Shown here piece after piece: positions 1-64,000 of a DNA stretch of 64,000 bases. Source of the stretch: Carallia brachiata (Eukaryota > Streptophyta > Magnoliopsida > Malpighiales > Rhizophoraceae); assembly GCA_021464245.1 (NCBI GenBank), contig JADCRB010000040.1:9751534-9815533 (forward strand), in the 5' to 3' direction. The notes below the pieces were generated by a model that worked only from the letters and a program-made list of their open reading frames with translations, made no database searches and was not told the DNA's origin. Each line of letters starts with the position of its first letter. The first letter of the stretch is position 1. The translations under genes were made by a program, and so were the position numbers.

Positions 1-885
1 ATGCGACAGAACGGTCTAAAGCATATGGATTAACGTTTGAGGGTGATCTAATACATGTACTGTTACTGGGTGATGTCATGAACTTCAAATGCAGGGTAAG
101 ATCAAAGAGAAAGGTTGACCTGATGAACCTATTGCGTTCCAAGCAATTAAGGGCTATCTGCTTATTGTTAATCAAGAGAAGGTTCTGGTGTATAATGTTT
201 CATCCCCGCATTATGTTAGGGTTGGTGGACCTCGCCTTGTCTTCTCTGCTGGTTTGGAAGAGATTAAATCATCATTTTTGAGTTATCAAGCCATGGAAGC
301 ACCTTCTGTGAAGAAAAATATGATACCCTTAATGGCCAGTGACCGAGAAAAGCTCATTGTTCTTGCCTTGGGAGTGGGCTTGTGGGTATTTATCGCTCCA
401 ATCTTCCGGTGTTTAGAGGAGAATTCAATACAATGCTGTGGACCAGCCCCGTGTTGTTCTTTATCCTCTTTCTATTTGGAGCTTGGCAATTCTTTGCCAA
501 AAAGAAGGAAGCACTTACCTCATGGGGACCAGATGATCCTTTTAGCTCCACATCTGCTACAACCGGAGCTCCACTGGGTTCAGGCACTGGAGACAGATCA
601 TTTGTAGAATCTTCTTCAAGAAGTGCTGATATTATGGACATAAGATCAAGTGGCTTGAGAGGTCCAACAAGAAGGTATCCCTCTCCTTCGCGGTACCCTG
701 GAGGAGCAAGCAGTTCATTTAGGCCAAGTCCTGTCGATGCAAATTCCAGACCAGCTTCTGTCGATCCCAATTATAGAGCAGCACCTTCTGAGCTAAAATT
801 TAGGGGTTCGAGCCTGGAGTCTGCGGGTTTCTCTAATAGGAGGGAGAGTCTGTTCATAAACAACCAAGCTGACAATAGTCGATAA
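1..885 (+). pseudogene. 3' part of At1g75140-like membrane protein gene, two apparent frameshifts
   Basis: The gene enters from the left edge. Reading starts in frame 3 (ATERSKAYGLTFEGDLIHVL...), moves to frame 2 near 120-122 (DEPIAFQAIKGYLLIVNQEK, then VRVGGPRLVFSAGLEEIKSS), and to frame 1 near 379-381 (LVGIYRSNLPVFRGEFNT), ending at TAA 883-885. The product resembles the plant 'uncharacterized membrane protein At1g75140' family (recognised from memory). It has a predicted membrane segment (MLWTSPVLFFILFLFGAWQF) and a Ser/Pro/Arg-rich tail after KKKEALTSWGPDDPF. Each shift looks like one missing base. Since conserved residues continue on both sides, this is either a young pseudogene or a sequence with two small indel errors. 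No function is assigned. Confidence 0.75.
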
Positions 886-1503
886 AACAAGGTTTGTTAG
901 ATTAATTCCCTCCTACTACCATAACATCAACTGCTACAATTCTGTTTTGATATTTTATGTCTTTTGGCCAATTCATTTGGCATTCCGGAGCTGTCTGGGC
1001 TCCCATTGTCGTAATCTTTAGTTCCCAGTTGCATAAGGAAGTAAAACATCAAGGAAAATGATCCTGCTGCCGTCTTTTGCAATATCTCCCGCCCCAAATC
1101 ACTTGATCAACTTTCGAAGTTTTGTTTGTTAAACTTAAACCTGTCAATTGCTTTTTCATGCCTCTACTACATGCGGATTCCTGAGATTGAAATGGACAAT
1201 ATCCTCCAAACAAAGCTTCTATTTTGTGGTAGATTGAAGTTGGATTTCTAGACACGATGGTTACTCTCGTTAAATTCTTCTATGTTTGACGCTTTTTATT
1301 TAATTATGTAAAATTTCAGATGATGATTAATTAGCCAAATAGAGTTTTACTTGATTATAGTTTCTCTTTTGAATTGTACTCACAAGACTATTAGTATTTC
1401 AAAATTGACGTGCTGCAATTGCAGTAATTAAATTGAAATGAATAGTAGACTGAATTTGAGTATCTAACTATAATTATTGTCTTAATTAATATAAAAGTCT
1501 CAT
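886..1503. other. 3' flank of the At1g75140-like gene
   Basis: This stretch contains the probable 3' UTR and AT-rich spacer. I see no coding signal in it. Confidence 0.5.
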
Positions 1504-1837
1504 GGGCCGTTTGGTTCGTGGTCAGGAATTGGAATCAAAATTGAATGGAATCAGAATAACCAAAATTATGATGCATTTGGTTTACTCAACACTCGAAATC
1601 GAATTTCTTTTATTGTCGTTTTGTTTAGTTAAGAATCAGAATTAAAATTATTTTCTTAAACTATTTAAATAATCTAATGAAAAGAATTAAAATACAACAA
1701 TTTTTATTTGTAAATTATAAAAAAAATGATTATAAATTAATTTGTTAATATAATATACCATTAAGCGACGCATCAATTATCCATCAATTGTACCCGTTTA
1801 AGTTTTAAATGTCACCACAAATAAATAATGTCGTAAG

Positions 1838-2199
1838 AATGAAAATTCAATGCGGTGTAATTTTATAGGCTACCATCCTTTCTATTGACAATGCGATGAA
1901 GCAAGTGATAACAAACAGAATTGATGGAATCCACGGATACAAGCACCATCAGAAGGGATTATATTATTGTCAGTAATCAGGTGTTTGGAACTACATTTTC
2001 CACTGAATATCTGCCACGAGAGAATATATAGTCTCAGTGATTTACTTTTCAAAAGACACTTTCACCGTGAAAAATGGATATTGCATTCCAGAGAGAATGA
2101 ATTATAGCAATAAGTAGAAACAAGGATCCTGTCAACAAAAGAATGTACCCGTCCGTGGACGAATGAAAATTCAATGCAGGGGAATTTTATGAGCTACCA
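1838..2199 (+). repeat. Near-identical 40-bp direct repeat flanking about 280 bp
   Basis: The block starting gaatgaaaattcaatgc at 1838-1877 recurs with few changes at 2160-2199, both ending in a gctaccat motif. The 282 bp between the copies have no counterpart elsewhere in the window. Confidence 0.65.
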
Positions 2200-2334
2200 T
2201 TGAATGAAAATGTCCTTATTCAAATCAATGTACAACATATTATTTTTAAAACAAAATTCATAAAAGTCCACCAATAGAAAATTATTGGAGACAAACAACT
2301 TCAGACCCAAGATATGGTTCGGCTCCATAAAATT

Positions 2335-3270
2335 TCAGCTGCATCCAAAATTTGTGAGGCTCTTTAGACAAAATTTCGTCTGCATCCAAAATTTCATTAC
2401 TAGTAAGTCCTCGATTTTCTTTAACTTACTAAGTACATTGTCAGCCTTAAGTGACATTTCTTGAGCACGGTCCTCTTCGTGAGACATGGCATTTGTCAAT
2501 ACACCAAGGTGTGAATTAACCTCTTGCATGAATATCTCAAAGTTAGTTGTCATTGCATAAAAATCAGCAGTCATATATATTGATTCTTGTGATTCTATTG
2601 GCTCCTCCCTTTAGAGGTGTTTTGTTGCCTTTTTGATCGTGAAGAGACTGGTTGAGATGCTGGCTGCGTAGCAGAAAAATCATCATCATCATCATCACTA
2701 TCAAAATTGACATTGTTATTTTTAGTCTCTACTTCCATGTTCTGAATAGCTTCCCTAAAAGTCTCAACCTTCCTTCCAATTGCTCTATCTTTCCCAACTA
2801 CCACTCCAATTTCATCAAATAAAGGGAAAGATGTATTCAGCAAACCTTTTACACCTTTATGAACCTACCGACATCAAATATAATACAATAATGTGAGAAA
2901 TTATATTAATTTTAAAAAACAACTTTTATTTTTATCTTATATATACCTTGCACTATTCTTCTTAAACACTTTGATCCCCACAAATCTTCTTGTTTACATT
3001 ATCTCAAGTAAATCCAGATTTACCCATCATTTCAAATAGAGCATGATGTTTTGCTTTCAAAGGTTTCCTCCTAGAATCAATGTGTGGAAAGGCTTTCAAC
3101 CCACAACATGGAAGTTTAGCATGCATCAATTCTTCAACTCGATACAGATAGTCATTTTGCCATCCTCCTTTACTTTTCCATCGAGGTTCATTAGCTACCT
3201 CCTGTAGAGCTTCAATCAATATATAAACTTCCTCAGGACTCCATTTTGTTTTTGCCTCGACCTCAACTTA
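2335..3270 (-). pseudogene. Myb/SANT-like second ORF of the Harbinger element, broken
   Basis: On the minus strand, KWSPEEVY, then LIEALQEVANEPRWKSKGGW and a KAKHHALFEMMGKSGF block, match the Myb/SANT-like DNA-binding protein that accompanies PIF/Harbinger transposases. A downstream segment (GLLNTSFPLFDEIGVVVGKD, then RAIGRKVE) matches the usual 'FDQL..IFGKDRATG' block. It is followed by an acidic Asp-rich stretch and a Ser/Gln-rich stretch. In the family this partner helps the transposase bind the element termini. The reading frame is interrupted between about 2850 and 3003 by stops or a former intron. The order, transposase first and Myb-like second on the same strand, supports a single element. 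Confidence 0.65.
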
Positions 3271-3503
3271 GTTGACTGCTTTTAGCTGAATCCATTCTTC
3301 AAATATTAAAATAAAAATTAGCTCACTTTATAAAGACACAAAAAGATTGAGGACAACATAAATCAATTTATATTAAAATTTTTTTGCATGTAAATTTCAA
3401 TAAAATTATCAAATAAAAGCAATGACACAACATAAATAAATGCAGCAACTATAATGATATTAGCTACTGAACAAAAAAATGTAAAACTTTGTTGTCTAAG
3501 TGA

Positions 3504-4840
3504 TCAAAGCCTCCAATCATTAAATATCTCTTGAGCAAGTGCATTTCGAAAATTAGACCATTCATCAGATGTGTCAATCACTCTAATGAACTCCATTTCA
3601 TTGGCGTTACTAATATCTAGGTCATTGTCATTGTCACGAATTTCCAACACGGTATCTGTTGGCATATGTCTCCTTACAAAGTTATGTAATAGACAACATG
3701 TCAGAACAATATGCCCTTGGATTCGTATTGGATAAAACGACGGACTTTTAAGAATTCCCCACTGCCCTTTAAGCAAGGCAAAACATCTTTTTATGACATT
3801 TCTAACTTTTGAGTGTTTTCACCCCTCCATTCACTAAGGTGATATCAATGCCCTCTATATGGTGCTAGAAAACCCATGCCTTTGGTGTACCCAGCATCAA
3901 CAAAGTAATAACAACCTGCAAAAAAAAGAACAAATAAAGAACATATTTTATATAACCATTAAAGAAAAATTAGATGAACTAAAAAAAATGTTACCATAAG
4001 GGACTCTTAAACCATCGGGCCTAGAAAGTGCATCTCTAAGAACGCGACCATCGTATGTTGAACCCTCCCATCCAGGTAACACATATGTAAATTGTCTGTC
4101 AGGTGAGCAGACACCTAAAATATTCATTGTGAGGTTACCTTTTCTTGTCCTATATTTAGGTCTGTCTTGAGAGGACACTAATATGTTTATAAATGTGCCA
4201 TCCAAAGCTCCTAAACAATTCCGCACTAAAACAAAAAAAAAAAAAAAAAGCTTTGAAGCATCTCCATCTAGCATTTTGCCATCCAAAATGTAATATAATA
4301 TTAAATTGCAAAATGAGAAACATGAATTTACCTTGAAGCATCTCTACCTAGCATTTGTGCAATCTTCTGGTATAGGTGTTGGCTTCTTAAGTAATCATCA
4401 TGCAACCTCAAAACAGCCTTCAGACACTAATTAAAATATCTACTCACAATTTCTCCACTCCTAATGAAATGTGAACCCATTGTCCTATTTTTTTTCTGGT
4501 GAGATAATATACATATAAACATAGCAACAATCTCCTCCACTGAAGTATTTTGAGATCTAGTCAAACCACCTATCTCAACTGGCATCTCGCAAAGTACATT
4601 AAATGTATGCCTGTTCATGCGAAGCTCGCTTTTACATGTCATGTTGCTTTCTCTTATTAACATATTTAAATTTGCTAGTCGCAACCTTTTCCCTTTTTTT
4701 TTCTTTATTCTTACACATTTTTCACTTATAATGATTGCATCCATTTGATGCCAAATAAAATACATCATGTAAATGATTATAGTAATCTCCATAATTAATT
4801 GTAGTAGTAGAAATTTTCTCCTCCTTCTTAAGCAAGCCAT
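3504..4840 (-). pseudogene. PIF/Harbinger DDE transposase (ALP1-like), broken
   Basis: Read on the minus strand, the N-terminal part (4840-4427) has ELRMNRHTFNVLCEMPVEIG and SVEEIVAMFICIL. The catalytic part (about 4240-3948) has NCLGALDGTFI with the first Asp, RPKYRTRKGNLTMNILGVCS, and LPGWEGSTYDGRVLRDAL with the second Asp. The third region (3947-3781) reads YYFVDAGYTKGMGFLAPYRG but then hits in-frame stops. The C-terminal helix (3776-3504) carries LKGQWGILKSPSFYP and CCLLHNFVRR. The family is DDE_Tnp_4, which cuts and pastes the element. Internal stops, a shifted frame and a poly-A tract near 4230 make it non-functional. A short duplication around 4264-4278 and 4342-4360 (aatgctag.tggagatgcttcaa type) lies at the junction before NCLGALDG. 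Confidence 0.87.
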
Positions 4841-6770
4841 TTCTATATATGCTTCACCAATATATATATACTAAATAGGTAAATTGGTTTCTTAGACATT
4901 TGCTAAGATGTTGAACAATATACCAAGATCAATGAATGCTACAAAAACATAAGAAAAGCAAATTTTGGGTAAGCATAAGTTTGATCAAGATAAAGAAACC
5001 CCTAATCTCGACATAGTAAGCAAGTGGCAAGCATTTTCCTTTTGCACTTTACGGTCATTCAAAAGAATTTTTCGTGAATAGGTAAATGATTAAAACCTCA
5101 AATATTTTGGGGAAAAAAGGGGGACAATATAATAGTCACACCTAAAAATGCACATATAACTGGAAAATACTGGACATTAGCAAAATTGTTGTATGCATCT
5201 GCAATATTTGCGATTAAAGACGAGTACTTATTTTATGTAATTAAGCAACAGTTTTTCGGATTGGGTAACATAAGCCTTTGATTACTTAAAAATGAGCTCT
5301 CTACGGCAGAACTACAGCAATGTGAACTGCTCTTTTAGATGGTTTAGTTGCTTTTAAACCTTAAACCTTTTTAAAATAAGTGTTAAAAAATTGTTGCATG
5401 CTAACAACAAAATTTTTGTATTCATACATGACTGTTTGTTTTGTGGAGAACAAATTTGACAGAAATGATTCTACTTTCCATGAATATAAGAAATTTCTCT
5501 GTTTATAACCTGTAATGATAGATTAGAAACATATAATTTCTTTTGGTGTTAGATTAAATCTTAAGTAGACAATCACATTATTATGGAGTTGAACAATGTA
5601 GGAGTTGATTCTAAGTCCTTTGCTCATGCTAAAATTCATCCTTTAATTATAACTTAGATTATATACAATATCTTAGCCAAGAAATTCTATTCCTATATAA
5701 GTTCCTATAGCTTCCTTAATCTACAAACAAAGAAATAAATTTTTTTTCTATTTTATTTTGCTCTCAAAGCAAACAAAATACAGTATTGGGCTTTTCTCTC
5801 GTTTAACTCTTAGTAAGAAATTCTATTCTATGCCCAGGCTATCGGTTGATTCAATGTCACTTATATGAAAGAAAAGGTATCCAACTAATTAATTATTCAA
5901 TGCTCAAAACATCAAAAAAAAAAAAAAGCCTATATATCTACGAGAAATTGAATTGGCACTTCCACTACCCAAATAAGTTAAAGATCAATGAAGAGTAAAT
6001 AATAAAAAAAAAAAAACAATTGAAATTCCAGCGATGATGAAGAAGAGAGCAAAGCAACGTCCAAGAACATTATCAAGAGAATGAACATAATAAAGCAAAA
6101 CCAAACAACAAATCATCATGCAAAACAAGGACCACCTGAACAAAAGCATGGGTATTGGAAATAAGAAGAAGAAGAGTCTGTCTTCATATTGGAAAAAACG
6201 ATGACTAGCATAAGCAGTTCAATACATAAATGCTAAAAAAAAAGAGAAAATTATTGAAAATTAAAAGAAAAGGCTCAGATGTAATACTTGTTTGATATCT
6301 ACTTCCCGATTGGTAGATGATTACATCTGGCGTTGTGGCTGGATATGAGAACAAGAATTGCTCTTTGCCCTCTGACACCCTCAAGATGGCAAGTTCTATA
6401 AGGGACTTCATTTAATGGTGTTATAGAGCTCAATTTTATAGATTTTTTAGTGGGTTTTGTTGAGAAAATCTTTCCTTCATATTAGGATTTAATGGTTTTT
6501 GTTTTGGATTTACAAGGATTTGAATGATTTCTGTTGTGGATTTTCAATGGGTTCTTTGGTGGATTTTTGTTGACTAAAGATTTTTTTTGTTCCTGTTAGG
6601 GTTGAAAGTTGCAGCTAATGGGAATCATTAACGATAAATATAAGGAAATCAGGATGCTCATAAACGTGGGAATTGCATTCGCCTTTTTAAAAAATGGGAA
6701 TCGTACTTTTAAGAACCAAAGGTAAAGGATGAGAAAAAGTTGGTTGATTCTCATTCTTGTTTATTTTTTT

Positions 6771-7126
6771 TTAACAAATAACTCCTTAATATTCATAGCA
6801 TGAGAGATAGTTTATTTAATATGTAAATTTTTTAACATTTTTAAAATTAGGCAAATGTCGTAATATAAGTTTTTTTTGTATTTAAAAATTGCTGAAAATT
6901 ACTAAATTTCCGATTAGTTTCGCCAATATTAGGTCGGATTTGCCCAATGCGCGTGTTCTTGTAATTACCTTATTTTACTATTCCTATACTATTGAAAAGA
7001 TTTTCACAACCTTACAAAAAATATTTCGCATCAATTCAATAGACAAGCTTGATAAATAATCTCGTAAGTAATATGTAACCAACATTATTTCTATCAGTAA
7101 AACAAAAAATATAAACATATTACTTC
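6771..7126. other. AT-rich spacer
   Basis: There is no coding signal or recognisable repeat boundary here. It contains homopolymer T and A tracts. Confidence 0.4.
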
Positions 7127-8603
7127 CAAATTCAATTGAATTTAGCGTTAGTATAAAAAATAATTATCATTTTTACACCATCTAACAAATTTTATATAAT
7201 TTTTAAAAAATAATAAATTTAACGTTATTCAATTATTTTATAATAAACCTAACATATTCTAAAATTATTTTATAATAGTTCCTCTCTCCTCGCTCTTTCT
7301 TTCTTATGTATCGTTCCTCAAACCAATATTGTTAAAATCGGCTCGGACCGGCTGGTTCGACCGGTTCAACCGATGACCGGCCAAAGGTCCGAGTCAATTC
7401 ATGGTTACTGTTGTCCCTTAACTCGGACTGATCTAAACTGGTCAAGAACATGTCAAAATTGATAAAAATCGGTGAAAAATCGGATCCAATTCAACCAGCT
7501 CAAACCGGTATAAAAGTTTTATAAATTATAATTTGATCCTAATATTTATTTAAATTATAATTTGAGTTTTAAATTTAATTAAAACTTTCAATTTAATTCC
7601 TAAAAATAAAAAAAATTAATATTTAATAATAATGTATAAATATTATTTTTTTAAATTATTTTTATACATATATATATTAATAAATACCAGTTCAAATACC
7701 AGTTCGATCGATTGGACAGGTTGAACTTTGACCCACTAATATTTTCGGTTCGATAACCGGTCCGAAACTAACAACCTTACTTCAAACAAACAGAAAAAAA
7801 AAAAAAAAAAAACCAAATCAAATCCCAGAATCCTAAAATCAAACTCTCTTTCTTTCTTGGAAATGAAATGACGTGATACCGTTGAGGAAGGGAGGAACGA
7901 GATGGGATCAGGTGGAAGTAAGGGCCATTGTGGTGGAGCATCATTCTCAGGCGGTGGCAGCGGAAGACGAAAGGGCAAATCTACAGGGAGGAGGAGTGGC
8001 AAAAGCAGTAGGATTTTCCAATCGTCTCTAGATCTGGTGATCAGTGTTGCACCGATCTTCTCTTAGGTCGATGAATCTTCTTCTTCCTCTTATTTTATAT
8101 CTCAGGTTTTTCTGATTTCTTTTTGGTGTGTGATGTTTGATTTTTGAAAGACAGGAAGAAAAATGAAGAAGGAAATAAATCTAGATCATAGGTGGTGTTT
8201 GTTGATATCACCGAAGACTCTCCGGAGGTTGTCAAGCTTCTTTTTGGGGTTTTTTGTGTTTTGGTTTGTGGATGAACGAGAGAGAAGAGAGACAGACGGA
8301 GGAGAAGTGAATTTTTTAATTTTTTAATTTTTTATTGAATTTTATTTTTATTAATTTTAAATTAAATTTTAAAATTACAAAAATATTTAAAATAACATGT
8401 AATACGTCACATGGTAATCTTTTACATGTTGACGTACAACGTATTCATACGAATGGATTTTATTAGTTTTAATTATCGGTGTGTTAAATTTATTATAAAA
8501 TAATTAAGTCATATTAAATTTGTTATTTTCTGAAAATTATGTTAAATTTGTTCAATAATAGAAAGGTGGTGATTTTTTTTTAACATTAATTCTTGAATTT
8601 GTT
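7127..8603. mobile_element. Long terminal-inverted-repeat element (MULE-like candidate) with nested insertion
   Basis: The left arm at about 7127-7253 is matched in reverse complement by the right arm at about 8482-8603. For example, aattattttataataaa in the left arm pairs with the reverse complement of tttattataaaataatt in the right arm, and caaattcaa begins both arms. The arms are roughly 120 bp and diverged. The interior contains a nested MITE-like element (7328-7776) and a GC-richer segment (about 7840-8310) with a 54-codon ORF at 7902-8066, rich in Gly/Ser/Arg/Lys and of unknown nature. Long arms enclosing unique sequence are typical of Mutator-like (Pack-MULE) elements, but no flanking 9-bp duplication was established. 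Confidence 0.45.
7328..7776. repeat. MITE-like element with ACCGG-rich inverted termini (copy A)
   Basis: The left end ttgttaaaatcggctcggac and the right end, which in reverse complement reads ttgttagtttcggaccgg, form an inverted pair. Both subterminal regions are dense in GGTTCGACCGG/AACCGGT motifs around an AT-rich core. The flanks cctcaaaccaa (left) and cttcaaacaaa (right) may be a degraded target duplication. A second copy of the family lies at 21838-22275. Confidence 0.5.
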
Positions 8604-11340
8604 CTAACAATTGTATGAAAGAATTATTAGGGCTTATATTATTTATAATAATTAAATTTAATGAATAGATTTATGAGAGTTAATTATGAAGAGAAAAAGA
8701 ATCACCATGCAAAAAAGTGTCTTAAGTAGTGCTTAAAGCTGCCGTGTTAGGAAAAAAACTTGAACAAAAAGACGTGAATTTTCTACTGATGTTGGCAAAT
8801 CTTGAAAACATTTGAATTGTTGCTCTCACTGTTAGGCAGCCGCGCAACTGAAAACAAATAACAAGAAAGGGAAGAAAACGAACCTTGTGGCATAAGGGGG
8901 CATGAAGCACAACAACTCGGCAGAGGCTTCAATTCAATTTTTGAAAACAATAGGTGAAGAAAAATATATTGTGTGAATTGTATTTTCTTGCATATGAAAA
9001 AACATTAAATTTATTATAGTACATATTGTTTAATACAAATATTTTTGAAATTATGAATAATACTTCTTTGTCAACTAAAATCATACCTATACTCATAAAA
9101 TCGTTCTTACTTTTAGGGTTAAAATTGATAGATTTCTAAAGTCGAATGATGTGAGCTTTAATGCTGATATTTTTTTGGTTTAATTTACAATTCTTTATTA
9201 GAATGAGATATAATCCATATCTTGCACATGTATTAAAAAAAGAAAATAAAAATTAGTACATAAAGAAGCATGCAAAACAATTATTAAGAAACCAAATTAG
9301 TATATTTGTATTCGTGCACTTAATCAGAGAAAATAAATGGAACGTGTGCCACTCCTAGACAGTTTAAAGAATTAGATTATGATTTCTTTTCGTATCAAAC
9401 GCAGACACATGTATATAACTACAATAATAACAATTTAAATTATAAGATTGAAGTCAAATAAGAGGAAAAACTTACTGCAAAGGAAGAAGCCTTTTTTTTT
9501 TGGTCTTTCAAAGGCTCTTAAATAGATTAAGAGGAAATTATATATGTATTTTTCAAAGAGTAGAATTTATAGCGATAGACAATAACCAACGTGCGAGAAA
9601 AATAATAATAGAAATGTACCTACTAATTTGTTTTTTTTAGGAGTGAGAAAATGGCTTCACGGGTCCTTTAAATTAGTAGAAGGAATCTACTAATTTGTAT
9701 AAGAATTCTTGATCAAGAATTAGAGAAGAATCTCAGCTAAAAAAGCAATAAACAATAAGCAATATAGGAGAAAGAAAAGTAACAGAGAAATATTATTAAA
9801 TTGTAACTTTTCGTGAATGACACCGCATCCAAACCATGTTGCAAGAGCAAAATAGGCTCATTATATTGACCACCAATTTGAGAAAAAAAAATCGATAGAA
9901 AAAACTGATTACTAATTTGGTTTTTCTCTCTTCAGCCATTTTTTTTTATATATTGTCGGCCTTGGCGTTTACTAATTTGTATTCACATGCAGAAGAGATT
10001 AAAGAGGAGATTTTTCTTAAGGGCAATTTGACAGGAAAAAAAAATATTAGTTTGAAGTTTTTTAAATAATGAATATGAAAGCCAATTTCAATTAGATTTT
10101 AAAGAAGTTTTATTTATTAATTTATTTCCTTTTCCACTATATAGCTAATGCAGATTTAAATCTAGAGTATTCTAAGTTTTTTCTATTCTTTTAATTTACT
10201 GAAACAAAAAAGGTAAAAATATAAATAAAATTGAAAAAAAATAATAATTTTGAGATTTTTTTATTTCTATTAATTCGAGAATTCGACGCATGATAGAGAG
10301 AGAAAAGCAAAAAACTTTCTCTAAACTTTGATTTTATATATGTTGTATAGATAGATACATGTAGATACAAATATAAATTTAACACACATATTTTATGACC
10401 AAAAGATGCTAGTAATTTTATATGCATCTGCTCCTTGTTTATTTCTGTCATTCTTCTATTTAGTTCAGAAGTAACTATTTTTTTTCTCTTATAATTAAAT
10501 AGAATCTTCTTGTCTAAACAAAGAAGGACGATTATGCTGTTCTCACCTTCTTTCCTCACCTTAATATTTAATTTTCCTCTCAATCTCTCTAGGTTTTAAC
10601 ACAATAATAATTATTAATTAATTAAATAGAATTATACTTGACTAAGTTTTTTGTTTTTTAAATCTCAATCCTATTCAAATATTACGAAAGACTATAAATC
10701 AACTACTAAATTAATATTAAATACTTAAAACTATAAGAAACAATCAACTAATAAAATCTTAAAATTAAATAAATTTCACTACTAAAAAAATCTCAAAATT
10801 AAATATTCCACATTAAAAAAAATTGACGACCTAAAAAAAAAAAAGAAAAACAACTGAATTTGTTCTTCCACAATGGGTAGATAATTAGTTGTGATTTTTT
10901 TTGTTTGCTCAAAAACAAAAAAACATTGTAGCTGCGAGTTTTCTGTTTCACCGCAGACCCACACATCCAAAGTTATGTAACCGGTGACCGGCTCCTTATC
11001 CGGTGGAGGACCGGCCAGCGATTTTTCGTTTAGCATTTTACTGGCAGCCTTTTTAGTCAAAACAAAAATTTCAGCGTTTGACCAGGCATCATGGAAGAAT
11101 GAGTAAGAAAGATGATTTACTTTCGCTCGTATTAATTTAAATTAATCAATTCATTAAATAGATGTTAGGCGGTTTTAGATAAAAAAAATAAAAAAAACCA
11201 TCGACAACCGAAAACGGCCTAACCAGATGAAAACATGTTCCTGACGTCGGAATCGTTGGACCGAGTCCGATTTCCAAATACTTAAAAAGCATTTGTCCGC
11301 TCCAGCAAAATCTGGTCCTGAAAAAATCTTCTTGGCTTGC
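8604..11340. other. AT-rich spacer, no gene recognised
   Basis: Long open stretches on the minus strand here are low-complexity, rich in Lys/Ile/Phe, and match nothing I recognise. A GC-richer patch at 10970-11060 with ACCGG motifs is open on the minus strand (MTKKAASKMLNEKSLAGPPP...) but has no supporting features. Confidence 0.4.
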
Positions 11341-11429
11341 GGTCGGCTCTTTCTTTCCTTGCTGCCTAGCTCTTGATTCTTGATTTTTGTATTCTCTCTG
11401 TCTTTTGCAAGCTTAGACTTAAGAGCGCC

Positions 11430-11933
11430 ATGAACTGGGTTCAGCGCAAGATTTATCGCTATAATGTCACCTTCGGCCTCTACATGCTGGACTGGTGGGA
11501 GCGTTACCTTTTCAGTATCCTGTTTTCTCCAGAAGATATCTGTTTTTATTTATTTATTTATGCTTCCGCAATTCGATTTTGGTTGTTCTTATAGTGATGG
11601 GATCGAATTTGGTTTCTTCTTTTTATTAGCCATGTTCCATTTAATTGTAATTATATAAAATTCTCCACTTTTTGCTATTCTGCTTCTTTTTTAAAAAATT
11701 TTTTTTTGTATTTTTATAATTGGGAAGATTTAGTTTGAAGGGTTTTAGGGGGCTTAAAGGGAAGCAAATCATAAGGTCTCATGTGGGTTTTTGGGAATCT
11801 TTTGGCCTCTGTCTATATGTTGTTATGTTGTACAGTTGGTTCCTGAACTGCAGCAGATACTTTGATGATCGTGTTGGTGTGGTTCATTTGCTATAATGGG
11901 TCAAGATATGCTGCTGAGTTCTGCAAGAGGTAG
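11430..11933 (+). CDS. Serine palmitoyltransferase small subunit (ssSPT), two exons
   Basis: Exon 1 (11430-11514) encodes MNWVQRKIYRYNVTFGLYML followed by DWWERYLF. Exon 2 (11857-11933) encodes NTLMIVLVWFICYNGSRYAA then EFCKR and stop TAG. The donor is a/gtatcc at 11515 and the acceptor cagcag/atac. The split codon gives Asn29, so the junction reads YLFNTL as in the family. The protein is 53 aa, against 56 aa for Arabidopsis ssSPTa (At1g06515, from memory), with one membrane segment at about residues 30-42. These ER-membrane subunits bind the LCB1/LCB2 heterodimer and raise its activity in the first committed step of sphingolipid synthesis (serine + palmitoyl-CoA to 3-ketosphinganine). The last few C-terminal residues of the family are missing, which may be tolerated. 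The 5' UTR probably starts after 11300. Confidence 0.92.
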
Positions 11934-12347
11934 CAGCATCATCCATGTCTTTGGTTTTTTTCTTCATCTTCGTTATGTTTGGATAATTGAAAGTGATTGT
12001 GAAATTGCTTCTCTAAGAAATAGCTAATAATTGTCCTGGTTATATTTCATTCTGTCCAAGTTGCGTCCACACACATTTGAAATAAGACCATCTTATGCCA
12101 TTTCATGTAGCAGATACGGGCTTTTTAGAAAAGCCAAGACAGAAACAAGATGATAATCGAACATCATTGGATTTCTGAGCTTTCAAATGAAATAAAACAG
12201 AGTTCTGCCTTGCTGGTTTTCCACTCCTACTGAAAGATTACTTGTTGATGGCATCTTGGGGGGTCGCCACGTGGGGGGGGGGGTGGGGGGGAAGAGAGAG
12301 CTTGAGATAATTTTATTGTTACGCTGATCTAAGAGAGTGAGAATGAT
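11934..12347. other. 3' UTR of the ssSPT gene and spacer with a G-rich tract
   Basis: The ssSPT transcript presumably ends here. A run of mainly G residues (about 12256-12290, just after ccacgt) is conspicuous in otherwise AT-rich DNA. No gene is seen. Confidence 0.4.
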
Positions 12348-12578
12348 ATGCTTCATAGTCATTTTGAAGGAGAAGCCACTGGAACTTTTCCTAGTTGGAC
12401 AATAAGTAGCTTTACTGAGCAAGCAGTTAAGCGAAAGCAATTGTTTATACGAAGAAATCATCCTTTTCCTGATATAGAGATAGACCTTTTGCATCATTCA
12501 TTGGCATTTGCTGCTTTTTTCAATAGAGCTTCATCAAAAGTCAGTATAAGTGTTTCGATAAAACCAAGTATGCCATGA
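12348..12578 (+). other. Unassigned open reading frame of 76 codons
   Basis: It reads MLHSHFEGEATGTFPSWTIS... and ...RRNHPFPDIEIDLLHHSLAF, with balanced composition and a helical C-terminal half, unlike the low-complexity frames around it. I do not recognise a family. It lies about 400 bp downstream of the ssSPT stop and could be an exon remnant or chance. Confidence 0.2.
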
Positions 12579-13080
12579 AGCCCTCTTCCAGTAATTCATA
12601 CGTGGGATGAAACTTCTGTGGTTGGCTTCAATAATTATTTGTGCTACCTCATAGTTTCTCAGTTTCTGAAGGTCCCTTTGCCTTAGTCCTCTTTGCAGCA
12701 TAACATTGTATCATGTATAATGTTAGCATATGGAACTGGTAAGATTTTGGTTTAAGCACAAACTCTTAATCAGGACTGGAACATGATTAGTGCTCTTATT
12801 CGGAGGCCTTCTCTTAATTTACCTTCACGATCAAGAATTTTCACTGTTGCTCATTAAAAGTTTTGTTTCTATTAGCACAAATTTTTTAATCCTTGCACAA
12901 CGAGTCAGTGACTGCCTAGATTGAAGATATGCTAAATAAATTTGGTGACTGGGAGGTTGATCTTTTATGCATTCATGCTAATATTGTAATCACTATTCTT
13001 TAGGAAATCATCTGAATCAGTGGGTCAGATGTTCTTATTTAGATAGCTCGTAGCTCTGCACTTTGGAGCTCAGATTATGT

Positions 13081-13110
13081 ATTATATATATATATATATA
13101 TATATATATT
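13081..13110. repeat. (TA)n microsatellite
   Basis: About 14 TA dinucleotides in a row. Confidence 0.9.
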
Positions 13111-13499
13111 GAATCAGTTGGTTTGTGACAGCAATATTGGATTGATATTATTCTCCTAGAAATGGGAAGAGTGTGATGTTTACAAATGTTCAAGAGGGCA
13201 ACCCAAAAGCAATATTGATAAAGCACAGACATTATTATCAAAATAACATATTTTATTTAATTTCAGGCATCTATGGTGAAAGGCCAGACATTAAATTCAG
13301 CATAATGTAGAGTAATCAAGGTGGGAATCGCCGTGTGGAAAATCTGAACGGTCGTGCAACTCCTATGGAAACATTGATTTGCTTGAAAATTCTATGCTTG
13401 TGGTGTTCTTCCTCGAATGAATTATGCACTAGTCTTGTAACTGTTATCAAACCGTAGTCTTTAGCAATACTCTTGTCCCAAGTATTTGAGTGAGACTCT

Positions 13500-13745
13500 T
13501 ACTCTTTGACCGTTGAGATTTTTGTACCGAATTGCTATCAAATAATTTCGCATTTCCCAGAACATAGCCGTCTTGATGTCTCTCTCCTGTTCCCATATTT
13601 GGGAGAGTTTTGTACTTGGCCTCGTTATTCGACGTGGATAATTTGAACTCTAGCATGTAATATGGCGTGACTTTGCCCGGACCAGTAAAAACCAGGCCTC
13701 CTCCACTTCGGTAGATGACCCATCGACGGGGAAGACCAAGGCTCG
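13500..13745 (-). pseudogene. Ty3/gypsy-type RNase H remnant
   Basis: On the minus strand, GLVFTGPGKVTPYYMLEFKL continues into STSNNEAKYKTL. This matches the retrotransposon RNase H block 'A.RL.F..SNNEAEYEAL'. The conserved Glu of NEAEYEAL is Lys here and the frame decays quickly on both sides. No LTRs were found next to it, so it is an orphan scrap. Confidence 0.5.
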
Positions 13746-14010
13746 GGTGTCGGTCTTCAAGCTTCTAGAGCCTCAAAACCATTGCACTGATTGACGAAGT
13801 CAACTAGTGTTCGTGCTTTCAGGCCCTTGTGAGGTTGGAACTGGACGTTGAATTCTCCTAGTTTGAATATCAGAGTTCTGCACCTTGTCGAACCTTGCTC
13901 GTGTGGCAGGCTGCCTCTTTACGACTGCCTTGCTGGTTGTGATTGGTGAAGCTAGGCAGTGATGAATTTTTAAATCATATAAACATTCAGGCAAAAGTCC
14001 CACACAAATC

Positions 14011-14170
14011 TCCGCTTAGCTTAGTGGAAATGCTGTTTGCCTCACCTCAAATTCTCAATTGCCCAACCTATGTTCGAGCCTAGGTTGCGTCACTTTCCGT
14101 GTATTCGCTCAACTTTTCTTTTTTGTTTCTTATTTCTTTTAAGCAATCGATTTCTTTTCTTTTTTTAATT
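14011..14170 (+). repeat. tRNA-related SINE-like element (tentative)
   Basis: tagcttagtgga at 14017-14028 fits the pol III A box (TRGCNNARYNGG). tgttcgagcct at 14071-14081 fits a B box, 54 bp downstream. A T-rich tail follows (14108-14170). No cloverleaf folds convincingly and no target duplication was seen. Confidence 0.3.
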
Positions 14171-15102
14171 GACATGTTTTTTTGTTTCTTTTCTTTTCTT
14201 TTCTAATTTTTATTTTCTTGGTAACTCATTTTTAATGTATATACTAACATTATTTTTTATTTACTTTTAAAAGATTTTTAATAAATTTTTTCTTATATTC
14301 ATACTAGTAATCTTTTTCAAAAATACCTTATTTTTAATGAAATAAATTATTAGCAATAATTGTTATTAAAAAGGAAAAAAAATATTTGAAAACACATTTT
14401 ATATCCAAACATGTATTTGTTTATAAAGTTGACTTCAATTTTATTAGTTATAATAATTATAGTAAACAATTCTTTTTTTGAAGATACATCAGAAAGAATT
14501 TATTATCTAATCACATGAGAGATAAACGATCAAACAATTAAATGATTAGAAAAAAAATATATTTGATTGCATAAAACATAAAAAACTAAAATATTAGAAG
14601 TATGTTTATTATTTATAATAATTAATATGATATTTTATTTTCATTATATAAATTAATTTTTATTATTGTATTTATATTATATACTTTGTCCATTCTGAAA
14701 TTTTTTCTGAATCCAACTGCTAATAGCTAGATATAAGTATAGCATGTCCCCATTAATGGGTTTGCTTGGCAGCGGCAAAGATAATCGTTCAACGGAATTG
14801 AAAATTCAACGCTCGCTTTAGAATTAACAGAGTGGCTGATTATTGTATAATTAATAATCGAGCTTCTTAATTTATAAAATGAAAAAAATGAAGTCAGTGA
14901 ACAATGGATTTCCTATTTTCTGCTAATGATGCACCCTCGTTTGTTGCCTCATACGAAATTTGCAAAATAAGAATGCTTGAAAGTTGGATTCGAACCTAAT
15001 AACTAACAATGGTGGGCGCTGCTAGGGACCGAAAAGAAGGTTGACTCTTTCTGGATCACTGTCCCTAGATTTGTTGCACTGGTCATAGACTCATGCTCAA
15101 AG
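14171..15102. other. AT-rich spacer
   Basis: No gene is seen. A minus-strand B-box-like motif (ggattcgaacct, 14989-15000) stands alone. Confidence 0.4.
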
Positions 15103-15982
15103 AAAGGTAGAATCTTTTTTTTTTTTTTTTTTTCGTTTTTGACCAGAAGTAAAGTGTTAAATTAAGTACTAGATAAGTATGATAAGGGTCAACCCATAAT
15201 TAAGTCATACCATACAAACAGAAATAAAACGGGTCATCCTATAACACAATAAAAGCCCACCACACCAAAAATCACATATACTACAACTAAACAAACGGGC
15301 CATGAAGCAAACCTCATCACGAGCCCAAAGGTCGAATGTAATGGCCCCAACAACACAAACTGGTCCAAAGCCGACCCGGGAGTCAAACCACCTGGGTAAC
15401 CCAGGCGAACCACCGGCAAACCGGTGAAGCCCCGACAAGCAGGGAAAGCGGCAAGCCGCAAAGGCCATATGGCGATGTAACCTCAACCAAAGGCCAGGAG
15501 CACGCCCGTGAAATGCCACAGCGCAAGACAAAGTGCCAATCAAAACCAGAGTTGCAGGAAAAGAGGGGAAACATGAAGCGGAGGCTGGCCAAAAGTTGAT
15601 GACCTAGAAACAAGACTGAAGACGGTGTGGGACAAGACTGTAGACGGGCTCTCTCAACAGCAAAAACCACCCCCCCTCCCTACGCCCACCACTTGAGCCA
15701 AGGGGCGACACAGGGGCAGCCGCCGATGCGCTCCCCAACGACTCCAAGCCCTGGAAGTCATAGAACCCCTAACCCGAAAAGCACCAAGGCCACCTACACC
15801 TCAACCAAAAGACAAGACAAACCCAACTCACAAGGGGTATAAAGCTCCACAAAGGGAGCACAAACGCTGACCAAAACAGCAGCGTCGAGAGCAGATTGCA
15901 AAAAAAAGCTACCGACGCACGATAACCGAGTCTCAGCGCTAGATAACAGACCCCTCGGCTGCACTAAAAAAAGGTAGAATCT
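15103..15982 (-). mobile_element. Poly(A)-tailed retro-insertion (5'-truncated LINE or processed transcript)
   Basis: The 13-bp sequence aaaggtagaatct occurs at 15103-15115 and 15970-15982 and brackets about 850 bp. Just inside the left copy is a run of T to 15133, that is, a poly(A) tail for an insert lying on the minus strand. The insert is clearly GC-richer than its surroundings. Flanking duplication plus a terminal poly(A) is the mark of target-primed reverse transcription by a LINE. On the minus strand there are open stretches (15543-15205 and others) rich in Gly/Phe/Cys, but I recognise no reverse transcriptase, so the insert may be a LINE 3' end, a non-autonomous passenger or a retro-copied transcript. 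Confidence 0.75.
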
Positions 15983-17127
15983 GACCCCATAATATGCACC
16001 AATCAGAATGGCAAGATTGGCTCTTATAGCCTATAGGCATATCATTTTATAAGGGAAAAAAGTTATGTAGGGGAGAGATGTCTGTGCCAAAAAGCCCATT
16101 GGAATCGCTAAAAGGGGGGAACGGGCAGCCTAAAGTCAATCAACTTGGTGATGATTAACGGTGGACCTAGCAATCAATTACCCCTTTTGACATTGCACTC
16201 CTTTGGCGCTTTGCATAGTTCACAGTGCACTTCTCACAAGGGTAAATGATAGCAAATTCTGCGTCTTTCCCTTTTAAATTCAATACATAAAATTTATTGG
16301 ACAAACCGATCACCACTTCTGATCCAAATTTGAACAAAATGTTGTCATGAGCTTCCGTGGATAATAATTTATTTATTATAATATTGAGATTAAAGTAAAA
16401 TCACAATTAGGGTCATGAACTTCCATAGTTCAAGAGAGGAAAAGGAACTAAACCGACTTTAGGCGGTTTGGCGTATTGGAACCGGCAATTTCGGTTTAGT
16501 TTCAGTTTTAATTCAATTTGAGTTAAGGTTTCAATTGGATTTCAATTCAGTTCAGTCCAATTTTTTTTTTTTTTTCCCAAAAAAAGGACATCTAGAAAGT
16601 TTCAATTGAATATATTTGACTTTATAAGTCACACCTCCAGCTCATCAATTTTAATAGATAATTTTTCGACAAGTTTCCTTTTCACATACTTAAAGGGAAA
16701 TACAATCAATTAAACCAATTAATGACCTACACTTAATTTGTTTGTTCAGTTACTAATTATTTGAATTCAAAATGGAAAATAGATAAAATTAATGGTCAAC
16801 AAATTTACTAATATAATAATTATAAATAAGGAAATTAATTGTAACTTTATTTAGATGGTTAGCACTTACTTATTTAGTGTTCAAATCTTCATGATTTATT
16901 AAAGTTTAATTATCTAGGGTTCTCTCATGGGATATTATAATGATTACCACTTAGATTTTTATTTTATAAGTTGTAGGTTTTAATATGGAGAAATAGTGTA
17001 AAATTTATAAAAATAAAACAATTCCCCTTTTTATTTAACTCATAATCCAATAGATTTCTTTATTAAAAAAAAAATATAGGGTCAATGATATAAACACCGC
17101 CAGTTAGAATCAGTAGTTGAACCACAA

Positions 17128-17174
17128 TCGGGTCTAAGTTTTTTTTTTTTGAGCAAAGTAGTCGGGTCTAAGTT
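17128..17174. repeat. 13-bp duplication around a 21-bp T-tailed micro-insertion
   Basis: tcgggtctaagtt at 17128-17140 is repeated exactly at 17162-17174. The 21 bp between are ten T followed by gagcaaagtag. This looks like a target-site duplication around an extremely 5'-truncated retro-insertion on the minus strand. Confidence 0.6.
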
Positions 17175-18028
17175 GATGTAATCTCTATTTTCGCATGCAT
17201 TAGTTCCCGGCACCAAACTTGTTAAAAGCCATTTTTTAAAAATAAAAAGAAATCTACAAATTTAGTTGACTATTAACCAATCCAGAAGAAGTGCGTAGTC
17301 ATACTAAAAATTATCCAAATAATATTCAAACTGTAATAATTAGTATATTAGTATAACTGTAATGATAAAAAGTGAAAATAAAAAAATATTATTTTTTTTA
17401 TTTTTTTTTAACTGTACAAAATATATTGTGTAATATAAACATTATCTAAATATCCAACCAATAACAATAAAAAAAATAATTAAGAGCCCACTTGTTTTCA
17501 GAAAAAAAAAATAATGTTTACAATAAGAAATTATTTTCTGAAAAAAATATTTTATTTTTTTAGGTACAACTCACTTACACTATATAAATTTATTTTATTA
17601 TTATTTTATTTTAAATGCACTCCACATATGTGTACTGTAAAATTATAAGTTAAGTACATTTATTAAAAAAAATATGAGTCAAAATTAAAAATAGTTGGAA
17701 AAAGGAATATTGTCTCTAAGACACATATTTTTTCAGTAAATTAAAGAGTTTATTTAGTTCTTCAGAGGACACCCTACTAACTAGAATTCAAATTTTTATG
17801 TTAAAAGTTTAAGACTCCAATCCTAAAAAGGGAGGACGTGGGATTTATTAAAAACAGCGAGCTATCTCCAGTGTCTCAATCATGTTCCAATGAGTCTCAT
17901 AATAAAATTAAAAAAAAAAGAAAAAGATTGATACAAATATAGAAAAATTTGATTATTCTTATATGCAGGCAACCGTAGTCTCATATTATTGACCACATTG
18001 AAGAAAAACAAGAATTAGGTTTATCTTC

Positions 18029-18074
18029 TCCCCTCTCTCTCTCTCTCCTTTCTCTTGCTCGCTCTTTCTTCCAT

Positions 18075-18112
<38 letters not shown>

Positions 18113-18178
18113 CTTCTCTTTCCTGCATTTGTGCTCTCCCTCCCACTCCCTTTCTTTGTTTCTCTCTCTCATCTCTCT
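18029..18178. repeat. CT-rich microsatellite
   Basis: An interrupted (CT)n tract with a pure core at about 18077-18108. The minus-strand reading frame through it is only Arg/Glu repeats. Confidence 0.85.
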
Positions 18179-19174
18179 CCTATCTCTCGTTACTCTTTGT
18201 TGGTAACATAAATAGGAAGTTAGTTTTTCTTTGTTTTGTCTAATTGGTTTAATTGGTTAAGGGAAACTTACTTGGAGCATTGGAGGGTGTGCCCAGGCAG
18301 AATTCCCCCGCCTGGATAGTGGGTGGCACACTCTCCACCACTCGGGGTAGACGAAGTTTAATTAGGAAATATTACACTTTCACATTACACAGTATATAGC
18401 TCGCAAGCTAAACCTTCTCAAGAAGTGAACTCTATGGGCCTAACAAGGAAATCTAGCCACTTCCAAACTTAAGACATATGTTTAACCTACAAATACTTTT
18501 GGAGGGAGTTGAACCATGACTTGTAGAATGACCGACCTTTTTTGTCAGTAAACTACAATATTAGTAGTCCTCTCATTTTTTGCAAATGGCTTTTGTTTTG
18601 AAGGAAAGGAAGTGATTTTGATTAAAAAATTGTTTAAAGTTCTTTCTGTTGACCGAATAAAATTTTTTTAATCACATTTTCTTGGTGTCTCAGATAAGAA
18701 AATAGAGAAAATATTTTACTACAAATAAATGACCTAAGAGAATTACATGGAACAGATAAATGACCAATCTAATGCATACGCTATAGCTTAGACAATTTGA
18801 TAGACTCTTTATCTCGCCACAGCTTCTCAGCTACAGTGGCTAAAGCTTTATCTACTAGGGCAAAGGAAATAGTTCGACAATACTTAAGGGAAAATTAATC
18901 AAAAAAACTAGGTGGACGGCGCATTGAGATAGACAAGAGACGGTTAGACTCCGTCCAATAATAAAAATTTAAAATTTTCAATCCAACTCCTATTTTAAAG
19001 AAAAAATAGTGGATCCCTTTTCAGTGTCGCGTCAGGAATGCGTTTAAAATATCGCGTTCCTGTAGCAACACTTAAAATTCATCAGATCGAGGATTTGGAG
19101 ACCCTTTTTTTTTTTTTTAAAGACTGTTTCCAAATAGCAAAACAGATATAAAGAAGTCAAACAATGCATGATAC

Positions 19175-19232
19175 AAGGAACTATCTCTGTTGTATGGTGT
19201 CAAAAAAAAAAAAAAAGAAACTATCTCTGTTG
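19175..19232. repeat. 19-bp duplication around a 20-bp A-tailed micro-insertion
   Basis: aaggaactatctctgttgt at 19175-19193 recurs with one mismatch at 19214-19232. Between them is atggtgtc followed by a run of A. It has the same architecture as 17128-17174, in the opposite orientation. Confidence 0.65.
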
Positions 19233-19997
19233 TCGATACACTTTTTGACATAAGATATGCTCATCATTAACTTCCAAGCAGTCGATTATTGAACCTCGTC
19301 AAATGTTTGCTTGTAGCCTCATATGAACTATGTGATGCTGAAACCAAAAGGGAAGGTTGATATTATGATTATTTTAACATAATGATGTAAATATTTTAAT
19401 ATATGTTATTATTTGCATGCATGTTTACACGCGCAGGATTTTCATGGAATTTTCAAAAGTTCCGCTTTCTGTTTAAAAACTAGAAAAGATTGTTGGCAAC
19501 TTATGGGAAGGCATGTAATAAGTATGTAATAATCTAGATCATTAAATCGTAAAAAATATATTAAATTAAATAAATAAATAAATTATTAAATTATCGTTGA
19601 ATATAGTTCATACCTTTTATATATTTTATTAAATATGTTCACATAATCGTACGCTTAAAAAAAAAAAAGGAGCCATAAGAGGAAGAGAGGCCTTACAGAA
19701 ACCTATCTGCACCTCCTTCACACGAAAAGTTTTTTGTTATGAGAATCTAAAAAGAAATCTGCTCGAATATCCATTGCTATTGTGATATGTAATATGCATA
19801 TAACTATATATGATTTGACCCGCGCAAAGAAGTTGGCTTTCTATATGGTTACAAATGCTTTACCCTTTTATTCCTCTTTGTGGAGCGGAAAAGATATGGA
19901 GTGCGATCAACAGGCACACGGGGCCTAGGCACAAAGCCAAAACGGATTTTTTTTTCCTTTTTTTTTTTTAAATACAAGATGTGTAACAAATAAGAAG

Positions 19998-20084
19998 AGA
20001 ATGTGCAAACTGTGGTTCAGAAAAAACAAGAATATGCAAACAAATAAATAATTATATTGTTCAAAAAAAAAAAAGAATGTGCAA
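19998..20084. repeat. Three copies of an agaatRtgcaaa motif separated by A-tailed spacers
   Basis: agaatgtgcaaa lies at 19998-20009 and 20073-20084, and agaatatgcaaa at 20029-20040. The spacers end in gttcagaaaaaa and gttcaaaaaaaaaaa, as in the two micro-insertions above. Confidence 0.5.
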
Positions 20085-21837
20085 ATGCATACATGTAATG
20101 CGGAACAAGTTTGGTTATAACTACCTAACGTGAGAATCTGGATTATGATTCGATATTTATTTCACATAGCCGACAAAAGTTTGAACATACGTTTTGTCAC
20201 TTACCCCATCTTAGAATGTATAGGTGTTCGTTGCCCAAAATAGACTCGAAGGTTGATGGGTTGGATGTTTTGTATTAGATTCGGCAATTGTTTTGATTTG
20301 TTATGGTATAATCTTGTTTGCACTCCTCAATACTTGAATTGCGAATTCTCTCTATAAAATGTTAAACAAAAATATCAACTAATAATCCTCAGCCACAGTT
20401 TATAAATCTGATGATAAACATTCTACAATGCATTTTTTTTTGCTTTAAAAAAAACTAATTTGATTGTACATTATATGATAATTGCACATTCTACATTATT
20501 GGTTGGGGATAAGTCTCATTTTAGTTATAAGTCTTTTAAGATTTTTTAAATTTAGTCCTCTATCTTTTTCTATGTTCATTTCAATCCTTTAACTACGGTT
20601 TCGATTCTAATTAAGTTATAACCATTCGACTTAAAACATTGAAAAAAGAAAACCAATTTGACTCAACAAAATACATAAACACAGTTAAAAAAACTGAAAT
20701 ATATTGTTAAAAAAGGAAAATATCCTCCTAACTGTATATTTCACTTTTTAAGAGCATATCCAACAAGATATTTTCTTTTTTTTTTCAATGGAATTCATTT
20801 TTTTTAACTATATTTGTGTATTCCATTGAATTAGATACGTTTTTCTAACATTTTGATATAATTCTATCCAATTTTGGAATTAATTATAATTGACATATAG
20901 TTATAAGACTGAATTGAAAGTAAAAAAAATATAAAATTAGATTAAAAATGTTTTAAAAAATTTAAGACTAAATCGACACTTATTCTTATTCGTTGCATAT
21001 ATTATATTTTGTTCAAAAAATTCAGATAAAAAAAAGTCCGTGGAAGCCATCGGGACCGTGGCTCTTGTTCATCATGCTTAGTGCACGTAGTTGCACTCTT
21101 TGTGGAACACATTTTTACGACGTGACGCCAAGTCAATTTCCTACACCAATATATACATGGAGTAAAATTTCCTAAATATAATCAAAACCAATCTTCTTTG
21201 GCGATAATCTTGAGCATTTCTTTTTACATTGATTACATTGATTTGAGTTTGAATTTCAATGATATCGTCTTTCATAGTGAAAAATTTATACTTTGTGCGT
21301 TAATTTATTTAAAATTCATTAACACTGAAATATGATGTAAGGGAGATGCACTCGGTCTAATAATATTTCGGTGAATTTTTCCTGTAAAAGAAATTGAATG
21401 ATAATGATAATAAATAACTCTGAATCTTGACTCACATGTGTAATAACTTATATACAGTTATACATATTTTTTGGTTGTTAAAAAAAAAATCAAAGCCAAT
21501 CTTGTATCCACAAAACCGGATATGCTAATTGCTAGTTAAACCTTGCCCCAAATATTAAGTTCTTGGTTAATTTCAGCTACTCGGTGAAAGATAATTCGAT
21601 TCAAATAACTTAATATAACTGGTATAAAACTCATATTTACTCAACTCGCCCGTGAAAAGACAGTCAACTAACTCATAACTTAGAATACTCAAAATTTAAA
21701 TAACATGAAGCAAATGTGTTCGAAAGTCCGAAAATTCAAACTTAAAAATTTAAAGTGTGAAAAATCTAAATCTAAAAACCTAAACATTTGAAATTAAAAT
21801 ATATTAAAATTTGATATACTTGGAGTTCAAATCAATA

Positions 21838-22275
21838 TTATTAAAACTGACAAGATTGATAATTCTGATCGATTCAACCGATAACAGATTAATTTTTGAT
21901 TCAATTTATGATTAGTTTATGAAGAGTTTCTATACTTTTTAAAAATAGGTTGAAAATAGTTTTTAAAAAAAGGTAGAAAGTAGACCGGTAAAATCAATTG
22001 AACTGGACTAATAAATAAAAATTATCATTTATTTTAAATTTTACAAAAATTATAATTTAAGCGCTAAATATAATTGAAATTCTCAATCTAGTTTTAAATT
22101 TGATTAAAAATTATAATTAATCTTTAAAATTAAAAAATTAATATACAATCACAATATATATGTATTATTTTTTTAATTATTTTTATAATTAAATATTAAT
22201 TCTATCGATTAAAATACTGATCAAACCAATTTAACTTTATACTATAACTTTTTTTTTTTTTAATGACCTATTTAA
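21838..22275. repeat. MITE-like element, degenerate copy B of the 7328-7776 family
   Basis: The ttattaaaactgacaag start, the gatcgattcaaccgat block, the aaattataattt core, the atatatatgtattattttttt segment and the near-terminal 'ctatcgattaaaatactgat' align in order with copy A at 7328-7776. Most CG sites of copy A have decayed to TG/CA here. Confidence 0.5.
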
Positions 22276-25079
22276 TTTTAACAATATTAATTTAAATGAC
22301 TAAAATTTAAAATAAAAAAAGTTTAAATTCAATTTGACCAGTACATTTTTACCTCTATTGTCATAAATTATGAAATAATTATAAGGAGTTAAAGTCTCGA
22401 GACCATCATTAGCTATTGCTCTTGGTCAAGAAAAAAATGTATACCTTAATTTGACTTTTCAGTTAAAGAGTATAATTAATTGGACTTTAGCATATCTCCA
22501 TCATGCTCTAATATTTTTCTTTTCTAATCACTGTTGTTTTCAAGTGAATTATTACCTTTGGTCGTTAATAATTTGTGCATCATGTTGAACAGATAAATAA
22601 GTGGACAATTGGACCGTCCTACACGTGAGAAGGTTAAAAATTGATTGAAAGTTGAACATATTATTTAGTTTTGACAAAAAGGGTGAAACGTTGGGAGACA
22701 GGATCATGTGGATCACCGGTGAGACAAAGCAAAGTTACGTCTGGAGGAGTCAAAGTTGACAAAAAATTGAAGTTGATGGAGGCCAGCCAGTGTGGAGAAT
22801 AATAGGCCCCTACCTTTGTTTTTTTTGAATTGTACAATATTGTAGTAATAATTAGAGAATAATATGATTATACTGTATAATACAACATAATGGTAATATG
22901 AGGCCGATAAAAAACTTTTTTTTATACTTAAAATCTGTTTGTTTATTGTAAAATAATTTATATTTATAAAATATTTACAAAAAAAATATTTTTAGTGAAA
23001 ATAATAATTTTTCTTTATCACTTACTTATAATACAATTTATATTTTCCTTAAAAATAACTTCAGCTTTATAAAAAGAAAATTTATTTTATATAAAAATTT
23101 AAAAATTTTTCTTAAATTTTGCCTATGTAAAATATTTTTCATGAAACAAATATCGAAAAACTTATAAAATTTTTTCTTGAAAATATTTTATAAAAAATAA
23201 ACACACCTTTAATATCATTTTTACGTGAAATTGAGTTACGTTTAATTGATTTACGATTTTTATTGTTACCATATACCTACCGTCGAGTTACTATTCGGTT
23301 TTTTATTAGAAAATGTTTTTCCCTTTTCAATCTTTTGTGGCTAGGAAAAAAAAAGATTTGCTTTTTCATCTCCATTATGTAATGTAAGTATGTAACTGAT
23401 CACATCGAAGGGAATTTGGATTTGTGCACTGAAAGACAAAAGTGCTTTACAAAGCCTTTTGTAATTGTACATCCATCCGACTCCCGAAAGTCTCTTTTTA
23501 GAGCTGAGCTGCAGCATCAGATTTTTTTTTTTGAAAAAAATGGATGACTTTATTTAATTAATTTAAAAATAATTATAAAATAATTAAATAATTAAATTTA
23601 TAAAAAATAAAATAAAAATATTATTACATATTATTAAATAAGACTGCACAATTATTTATTACTCACTATATAAACTTACCCAACATTATTTAAAAAAAAA
23701 TTTACGAAGAGCGTGGAGTCCAAAATTGAATGAAAACATTTTTAGGAAAACTATTCCAAGAGCATCTGATTTTTAAAGTGCCAAGAACAATGGACATGCA
23801 CGCATGGAATCATTGCCGAGCAATAAAAGATCCAAGGACATGCCTGTAAGCACAGGAGGACTTCGAGGACCATTTGTCAATAGCAGAGTACTGTAACGTA
23901 TTGTCTTTGCAGTAGAGACCAGACATGCCAACCATCCACCATTCTCAAATACCCCCAACACGTAAGTTATTCACACATTTTGCCACCATCCTGCCCGCAT
24001 GTTTTTCTCACATTCTACTTTCCTCGCACACAAAAGGCTTTTGAGGAAAAAAAAAAAAAAAATCAAAACTTGCATACATTATAATTATATTTTATGACTG
24101 TATATTAATAGTATTAAAATAATTATGTTATAATTTATTAATTTATTTTTAAAAATTTAATTATCTAACAATTTTTAAAAAATAAATCAGAGTATCACAC
24201 GTATAATTTTAACCAGGGTGTGCTTCCCCTGGTCAGAGGTATATTCGGACAAAACTTCGGCGAGTAATTACCAAAGGGGCCATTCTGAATGTAAACAAAC
24301 CGTACAACATTGTCTTCACTTGTGTCCAGCCCTTTCGTCCTTATCGATTCTAATGGCAACTAATGACAATTTTTTTGGGGAAAAAAAAAAAGGGTGTTTT
24401 CCACTGGGATCCCAACAGATATTCAGTTTTGGTTCAGTTTCCTTTTGAACATTACTCTCACGTCTGTGTTCTTACTTGAAAACCCCCAACTTGCCCTCTG
24501 TGTTTTTACTGGGTAAAATAGCAATCGGGTATTGGTTTGTAAGAAATCTCACTCTGTTGAAGCAAAGCTGAAAAAAAAAAATTATGAAAAAAGAAAATAG
24601 TTTGTGATAAAAAAATTGTTTGAAAAGATGATGAATTGATGGGAAAAAAAAGATAAAAAAATAAAAATTTTCATGGTTTTTAGATTTTTCCTATTAGATT
24701 TATGAATTCAAACAAGCCTTAAAAATGTGCAAAGCATGATTAAAAACCTGTGGCTTTTTTAACATCCCACTAGATGACAAGAACCGCCTAGTCCGATTTC
24801 CTCCGACAATTGTCAGCAAGTATTGTGACCTGACACGTGGACGGTCAGATTTAATTACGCAGGTACCAAGAGAGCATTGTAGCCCCAGCATCATAAACCT
24901 TTGCAACCATGGTTGGAGGAACTGGTTTATTATGAAACCATGATTAACTGGCGCCGCTTTTAACTCTTTTTTCTAATCACGTTTCTCCACTTCGTTTTAA
25001 AGGGAAGAAGCTTTCTGTGTCTTGAAAAAAGAAAAAAAAAAAAAATCCATTTCTGTTTCTCTGTCGCTATGTTGCTCTC
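22276..25079. other. Intergenic region upstream of the IDD gene
   Basis: It is AT-rich and holds a small MITE at 23530-23690. Scattered short open frames have no recognisable content. Confidence 0.4.
23530..23690. repeat. Small AT-rich MITE, copy 1
   Basis: The block tattattaaataagac(t)gcacaattatttatt is shared with 29485-29650, where it reads tattattaaatgagacagtgtaattatttatt. Confidence 0.4.
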
Positions 25080-25609
25080 TACTCTCTAGCATTCAAATCA
25101 ATTTCAGAGATGAGTATGAACCGAAACAGCCGCCTTTTGGTACCGTGAGGCTCCCGTCTCCGGCCACCGACTGAGCTGGATCGGTGGTTCATTCATTTTC
25201 ATGGTGAAGAAGAGACGGGGACAGTGACTTAAATTATTAGCTAGTCATAATACTTTTGTAAGTTTTAGGTCTGCTTACTGTTGAAACATTCCAATTATCC
25301 CGAGAAACAATCAGAATCTCTTTATTCGAATTCCAAACCCAATTTTAATCAGTTGGGGTTTGTGTAAGTTCCAAGAATTCGTTCGTCGAGAAGGGTTTGG
25401 CCTCTAAGTGGAGTAGGCTCACTGTTCATTTTTCTTTTTACTTGAGCTTAAAATCAAAAAGCTGGGAGCTTTTTTTTTTTTTTTCTTTGGAGCTGAAGAA
25501 ACAAGAGAGAAGTAGAAAGTAGACGCTAGAAAGCTACGGTACTGTCATAGTTTTGACTTTTTTAATTACTTTGCAAAAGAGCAGACAAGCTTTTTGAAGG
25601 AGGCAAAGC
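25080..25609 (+). promoter_or_regulatory. 5' leader region of the IDD gene with a possible upstream ORF
   Basis: This 530-bp stretch before the IDD start is less AT-rich and has pyrimidine tracts typical of plant 5' UTRs. A short upstream frame (ATGAGTATGAACCG..., near 25109) opens and closes within a dozen codons and could act as a uORF if transcribed. The transcription start is not determined. Confidence 0.4.
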
Positions 25610-28113
25610 ATGGTGGAGGCTAAAAATTCCTCGCCCTTGACGGTTTCTACAGCTTCTGCGGAGCCCGAGGCCACCAGTTTGTCTTCTTTCGGTAATCAGG
25701 CCACCTCGCTCCCGGTGGTGGCACCGCCGAAGAAGAAGCGGAACCTCCCCGGAATGCCAGGTGAAAAAAAAAAAAGCACTGTTAAAGCTCAAAGCTTTAT
25801 CTTGTCGGTTAATTCAAAGGTTCTGCTTTTAAGTTTGATTAGCTGTTTATTCAGATCCAGATGCTGAGGTAATTGCGTTATCACCGAAGACCCTGTTGGC
25901 CACTAATCGTTTCGTGTGCGAGATCTGCAACAAAGGCTTCCAACGCGACCAGAACCTCCAGCTTCACCGACGAGGCCATAACTTACCGTGGAAGCTAAAG
26001 CAGCGGACCAGCAAGGAGCCACGGAAGCGGGTCTACGTCTGCCCGGAGACGTCTTGCGTCCATCACAACCCGGCTAGAGCTCTCGGCGACCTCACCGGCA
26101 TCAAGAAGCACTTCTGCAGGAAGCACGGCGAGAAGAAGTGGAAGTGCGAGCGGTGCTCCAAGAAATATGCGGTACAGTCCGATTGGAAAGCCCACATGAA
26201 GACCTGCGGGACTCGGGAGTATAGATGCGATTGTGGCACCTTGTTCTCCAGGTCCCCCAATTATTGCTCTAAGCCATATATATATATATTTGCTTATGTT
26301 TAATCATTTTGGTTCTTGTTTGATGATAGATGGAATCATTGAAATATTAATGTTGCATGCCTTGGTTGAAATAGGAGGGATAGCTTCATAACGCATAGGG
26401 CATTCTGTGATGCCTTGGCCGAGGAGAGCGCGAGGGCCAAAACCTTAACCATTATGGATGGCGAAGGAAATGAAGCAAATGCCAAAAGCCTGGTTACTTC
26501 TCCGCCTCCTCCGCCGCTTACGCCGTCAACAAATGTTGTTTCTCCGGGGCTGTCAGTCCAAAGCTCAGGTAATTAGTTTGGTCTCTTGGCGTAATGTTAC
26601 TAATTAATGTGGACAAGCTCCATCACATCATACAATAACTCCGACACGTAGACACTATATATATATATATATATATATATATTAACTTAGTCGAATTGAT
26701 ATTATTCTGTATAAAAAATTTATACAGTAAAAGAAATGGTAATATTTTCCTGCGAGTGCAGTCAAAAGCAAGGATTTGAGATGTTTCAGATTCAATCATT
26801 AGATTCTTTATTGTTTTTCTTGTGGCTGAGGAAAAGGCCTGGAAGTTTAATTATTCTTGTTACCAGAATGGGTTTGGTTTTTTGTGAGTTGGTTTGTCTT
26901 TTGTCAATGTCTTTTCTCCGACCATAATGGTGGTCTATGACTATGGTAGATGCGGTGGGTTTGGTGGGTGTTTGTCTTTCTTTGTGAAAAAGTGTGCATG
27001 GAGAGAGAGTGTGTGTGAATGAGTGAGAATGTGAGAGTTTTGCAGAGGAGTTTTATATCCCTTGTAATTATGCATGCTTCGCGGTTGAACAGTCATTAGT
27101 AAAACTCACATATCGAAAATTAATGTTTGAGAAAAAAGACACCATTACTGTTCCTGTCTTGTGCTTCTAAGCTTTCAATTGTTTAAGCTGTTCACTTTCA
27201 TTTTCTCTCTCTATTTAGTTTGTCAATCAATCTTCTTAGTCTATTCTTTTTATTGCGTCTTCTCATCTTTTTCACATTCTGTGTAAATCTTTTGCTTCAT
27301 TTTTATCTGGTCACAGAATTGGCAGAAAATCCCGTTGGACTTTCAGCAGCAACAGCTGCATGCTTGGCTGCCTCCTCCGCAAGCACAAGCTCTACCAGCA
27401 ATGTCTTTGCCGCCAGTATGTTTGCAACTAATTCAATGGCAGCAGAAACAGGTGCTGCAACTTCACAGCAAGCAGCATCATCCTCATTTTCCAATCTACG
27501 CTATCCTTTGACTGTCTCAGATTGCCCTGCAGCCGCAATGCCGGGCCCTTCTGGCAATATGGAACCACTCCCCTCGTTATCTCTTTCCCCAACACTGTAT
27601 CTCTCTGACAATAACTCTCCCCTTTTCGCAAATCATCAAGAGCACCACCACTACGCGCCATCTCGTCAGCCCGCCATGTCTGCAACCGCATTGCTCCAAA
27701 AAGCGGCACAAATGGGAGCAACAACCTCAAACCCGTCATTCCTCCGTGGCTTAGGTTTATCAGTCTCATCTTCATCATCGGGACATCAAGATGGCAATGG
27801 ATATCAGTGGGATGTGAAGCCTGCAGATAGCAGTATTACTAGGACAAACGGCGGGCTTGGCCTTGGACACCCTTCCAATGATGTTATGATTGGCTCATCT
27901 TCGCTGTTCGGGAGCAAACCCATGACACTTGATCTCCTTGGATTGGGCATTGGTGCTGCTAGTTCCGCCCTGCTAAGTTCCTATGGTAGTGGCTTCAATG
28001 TCGGAGCAGCTGCCGTCGCCGCTGCTGCTGCCGCCGCATATGGTGGAGGAGGAGGCGGAGGCAGTTCTGAAGAGAAATGGGACGGTGCTCCAGAGAGGAA
28101 ACCAAATGCATAG
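25610..28113 (+). CDS. INDETERMINATE-DOMAIN (IDD) C2H2 zinc-finger transcription factor, four exons
   Basis: Exons 25610-25760, 25855-26251, 26375-26568 and 27317-28113 join in frame through GT/AG junctions to 512 aa. Residues 41-44 carry a KKKR nuclear signal in the [17 protein letters not shown] block. Four fingers follow: residues 70-92 ([10 protein letters not shown]...HRRGH), 111-141, 146-168 (C2HC) and 173-194 (C2HC, split by intron 2). The C-terminal half has [20 protein letters not shown], the conserved [14 protein letters not shown] block at 368, MTLDLLGLG at 450, and Ala and Gly runs near the end. IDD proteins bind DNA in the nucleus and work with GRAS proteins such as SCR, SHR and DELLA. 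The C-terminal motifs suggest the IDD4/5/6 branch (IME/RVN/BLJ), which is inferred rather than proven. The gene looks intact. Confidence 0.95.
26660..26683. repeat. (AT)n microsatellite in IDD intron 3
   Basis: A pure TA/AT dinucleotide tract inside the last intron. Confidence 0.85.
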
Positions 28114-29484
28114 CAGCCTGACGTTAGAGGGAGCTTTTTAACTTTTTCCCTGGTATTTTTTTTTTGGGTCACGGGCGAAAAAGTTGAGCTTTCTCTCTCG
28201 CTTTTGGTTTAAAACCCTCACTGTTCCTCGACACAAAAAGGCCAAAGGAGGTTTTCATATGATGGGAGTAAGTAGTTTTTTAAGACGACAAAGGCAGAGA
28301 TGCGTACTTTTGGGCTATGTTGTTATTTGTTCTCCTTCTAGATGTTAGTTAATTACGACTTTGAAGCGTGTATCTGCATATACTTTTGGGCTGTACGTAG
28401 TTGCTTTTCTACATAGAGGCAAACCTTAATTAAAAATTGGGAACTGTGTATACTGTAGTGAGCTTCTGAGGATGCCAACTATCAAATGCAGCCAAGCAGC
28501 TATTAGAAGAGAACGAATCCAAGTTGTGAATTGTTTCAACTTGTCTGCTTCATTACCTTATGCACTATCCAATTCAACTTCCCAGCTAGGTGCGGGAAAA
28601 GCATTCTATGGGTTTTTTTTTAATCCAAAAAAAAAAAAACAGAGAAACATGGATGGTGTTTAAATTTTTCTGTCACTGAGTATTGTTTAAGAGTGGTATA
28701 CTCATTACAATGTTCTAGTAGTATTTAAACTTGAAATTTATTGGTTGGCACGGTAAATGTTTATTATTAAACCACAACTAAAGTAGAGTGGCCGGAAAAA
28801 GCATTATCTTGATAAGCCATTTTGCCAAAAATAGGAAACACTAATCCGATTGAACGCGTTCAATGTAGCTGACGAAGATCTAAATAATGTGCACGTCTCA
28901 TGTCTCCTGAAGTTGATTTTGGGGATGAGTCACCGGAGGGCACCGCGCTCTTATTAATTGAAGGACCCGCAGTTATTTAATTCAAGCTTTTCTTTTTATT
29001 TGAATGACGTAGGATTTTCGTTTGCGTATTTGGCAGAGGGGGCGTTGGGTCAAACGGATTGATGATGGTCAAATATGGTAACTGATTTTGGCATGAACCA
29101 TCGTGTTCAAGCTGGGCTTCCAATGTGTAAATGTCCTGAGTTGGCAGGCAGCTTCATCAATGTCATAACTTGTGGGTCCCTATTATTGTTGGTGGGGACA
29201 TTTTCCGACATCATCCCTCGTGGCTGTGGGGACGTATGTGCGACCGAGAATGGAAAACTATTACGCAACATGATCCCTTCTGTTTTGGACATAGAGGGTG
29301 TTTGGTTTTGTTTGTAGGTGGGTCAGTGCTGTTGTTCGTTAAAAATCAAATTAAAAATCGAAACGTAGGTTGGTTAATTTTTTTTAGTACGGTTGTTGCT
29401 GATATTCTCTATAAACACTTATTGATTAGAAAAATAAAGACCTCTTAGTAGGGTGTCAAACAAGGAAAAAAAATTGGCACTTAA

Positions 29485-29650
29485 ATAGTTGGTATTTAAA
29501 TAGTTTTAAATTAATTATAAAATAATATGTATAATTAGACGGTTAAAATTATAAAAAATAAAAAATATATAAATTATTATATATTATTAAATGAGACAGT
29601 GTAATTATTTATTTTTATCTATTTAAAACTATTTAATACTACTCATAATA
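29485..29650. repeat. Small AT-rich MITE, copy 2, with inverted termini
   Basis: tagttggtatttaaatag at the left pairs with the reverse complement of the right end (atttaaaactatttaatact). The internal block matches the copy at 23530-23690. Confidence 0.5.
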
Positions 29651-30880
29651 TAATTAATTATAATTTGCATCAAAGTGTGGTTGGATTTTGTTCAAATTAA
29701 AAAAACTGTGGTTGGACAGAATTAAAATTAGATATGCACCAGACGGTGCCGCCAGACGCAGAGGGCCAAAATAAAGCGGTGGAGGGGCCACATGTAATAT
29801 AATTATATTTAAACTTTTGTACAAAAAAAAAAAAAATAGAGCGAACTGTTTAATAATCAAATGTAACTAAATTAATAAAATATAAAATAATATAATTATA
29901 ATTTAAAATTAGATAAATATTATTTTAAAATTTAATAAATATATTTTAAAATTTAAATTATAAATTTTATATAATATACTAAATAAAAATTATTTTTATC
30001 ATTTATTAATAAAATATAACATAATTGATAATATGTGAAATAGTAAAATTAAAATTTAAAATTAGATAGGTGTTATTTTAAAACTTAAAATTTAAAGTGT
30101 ATGTCTTACATAGTATGTGTTAAAATTTTTTTTGTCAATATTTTTTTCTAAAAATAAAATTTTTTATATGAATTATTAATATGATTACATTTTATTAATA
30201 AATAATTATATTTTATTACTTTTTTGTAATTTTTTTTATTATTTGTTAAAAGATGTTGAAGTTCCCACACCTGCCACTGCTGCCCCACTAATAGCCTGCC
30301 ACGTCAGGCCGGTGGTGGATTTTGCGGACAAGTTTGGGTCTAAAACTTTTCTCTTAAAATTACGATGGCGATGAGCCTGGGCATGTAGATATTTTCAGCT
30401 AATAATAATATAAATATGAAAATGCCCGCATCTGTGTATCTTCTCTTCTCTCATTGTATTTGTTAGAGAAAAGGAGGGAGGAAGAGAGAGAAAAAAAAGG
30501 AAAAAAAATTGTGTAATTTATCATCACTTTGATTTAATGTGTAAGATTTCCTTAATTTTGAGAAGGAAAATAAAAGCAAAAAATGAAAAAAAATGAGTCC
30601 TAAATTCTCTTTTCTGTATTCTTAAAAACGATTCCACCCAAATTCACTTTTTTTCAAAGAAAAAGGGAAAGAATACTCTCAAATTTCTCTTTTATTTCCT
30701 AAGAAGGAAAAAAATAAAGAAATATTATAATTAGCTTTTCATTTTTCTCTCTTTTTTCTTCCTTAAAAAGAGAAAATAAATAAATATTTATTTTTATTTT
30801 CTTAAAAAAGAAGAGAATGTAAAAAATACTCTTCATTTTCAGTCCTCTTTTGTTATCTTTTGTGGAAGTGAGTTCTTTCA

Positions 30881-31415
30881 GTGGCAGAGCCAGGATTTAG
30901 AGTCAGTAGGGGCAAATTTAAATACAAAATATATTTTTTAGGTAATATAAAATAAAATAATATTAAATTTATCTACATTTTTTCTTCCGTAATTTTCAGT
31001 TGTATAATTATGAAAATATTAAATTATAATTATGTGTTTCATTTTTATACTTTTTAAAATTGTTATGTATGTATTAAATTCCATCAGTAAAAGATCATTG
31101 AATATTTTTATTTTAATTGAAAATCTGATAGATATCAACTGTTCATTTATTTGAAACTAAAATATATAAATAAATGTATTTATATATTGTACAAATTGAA
31201 TTATATTTGGGTATAACTCAAAATCATATATATCTTTCAAATGTAATAAATATATATAACTAACTCATTTGAAAAATTAAAGAAAAAATTGGTGACAATT
31301 TTGATAATTCATATTGATTGAAGATCCTACAATGTCTCTATCCAACAGTTTTAAAATTTTGAGTGGGGCCAAAAAAAAATTGGGTAGGGGCAAAGTTAAT
31401 AATTCTATCTATGCT
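30881..31415. repeat. Transposon-like remnant with 'gtggcagagccagg' terminus
   Basis: gtggcagagccaggattta followed by gtaggggcaaa at the left, and gtggggcc... and gtaggggcaaa at the right, resemble the ends of a widespread plant non-autonomous element. The class is not determined and the core is AT-rich and non-coding. Confidence 0.25.
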
Positions 31416-33157
31416 GTATGTAAATCTCTTATTTGAGTGGTGGCAATTACCTCAATAAGTGTCAACGTGGCTTCACCATTGAGTTCTTTAAATATACAGT
31501 AAAATGCCAAGGTCATTGAATCAAATATTTTAAAAACCAAACCTATCATCAAAATAAAAAAATTAATAGTTTAAAGTTTAGTCGATTCAATCAGTTTAAC
31601 AAGAAATTAAATTGATTGAGTTAGTATTCAATAATTAATATATATCATTTAACATTTTTGTACCTTATATATAAAATATTAATGCATAAGTATGTAGTAG
31701 TATCTAATATATGTATATAATATATACTTAATTATAAATAATTTAGAATTTAATGTAAAATATGATTAAAAATTAATTAATTAAATATAATAATAAATTT
31801 AAATAATTTATGCCACCTAAATTGGGCATAAAATATTTTTAAATTTATTTTTTATTTTAAAGTAATATATAGCTATATGAGGTAAAATCGTTATGACTTC
31901 AAAAACAAAAAGGGAATAAAAACATGATGTTTGAGTTATATGTTTGTACATTATTATACTACAACTATATATATATATATATTCATCAAATACTTACAAG
32001 AAAAAATATTGTATCAAATACTTATAAGAAAAACATTGCAAAAAACCAAAATAAAAAATTGTGTTAAATAAAAAAAGAAATGATAGAATAAAAGTCAAAA
32101 AAGAAAAATATAATATTGCTCAAAAAAGAAGAAAAGAAAAAAAAAAAACATAAAACCAATGTTACGACGCCTGTGATAAAGAAAAATAACAGGCAGGGGG
32201 CAGCAAGGCATTCTTTTTACAGCCGATGGTCGCAAACAATTTGGAGCATTTTATCAAGATTGCCCTTGTACCATGTGGCGTTATCCCAACGTGCCACACT
32301 GTCAAGTTAAACCAGCGTTCAACCGAACAAACTAAAAGAAATGGATAACAGTTCACAGATTTTCGATTCAACCAGTCAAGGACACCAGTTTTTGAATGAT
32401 TTAAACCGCCCTTGTTTTCTGAGATGAAAAAGTTCCACAGACCGAGTAAAGTGCTTGCTCCTTAATTTTATAAGGGGAGAGTGAGTTAAAGGGTGAGGGG
32501 CTCTTTGTTGAATTACTTTCAATCAGGTGTCAAGATTGAGAGTCTTTATTCAATTTCGGTACATTACAACACCATAACTCGATTTAGGTGTATTTATCAT
32601 GCGGGCCATAACTCAGTGCACTGACTGACATGTCATCAATAAAATAAATATATACATATTTTTTTATAAAAATAAAAATTTGGATATGTTATCTTATAAT
32701 ATAAAATATATATTTTATATAAAATTTTCAAAAAAAATTTGAATAATAATAAATATTTCAAAAATTTTATCCTAAAATATTCCAAAATACAAAATTATGG
32801 AGAGAATTATTAACTTATTTAAAATTATTAAACTAAAAAAAGAAAAAAATTGATTAATATTTTTATAATTATAAATTTTAAAATATTTCATAATACAGTT
32901 TTTGAAAGAAAATGAATATATCAAATAATATATATAATTTTTTTTATACAATTTAGCACAATAACTACATTTTCACAAATTAAAAAGTAGTTTATACTAA
33001 TCAAAATTTTGATAAAAATTCTTAAAAAACTATTTTTTAAAGTCAATTGTAACATATTATTTAGTATATGAACAATGTTAAATTATTGCATACAGAAAAA
33101 TAGATTATAAAAAGTAAAAAATTATTAAATTGTACAAAAAAAAATATTGTGTAATAC

Positions 33158-33560
33158 TGTTTAGTATTATGAAAATATTATTTTTATCATTCACATAGTA
33201 AAAAGTTAAAAATAAATAAATTTTAGTGTGTAAATATTATACAAATATTATTGTTCAAGTAATAAAAAATGAAAAAAATTATAATTTTTACTGTTTGAAC
33301 ACTGTTTATCATTAAAAAAATATTATTTTTATTGTTTACACAATAAAAAGTGTAAAAAAATTATGATTTTCTTACTATTTCACTACTGTTCATCATTAAA
33401 AAATATTATTTTTATTGTTTGCACAGTAAAAATGAAAAAAAAATAATTTTTTATTATTCAAATGACCCGGTTACTGTTCACACGAACCGGCCCGGCCCAG
33501 TGTCTGGGTCACCGGGTCACCGGTCCGACCAGCCGGGCTAGGCCAGGTTTAATAACTATG
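33158..33560. repeat. Degenerate tandem repeats of about 80 bp ending in a GC-rich ACCGG patch
   Basis: Units containing actgttYatcattaaaaa, then tattatttttattgttt, then cacaRtaaaaa recur near 33158, 33300 and 33382, and a last partial unit (actgttcacacgaa) leads into a GC-rich stretch (33485-33540). That stretch is dense in CCGG/GGTCACCGG motifs similar to the termini of the element at 7328. Confidence 0.5.
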
Positions 33561-33931
33561 CCTTATTGTCCTATCAAGTGGGCGCCCAAAATCCGTGCTT
33601 GCTTGGGTGGTGATTGTTGCTTAGCTCTTTTGTTTTTTGTTTTTTTTTTTTTGGGTCATGTTAGCTCTTGTTTTCTTCTCTATTTAGATGGCCAGAGAAA
33701 AATAATGGTTGACGCTGTGGCAAAGCCGCGTGGAGCTTAGTAGGGGGCAACTGCCTAAGACTGTTCAATAACCGCCCAACTCGCCAAAAACCATCCAACC
33801 CGCACCAAACCTGTCCATATCTGCCAAAACCATAAGAAAAAAAAACCACAGTTTTAAATTTTTGAAAACCGCCATAGGCAGATTGATGACAGTTTCGCAG
33901 TTTTAAAAACTATGGTTAACCGACCCAATCC

Positions 33932-33934
<3 letters not shown>

Positions 33935-33980
<46 letters not shown>
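33935..33980. repeat. (TA)n microsatellite inside the hAT 5' region
   Basis: More than 20 TA dinucleotides in a row. Confidence 0.9.
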
Positions 33981-33984
<4 letters not shown>

Positions 33985-34196
33985 AAACGACGTTGTTTCT
34001 TACACAAATATATACCTTCACACTTTTCACAAGTGCGACGTCATTTCAGTCCTTCACGCCACAGCTCACGCACGACTTTTCTCGATCGCCTCCATAGCTC
34101 TGCCTTTCATTTTTGTTCTTCTATTCCTAAACCTAGCCCTCGCCGCCCTCAATCCAGTCAATCCACCACCACCCTTCACGGCTTCTTGTCTCTCAC

Positions 34197-35459
34197 GGTA
34201 AGATTCTACTCTTCTTTTGTTTTTCTATTTGTGTATTGGGTGCTCTTTTTCCTGTTCAGATTCCATATTTATATGGATTCTTGTTCAACTTTGCTATCTC
34301 TCTCTATTTCTGACCGAAGCGAGAGAAAGTGAGGATTTAATTTAAAGTTGTTTTGTGGCTGATATTTGGTTTACTTTTGATCAATCAAATCCGTGTTTGA
34401 GGTTGCTGATTCTATATAGTTTTGGGTTTAGGGCCACTGATTTTGTCTTGAAGCATTTTGATTTTTGTTGGGAACTAGTTTTTGTTCTGTTTTTTGAATA
34501 TGTTTTTGTTTTTTTTGGGTTTTTTTGTTGAAGTTATCATGGTTTAATCGTTTGAGGAGGAGCTTTTTTTCAAGTATGTCTTTCAAGGGGGGAATGTCTG
34601 TAAAATATAGGCAGCTGTAGTTTTGTTTTTCTGGCCTCCATTTGTTGTGGTTGTTTTCTATTTTTGGCTTGTAATTTTTGAGGCACTTTTTAGGAAAAAA
34701 TTAGCATGCAATGCAAGTGCTCTAGGTGTAGGGTTTTCCCAACACTTATTTAAGAGATTTGGGTTGGGAATGGCTTTCAAAGATGAAAGCTACGTGTAGA
34801 AAAGATTGGAAATGTATTCCAAAAAACAAAACAAGAGAATTGTAAAAAGAGAAGCAAAGAAGCTTGGCAATGAGCAAACCAGAATTTAGAGATAGGCCTT
34901 AAACGACATGAGAGTCCTCCAGTTTCCTTTTCGCCAAAAAAGGTAAATAAATAAACGACCCTTTCAGGCATTCCTTTGAAAATGAAATTAACTGGTTATT
35001 TCTGTACGTGTAACTTGAATTTGAATGAAATAGAATTGTTCGCTTGCGCCATTTGCGTCGGAAGCCCTTGAATTATTGGGTGTATCTCTATGGAGAACCT
35101 GTTGATGTTTTGCACGGTGAGCCATTTCTTTTCTAATTGAAAGAGTCTAGTCCCAATCTTAAGGCAAAAATAATTGGTAGTTTGTTGAACTGGAGTGATA
35201 TGCCATCTTAAGTGACTTATGCTTGCCTTAAGTGATTCAATGAATGTCTTCTGCCTGTTGATACCTTCTCATAGGATAAGTTACCCCCTATTAATACTGT
35301 ATTGAGACACAAACTACGCTAACCAGAATATATGTTATATAATGATAGCTGTGATTATGAAAAATCTTCTATGTAATTTGCTATGTAGATTTTGAAGCTT
35401 TTCTTTGTCGATTAGCTTTTGTTTTCCTCTTTTATTGGTGACTCTTTATTTTATAACAG
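34197..35459 (+). other. Probable 5' UTR intron of the hAT transposase
   Basis: A good donor (cacg/gtaagattct) follows the pyrimidine-rich leader at 34197. A good acceptor (tttataacag) ends immediately before the ATG at 35460. Long leader introns are common in plant hAT genes. Further small leader exons inside are possible. Confidence 0.45.
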
Positions 35460-37549
35460 ATGTCGAATGAACCTACTACAACAGATGTGATGATGGAAAT
35501 TGAGTTGGAGGGGGAGAAAGGCGAGGATCCTAATGGCAAGAACACACAGAACACAGATGAAGGTTATAGTACAACCTCTAAGCCCCCAATCCCTCAAAAA
35601 ATTAAAAATCCAAGTCTGAAAAAACAATTAGATCAAGTGTAAAGAGTGCTGTATGGGATCACTTTACTCATAACAATGACCCAAATAACCCAAAAGCCAG
35701 TTGCAACTACTGTAAACAGACTTATGTTAGCCACCCTAAAAAGAGTGGTACTAGTAATTTATGACACATTTAGAGACTGTTTGTAAGCTATATCCTTACA
35801 AAAATGTTGACAAAAAGCAAAAGACTTTAACCTTTGTGCCTAAAGAAGCAAAGGATAATGATGCTAGTGGTGGCTCTTTGCATGCTGTTAGTTATGATCC
35901 TGAAGAATGTAGGAGAGAATTGGCTCGAATGATCATCACAAATGAGTTGCCTTTTAGGGTGGTTGAAGGGATTGGATTTAGGAGACTGTTGAGGGCTTTG
36001 CAACCAAGATTTATTGTCCCATCTCGCATCACATTTGCTAGAGATTGCATGAAACTTTTTTATGATGAAAAGTTAAAGTTGAAGAGAGTTCTTAGGGATC
36101 AACGTGTATGCTTAACAACAAACACATGGGCTTCAATTCAAAATTTCAACTATATGTGTTTGACTGCTCACTGGATTGATGATGATTGGAAATTGAACAA
36201 AAAAATTATAAATTTTTGTCAAGTTCCAAATCATAAGGGTGCAACCATTGGAAAGACTATTGAGTTATGTATTTTGGATTGGGGTGTAACTAAGCTTTTA
36301 ACTTCACAGTTGATAATGCAAGTTCTAATAATCTAGCCATCAAGCATTTGAAAACAAAGACTAGAGATTGGAGGCATACAATCTTGATCATGATTTTTTG
36401 CATTGTATTGAGAGGATTAGGAATGCAATTAGATATGTGCGTTCCTCTCTTTCTAGGTTGCATAATTTTAAGAAGGCTATTGAGCTTTCACGGATTGAAA
36501 GTAAAAGTTTGTTGTATTTAGATGTTGAGACTAGATGGAATTCAACCTTTTTGATGTTGGAAACCACTCAAAAATTTGCCAAAGCTTTTGAGCGGTTAGA
36601 GGAAATAGATTCCAAATTCTTGTCTTATTTTGATGGTGATAAGATTCGAGGACCACCCAATGCAAAAGATTGGTCCAATGCAAAGTGTCTTGGGGCCTTT
36701 TTGAAAACTTTTTATAATGCCACTTTGCGATTTTCTGGTTCTTTGTTCGTTATTTCAAACTCTTTTTTCAATGAAGTTTGTGGGATTCATTCCAAGTTGA
36801 TAAAAATGGCCAATAGTCAAGATGAAGGGTTGAAGAAGATGGCGCAAAAAATGAAAGAGAAATTTGAAAAATATTGGAACAATTTCAAAAATATAAATCT
36901 CTTATTGCATGCGGCTGTTGTTTTGGATCCTCGCTTGAAGCTTAGAGATGTGAGGTTTTGCCTAGATCAAATTTATGATGCTGAACTTTCAAAGAAAATG
37001 GCTGACAGCATTGAACAAACTTTCCTAAGATTGTTTGAACACTACAATGAGCTAATTGTAAGCTCTAGTAAGAGTGAGGCAGCATTTGCATCTCAAAAGT
37101 CATCTTTTGATGGTAATGATGAAGAGGAGGATGATGATAGTGGTCAATGGATGGTTTCCAAGTTTAACAAGTATGTGCAATCTGAGGATACATTGGAGAA
37201 TAAATCAGAGGCTCTTCGCTACTTAGCTGAACCAATTGAGCCTAGAGATGAGAAGTTTGATTTATTGAATTGGTGGAAAGAGAAGTCTACGAAGTATCCA
37301 ATCATCGCAAGCATGACAAGAGATGTTTTGGCCATTCCTATTTCAACAGTTGCTTCGGAATCGGCATTTAGTACAGGTGACCGTCTTCTAGATCTATTTA
37401 GAAGTTCACTTGCTCCACAAATAGTGGAGGCACTTGTTTGTGCTCAAAGTTGGTTTCGAGATGACGATTCAACTATTGATCTTCGAGAAGCTCTAGAAGA
37501 TGTTGAGAAATTTGAGGATGTTGTTAAAGGTACAGATTTAATAAATTAA
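35460..37549 (+). pseudogene. hAT transposase (BED finger, RNase H-like, hAT dimerisation domain), broken
   Basis: The N-terminal part starts at 35460. After a slip in an A-run near 35620 the BED zinc finger continues (SAVWDHFTHNN, then SCNYCKQTYVSHPKKSGTSN). After another shift near 35760 it ends in THLETVCKLYPYKN. The catalytic region holds LRDQRVCLTTNTWASIQNFN, then after a third shift TVDNASSNNLAIKHLKTK. The usual 'RCCAHILNLIV' block is missing between RDWR (36365) and RIRNAIRYVRSS, a deletion. From 36368 to 37549 the frame is open and ends with the hAT dimerisation motif (FDLLNWWKEKSTKYPI, then ASESAFSTGDRLLD and FRSSLAPQIVEAL). Functional copies excise and reinsert the element. At least three frameshifts and the deletion abolish this one. 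Confidence 0.92.
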
Positions 37550-38359
37550 ATTCTATTTTCAAGGTCTTTTGTGCTTTAATACGTTGATATGTATTTGATT
37601 CTTATATTTCTTTTTTAATTTTTAAAAATAACTGGAAAGGATCCAATTACTATTGAGGATGAGTAGCTTCCAAACATTGATCTCTTTTGTTTAGAATAAC
37701 AAGGTATAAGTCTCAACAATATTTTTAATTTTGTGTGCTATTGGATGTTTAAAATTGTTGCTCCTTTGAAGTTTGATCCCACGATCTTGATGCATGTTCT
37801 AATTCAAAACTGTACTTAAAAATATTGGTTTTTGGTTGCTACTAGTTGCTGCTGAATTAGTTAAAATGTGGACTTACAAGGTCTTTTGTACTTCTCGGTT
37901 GAACTTAAGATTGGACTTACAAGGTCTTTTCTGCAATTGGAATTTAACCTTTTTGCTACTGAGTTGCTTGTGAAATTAGTATTTAATACAATATTTCCTT
38001 GTTCCTTGCATTTATATTTGCAGTGAAGAATTGCTCTTTGTACGTGTCTTGTTTGTGCCAACTTGATGGCCAATTTTGACTAGAAGATCTAAAGGGAAAT
38101 AGCAAGGAAGCCGTACTTTCCAACTTTATATGTAGTGGTAGCAATGTAACTGTCCGATGAAAAAGGAAAATTGTGAAAAAAAATTAGCGGTTTATTTGTT
38201 TTTTAGACCACAATTGCATTGTTTATCAGCATTTTATTGGACTGAATGTTTAACTAAATTTTTGAATTTTTTGCCTTCATATTTAACAGAGGCACTCATA
38301 TGGTTGTTTAAAAAAAAAAAAAAATTTAAATGATAACCTTGGAATTAAAAAAACCGTCA
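37550..38359 (+). other. 3' untranslated part of the hAT element
   Basis: This is AT-rich non-coding sequence between the transposase stop and the 3' subterminal hairpin. Confidence 0.5.
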
Positions 38360-38406
38360 AAACTGCCCAAACCAATCCGCTATTTGTGGATTGGTTTGGG
38401 CGGTTT
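38360..38406. repeat. Subterminal hairpin of the hAT element
   Basis: aaactgcccaaaccaatcc (38360-38378) and ggattggtttgggcggttt (38388-38406) are inverted with one mismatch in 19 around a 9-base loop. It is built from the same gcccaaacc unit seen elsewhere near both termini. Confidence 0.8.
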
Positions 38407-38522
38407 GAACAGTTAGCGGATTGTTTACGGTTTGAAAATTTCAAACCGCCACTACAGCGAATTGGTTGCAATTTTTTCCTCGAAACTGTCCAATCCGACC
38501 CGCGAACACCCCTACAACTGCC

Positions 38523-40397
38523 CACATTTAAATTTGTATATAATGGATAATTGAGATGAAAATTACCAACCCCCAACTCAAAAATAATTTTACTATCACT
38601 TACTTTTAAACTATAGATAAAAAAAAGAATGTTTTTTAATCGGACAAAAAAAAGAAGAAGTATAGATGTCTTATAAATTCAAGTTTTACAAGTGATTTTG
38701 TTTTTGTTTTTTTTACGATTTCATTGTTTAGACTAGTAAACAACTGTTTTAAAATTCAGTTATATATGCATTAGGAAATTTGTTTAGCAAGTGAGGGTAC
38801 ATTTGGTTAACTCATTTTTAAATTATAATTATGTATTTATTATCATTACTCAAATTAAATATTTTATCTTTAATTGGTTAATTTTATTAAAGATGAAATT
38901 TTTATCATTTTGATTATATTTTCAACAACAGATAGTTACAATAATGATATCGAATATTGATTTTAACCTAGTTTATTAAACGATCTAAAATTAAATATTG
39001 ATGAATTGGTTGCGGCTGACTAATTTGCAAGTCATATATTATTGCCTTCACTGACTATAATTTCTGAATTTGCCACCGGATTGACTTATCCGGACGTTAG
39101 GCAATCACTTCCTTTAACAGTAAGTTGTTGTATTTTCTGATACAGTCCCATCCTTTAGCAGATGATAGGAATTCAATAAGTAGCAGAAGTAGTCGATAAG
39201 ATAATCCCCACCAACATGAAGAACAAAGGGATAAAGTGGCAATGTGGTATCAATTAACTGATATGGGATGGGAGCAACGCTTGTTTGTTAATGTAATGTA
39301 CTGATGACGAATGCAGATACCACAGGTCATCTTTAGTAGCTGCCTTTTTGAGCTCCATGGATGCCCATTTTTCACTTACTGTAATTCTTTCACTGTTCAT
39401 ATGTGTGTCAAGCTGACTCCGATTGAAGTTCAAACTTGAGATATTTAGTCTTTTAGGTTCAATAACATCAAGTGCCTTATACATTTATAAAACCACTTCT
39501 GCTGTAAATACAGCATACTGTGAGACCAGACTCTAGAGAGATGGAGCTTTTTGCGCCCCCTGTATTCCAACAACCTGATTGAATAGAAGTTGTAATGAAA
39601 CATAACGTCATTGAATCTCAGACGAATTGCTCAATGTCATGACTTTTTTTTTTTTTAATAGTAAAAAAAAAGATTTTACTGGATATGTTGGTGATCGAAT
39701 TTTTGAGCTGAAATTGAATAACTTTCGTTTGTTAAAATCTTGTTCAACAATTCCTAAGGACTGATTTACCTACTGAGTACTAGTAGGGCTGAACATATCT
39801 CCACTACAAGAGTTAAGGCAAATGAGTTTACTTTAACGCTGCGCATTACTGTTTACACTGGATGGGGTCTCCATCATGGGTCAACTAGAGAAAGTGCAAA
39901 TATGAGAGTTTAAACCCAAGACTCACAATATAAAAGTACGTCGACTTATCATTAGATTACCATCTCAGATAGTATTCGGTTTCATGACATAATTATGTTC
40001 AATTCAAAAACAAAATACTTGCTACGATAAGTATCTTCTTAGGTTTGGTTATCCGTAAATGTAGCATTATTGCATTTAGCATTTTTTAAGATAAGAGAAC
40101 TTACTTGGTACAAATTAAATATTTTTTTAATTTTCAATTATTTTGAAAAAAAAAAACTGATAATTTGGTGGCTATGGGTTTAAAATTATCTCGGAATTCA
40201 ATTCCCTTATAAAAGCTACAAAATTTATAGAAAATCACTAGCTATATCCGGTTTCAGTGGTTTGCAACTCAACGGCAAATAGGTTGCCTGTAAGCAAATT
40301 TCGGAATGCTAATAGCTGAAAAAAGTTAGTGCTTAAATTTGGTATAAAGATAAATTTCACTTATTAGGTTTCAACATTTCTTTTTTCAGATACGTAT
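38523..40397. other. Intergenic spacer between the hAT and LTR elements
   Basis: It is AT-rich and no gene was recognised. An open minus-strand frame at 39484-39254 has no family features. Confidence 0.4.
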
Positions 40398-40427
40398 TGA
40401 TAGATAATAAGAAAAGAAGATTCCTAA

Positions 40428-40790
40428 TGATGGAAACAACAAAAAGAAGATTTTTTTATTTAAAAATTTATTAATATTTTACATTTATATTTTATATATA
40501 TTATTAAATATAATAATATTTAAAATTTTATTTCTAGTTAGTTTAGTTATTTACATTCTATTCTATTTAGTTTTATTTTTATTTAATTTTATTAATCTAA
40601 ATTTTATAAATAGGTCAGCTTTATTATTTAAACAGAGTGATTAAATATTTATTGAGTTTTGAACGAACGTGATTTTATTTTTTTTACGGGTGGAATTATG
40701 AGTATATTACACGTGAATTTTTATAAATTTTTTTTATTTTTTGAATAGATTCTCGAGTTATTCATCAATTTTATAATTTATCGTACATCA
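40428..40790 (+). repeat. 5' LTR of the PDS5-carrying element
   Basis: It is paired with 43078-43450 and ends in tacatca before the primer-binding site. The segment 40398-40427 repeats the beginning of the LTR (ataagaaaagaagat), suggesting a small duplication at its start. Confidence 0.78.
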
Positions 40791-41757
40791 ATTTGATATT
40801 AGAGCAAATATCGATTCAAACTCATTTTCGATCCTAAATCACACGTCAAAAGCGTTCCAAATCTTACTTCCAATTTTCATCGAACTCAAAATCATTCAAA
40901 AACACCGTCGAAATTCACAAAAACACCATTAAAAACCACAAAACAGACATCTTGCTTCTATTGTTCACTGCCGCAGCATTCGCCGGAGCTCTGCTGCGCG
41001 ACGTGGCTGTCGGTCACCGGCTACAACCTGAAACCACCCGTCAAACTCGTAGGCCTCCAATCTACATCTCTCTGGCCTTCACGTGCCATGATCTGGTCAG
41101 AATCTCCTCAGAATAGCCGTTCGAAGCCCGCTAGACAACCTTGTAGTCTGCTGATGTTTCACCACCATTGGTCACATCCGACACTCGAACCTGGTCTAGC
41201 AAGGACCAGTGGCCTCCGATCTATCTGTTTTTGCCATCAAAGTGCCGATTGGAACCCAGCACGTCGACATTCATCGACCTTTTTCTACAATGCTGCCTCT
41301 CGGTTTGCTGAACCTCCGTGTTCACCGCTCTGCCTCCCACACCAGCACCCGTTTGACCTTTGTTTGGCCTCTCCTGACCTCCAATGAATGCCCTTGACCT
41401 CGCCAGAGCGCACCGCCTTTGTCGTTGTGTCAAGTCCTTTTCCAGCAACATGTTGGTTTGCTTTCTTGTTTTTTCCTTTAAACTATTCTAGATTTTTTAT
41501 TTTCAGGTTTAAAAATAAAAATAAAAAACAGAGAAACAAGTCAAAAAAATAATAACAATAAATAAGAGTGATATGTCTTTTCAGTCTAGCTATTCGAGTC
41601 AATAGTCGATGTTTTTGAGTGTTGTAGAGTGTCTGCGAAAAAAAAAAAAAGGTTTCAAATTGTTTTTTGTCTTTGAGAAGAGAAGAAAAGTGTCAACCTT
41701 TGTTTCTTTTGGTCTGTTTTGAGTAGGACAAAAAAAAAAGAAAAAAAAGAAAAAGAG

Positions 41758-42876
41758 ATGACTACAATTCTCAATAAGCAAATTTGGTATGTTGGGGAAA
41801 GGTTACAAAGTCCTCCTGTTTATATTGGAGGCTTGCTTTCTCTTCTTGATGAAATCGAAGATTACTTATCGAGACTAAATCAGTCAGGTATAATGCCAGT
41901 TACTCTGCATCCACTGATGAATGCATTTATTAGCCATCAATTCTTTCTATATATTGATGTTGATGTAAGAGTTTTAGTTACTCCTTGCTTTTATCTGATA
42001 TTGAGGATAACTGCTCCATCTGCTTTTACTTCTAGTGATGTGGCGAGAGATATTTTTAAGCTGATTGTCTTATTGTTTGAGGATTTGTGTGACAATAGCT
42101 ATCCTTTATATGTTAAGTGGATCTTGGTTTTTGAAACTGTTGTAAGTTGCAGTCATATTACCTGAGGTTGGATCTTGGTTGTGACTCATTAATTGTTGAG
42201 ATGTTTTATCACTTCTTCATTGGTATACGAGATTATCACCTAAGGAGAGTCTTTATGCTAATAATATCTCTCCTGACTTACTTTTTCTGCTATTATATAG
42301 TGTGGAGAAAGTTCGTGCAAAGATTGTCTCTCTTTTTTACAAGTTGGGAGAACAGTACTTAGAAGTTATACTTCTAAGATTCGACCTTACTTGGTGTATG
42401 CTGTGAAATCTTTTTACATATCTTTGGCTCGTTACAGTAATGTTGTTGCTACAATATTTCAAGATATATTTGAGATTGATGAACAGTTTTATGTTCATGG
42501 TACTGAAGATGAGGTTGTTGTTCATGTTGATCACTGTATAGTTGAAGATGATTTGTGTATTCACATTAGTACATTTGATGAGGTCATTCAACTTGTAGTT
42601 GATTCAGTCCATACTAATGTTTTGGAATTGATATCCCTCGATCTTCCTCTTCCCATTGAAGATGAGTTAGAAATAGCGAAGTCAAACATTGCTCTCTTAG
42701 AAGAAGTTGATCACATTGTTGATGAACCAACAACATATGTGTCTTTGACTCCAGCAATTGATTTGGTTGCTGATGAATTTATCACACCAATTATGCGCAA
42801 TGAAATTACACATGCTGAAGAAGTTGTTATTCCTTTGGATTTTGTCAAACCAGTTGTGACTGAAGAGGTTGCATAG
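41758..42876 (+). pseudogene. PDS5 (sister-chromatid cohesion cofactor) N-terminal HEAT region captured in an LTR element
   Basis: In order, with frame changes near 42150, 42270 and 42380, the sequence reads LQSPPVYIGGLLSLLDEIED, DYLSRLNQSG, DVDVRVLV, LRITAPSAFTSSDVARDIFK, LRLDLGCDSLIVEMFYHFF, NISPDLLFLLLYSVEKVRAK, LFYKLGEQYLE, and RPYLVYAVKSFYISLARYSN with VVATIFQD. These follow the collinear landmarks of plant PDS5-like proteins ('LLxLLDQVExxLSRVEQSP', 'RITAPDAPY', 'LDLECDALIIEMFQ..F', 'ISxELLSPLLASVKK', 'ARKLGE', 'KPYLxxAVKSLGISLDDYSxVVASICQD'). PDS5 regulates cohesin on chromatin. Introns are absent, which suggests capture through RNA. The last 130 codons (to 42876) are acidic and may derive from the region after the HEAT repeats. 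The protein is not expressible as one frame. Confidence 0.8.
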
Positions 42877-43077
42877 ATTGCACAGATTGTGGAAGCAATT
42901 GATTTTGTCATTTTACCACAGTTTTAATTTTTGACTTTTCTTGTAGAGCTCTTGAAGTTTGTTTCGTTGCTACTGCCTCCAATTTTTTCTACAGATTTTT
43001 ATCCACTTTGAAGCCCGTTCTTTCTCATTCTCTGCACTTCAAAATTTGAGGACGAATTTTTGTCAAGTAGGAGAGAA

Positions 43078-43450
43078 TGATGGAGAATAAGAAAAGAAGA
43101 TATCTATTATTTAAGAATTTATTAATCTTTTATAATTATAATTATATTTTAGGTATTATATTATTTAGAATATGATAGTATTTAAAATTCCATTTCTAGT
43201 TAGTTTAGTCTATTTAGAATTCTATTCCTATTTAATTTCATTGTTATAAGCTCTATAAATAGGTTTCATGTTAGTTTCATTATTTAAGCAGAGAGATTAT
43301 GATATTTGATATTGAGTTTTGAACAAATATGATATTCGTTTTGTTTGCTGGTGGATTCTTGCATATGCTACAGGCAATTCCTATCATTTTTTTTTATATT
43401 TCGGGTGGATTCCTAAGTTATTCATCAGTTTCATAATTTGTTTTACATCA
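43078..43450 (+). repeat. 3' LTR of the PDS5-carrying element
   Basis: It starts directly after the polypurine tract with tgatgg and ends in tacatca. It matches the 5' LTR over its whole length with substitutions and small indels. Confidence 0.8.
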
Positions 43451-44589
43451 TTATAATACCAAATATTAAGTACACATTGTTATAAAAGTTAAGATTTTAA
43501 ATGCAAATAAGCCAAAACTGGGCATTGCCAAAATTAGTTGGCATCATCTAAAAGTTAAGATTTTATTTGGTAGTAACATAAGCCGAAGCTGGGCCTTTCA
43601 TGGGCATACTGGATTATTATAAGTTATAACTAGTTTCTAATTATAGAAGTGTCTGATCAAATTTTTTTAGATTTTATTTTCTAAGATGAGAACTATTTCT
43701 TAAGATCATTATAATATCTAGTGCCACTCAATTCAGTGCCATAATTGATTGATTGCTAGCATCTTGAAATTTAGATTTTGATAATTACATGTATAATTCT
43801 CTAACATCCACAATCCAATCTTCTGGTTCGGTTGTTCTTGCACCAACCAGGCTCAAATCTCTCAATCTGTTTGTGTTCCTTAAAGCTCGTTACTAAATAT
43901 AAAGATAGTTACTTTATTCTGACTAATTTGACTTTTGGTCTTTTTTGCTTTCTAATGGATTTTTTGTTTTCTTGTTACTTTTGTGTTTTTTTAATTCTCT
44001 AATTTTCATTTTCGTTTTAGGTGATGAACTTGAGAGAGTTGACTTTATATCTTGAGATTGACTGGGGATACCTTTGGTTAATTTTGGGTCTTTATGACTG
44101 AGTGGTTTAGTCATTTGGACCAGTACAAATTTTTTTTTTTTAATTATAGTTTGTGAAATTCATTTTCACTGGGTTTTTAGTGAAAATGTGGTTGAATTCA
44201 ATTATATTTAGAATCCATTTAACAATGATAATAGCTACAATTTTTACCATTTCTCATCTCTATGCTTGTGAATCTCTTTATTCAGTACTTGTTGCTATGG
44301 CTTATGTAGGTTCGTAATAAGGTTAAATGGTTTTCTTTGCTTCGATTTAGATTAATGATAGAGTATGAGTGAAAAACACATTCATTTAGGAGTTCTTTCG
44401 ATTCCCATTAAGCTTTCCTAGTAAAATTATTTGTTCAGTTGTTTGAGGTTTGTGCCAAGAATTCCCATTTTGCTTTTTGATCTCGTGGTTGATATGACGC
44501 TTCTACATATGCTCAATTCCTAGATTGGCTAGCCTTTATGTGAGTCAACATAAATTAAAAAGCTAAAATAAGATATTATATAACCGTTA
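43451..44589. other. Spacer with a diverged 60-bp direct duplication
   Basis: aaagttaagatttta followed by ataagcc(a/g)aa(a/g)ctgggc occurs at about 43487-43530 and again at about 43550-43603. The rest is AT-rich with no gene. Confidence 0.4.
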
Positions 44590-44978
44590 GAGAACAATGC
44601 TGAGTTAAAGAAGCAAATAAGGTAGCTAAACAAAAATGCATACTTGACTGAACAAAGAAAGGATCATGCTGCAAAGCAGCTCTTGGTAATGGGTAAGAAG
44701 CAGAAAGCTGGTCCTATTAATACTTTCAAAGGATTGAGAATCAACCAACAGTCACTCCTGATGAGTTTGTGACCCCAAGATTGGCAAGAATCTTGGAGAA
44801 AATTGCTATTGGGAAGGAGCTTATAGCTACGTTTGCAAATTCAAATGTGAAAAGCATGTTAGATGTTTGGTTCACAAGCATGAAGAGATTAGGTATAACC
44901 ACTACTTGGTTATTGCATTAAATGACCATATAGTGGAATTGTGCAACTCAAAGTGATATTTTAGTGTGCAAAAGAGAT
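44590..44978 (+). pseudogene. GT77 nucleotide-diphospho-sugar transferase fragment (At1g14590/RRA-like)
   Basis: Translations NAELKKQIR, then QRKDHAAKQLLVMGKKQKAG and PINTFKGLR, then (frame change near 44738) PTVTPDEFVTPRLARILEKI, AIGKELIATFANSNVKSMLD and VWFTSMKRLGIT, then (another change near 44896) NHYLVIALNDHIVELCNS and, after a stop, VCKRD. They match the collinear blocks of plant GT77 arabinosyltransferase-type proteins ('LVMG.K..AGPF.TVKGLR', 'NPRLAKILEKIA..KELIVALANSNVK', 'YLVVALDD.I..FC', 'VYKRDPD'). Intact members are Golgi type II proteins that transfer sugars to cell-wall glycoproteins or polysaccharides. The homology stops exactly where an LTR begins (44979), so the gene was cut by a retrotransposon. 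The remainder was not found in the window. Confidence 0.8.
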
Positions 44979-45080
44979 TGTTGGAAAAGAGTCCCACATT
45001 GGTGGGAGACAGAAAGAAAGAATGAAATTTAAACTTGTGTGGATTTTTGGTTAAAGAAATTTGAGTCAACTTGACAAGAC
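44979..45080 (+). repeat. LTR fragment inserted in the GT77 gene
   Basis: It starts tgttggaaaagagtcccaca, a motif typical of plant LTR starts, and runs only about 100 bp before the next element begins at 45081. Confidence 0.5.
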
Positions 45081-46054
45081 TGTTGGTCCTAGGGCAACAC
45101 AAGAGGAGGGTGAATTGGGTGTTTTCAAGTTTCACTCTCGTTTTTTTCACTTTCAACTCCAAAGGCATTAGTTGCAACAATAATAATTGATAAATAATAA
45201 AGCAAATAAAGAAAGCAATAATACAAGCAACTAAAGGTAAATAAGAGAAGGGAAGAAGAGCTTGCACAGTTATTTATAGTGGTTCGACTCCAACTTGGAA
45301 CCTACATCCACTCTCAAGGGCCATTCTTTGAGAATTCAATCCACTATAATGTTTCTTTATTTGATATATGAAGAACAACCGTTACAACACACTTTCGGTT
45401 CATACCTTTAAACACAAGCTTCCATAAAGCTTTTAACTTCACTCCTTTTTTTTCTCTTGATATCATACACTGGTTTTTAATTTCATAATGATCTTTTCTC
45501 CGGCCGTGACCTAATAGGTATACACAAGTAAGCTTATAAAGCTTAAAGACTAGTCTTTGGGTCAATGATTTCCTTTTAAAGAAAAATCACATTCAAAAAA
45601 GGAAACATGATCTGTTTGTCTTCAAGGTGCCTGGTCGACCACAAGACCGAGTCTGGTCGACCAAGGCTGAAGCCTTTAGTACTGCCTCGAATAGGCTCTT
45701 CTCTACCTATGACCATCTGGTTGACTGCTTTGCTTGACTGTAGCTTTCCAATCTTGTCGAGACAAACTTCTTTTTTAGGATCTTCTAAGATCACATCAAC
45801 ATCTTTCTAAAATTAAAGAGTTGGCAGATATGCAAGATCTTTGACAATATAAGCTCAATTCAAATTCAAAGTGAGATCTTGCCATAAAGAGCAAAATCAT
45901 AATAATAAGCTTCCATAAAAGATAAGATCACAATGAAGACTCACTCATATAATCAATCAATCAAAAAATAGGGTATGGAAACATAATTGAGGCATTCAAT
46001 CATCAATCAATATAGGATGTCAATAATTAAAATAAATGCCAACAAATCCTAACA
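45081..46054 (-). repeat. 3' LTR of the Sirevirus-like element
   Basis: Plus-strand limits are tgttggtcctagggcaacac at the left and ...aaatcctaaca at the right, giving TG...CA termini. The agaggagggtgaattggg block near the left end is typical of copia LTRs. Confidence 0.7.
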
Positions 46055-46809
46055 AACTCCTCCTTTTTGATGATAACCATGATTGATTGATGATGAGCAT
46101 ATATAGGATACGATGCATGATATGCTCCCCCTAAATGCAAGCTCCCCCTAGCAAAAGTAGAACTACAAATATATGCCATAATAGAACATAAATAAACCGC
46201 ATATATAAAAGTTAGTCAAAGCATATAACAAAGACAAAGATAACAAAAATAATTGTTTATAAGTGCATAAAAATGAAAATAAAAAGAAAAATCCAAGTTT
46301 AAGTCTCATGGGGAATCAATCCATCAATCATCATATCTCTCTCCCCCTTTGTCATTAGCAAAAGCAGCTTAATGACCATGTGGTTAGCCCTTACCCTTTT
46401 GATGATAGCTCAGAAGAATAGCTGCCTAGTCCTTCATTTCCATCATGATATCCTTTAGCTCAATCCAGATCTCATCAACATCGTCTCTACGGCCATTTCG
46501 GTTGCCTTGGAGTTCTTCTATGTTAGCTTAAAATTCTTCTTTGGTGGCAGGGTCTGATGCGGTAGGTTGACCAAAGTTGGATGATGTAGCTTTTGATTTA
46601 GACTTCTTGGGGGGGGGGTGCTGACCATGTTCCTTCTTTAGATACCTCCATTTTCATTTGCTTGAGGGTAATGGTGCTAATGTATCTGTTTTTACTGAAG
46701 CAAGAAGAGCCTCCTTCATAGGTGAGACTCTAAGGTACATAAGTAAGCTGCTGAGATGTATGACATAGGGGATGTTTTGGATAGAATCTTTCTGAGCATT
46801 CTTGATTAC
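46055..46809 (-). other. Non-coding region between env-like ORF and 3' LTR
   Basis: It contains repeated purine tracts on the minus strand (reverse complements of gctccccct at about 46125-46150 and ctctccccctttg at about 46338), which resemble additional polypurine tracts. A G-run lies at 46609-46618. Confidence 0.5.
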
Positions 46810-48087
46810 TCAGAGCATGTGCCTTGGTAAATTAAATGGTTTCCTCAATGCATAGGTCAATAAACACATATTTGTGAATGTTAAGTAATTATAGTGGCCA
46901 CCTCTAGGGCTAATGTTGTAGGCTACCATTCTTTGCACCACTCTTGACTTAATAGGCAAGTCAGATGCCTTAAATGGCTTATGGACATCCATACTTTCCA
47001 AATTGGACGTGTCCTCTCCTTCAAAGATAACATCTAACCACTCCTGTACGCTGAACTTGTCAGTGTCCCAAGAATCTAACCATTCGACCTTGCCTTCTTC
47101 ATTTTTCAAGGCAAAGAAATCAGCAACTACTTGGGGTGTTAACATCACCTCTTTTCTATTCACATAGGAGATGATCTCTGTAGCATACTTATTAGCTTCC
47201 ATGTTTACATAAAACATTTTGAACATCTTAGGATAAAATGTATTTTCAAGAGTAATGAACCTAACCCAATCTTGAAAAACAATCCATCTAGAAACCCATT
47301 CTGCTTAAATTCATTTATATAATCAAAATGTAATGGCCTCGCTTTATGCACAGTTCTCCTACTAAGTTTGGAGGCATAGTTTTTTGAGATATTCTCAGTC
47401 CCAAAAGTGAAAATTAAAAAACATAGAAGGGTCAAGGTTAGGAGGTATATCATGACCTGCTGGAGCTTAAGGAGTTGCAAAATTACCATTGCCTTATGGT
47501 GGGTCAACTGGTGTAGAGGCTAGGTCAACCTGTGTTTAGTGGATCCCTTGGTCTGTTATGAGTGCCTTATGTGTTTGAATTGCTATAGAAGGCATTTTTT
47601 GGGGTTTGAAGAAGCCAATTGGTTTGGTCGACTAAGGAGTGGTCAGAGTTTGGTCGGCTGGTGGCGGTGTGACTTCATATAGGTTGGTCGGTAAGGGAGA
47701 TGGGTCGACTGAGGTATTTTTGACTTGGGTATCTAAAGGGACTTCAATCTGAGTTTGGTCTGTCTGTCTTTTCCTCTTCTCTTTCGATTGTGAGGGTTCA
47801 GTGTCTTTTGATTTTGACTTGCTAGGTGCTTTGGATAGTGTTGGATTAGTAATTGGGTCGGAGAAGGGATCTAATTGGGGTAAATTCGTCGGTCTAGAAG
47901 TTTTACTTGGTTGAATCGTCCTTGTAACCCTTGAAGAGTCTATCTTTCTTCGTTTGGTCTTAAAGATCAGTGACCCTAGAGGAGATTCCAGTGAGGGAGT
48001 ATTAGAATAAAAGGGTCTCAGAGATCTAAGATGAAAAGAGGTTGCTTGGGTGTGTTCAGAGGATTCTGAATCATTGATTGACACCAT
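46810..48087 (-). pseudogene. Envelope-like / 'putative plant transposon protein' ORF of the Sirevirus-like element
   Basis: The N-terminal part (48087-47632, 151 aa) is Ser/Pro/Thr/Lys-rich (SKSKDTEPSQSKEKRKRQTD), as in the low-complexity N-terminus of Sirevirus env-like proteins. After an interruption, 47507-46810 carries ARPLHFDYINEFKQNGFLDG, MFKMFYVNMEANKYATEIIS, VDVxxPQVVADFFAL-like residues (TPQVVADFFALKNEEGK) and NYLTFTNMCLLTYALRKPFN. This is the conserved block of this retroelement protein. Its role is not established. Frame changes near 47210 and 47510-47630 show decay. Confidence 0.6.
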
Positions 48088-48584
48088 GATCGGTGATGAA
48101 AACAGTGCATGTGCGATGGCGACATTCTGAATTCTTGTCGATTTCCTATTACTGAAGCCCTAGTTTTTGAACTTGAATATACCTTCGATTTTGTGGTAGT
48201 TGGATGAGAGATTTATGGATGACTTTGCCATTGAAACCCAAGGATTACTAGATTAATATAGATTTTTGAATTTTTAAATTCAAAATTGAAGAAACAGTTC
48301 CTGGGAAAAATAAGGTTTTTAGTTTTGGAAAACGAAGGTTAGGGTTTTGGGGAACATTAAAAACATTTGGTTAACCAATCATAAATGCTTAGGTTGACAG
48401 CTTACATCGGTTAACTTATGCTCTAAGTCTAGTCGACCGATCTCTCTTGCAAAGAAACATGATTTTTAGTTCTAATTTTAAAAGTTCAAATCCAAATGCA
48501 ATATGATGTAGCATATGGTAGTAACAAACAATCATATCAACAATAAGATTAGGAAACATGCATCACAAGAATAAAAAGATCAAT

Positions 48585-49295
48585 ATAAGTCAATTAAACC
48601 CAATTTCTCTCTAATAGATTCAAACCTGTCCTCACTCAAATGTTTGGTAAAGATATCGACTAGCTAATCATTGGTACTCACAAATTCTAACGTCACCTTT
48701 GAGTACATGGTATCTAATTTAATGATATTTAAGGTCAATGTGTTTGGTTCGAGAATGATGGATGGGTTTTTGGTCATATTGATTGCACTGGTGTTGTCAC
48801 ACTAAATAATAATATAGGAATAGTGTAATGTAAAATCTTCTAGTGTTTGTTTCATTCAAAGTAGTAGAGCATAGCAACCACTGGCTGCTAAATCCTTCAG
48901 TAGTAAAAAGTGCAACAAAATTTTGCTTTATACTACACCCAGGCATTAGAGATTTCCTAAGAAATTGATATCCACCAGAGGTACTTTTTTTCTCAAGTCT
49001 ATCTCCCGCAAATTCTAAATCAGAATAACCTATTAGGTCAAAGGTTGGTCCTCTCAGGTATCAATGTCCCAATCTAATAGTCCCTCTCATGTATCTCAAG
49101 ACTTTTTTAAGGGCTACTATGTGAGATTCCCTTGGATTGGATTGAAATTTTGCACACATACACACAAAATACATCAAGTCAAGTCTACTAGCAGTTAAAT
49201 ACAAGAGGCTGCCGATCATACCTAGGTAGAGTTTTTCATATACCTTCTTACCATTCTCATCGCTATTAAGCTTAATAGATGTTATCATGGCACTT
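48585..49295 (-). pseudogene. Copia pol C-terminus (end of reverse transcriptase and RNase H)
   Basis: MITSIKLNSDENGKKVYEKL, YLGMIGSLLYLTASRLDLMY, FVCMCAKFQSNPRESHIVAL and KKVLRYMRGTIRLGH match the end of the copia reverse transcriptase. Further on, NPIHHSRTKHIDLKYH-like residues and LVDIFTKHLSEDRFESIREK match the RNase H end, with a TAG in place of the usual Gln before LVDIFTK. Several stops interrupt the region between. Confidence 0.8.
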
Positions 49296-49779
49296 TCTCA
49301 AAAATATTATTTTTTATTTATTTGTGGGATAATGTTAAAATTATTATTAATTAAGTTTAAGAGATATTTGTTAAAACTTTCTAAAAGTGCATTAACATTT
49401 TCTGTTCAACTTTAGTTAAGTGTACAAAAGGCCCTAAAGTCAATTCTTAATGAGAAAAATGTGAATTTACGAATAAATATTGAAATACTTATTAATTTTT
49501 GTAGTAAATAAATAATTCTCATCTCAAAATCATAACAAAATAGCAAAATGTTAAATAGCCAACAAAAATAGTATCCTCCCATGTTGTGGCTATAACAACA
49601 TTGCATGGTTGTAATTTTATCATTAATGAAATATATATAAAAAGGTGTTGAAATTGGATGATGAAAATAAAGATGCAGAACCCAATATGTAGCATAGGAG
49701 AGCATATGATAATAATCTCTATCAAACTCAAGCACATTAATTTGCAAAATAGTCAGGAGTAATTAAGATTGATTGTACT
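49296..49779. other. AT-rich spacer between two retroelements
   Basis: No coding signal is seen. Minus-strand open frames are low-complexity and aromatic-rich. Confidence 0.35.
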
Positions 49780-51863
49780 TGAAATATATTCAGAGTAATT
49801 GAGTGAGACCAAGATGGAGAAGGTTAACAAAAATATTTGAGAGGTTTTATCTACTACTCTTCTAATTTTAACCCGAATCTACTAGTTGAGAGATTAGTAG
49901 CAAATACAAAACGGCTAATTTTTCATTCAATAAGCATTAAGCCTTTAAAATATATCAATTTTCAACAAATATATCATAAAAGAATTCAACCAAGAATTGG
50001 TTCTTATTCCCACAATCATCTCCAAACTAGCTTTTCGATTAGACGTAATCACCTCCGACGAATTGTCAACTTCTCATCCTCGTTTCTTAGTTCAATATGA
50101 ATTTGTAGCTTCTCCAAAACTGCAACAAGTCTCTTGGATGGATGCTCACCTTGGCTGTCTACCATAGACCTTGTTGAACTCAAAGTCTAAGTTTTTACAA
50201 GGGCTTTGATAGTTTAGAAATGACTTTTAAGAGAAAACACTTTCTCCGTAAAAAAAACTCCTCATACATTGCACACAAACCACAAACGCAATTTTGATAC
50301 ACAAATTCGTCTTTCAATCTCGAGGTTCAAGGGAAGAAGATTAGTGTTATTGGATGCTCACAATTGCATGTACTACCTACAATCGCAAAAAAAAATGAAC
50401 AAGTAAACCGAAAACTCAAAATAAATAAATAAAGTTAAAACTAAACTAAATCTAAAAGATAATAGACAAAACAAATAATAAAACAAACAATAATAACAAA
50501 AATCACAATCAATACTCCGTTCCCCAGCAACAGCGCCAAAAACTAGATCAAAGTAAAATCTTGTAAGCGTATATGGCCGATCATAGTAATAAAATCTTAA
50601 TGAATACTTCAGGTGTCGAACCCAAGGGAATAAAAAATTAACTATGATTTATATTATTTAAACAAAATTTAATGTTTGCAACGATGAATAAACAGCAAAA
50701 CTATTAAATTAAATTAAATTAAGCAAATATACTAACGAAAGATTGGAGACAACTTAATTAAAACTGAATACAAGATAGAAGGTACCAGGGCTACTGGTTT
50801 TCACATAGAATGGGCTAAATTATATGAATTTTATGGATTAATGATTTGAAGACAACTCTAACCGTATTGAATCTATTTGTGATCTTCTCTCGAGTTTACA
50901 AAAATGTAAATTAAACCTATTAAGAAGATAGAATTTTTAATGACATCATATAAACTATACTCATATCTGACTCAAAGTTCATATATTTATCTATTTAATG
51001 CAGGATATGTGTCTCATCTGTCGATTTCAACACAAATCCTATGACTACTTTCATGATGGTCAGACACAAAAGCATAATTAAGTTCAAAATAAATAAATCA
51101 AATCAAGTTCTCAACATATATTTGCAATAAATTCAAAAGAACTACTAAGCATCCACAAAAATCAAATAACCCAACCTAAAATAGGCTACATCTGTTTCGC
51201 CCTAGTTTAAGGTTTTAGCCACTTATGCTAAAAACTAAAGAAAAACTATAATTAATGTCATAGAGTTCAAAAGAAAAAAGAAGGAAAAAAAAGGGGAATT
51301 GAAAAACTCATGTTTGACGTCTTCGCGTTCCTTTCCTCTTCGCTCTTAGCGTTCTCTTCTTTGTCTTTTGTCTAAAAGAATAACTGCCAATAGACCCCTT
51401 CAATATTTAGTAACTTGGGTATTTATATTCCTCCCAAAATAATTAAAGTGTAAGCCCTAATGTATCCAAATTCGAGTTGGAAAAGGATTTGTAAATTTCT
51501 GAATAGTTTTGACCCTGTGTCTTCTGACCCAATTCACGACCCCTTCTAGGTAAAATCTAAATTTTGTCAAAACAGAAAAGTTGTAGCTCTTTCTCTTAAC
51601 TTCAATTTGGCTTAAAAATCATCCAATTCTGACTTGTGTAGAGGAAGTTATGATTGAAAAACCAAACACTACGCAAAGCCAAAAAATCTGCCTGAGTAGT
51701 ATCAAATCCACCCAAATTACTACTATGTTGCATCTATTTGACCTTCAAAATATAAAATAACAAATAGAAGTAGAATCTGCCAATAAACACAATATTTTCA
51801 TAAATAAATATCATATTAAATATAAAATTGCACGTAATATCTATGCAAATATTATACTTATCA
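49780..51863 (-). mobile_element. Ty3/gypsy LTR with attached leader (Athila/Tat-type primer-binding site)
   Basis: The LTR lies at about 50562-51863 (minus-strand start TGATAAGT, end ...CTTACA). Next to it on the minus strand is TTTTTGGCGCTGTTGCTGGGGA (split here as positions 50520-50541). This is a near match to the TGGCGCCGTTGCCGGGGA primer-binding site of plant non-chromoviral gypsy elements. The leader continues to about 49780 without a recognisable gag, so the element is truncated. The right LTR edge abuts the first unit of the tandem array. Confidence 0.6.
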
Positions 51864-51866
51864 TTT

Positions 51867-53846
51867 GACAAGATAGAAAAAGCAGTTTCAATGGGGGCAT
51901 TATGTAGCAAGGTGAAAAGGACGCAGTTGGCAGTTTGCTTTTGGAATTTTTTTCAGTTCTCAAATTTTTTAATACATTTGTTTTTTGTTAGTTGACATGC
52001 GTAAATATGTTTCCCACGCCATCATCTACAAGAGACGTTGTTTCTTGCTTTAGGGTAAATAACGTGAAAAAAAAGGATGTAATGGTAAGAGTTTAACCGA
52101 CTAAAAAAAGTTGAAATATTTAAGTGTATGTGAGCAAAAATATTAAGGCAATATTCTAGCCTAAAAAAATGAAAAAAAAAACAAAACACAAAAAAGTTGA
52201 AGCACACGACTTCAAGTCTCAAGTTGATCAAAAATAAAAAAAAGAAGAAAGTTCAAAAAACAAGACCTACTTTTATTCATGAAAACTGGCACAACATTGA
52301 GGTAGATTCCTCAACTCAACTCTCGCCACGTCTCCAAATTAATGTGACAGTCGCGTAAAAATATTTTTCCTTAATTTCTCCTATGTTTATTAAGGTTTTA
52401 TTACATGACATGAAGAATCTATCTTATTTTAATTTTATTGTGTTACTGGCCAATAAAAAATAACATTTTGGGCAAAAAAATTTTAACATACAAACTTTTT
52501 TTTATTAACTAAGATCGACTGTGTAGAAAATAACACCGATTCTTCAAATCATATACCTTTATTCATTTGTTGATTACAATTTACGAGTTAAAAAAATACA
52601 TAGATACCCTATGGATTGGTGCAAACGTGTGCATGATAAGAGCTTGGCAATAGCCTTGATATTCATTTTCTTTTTTATACATGTGGTCGAAATCTCATGA
52701 CGTTGTGTATTTTCGGCCTTTTACCTCTGGCGAGGGTAACAAATGAGCAAGTGTTCGCCATTGATAGAAGGATCTTTGCAAGTGCGAGCATACATAAAGC
52801 ACTTGACATTTAATCAAGTTGAAGTTGGAGGCAATTGAAAAATGAGAACTGGCAAGCGGTTCGTTTCGGTTCGGACTTTTAATTAGGGATTGACGTAGAA
52901 CGGTCAACCCATTATTTTTTACTTGTACTTTTTTCTCTTCCTTATATGATTCTCTTTGCTAATTCTCTCTCTTTGTCTTTCTTCCCCTCTCTATCTCCCT
53001 CTTGTTCTTCTTTTTAATTATCTTTTTTGTATATCATATGTATCTCTACTATTTGTTATCGAAAAAAATTTAATGACAGCATAGGGAGAACAATACGGTA
53101 AACTTATGGTAATAAGGTCTAATATAGTAAAAGTCAATTGAATTAGAAAAAAAAAAATCATTTCTCTATCTTTATCTGGTCTTTTTGACTCTATTTACTC
53201 TACCTCTCTCCTTTTATTTTATCTTTCTCTCCACGTGACTTCGCTAATTGTTTTGTCTTATCTCCCAATTTTAGTTTCAAATTTTCTCCGTGGTGTACAT
53301 TTGTTCTTTTATCGAAGACACCTAAAGAAAAAGCTGAATTACCCAGCCTTCAAAGGAGAAAATTTGAAATTAAACAAACTTTGTCTTAACGTCATCTGAC
53401 AACTTCATGTTACCATGAAAAAGCGATAAAAAGTGATTTTTCTATTAATGGATTTTTTTTCTTTATTATCATTTTCTGAGGTTTATTATAAATCAAAGTA
53501 ATATGACATATTTCAGGCAAATAAGAGATAGTTTTGATAGAGAGAGTGATATTGTTCTTGGCTTAAGGTATCACTTCTCATAATATAAAAGAGTAAGAAA
53601 AATTTTGATGATCATGGTGCAAATTCAAAGTTTTTAATAATGCAAGTTGTTCATTCAAAGACCAATGTGGACAAAGAAAGAGAAAGAAACATTTGTTTCT
53701 GATCTTATTTAAGCGATCTAAAACAAAAGGAATTAATGATGCGTTATAGAAATATTAATGTAACATTTATCTCATCCCCTCCTATAAAAACACTATTCGA
53801 TTACCATTCAAATTCATTCCAAACAAATAACAAAAAAATATAACAC
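51867..53846 (+). pseudogene. Gene-less array unit 1
   Basis: It aligns with units 2 and 3 up to the promoter and leader (cctataaaaacactattcg at about 53780, then aacaaataac...tataac at 53844). It then jumps directly to the sequence that follows the gene in other units (ctttgaattattttgg at 53847), so about 500 bp with the whole coding region is absent. An aaaatataa motif on both sides of the missing segment in units 2 and 3 could have mediated a deletion. Confidence 0.8.
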
Positions 53847-56220
53847 CTTTGAATTATTTTGGATTCACAAATATCAAATGGTATAAAAGAAGGGGAAAAA
53901 AATATTTTATAATATTTTTGAAATTCAAACTAAAAAAAAAATAGTATTCATCGTAGAATAATAACAAAGTCAAAATATTAGGCAATAAAAAGCAACGACC
54001 AAAATCATTCATTATAAATAAACATGCTTGTAACCTTTTATCTTGGATTTTCTCTTCAAATTCTATTTTTGAAATTCCAACTAAAAAAACTACGAAGAAA
54101 AGTCGGAGTGCTAATTATCATGAGATATGAATTGTACGATTCTTTGTACTCCTAGAATAATCTTGATGAGCCTAAACACCGAAGAACCCAATTTGGAGCC
54201 ATCTCCGGCAAGATTGAAAAAGCAATTTCAACGAGGTCATTATGTAGCAAGGTGAAAAGGACGCAGCTACCAGTTTGCTTTTAGAATTTTTTTTTGGTTC
54301 TCAAATTTTTTAATACATATGTTTTTTGGTAGCTGACATGCGTAAATATGTCTTCTACGCCATCATCCACACGAGGTGCTGTTTCTTGCATTAGTAAAAA
54401 AATGTGAAAAAAAAAAAGATGTCATGGGAAGAGTTTAATTGACTCAAAAAAGCCAAATGTTTAAGTGTGTGTGAGCAAAAATATTAAGGAAATATTTTGG
54501 CCTAAAAAGCTGAAAAAAAAAAACAAAAGAGTTGAGGCATAAGGCTTCAAGTGTCAAGTGGATCAAAAATTAAAAAGAAGAAAGTTCAAAGAACAAGACC
54601 TACGTTACTCATGACAAACAGACACAGCACTGAGGAAGATTCTTCAACTCAACTCTCGCCACTTCCTCAAATTAATGTGACAGTCACGTGAAAATATTTT
54701 TCCTTAATTTCTCGTATGTTTGTTAAGGGTTTCATTGCATGACATGAAGAATCAGTCATATTTTATTTTTTACCGTGTTGTTGGCCAATAGAAAATAACA
54801 TTTTGTGCAAAAAGAAACTGAAATATAATTTTTTTTATTAACTAAGATCGACTGTGCAGAAAATAGCTCTGATTCTTCAGATCATATACCTTTATTCATT
54901 TGTTGATTACAATTTATGAGTTAAAAAAAAATAGATACCCTATAGATTGGTGCAGACGTGTGCGTGATGAGAGTTTGGCAATAGCCTTGATATTTATTTT
55001 CTTTTTTAAACATATAGTCGTAATCTCATGACGTTGCATTGTCGGCCCTTTACCTCTGGCGAGGGACACAAATAAGAAAGTGCTCGCCATTGAAGGAAGG
55101 ATCTCTGTGAGTGCGAGCATACACAAGGCACTGGCCATTTAATCAATTTAAAGTTGGAGGCAATTGAAAAGTGAGAACTGACGTGCAGTTCGTTTCGGTT
55201 TGGGCTTTTAATTAGGGATTGACGTAGAACGGTCAACCGATTATTTTTTACTTGTACTTTTTTCTTTACCTTATATGATCTCTTTATTATTCTCTTTATT
55301 AATTCTCTCTCTTTCTCTTTCTCCCCCTCTCTATCTCCTCTTGTTCTTCTTTTTTAGTTAGCTTTTTTGTATATCATATGTATCTCTACTATTTTTTACT
55401 GAAAAAAATTTAACGACAGCAGAGGGAGAACTATACGGTAAACTTATGCTAATGCAGTCTAATATAGTAAAAAAATCAATTGAATTAAAAAAAAATCATT
55501 TCTCTATCTTTACTTGGTCTTTTTGACTCTATTTACTCTACCTCTCTCTTTTTATTTTGTCTTTCTCTCCACATGAATTTGCTAACTATTTTGTCTTTAT
55601 CTCCCTATTTTAGTTTCAAATTTTCTCCGTGGTGTACATTTGTTCTTTTGTCGAGGACGTCCTAAAGAAAAAGCTGAATTACCCAGTCTTCAAAGGAGGT
55701 GTAAGCATAAAATTTGGAATCTAAGTTGATTCACTTTGAAAAACTAATTGCAGTCCCTACTTCTGCTTTAATTTGAAGAGCATCTAATGATTAGATTTAT
55801 TTTGCAATTAAACAAATTTTGTCTAAGTGTCATCAGAAAACTTCATGTTACCATAAAAAAAAACGATAAAAAGTGATTTTTCTCTAAATGGATATTGTTT
55901 TCTTTATTATCATTTTATGAGGTTTATTGTAAATCAAAGCACTATGACATATTTTAAGCAAATAAGAGATAGTTTTGATAGAAAGAGTAATATTGTTCTT
56001 GGCCTAAGGTATCACTTCTCACAATATAAAAGAGTGAGAAAAAATTTGGTCATGTTGCAAATTCAAAATTTTTAATGATGCAAATTGTTCATTTAAAGAC
56101 AAAAGTGGACAAAGAAAGAGAAAGAGAAACATTTGTATTTGATTTTACTTAAACGATCTAAAACGGAAAGGAATTAAAATGCGTTATAAAAATATTAAGG
56201 TAACATTCATCTCATCCCCT

Positions 56221-56309
56221 CCTATAAAAACACTATTCGATTACCATTCAAATTCATTCCAAACAAATAACAAAAAAAAATATAACCTATATATTTGGAA
56301 TCAAGTAAG
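56221..56309 (+). promoter_or_regulatory. TATA box and leader of prolamin-like gene copy 1
   Basis: ctataaaaacac at 56221-56232 is a good TATA box 78-89 bp before the ATG. The leader is A-rich. The same sequence precedes copy 2 (59158-59169) and survives without a gene in unit 1 (about 53780-53791). Confidence 0.65.
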
Positions 56310-56702
56310 ATGGCAGGTGTCAACCACTCCATCATCATGGCTATATTCTTAGTTAATGGAATATTGCTGATGACACCTAAAACTACCACTGCAATTTTCT
56401 CTAAAACACCCACACCTTTGCAAGCAGCAAGTCCTGGAGATTCTATATCCTGGGATCAATGTACAGCAAAGTATAGTAAGGAATGTTCAGACGAGTATTT
56501 CTCAATGATATTTCTTAATGGAGCAACGTCTGATCAATGCTGTTCGGAGCTTGCCGGGTGGGACCCAGCTTGCTACGATGAATTTGTAAGTTATATCAAA
56601 TATAAAAAACAATATAGGCAGCGTTTGTCAGAATATTTGACAAAGACTGAACAATTATATAAGCGGTGTGCTGTGAAAGCTAACTCTCCTGTCACTGCTT
56701 AA
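56310..56702 (+). CDS. Secreted prolamin-like (ECA1/EC1-type) cysteine-rich protein, copy 1
   Basis: This is an intronless 130-aa protein. Residues 1-28 are a signal peptide (MAGVNHSIIMAIFLVNGILL...TTTA). The mature part has six cysteines, Cys51, 59, 77, 78, 88 and 120, in the C-C-CC-C-C order of the plant prolamin-like domain. SDEYFSMIFLNGATSDQCC and GWDPACYDEF parallel the 'FFLNG....GCC..I....CW' core of that family. Many members are secreted from egg cell, synergids or pollen, and EC1 proteins activate sperm during fertilisation. The exact role here is inferred from family only. The ATG at 56310 is chosen because it starts the signal peptide. In-frame codons before it have no ATG. Codon use and an intact frame suggest a working gene. 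Confidence 0.88.
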   Translation: MAGVNHSIIMAIFLVNGILLMTPKTTTAIFSKTPTPLQAASPGDSISWDQCTAKYSKECSDEYFSMIFLNGATSDQCCSELAGWDPACYDEFVSYIKYKKQYRQRLSEYLTKTEQLYKRCAVKANSPVTA

Positions 56703-59157
56703 AAAGAAAATACATCATATGTGCGGTACAATAATGTATATGTGGAATGCCAACAAGAGCTTTTCATGGCCGAAAAATATAATAGAAAATGTTCTTTGAA
56801 TTATTTTGGATTCACAAATATCAAATGGTATAAAAGAAGGGGAAAAAAACTATTTTATAATATTTTTGAAATTCAAACTAAAAAAAAATAGTATTCATCG
56901 TAGAATAATAACAAAGTCAAAATATTAGGCAATAAAAAGCAACGACCAAAATCATTCATTATAAATAAACATGCTTGTAACCTTTTATCTTGGATTTTCT
57001 CTTCAAATTCTATTTTTGAAATTCCAACTAAAAAAACTACGAAGAAAAGTCGGAGGGCTAATTATCATGAGATATGAATTGTACGATTCTTTGTACTCCT
57101 AGAATAATCTTGATGAGCCTAAACACCGAAGAACCCAATTTGGAGCCCTCTCCGGCAAGATTGAAAAAGCAATTTCAACGAGGTCATTATGTAGCAAGGT
57201 GAAAAGGACGCAGCTACCAGTTTGCTTTTAGAATTTTTTTTTGGTTCTCAAATTTTTTAATACATATGTTTTTTGGTAGCTGACATGCGTAAATATGTCT
57301 TCTACGCCATCATCCACATGAGGTGCTGTTTCTTGCATTAGTAAAAATAATGTGAAAAAAAAAAGATGTCATGATAAGAGTTTAATTGACTCAAAAAAGC
57401 CGAAATGTTTAAGTGTGTGTGAGCAAAAATATTAAGGAAATATTTTGGCCTAAAAAGCTGAAAAAAAAAAAAAAACAAAAGAGTTGAGGCATAAGGCTTC
57501 AAGTGTCAAGTGGATCAAAAATTAAAAAGAAGAAAGTTCAAAGAACAAGACCTACTGTTACTCATGACAAACAGACACAGCACTGAGGAAGATTCTTCAA
57601 CTCAACTCTCGCCACTTCCCCAAATTAATGTGACAGTCACGTGAAAATATTTTTCCTTAATTTCTCGTATGTTTGTTAAGGGTTTCATTGCATGACATGA
57701 AGAATCAGTCATATTTTATTTTTTACCGTGTTGTTGGCCAATAGAAAATAACATTTTGTGCAAAAAGAAACTGAAATATAATTTTTTTTATTAACTAAGA
57801 TCGACTGTGCAGAAAATAGCACTGATTCTTCAGATCATATACCTTTATTCATTTGTTGATTACAATTTACGAGTTAAAAAAATAGATACCCTATAGATTG
57901 GTGCAACGTGTGCGTGATAGAGTTGGCAATAGCCTTGATATTTATTTTCTTTTTTATACATATAGTCGTAATCTCATGACGTTGTGCATTGTCGGCCCTT
58001 TACCTCTGGCGAGGGACACAAATAAGAAAGTGCTCGCCATTGAAGGAAGGATCTCTGTGAGTGCGAGCATACACAAGGCACTGGCCATTTAATCAATTTA
58101 AAGTTGGAGGCAATTGAAAAGTGAGAACTGACGTGCAGCTCGTTTCGGTTTGGGCTTTTAATTAAGGATTAACGTAAAACGGTCAACCGATTATTTTTTA
58201 CTTGTACTTTTTTCTTTACCTTATATGAATCTCTTTATTAATTCTCTCTCTTTCTCTTTCTCCCCCTCTCTATCTCCCTCTTGTTCTTCTTTTTTAATTA
58301 TCTTTTTTGTATATCATATGTATCTCTACTATTTTTTACTGAAAAAAATTTAACGACAGCAGAGGGAGAACTATACGGTAAACTTATGCTAATGCAGTCT
58401 AATATAGTAAAAAAATCAATTGAATTAAAAAAAAATCATTTCTCTATCTTTACTTGGTCTTTTTGACTCTATTTACTCTACCTCTCTCTTTTTATTTTGT
58501 CTTTCTCTCCACATGAATTTGCTAACTATTTTGTCTTTATCTCCCTATTTTAGTTTCAAATTTTCTCCGTGGTGTACATTTGTTCTTTTGTCGAGGACGT
58601 CCTAAAGAAAAAGCTGAATTACCCAGTCTTCAAAGGAGGTGTAAGCATAAAATTTGGAATCTAAGTTGATTCACTTTGAAAAACTAATTGCAGTCCCTAC
58701 TTCTGCTTTAATTTGAAGAGCATCTAATGATTAGATTTATTTTGCAATTAAACAAATTTTGTCTAAGTGTCATCAGAAAACTTCATGTTACCATAAAAAA
58801 AAACGATAAAAAGTGATTTCTCTAAATGGATATTGTTTTCTTTATTATCATTTTATGAGGTTTATTGTAAATCAAAGCACTATGACATATTTTAAGCAAA
58901 TAAGAGATAGTTTTGACAGAAAGAGTAATATTGTTCTTGGCCTAAGGTATCACTTCTCACAATATAAAAGAGTGAGAAAAAATTTGGTCATGTTGCAAAT
59001 TCAAAATTTTTAATGATGCAAATTGTTCATTTAAAGACAAAAGTGGACAAAGAAAGAGAAAGAGAAACATTTGTATTTGATCTTACTTAAACGATCTAAA
59101 ACGGAAAGGAATTAAAATGCGTTATAAAAATATTAAGGTAACATTCATCTCATCCCC

Positions 59158-59246
59158 TCCTATAAAAACACTATTCGATTACCATTCAAATTCATTCCAA
59201 ACAAATAACAAAAAAAATATAACCTATATATTTGGAATCAAGTAAG
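59158..59246 (+). promoter_or_regulatory. TATA box and leader of prolamin-like gene copy 2
   Basis: ctataaaaacac lies at 59158-59169, the same spacing as copy 1. The leader is identical apart from the length of an A-run. Confidence 0.65.
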
Positions 59247-59639
59247 ATGGCAGGTGTCAACCACTCCATCATCATGGCTATATTCTTAGTTAATGGAATA
59301 TTGCTGATGACACCTAAAACTACCACTGCAATTTTCTCTAAAACACCCACACCTTTGCAAGCAGCAAGTCCTGGAGATTCTATATCCTGGGATCAATGTA
59401 CAGCAAAGTATAGTAAGGAATGTTCAGACGAGTATTTCTCAATGATATTTCTTAATGGAGCAACGTCTGATCAATGCTGTTCGGAGCTTGTCGGGTGGGA
59501 CCCAGCTTGCTACGATGAATTTGTAAGTTATATCAAATATAAAAAACAATATAGGCAGCGTTTGTCAGAATATTTGACAAAGACTGAACAATTATATAAG
59601 CGGTGTGCTGTGAAAGCTAACTCTCCTGTCACTGCTTAA
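59247..59639 (+). CDS. Secreted prolamin-like (ECA1/EC1-type) cysteine-rich protein, copy 2
   Basis: It has the same 130-aa product as the copy at 56310, with a single amino-acid difference, Ala82 to Val (GCC to GTC at 59490-59492), just after the CC pair. Signal peptide, six cysteines and stop are unchanged. The near-identity includes flanks of about 2.4 kb, so the copies arose by very recent duplication or are being homogenised. The substituted residue lies between Cys78 and Cys88 and is not a structural cysteine, so function is probably retained. Confidence 0.88.
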   Translation: MAGVNHSIIMAIFLVNGILLMTPKTTTAIFSKTPTPLQAASPGDSISWDQCTAKYSKECSDEYFSMIFLNGATSDQCCSELVGWDPACYDEFVSYIKYKKQYRQRLSEYLTKTEQLYKRCAVKANSPVTA

Positions 59640-59730
59640 AAAGAAAATACATCATATGTGCGGTACAATAATGTATATGTGGAATGCCAACAAGAGCTTT
59701 TCATGGCCGAAAAATATAATAGAAAATGTT

Positions 59731-61344
59731 CTTTGAATTATTTTGGATTCACAAATATCAAATGGTATAAAAGAAGGGGAAAAAAACTATTTTATAATAT
59801 TTTTGAAATTCAAACTAAAAAAAAATAGTATTCATCGTAGAATAATAACAAAGTCAAAATATTAGGCAATAAAAAGCAACGACCAAAATCATTCATTATA
59901 AATAAACATGCTTGTAACCTTTTATCTTGGATTTTCTCTTCAAATTCTATTTTTGAAATTCCAACTAAAAAAACTACGAAGAAAAGTCGGAGTGCTAATT
60001 ATCATGAGATATGAATTGTACGATTCTTTGTACTCCTAGAATAATCTTGATGAGCCTAAACACCGAAGAACCCAATTTGGAGCCCTCTCCGGCAAGATTG
60101 AAAAAGCAATTTCAACGAGGTCATTATGTAGCAAGGTGAAAAGGACGCAGCTACCAGTTTGCTTTTAGAATTTTTTTTTGGTTCTCAAATTTTTTAATAC
60201 ATATGTTTTTTGGTAGCTGACATGCGTAAATATGTCTTCTACGCCATCATCCACACGAGGTGCTGTTTCTTGCATTAGTAAAAATAATGTGAAAAAAAAA
60301 AAGATGTCATGGGAAGAGTTTAATTGACTCAAAAAAGCCGAAATGTTTAAGTGTGTGTGAGCAAAAATATTAAGGAAATATTTTGGCCTAAAAAGCTGAA
60401 AAAAAAAAAAAACAAAAGAGTTGAGGCATAAGGCTTCAAGTGTCAAGTGGATCAAAAATTAAAAAGAAGAAAGTTCAAAGAACAAGACCTACTGTTACTC
60501 ATGACAAACAGACACAGCACTGAGGAAGATTCTTCAACTCAACTCTCGCCACTTCCCCAAATTAATGTGACAGTCGCGTGAAAATATTTTTCCTTAATTT
60601 CTCGTATGTTTGTTAAGGGTTTCATTGCATGACATGAAGAATCAGTCATATTTTATTTTTTACCGTGTTGTTGGCCAATAGAAAATAACATTTTGTGCAA
60701 AAAGAAACTGGAATATAATTTTTTTTATTAACTAATATCGATTGTGCAGAAAATATCACTGATTCTTCAGATCATATACCTTTTTTCATTTGTTGATTAC
60801 AATTTACGAGTTAAAAAAAATAGACACCCTATAGATTGGTGCAAACGTGGGCATGATAAGAGCTTGGCAATAGCCTTGATATTTATTTTCTTTTTTATAC
60901 ATGTAGTCGTAATCTCATGACGTTGTGTGTTTTCGGCCCTTTACATCTGGCGAGGGACACAAATGAGAAAGTGCTCGCCATTGATGGAAGGATCTCTGTG
61001 AGTGCGAGCATACACAAGGCACTGGCCATTTAATCAATTTAAAGTTGGACGCAATTGAAAAGTGAGAACTGACGTGCAGCTCGTTTCGGTTTGGGCTTTT
61101 AATTAAGGATTAACGTAAAACGGTCAACCCATTATTTTTTACTTGTACTTTTTTCTTTACCTTATGTGATTCTCTTTATTAATTCTCTCTCCTTCTCTAC
61201 CACCCTCTTGTTCTTCTTTTTTAATTATGTTTTTTTGTATATCATATGTATCTCTACTATTTTTTACCGAAAAAAATTTAACGACAGCAGAGGGAGAACT
61301 ATACGGTAAACTTACGCTAATGTAGTCTAATATAGTAAAAAAAT
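59731..61344 (+). repeat. Truncated array unit 4
   Basis: It follows unit 3 and matches it up to ctaatatagtaaaaaaat (61344). There the homology ends and unrelated sequence begins, so the promoter and gene part of this unit is missing. Confidence 0.85.
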
Positions 61345-61374
61345 GAAAGCTCATTTCTAAACTCAGATCAGGAT

Positions 61375-61636
61375 ATTTCCCTTTTAATTGATGCTTTATT
61401 AACATTTTTGTTACCCTTTTTCAAACATAACATCATATTTCCCTTCTAATTGATGCTTTAATTGCCTTGTTGCTTACCCTATTCTGAATCTGACCTCTCA
61501 ATGTGCATCCAGAAGTACTACTTTCAGCTATCGAACTGCCTTAATGATGGCAGCAAATTGCAAATTGAACCCCTCAATGTGCCTCCGGAAGTAAATAGTT
61601 TCAACTGCCAAACAGCCTTGATGATGGCAGCAAGGA
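61375..61636 (+). repeat. Two adjacent pairs of diverged short direct repeats
   Basis: Pair one has tttcccttYtaattgatgct at about 61375 and 61438, period about 63 bp. Pair two has ctcaatgtgc.tcc.gaagta...actgcc...gccttRatgatggcagcaa at about 61496-61556 and 61570-61634, period about 75 bp. Confidence 0.7.
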
Positions 61637-61946
61637 TTTTTCCCTAAGTCGTGATGCTAGCATCCCGCATATGTTTTTGTTTTCTAACTCTTTCATCGCG
61701 CACTTCCCGAATTTTTTGCAGATGTTCTGATTTTTCGAGGGATTTTTCCCACCTTTTTCCGCTGACATTTTTCAGTCTCTCCCTCTTACTCTTTTGCTCC
61801 TATTTTTTTATTCTCCCGTGTGTGCTAGCCTTTTTTTTTTTGACTTGCCACATCAGATTAGTACTTTTATGACCCACCAGTTTGCCCATAAAGATTTTCC
61901 GAAATAAAACAAAATCAGGATTTTTATTTTAACTCCATTTTTTAAA
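61637..61946. other. T-rich spacer
   Basis: An open plus-strand frame (61651-61872) is Phe/Leu/Ser-rich low complexity. No gene is called. Confidence 0.35.
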
Positions 61947-62053
61947 TGAGTGTAACTTACTCATGATCTTACATCATAATAAATGGGGTCCACTTGAATA
62001 AAAAATTAAAAATAATATTTGAATGATATTAGATCATGAGTTAGTTTTACTCA
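61947..62053. repeat. MITE-like inverted repeat of about 107 bp
   Basis: tgagtgtaacttactcatga (from 61947) pairs with the reverse complement of the right end (tcatgagttagttttactca, ending 62053), with arms of about 29 bp and few mismatches. The class is unknown and target duplication is not clear. Confidence 0.6.
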
Positions 62054-63566
62054 CTAAAAAAAAGAGTAAAATTAGCAAGTACCAATAAAAAATATAACTA
62101 ATTAAAAATAAAAAGAAAGAAAAAATCTCTCTCTCACTCGTCATCCACCTCCTCATAATATCCCCAAATCATAACCACCATCACCACCTTCATTTCCACT
62201 ACCAAGCAAGGTTGAAGTTATCAAGACGGTTAAACCTAAACCAATTGTTAGCCAAACAAAACAATAACGAAAAGAAAAAGAGAGAGGGAGAGACTAGCAA
62301 CTCAAGGTATAATTAATTTGACCTACTCATGGATATTGTGTCACTGGTGGAAACTCTAGCGAACCGCAATTGAATAGCATTGAGAGCTATATAACCAAGA
62401 ACAACGGCCTCGTGAGGAGCAAAGCCATCGTTATGACCAACAAAAAAAAGTTCAATAATAATCAAGAATTATCTGGAAAAAAAAAAACACATCTCAATCA
62501 TCCTATCAAGCCAAGCAACGACTGTCGGACCGAATCACAAATAGTAATTAACGAAAATAGAGACAAAAGTATAGTCGAGGATGGCTCAAATTGAAATTGA
62601 GGTTGGAAAATAAAAGAATATGAGAGCGATAGAATAAGGAATAAATGATCAAGGCCACGAAGAGCTTGGCTCCCAAAACAGTAAAGTTGTGGAGATCAGA
62701 CGATGAGCAGTAGGCGAGCATCGTGAGGGTGAGATCTAGCACTAGTGTGTTTGTCACGATCATGCTTTTTGGTGCAAAGAACAGGAATCCGAACTTGGCC
62801 TCCACTTTCTTTTTATATTTGACTACCACAACCTAATGGCGCAGGGACAAAGATTTGCTTAAGAAAATGGATGAGAATGGAAATTTACTCCATTGCAACC
62901 ACTCAAGAGAATGATTCATTAACGTAACAAAGCTAGCGGCGGTGGAGCTAACCGTCTTGTGTGGCAGCAGGTTGTTATCTGGGAATTCAAAGGAGGTAGA
63001 CTATAAGAAAGAGTAAGAGTGAATTTTTCTTTTTTTTATTTTTTTAATTAGTTATATTTTTGCTTTTCTTTATTTTGAATTGGAAAGTCTATATGGGCAG
63101 ACGATAATGCCCAATGGGTTCCACATGCCAGGTGGAATGTGGGCCCCACAAATTTAAAAAGAGTAAAAAACGTACAAAGCAAATTGGAAGGGGAAAGATT
63201 AGGGATTAACTATTGAAAATTGAAATTCAAAATCGGCTAGCAAAAGGGACGCTAGCAGTCGGGATATGTGGTGGGTTATAAAATTGAAAATGATTATCCA
63301 ATTAATTTGATTGGGTTAAGGGAAAGGAGAGACTACAAGTATAAAGAGAGGGGGAGAAGCAAGGGTAGAGTTAGAGCAAGAAGGGAAACGAAAGTAGTGA
63401 TATTTGTAGGGAAGAAGAAAAGTGATTGATTATTTGGGCAGAGCAAGAAGGTTGGAAGGGAGACATGAGGAAGAGCGGTAGGAGGTAAATCAAGAAGATT
63501 CGTGAAATGCATTTGGAAGTCAGAAGTGCATTTGCAGTGGCAGGGTTGTGGGGACGGAAGTTAAGT
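62054..63566. other. Spacer, no recognised gene
   Basis: A minus-strand frame at 62829-62548 is hydrophobic (KFGFLFFAPKSMIVTNTLVL...) and could be a membrane-protein scrap, but I recognise no family. The part after 63300 is purine-rich. Confidence 0.35.
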
Positions 63567-63932
63567 GATTTGTGATAACGGTGAAGCAGAGTAATTCAGA
63601 ATATGATGGAGAGTCATCAAGCGAGGACTGTTGGAGTGAAGGGGGGTTAGGTAGCTGTGATGAAGACATAAGGGAAAGGGTGAAAGGTGGTCGGAAAACA
63701 GGGAAAGGGCAAAAACGAGGATCCAGGGAAGCGAGAAATATGGATGATGGTTTTAAAGTTTTCGAGTAAGTGTAATGTTCATTTGTATATGTTAATGTGT
63801 GGAAAAAAAAAAAGAAAAAAAGAACAATAGAGAAATAATTGAGTAATGAGAAACGTGCTTATGTCAATATGCAGGAAATGGTATGTGGCAAATAGAGGAG
63901 GAAGCTGCCGAACAGAAATGAAGATGAGCATG
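63567..63932 (+). other. Possible two-exon gene fragment of unknown function
   Basis: An open stretch (about 63569-63765) encodes an acidic Ser-rich then basic segment (SEYDGESSSEDCWSEGG, then GGRKTGKGQKRGSRE, then MDDGFKVFE). It ends at a good donor (cga/gtaagtg). A good acceptor (aatatgcag, 63866-63874) opens a second stretch, 63875-63932, continuing the frame as KWYVANRGGSCRTEMKMSM up to another good donor (catg/gtgagtg). No start codon is present upstream in frame, so a 5' exon would be needed. It could equally be a transposon-derived exon. Confidence 0.3.
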
Positions 63933-64000
63933 GTGAGTGAATGTGAGGAAGAACATGGACAAAAATAATGCCTTTTGTTGTGGTTTTTGGCTTCTATTTA

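Follow-up and report, generated by a model that had tools for sequence, protein, structure and literature searches.

What is the broken PDS5-like sequence that lies between two direct repeats in the Carallia brachiata genome, and how did it come to be there? The window analyzed here is a 64-kb stretch of DNA (C101:9751534-9815533), and the genome searched for related copies comprised 337.5 Mb in 164 contigs. We conclude with high confidence that the locus is a decayed member of an old and multicopy family of non-autonomous LTR retrotransposons, in which PDS5C sequence captured from a spliced mRNA took the place of gag-pol and which spread while the captured frame was open.

Two long terminal repeats (LTRs) were found on the forward strand, as were all other features of the element, at 40428-40790 (5' LTR) and 43078-43450 (3' LTR). 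Local alignment of the pair revealed 271 identical positions in 349 columns (77.7%) with 38 gap columns, and the score of 157 was far above the maximum of 37 obtained from 200 dinucleotide shuffles. The LTRs of the window copy are ~370 nt long and enclose an interior of 2.3 kb. Directly 3' of the 5' LTR, a decayed primer-binding site (PBS; 40791-40806), which we take to be of the initiator-Met type, contained TTTGATATTAGAGC at 40792-40805, while the form TTTGGTATCAGAGC was found at the same LTR junction elsewhere in the genome. The polypurine tract (PPT) AGTAGGAGAGAA at 43066-43077 adjoins the start of the 3' LTR at 43078. The paired LTRs, degraded primer site and polypurine tract named in the original prediction were therefore all recovered; its span of 40398-43450 was correct as a two-LTR element but not at its start, because the 5' LTR begins at 40428. 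The preceding 30 nt (40398-40427) are an imperfect extra copy of the LTR start that lies outside the 5' LTR and matched the 3' LTR with 86% identity over 29 nt. Within the window pair, 44 sites had A/T in the 5' LTR and G/C in the 3' LTR, and 17 sites had the reverse; a GC-poorer 5' LTR would fit the decay of methylated DNA. A scan of ten rows for target-site duplications revealed a 5/5 duplication with TG...CA ends at L040 and 4/5 duplications at L051 and L053, the latter barely exceeding the 4/5 matches that the same scan gave at non-canonical ends. No convincing duplication was found at the other seven rows scanned, the window copy among them.

The interior of the window copy was composed of four parts. 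A GC-rich leader (40807-41757), resembling that of Ty3-type elements in the same genome, is followed by a spliced, PDS5C-derived N-terminal segment (41758-42470), which was identified by Pfam, structure matches and comparison with host exons and whose frame is broken by small deletions. Next comes an acidic tail (42471-42876), probably a diverged continuation of the PDS5C frame as judged from protein-level shuffle tests and an open frame at 42301-42876, and then a 3' non-coding part (42877-43065) that was found in 19 of 20 copies (shortened in L046). Upon scanning four interior ORFs with Pfam, PDS5 was found to be the sole match above cut-off: ORF 41677-42162 matched PF20168 with an E-value of 2e-12 and 46.2 bits (cut-off 27), and it also matched solved Pds5 structures at 4e-6 and 9e-5. 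The similarity whose absence had been named in advance as decisive is thus present, and the five PDS5 landmark peptides first noticed were all found, distributed across three frames. None of the four scanned ORFs showed a Pfam domain of gag, protease, RT or integrase, in agreement with the lack of retroviral-type genes first noted. The description of the interior as a PDS5 fragment held for the N-terminal piece but not for its extent of ~240 codons, as the PDS5-derived frame probably reaches 42876. Comparison of ORF1 with a large protein database gave 22 candidates, none at an E-value of 0.001 or better. An A-rich stretch (41729-41757) was observed immediately 5' of the PDS5 start codon, and it was also present in L009 and L014.

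Other features were observed elsewhere in the window. A unit of ~2.94 kb occurs in tandem in two to three repeats at 53416-61163, and two of these units contain near-identical prolamin-like ORFs (56286-56702, PF05617; 59223-59639). A hAT transposase at 35758-37549 includes an ORF of 394 codons (36365-37549) with RNase-H-like and C-terminal dimerisation domains; the ORF upstream of it (35758-36336) had no Pfam match. On the reverse strand, we found a DDE_Tnp_4 (Harbinger-type) transposase in two pieces (3504-4343) and a fragment of a Transposase_32 plant transposon protein (46810-47304). An exon of a BIRD-IDD zinc-finger transcription factor lies at 25839-26303, and the long ORF 27187-28113 may be the next exon of this gene (25839-28113).

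The genome search with 41700-42900 revealed 45 DNA matches, which were merged by eye into 40 loci, the window included; this count is a lower bound, as 40 of the 56 first-look candidates were scored. A Pfam profile search of the genome added five loci, giving about 45 with an intronless PDS5 segment, and LTR matches were present at four of the five (L009, L014, L015 and C58:704569), the remaining locus being C58:8538976. Among the 20 copies fetched with flanks, the tail followed PDS5 in all 20 (shortened in L046), a leader match was present 5' of PDS5 in 19 (the exception being L040) and both LTRs were present in 16; L044 had a 5' remnant and a 3' LTR, and L046, L047 and L056 each had a single LTR. 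The element is therefore multicopy, as the original prediction considered possible. That prediction was open to refutation by copies lacking the segment together with a host locus at this site; instead, the segment is present in all 20 fetched copies, at a constant position, and the host PDS5 genes lie elsewhere. Four pairs (L048/L049, L054/L055, L047/L056 and L039/L041) were 93-99.8% alike with similarity extending into the flanks, which indicates alleles or segmental duplications, so the 20 copies represent about 16 insertions. The K2P distances between paired LTRs were 0.14-0.25 in 16 aligned copies, the window copy among them, and 0.28 for the window pair in a separate alignment, with local alignments at times overrunning the LTR ends. 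The family is old, and there was no young member among the copies examined. Two tandem LTR copies were observed on the 5' side of L043 (1845-2589) and L052 (1841-2615) in the oriented copies, and they look as if they arose by LTR recombination or nested insertion.

Host PDS5 genes matched the Pfam profile in separate exons and on contigs other than that of the window. The PDS5C-type genes at C117 and C91 were the closest to the element among the three host genes in the tree, and PDS5A-type loci showed lower identities to the element than PDS5C-type loci. Judged by these comparisons, the donor is a PDS5C-type gene. The element runs uninterrupted across host exon borders at which C117/C91 have gaps of 176/148, 655/639 and 292/304 nt, the larger figures including a few exon bases. 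The first intron of C91, ~1.9 kb between LLPLLD and QVEHCL, was likewise missing. In total, four host introns, of about 1.9, 0.15, 0.64 and 0.30 kb in C91, are missing in the element, which indicates that a spliced transcript was captured; the same conclusion had been drawn initially, and it agrees with the introns present in the PDS5C-type genes read. In the tree, which included three PDS5C-type host genes and, like the alignments, omitted L049 and L055 as near-duplicates of L048 and L054, the 22 element copies formed one clade with a support of 100 beside C117 and C91, and this single clade points to one capture. L009 and L015, both of which have family LTRs, formed an early-branching pair with a support of 100; the node uniting the other 20 copies had a support of 43.

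The remainder of the element was traced by its LTR end and PBS. This combined pattern, with up to 2 mismatches, was found at 70 places in the genome and at 0 with a reversed control; 18 sites were perfect, 17 of them away from the loci recovered by the PDS5 DNA and profile searches. Two of these 17 sites, L062 and L063, were opened, and both contained gag-like frames after the leader. In particular, L062 showed Retrotrans_gag (8e-8), Ty3 capsid (2.5e-7) and protease (1.2e-5) domains, and L064, located 4.2 kb downstream of the L062 PBS, showed Integrase_H2C2 (2e-12) and rve (8e-8); the two are presumed to be one element with 1.2 kb of unread sequence between them. The leaders of L062 and the window were 72% identical over about 130 nt with GC profiles that ran parallel, and comparison of the window leader with L062 gave scores of 56 for the first part and 33 for the GC-rich part against maxima of 29 and 28 in 200 shuffles each. 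L063 showed 79% identity to L062; its match to the window leader spanned 506 nt at 61% identity and took in the final 15 nt of the LTR. The idea that the leader represents a second host-gene capture was rejected because of its match to Ty3-type leaders. In L062, ~1.0 kb separates the PBS from the first Met of the gag frame, and in the window PDS5 starts 0.97 kb 3' of the PBS; given these similar distances, PDS5 sits at the gag position. Comparison of the LTRs of the window element and L062 gave scores of 44 and 53, where shuffles reached at most 46 and 49, respectively, and because of this weak similarity L062 is regarded as a related lineage and not as a proven helper. The L062/L063 elements thus have the same LTR end, PBS and GC-rich leader as the PDS5 family but differ in the presence of gag in both and protease in L062, and the rest of their LTRs is weakly similar. 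On the basis of these alignments, the LTR end, PBS and leader of the PDS5 family are those of a Ty3-type element.

The acidic tail could derive from PDS5C or from gag-pol. When tails were compared at the protein level with the C117/C91 exons, the numbers of 1000 shuffles that reached the observed score were 0/5 for L047, 0/3 for L056, 0/0 for L053, 0/2 for L045, 17/0 for L009, 15/6 for L044, 7/60 for the window copy and 140/76 for L058. Four of the eight tails therefore had scores matched by at most 5 of 1000 shuffles against both host genes, with L047 and L056 being duplicates of each other. The tail probably has a PDS5C origin, weakly indicated by the window copy alone and strongly by some other copies, and 42471-42876 would then probably continue the PDS5C frame into the next exons. 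A gag-pol origin was rejected, since 137 to 893 of 1000 shuffles reached the protein score of the eight tails against the L062 piece; at the DNA level, the tail scored 31 against L062, with a maximum of 26 in 200 shuffles. As the host exons gave a signal for some tails and the L062 protein gave none, PDS5C is preferred, without certainty.

The damage in the copies revealed the state of the frame during the spread of the family. Among the 19 main copies, 79 of 83 indel events were private, 66 of these being frame-breaking, and three of the four shared events were 1-nt gaps found in two copies each. In-frame stops occurred at 52 positions, of which 39 were confined to one copy or one duplicated pair and 13 recurred in two or more copies, with a maximum of 5 of 19 close to the frame end; L047/L056 and L039/L041 were each counted as one copy in this tally. 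Since nearly every frame break is private, the frame was open during the spread of the family. No frame-breaking difference from the host exons was common to most copies in the 705-nt PDS5 part, where a 6-nt deletion relative to these exons was common to most copies, L009 and L015 too. In this comparison, a 9-nt host gap represents exon ends omitted from the typed host exon strings, and gaps past column 860, from the point where the final host exon piece ends onward, were taken as alignment spread. No full-length open frame was found among the 21 copies read, and without one, none of them would be expected to give a functional PDS5 protein.

The chances are about even that the PDS5 frame was a pure passenger, with the founder frame open either through capture close to amplification or by luck. 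The absence of an end-to-end open frame from all 21 copies read agrees with a passenger, as do the third-position ratios, which were low: the excess was 1.23 in the main copies (codon bootstrap 1.07-1.40; 57 of 171 main pairs used, every third), a value spanned by simulated neutral single pairs at that divergence (0.76-1.27), while host pairs showed 2.1-3.1. The ratio was 1.22 for L009 and 1.03 for L015 against the main copies, and 0.97 between L009 and L015; L014 was excluded from the main set here and in the neutral-decay analysis. The median dN/dS over 153 pairs was 0.41 in the PDS5 part and 0.95 in the tail, with L047 serving as the frame ruler and excluded from the pairwise counts. The near-neutral tail value again favors a passenger, and the difference between the two parts was not relied on because base make-up differs among codon positions and part of the change is C-to-T decay; the codon-position ratios set against the neutral simulation gave a weaker signal. 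The neutral-decay analysis pulls the other way. On the main-burst branch after the L009/L015 split (0.143 substitutions per site), 2.8 frame-breaking indels and 3.2 stops were expected under neutrality in 705 nt, but none was common to most copies, and the chance of zero was 0.06 and 0.047, respectively. Over the whole stem, which may partly be host history, 5.0 frame breaks and 5.4 stops were expected, with chances of zero of 0.007 and 0.001.

Taken together, the founder had an open frame, which was probably maintained for a time; amino-acid constraint on it is weak at best, and sequence selection was weak, if any. The cargo protein was most likely tolerated cargo or a weakly selected product. 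We consider it unlikely that the open frame was retained because its product helped the element, with a truncated PDS5 N-terminus competing with host PDS5 and loosening cohesin at target sites. In yeast, cohesin mutants show increased Ty1 insertion, and the separase Esp1 is an interaction partner of Ty1 integrase (PMC4378997). If this proposal were true, a retrotransposon would have pirated a cohesin regulator and thereby eased its own integration; had the cargo mattered, cohesin control would be linked to retrotransposon integration in plants.

Regarding the origin of the hybrid, intron loss and the placement of PDS5 at the gag-start position are evident from the sequences compared. While a Ty3-type element was being reverse transcribed, the enzyme probably jumped to a spliced PDS5C-type mRNA packaged with it and then back, which would have placed roughly the first 370 PDS5C codons, an estimated length, in the place of gag-pol. 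The retained LTRs, PBS, leader and PPT make copying in trans possible, and the hybrid may have been copied by the proteins of a related element. Amplification occurred while the PDS5-derived frame was open, as read from the damage pattern, and the copies decayed thereafter. The capture itself is unobserved and its product alone is seen, so a processed PDS5 pseudogene could have arisen first (e.g., through a LINE), with an LTR element acquiring it later as DNA, a route with which the A-rich DNA just 5' of the PDS5 start would agree. However, no poly(A) remnant was seen by eye 3' of the coding part, the PDS5 start lies at about the gag start position of L062, and there is a single clade with a single arrangement, all of which make this route improbable. 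Least of all, to the point of being negligible, do we credit a piece of a host PDS5 locus chancing between two unrelated repeats, for which no support was found, as the host genes are on other contigs, those read have introns and the dispersed copies have an identical arrangement.

The original prediction also suggested that the family could produce PDS5-related small RNAs. Its multicopy premise was correct, but present-day small-RNA matching to PDS5C is unsupported, as the longest exact match between the element and host exons was 18 nt (22 copies, parts of 3 host genes); element/host sites of 21 nt with one or two mismatches exist.

Capture of a spliced PDS5C-type transcript by an LTR element is thus the preferred reading, and the classification follows known classes. 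The family has two direct LTRs with a PBS after the 5' LTR and a PPT before the 3' LTR, as in LTR retrotransposons; it is non-autonomous in that Pfam scanning of four ORFs from the interior of the window copy detected no gag, protease, RT or integrase; and it has an intronless host coding segment in dispersed copies, as in host-gene-transducing (Bs1-like) LTR elements. TRIMs have very short LTRs and a short non-coding interior, and LARDs have multi-kilobase LTRs around a long interior that is likewise non-coding. The ~370-nt LTRs and the 2.3-kb interior exclude both, the coding history of the interior also counting against a TRIM.

Defective animal retroviruses with captured oncogenes contain spliced host coding sequence that replaces viral genes, and they need a helper. 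The PDS5 family is similar to them in carrying such sequence in place of viral genes, but it is a plant genomic element family without a known host effect. Bs1 of maize reportedly retains gag-like sequence. As described in PMC13317346, Bs1 is an LTR retrotransposon that has transduced incomplete segments from three host genes; the PDS5 family likewise holds host-gene segments that are not full length inside an LTR retrotransposon, but in its case one PDS5C-type gene fills the coding part and gag was not found. In rice and sorghum, host genes occur in LTR elements, some under purifying selection and many decayed (PMC3726574), and the PDS5 family is similar in both its location and its decay. 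The terms "PDS5" and "cohesi-" were absent from the available main text of PMC3726574 and the available text of PMC7264820, and a word count of the available text of PMC13317346 gave no "PDS5". No PDS5-carrying element was described among the open-access matches listed, most subscription papers and repeat databases lying outside this search. The captured-gene LTR family is real, and its kind is ordinary, being a Bs1-like transduction; what is unusual is that the place of gag-pol is filled by a host frame, which was open at the time when the family grew to dozens of copies. A single spliced capture is traceable here from an intron-bearing donor-type gene, by way of the early L009 and L015 branch, to the burst that produced dozens of copies, and gag-bearing relatives of the backbone are found within the same genome as the captured-gene family. 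This combination makes it possible to test whether the cargo of an LTR element was selected during its spread.
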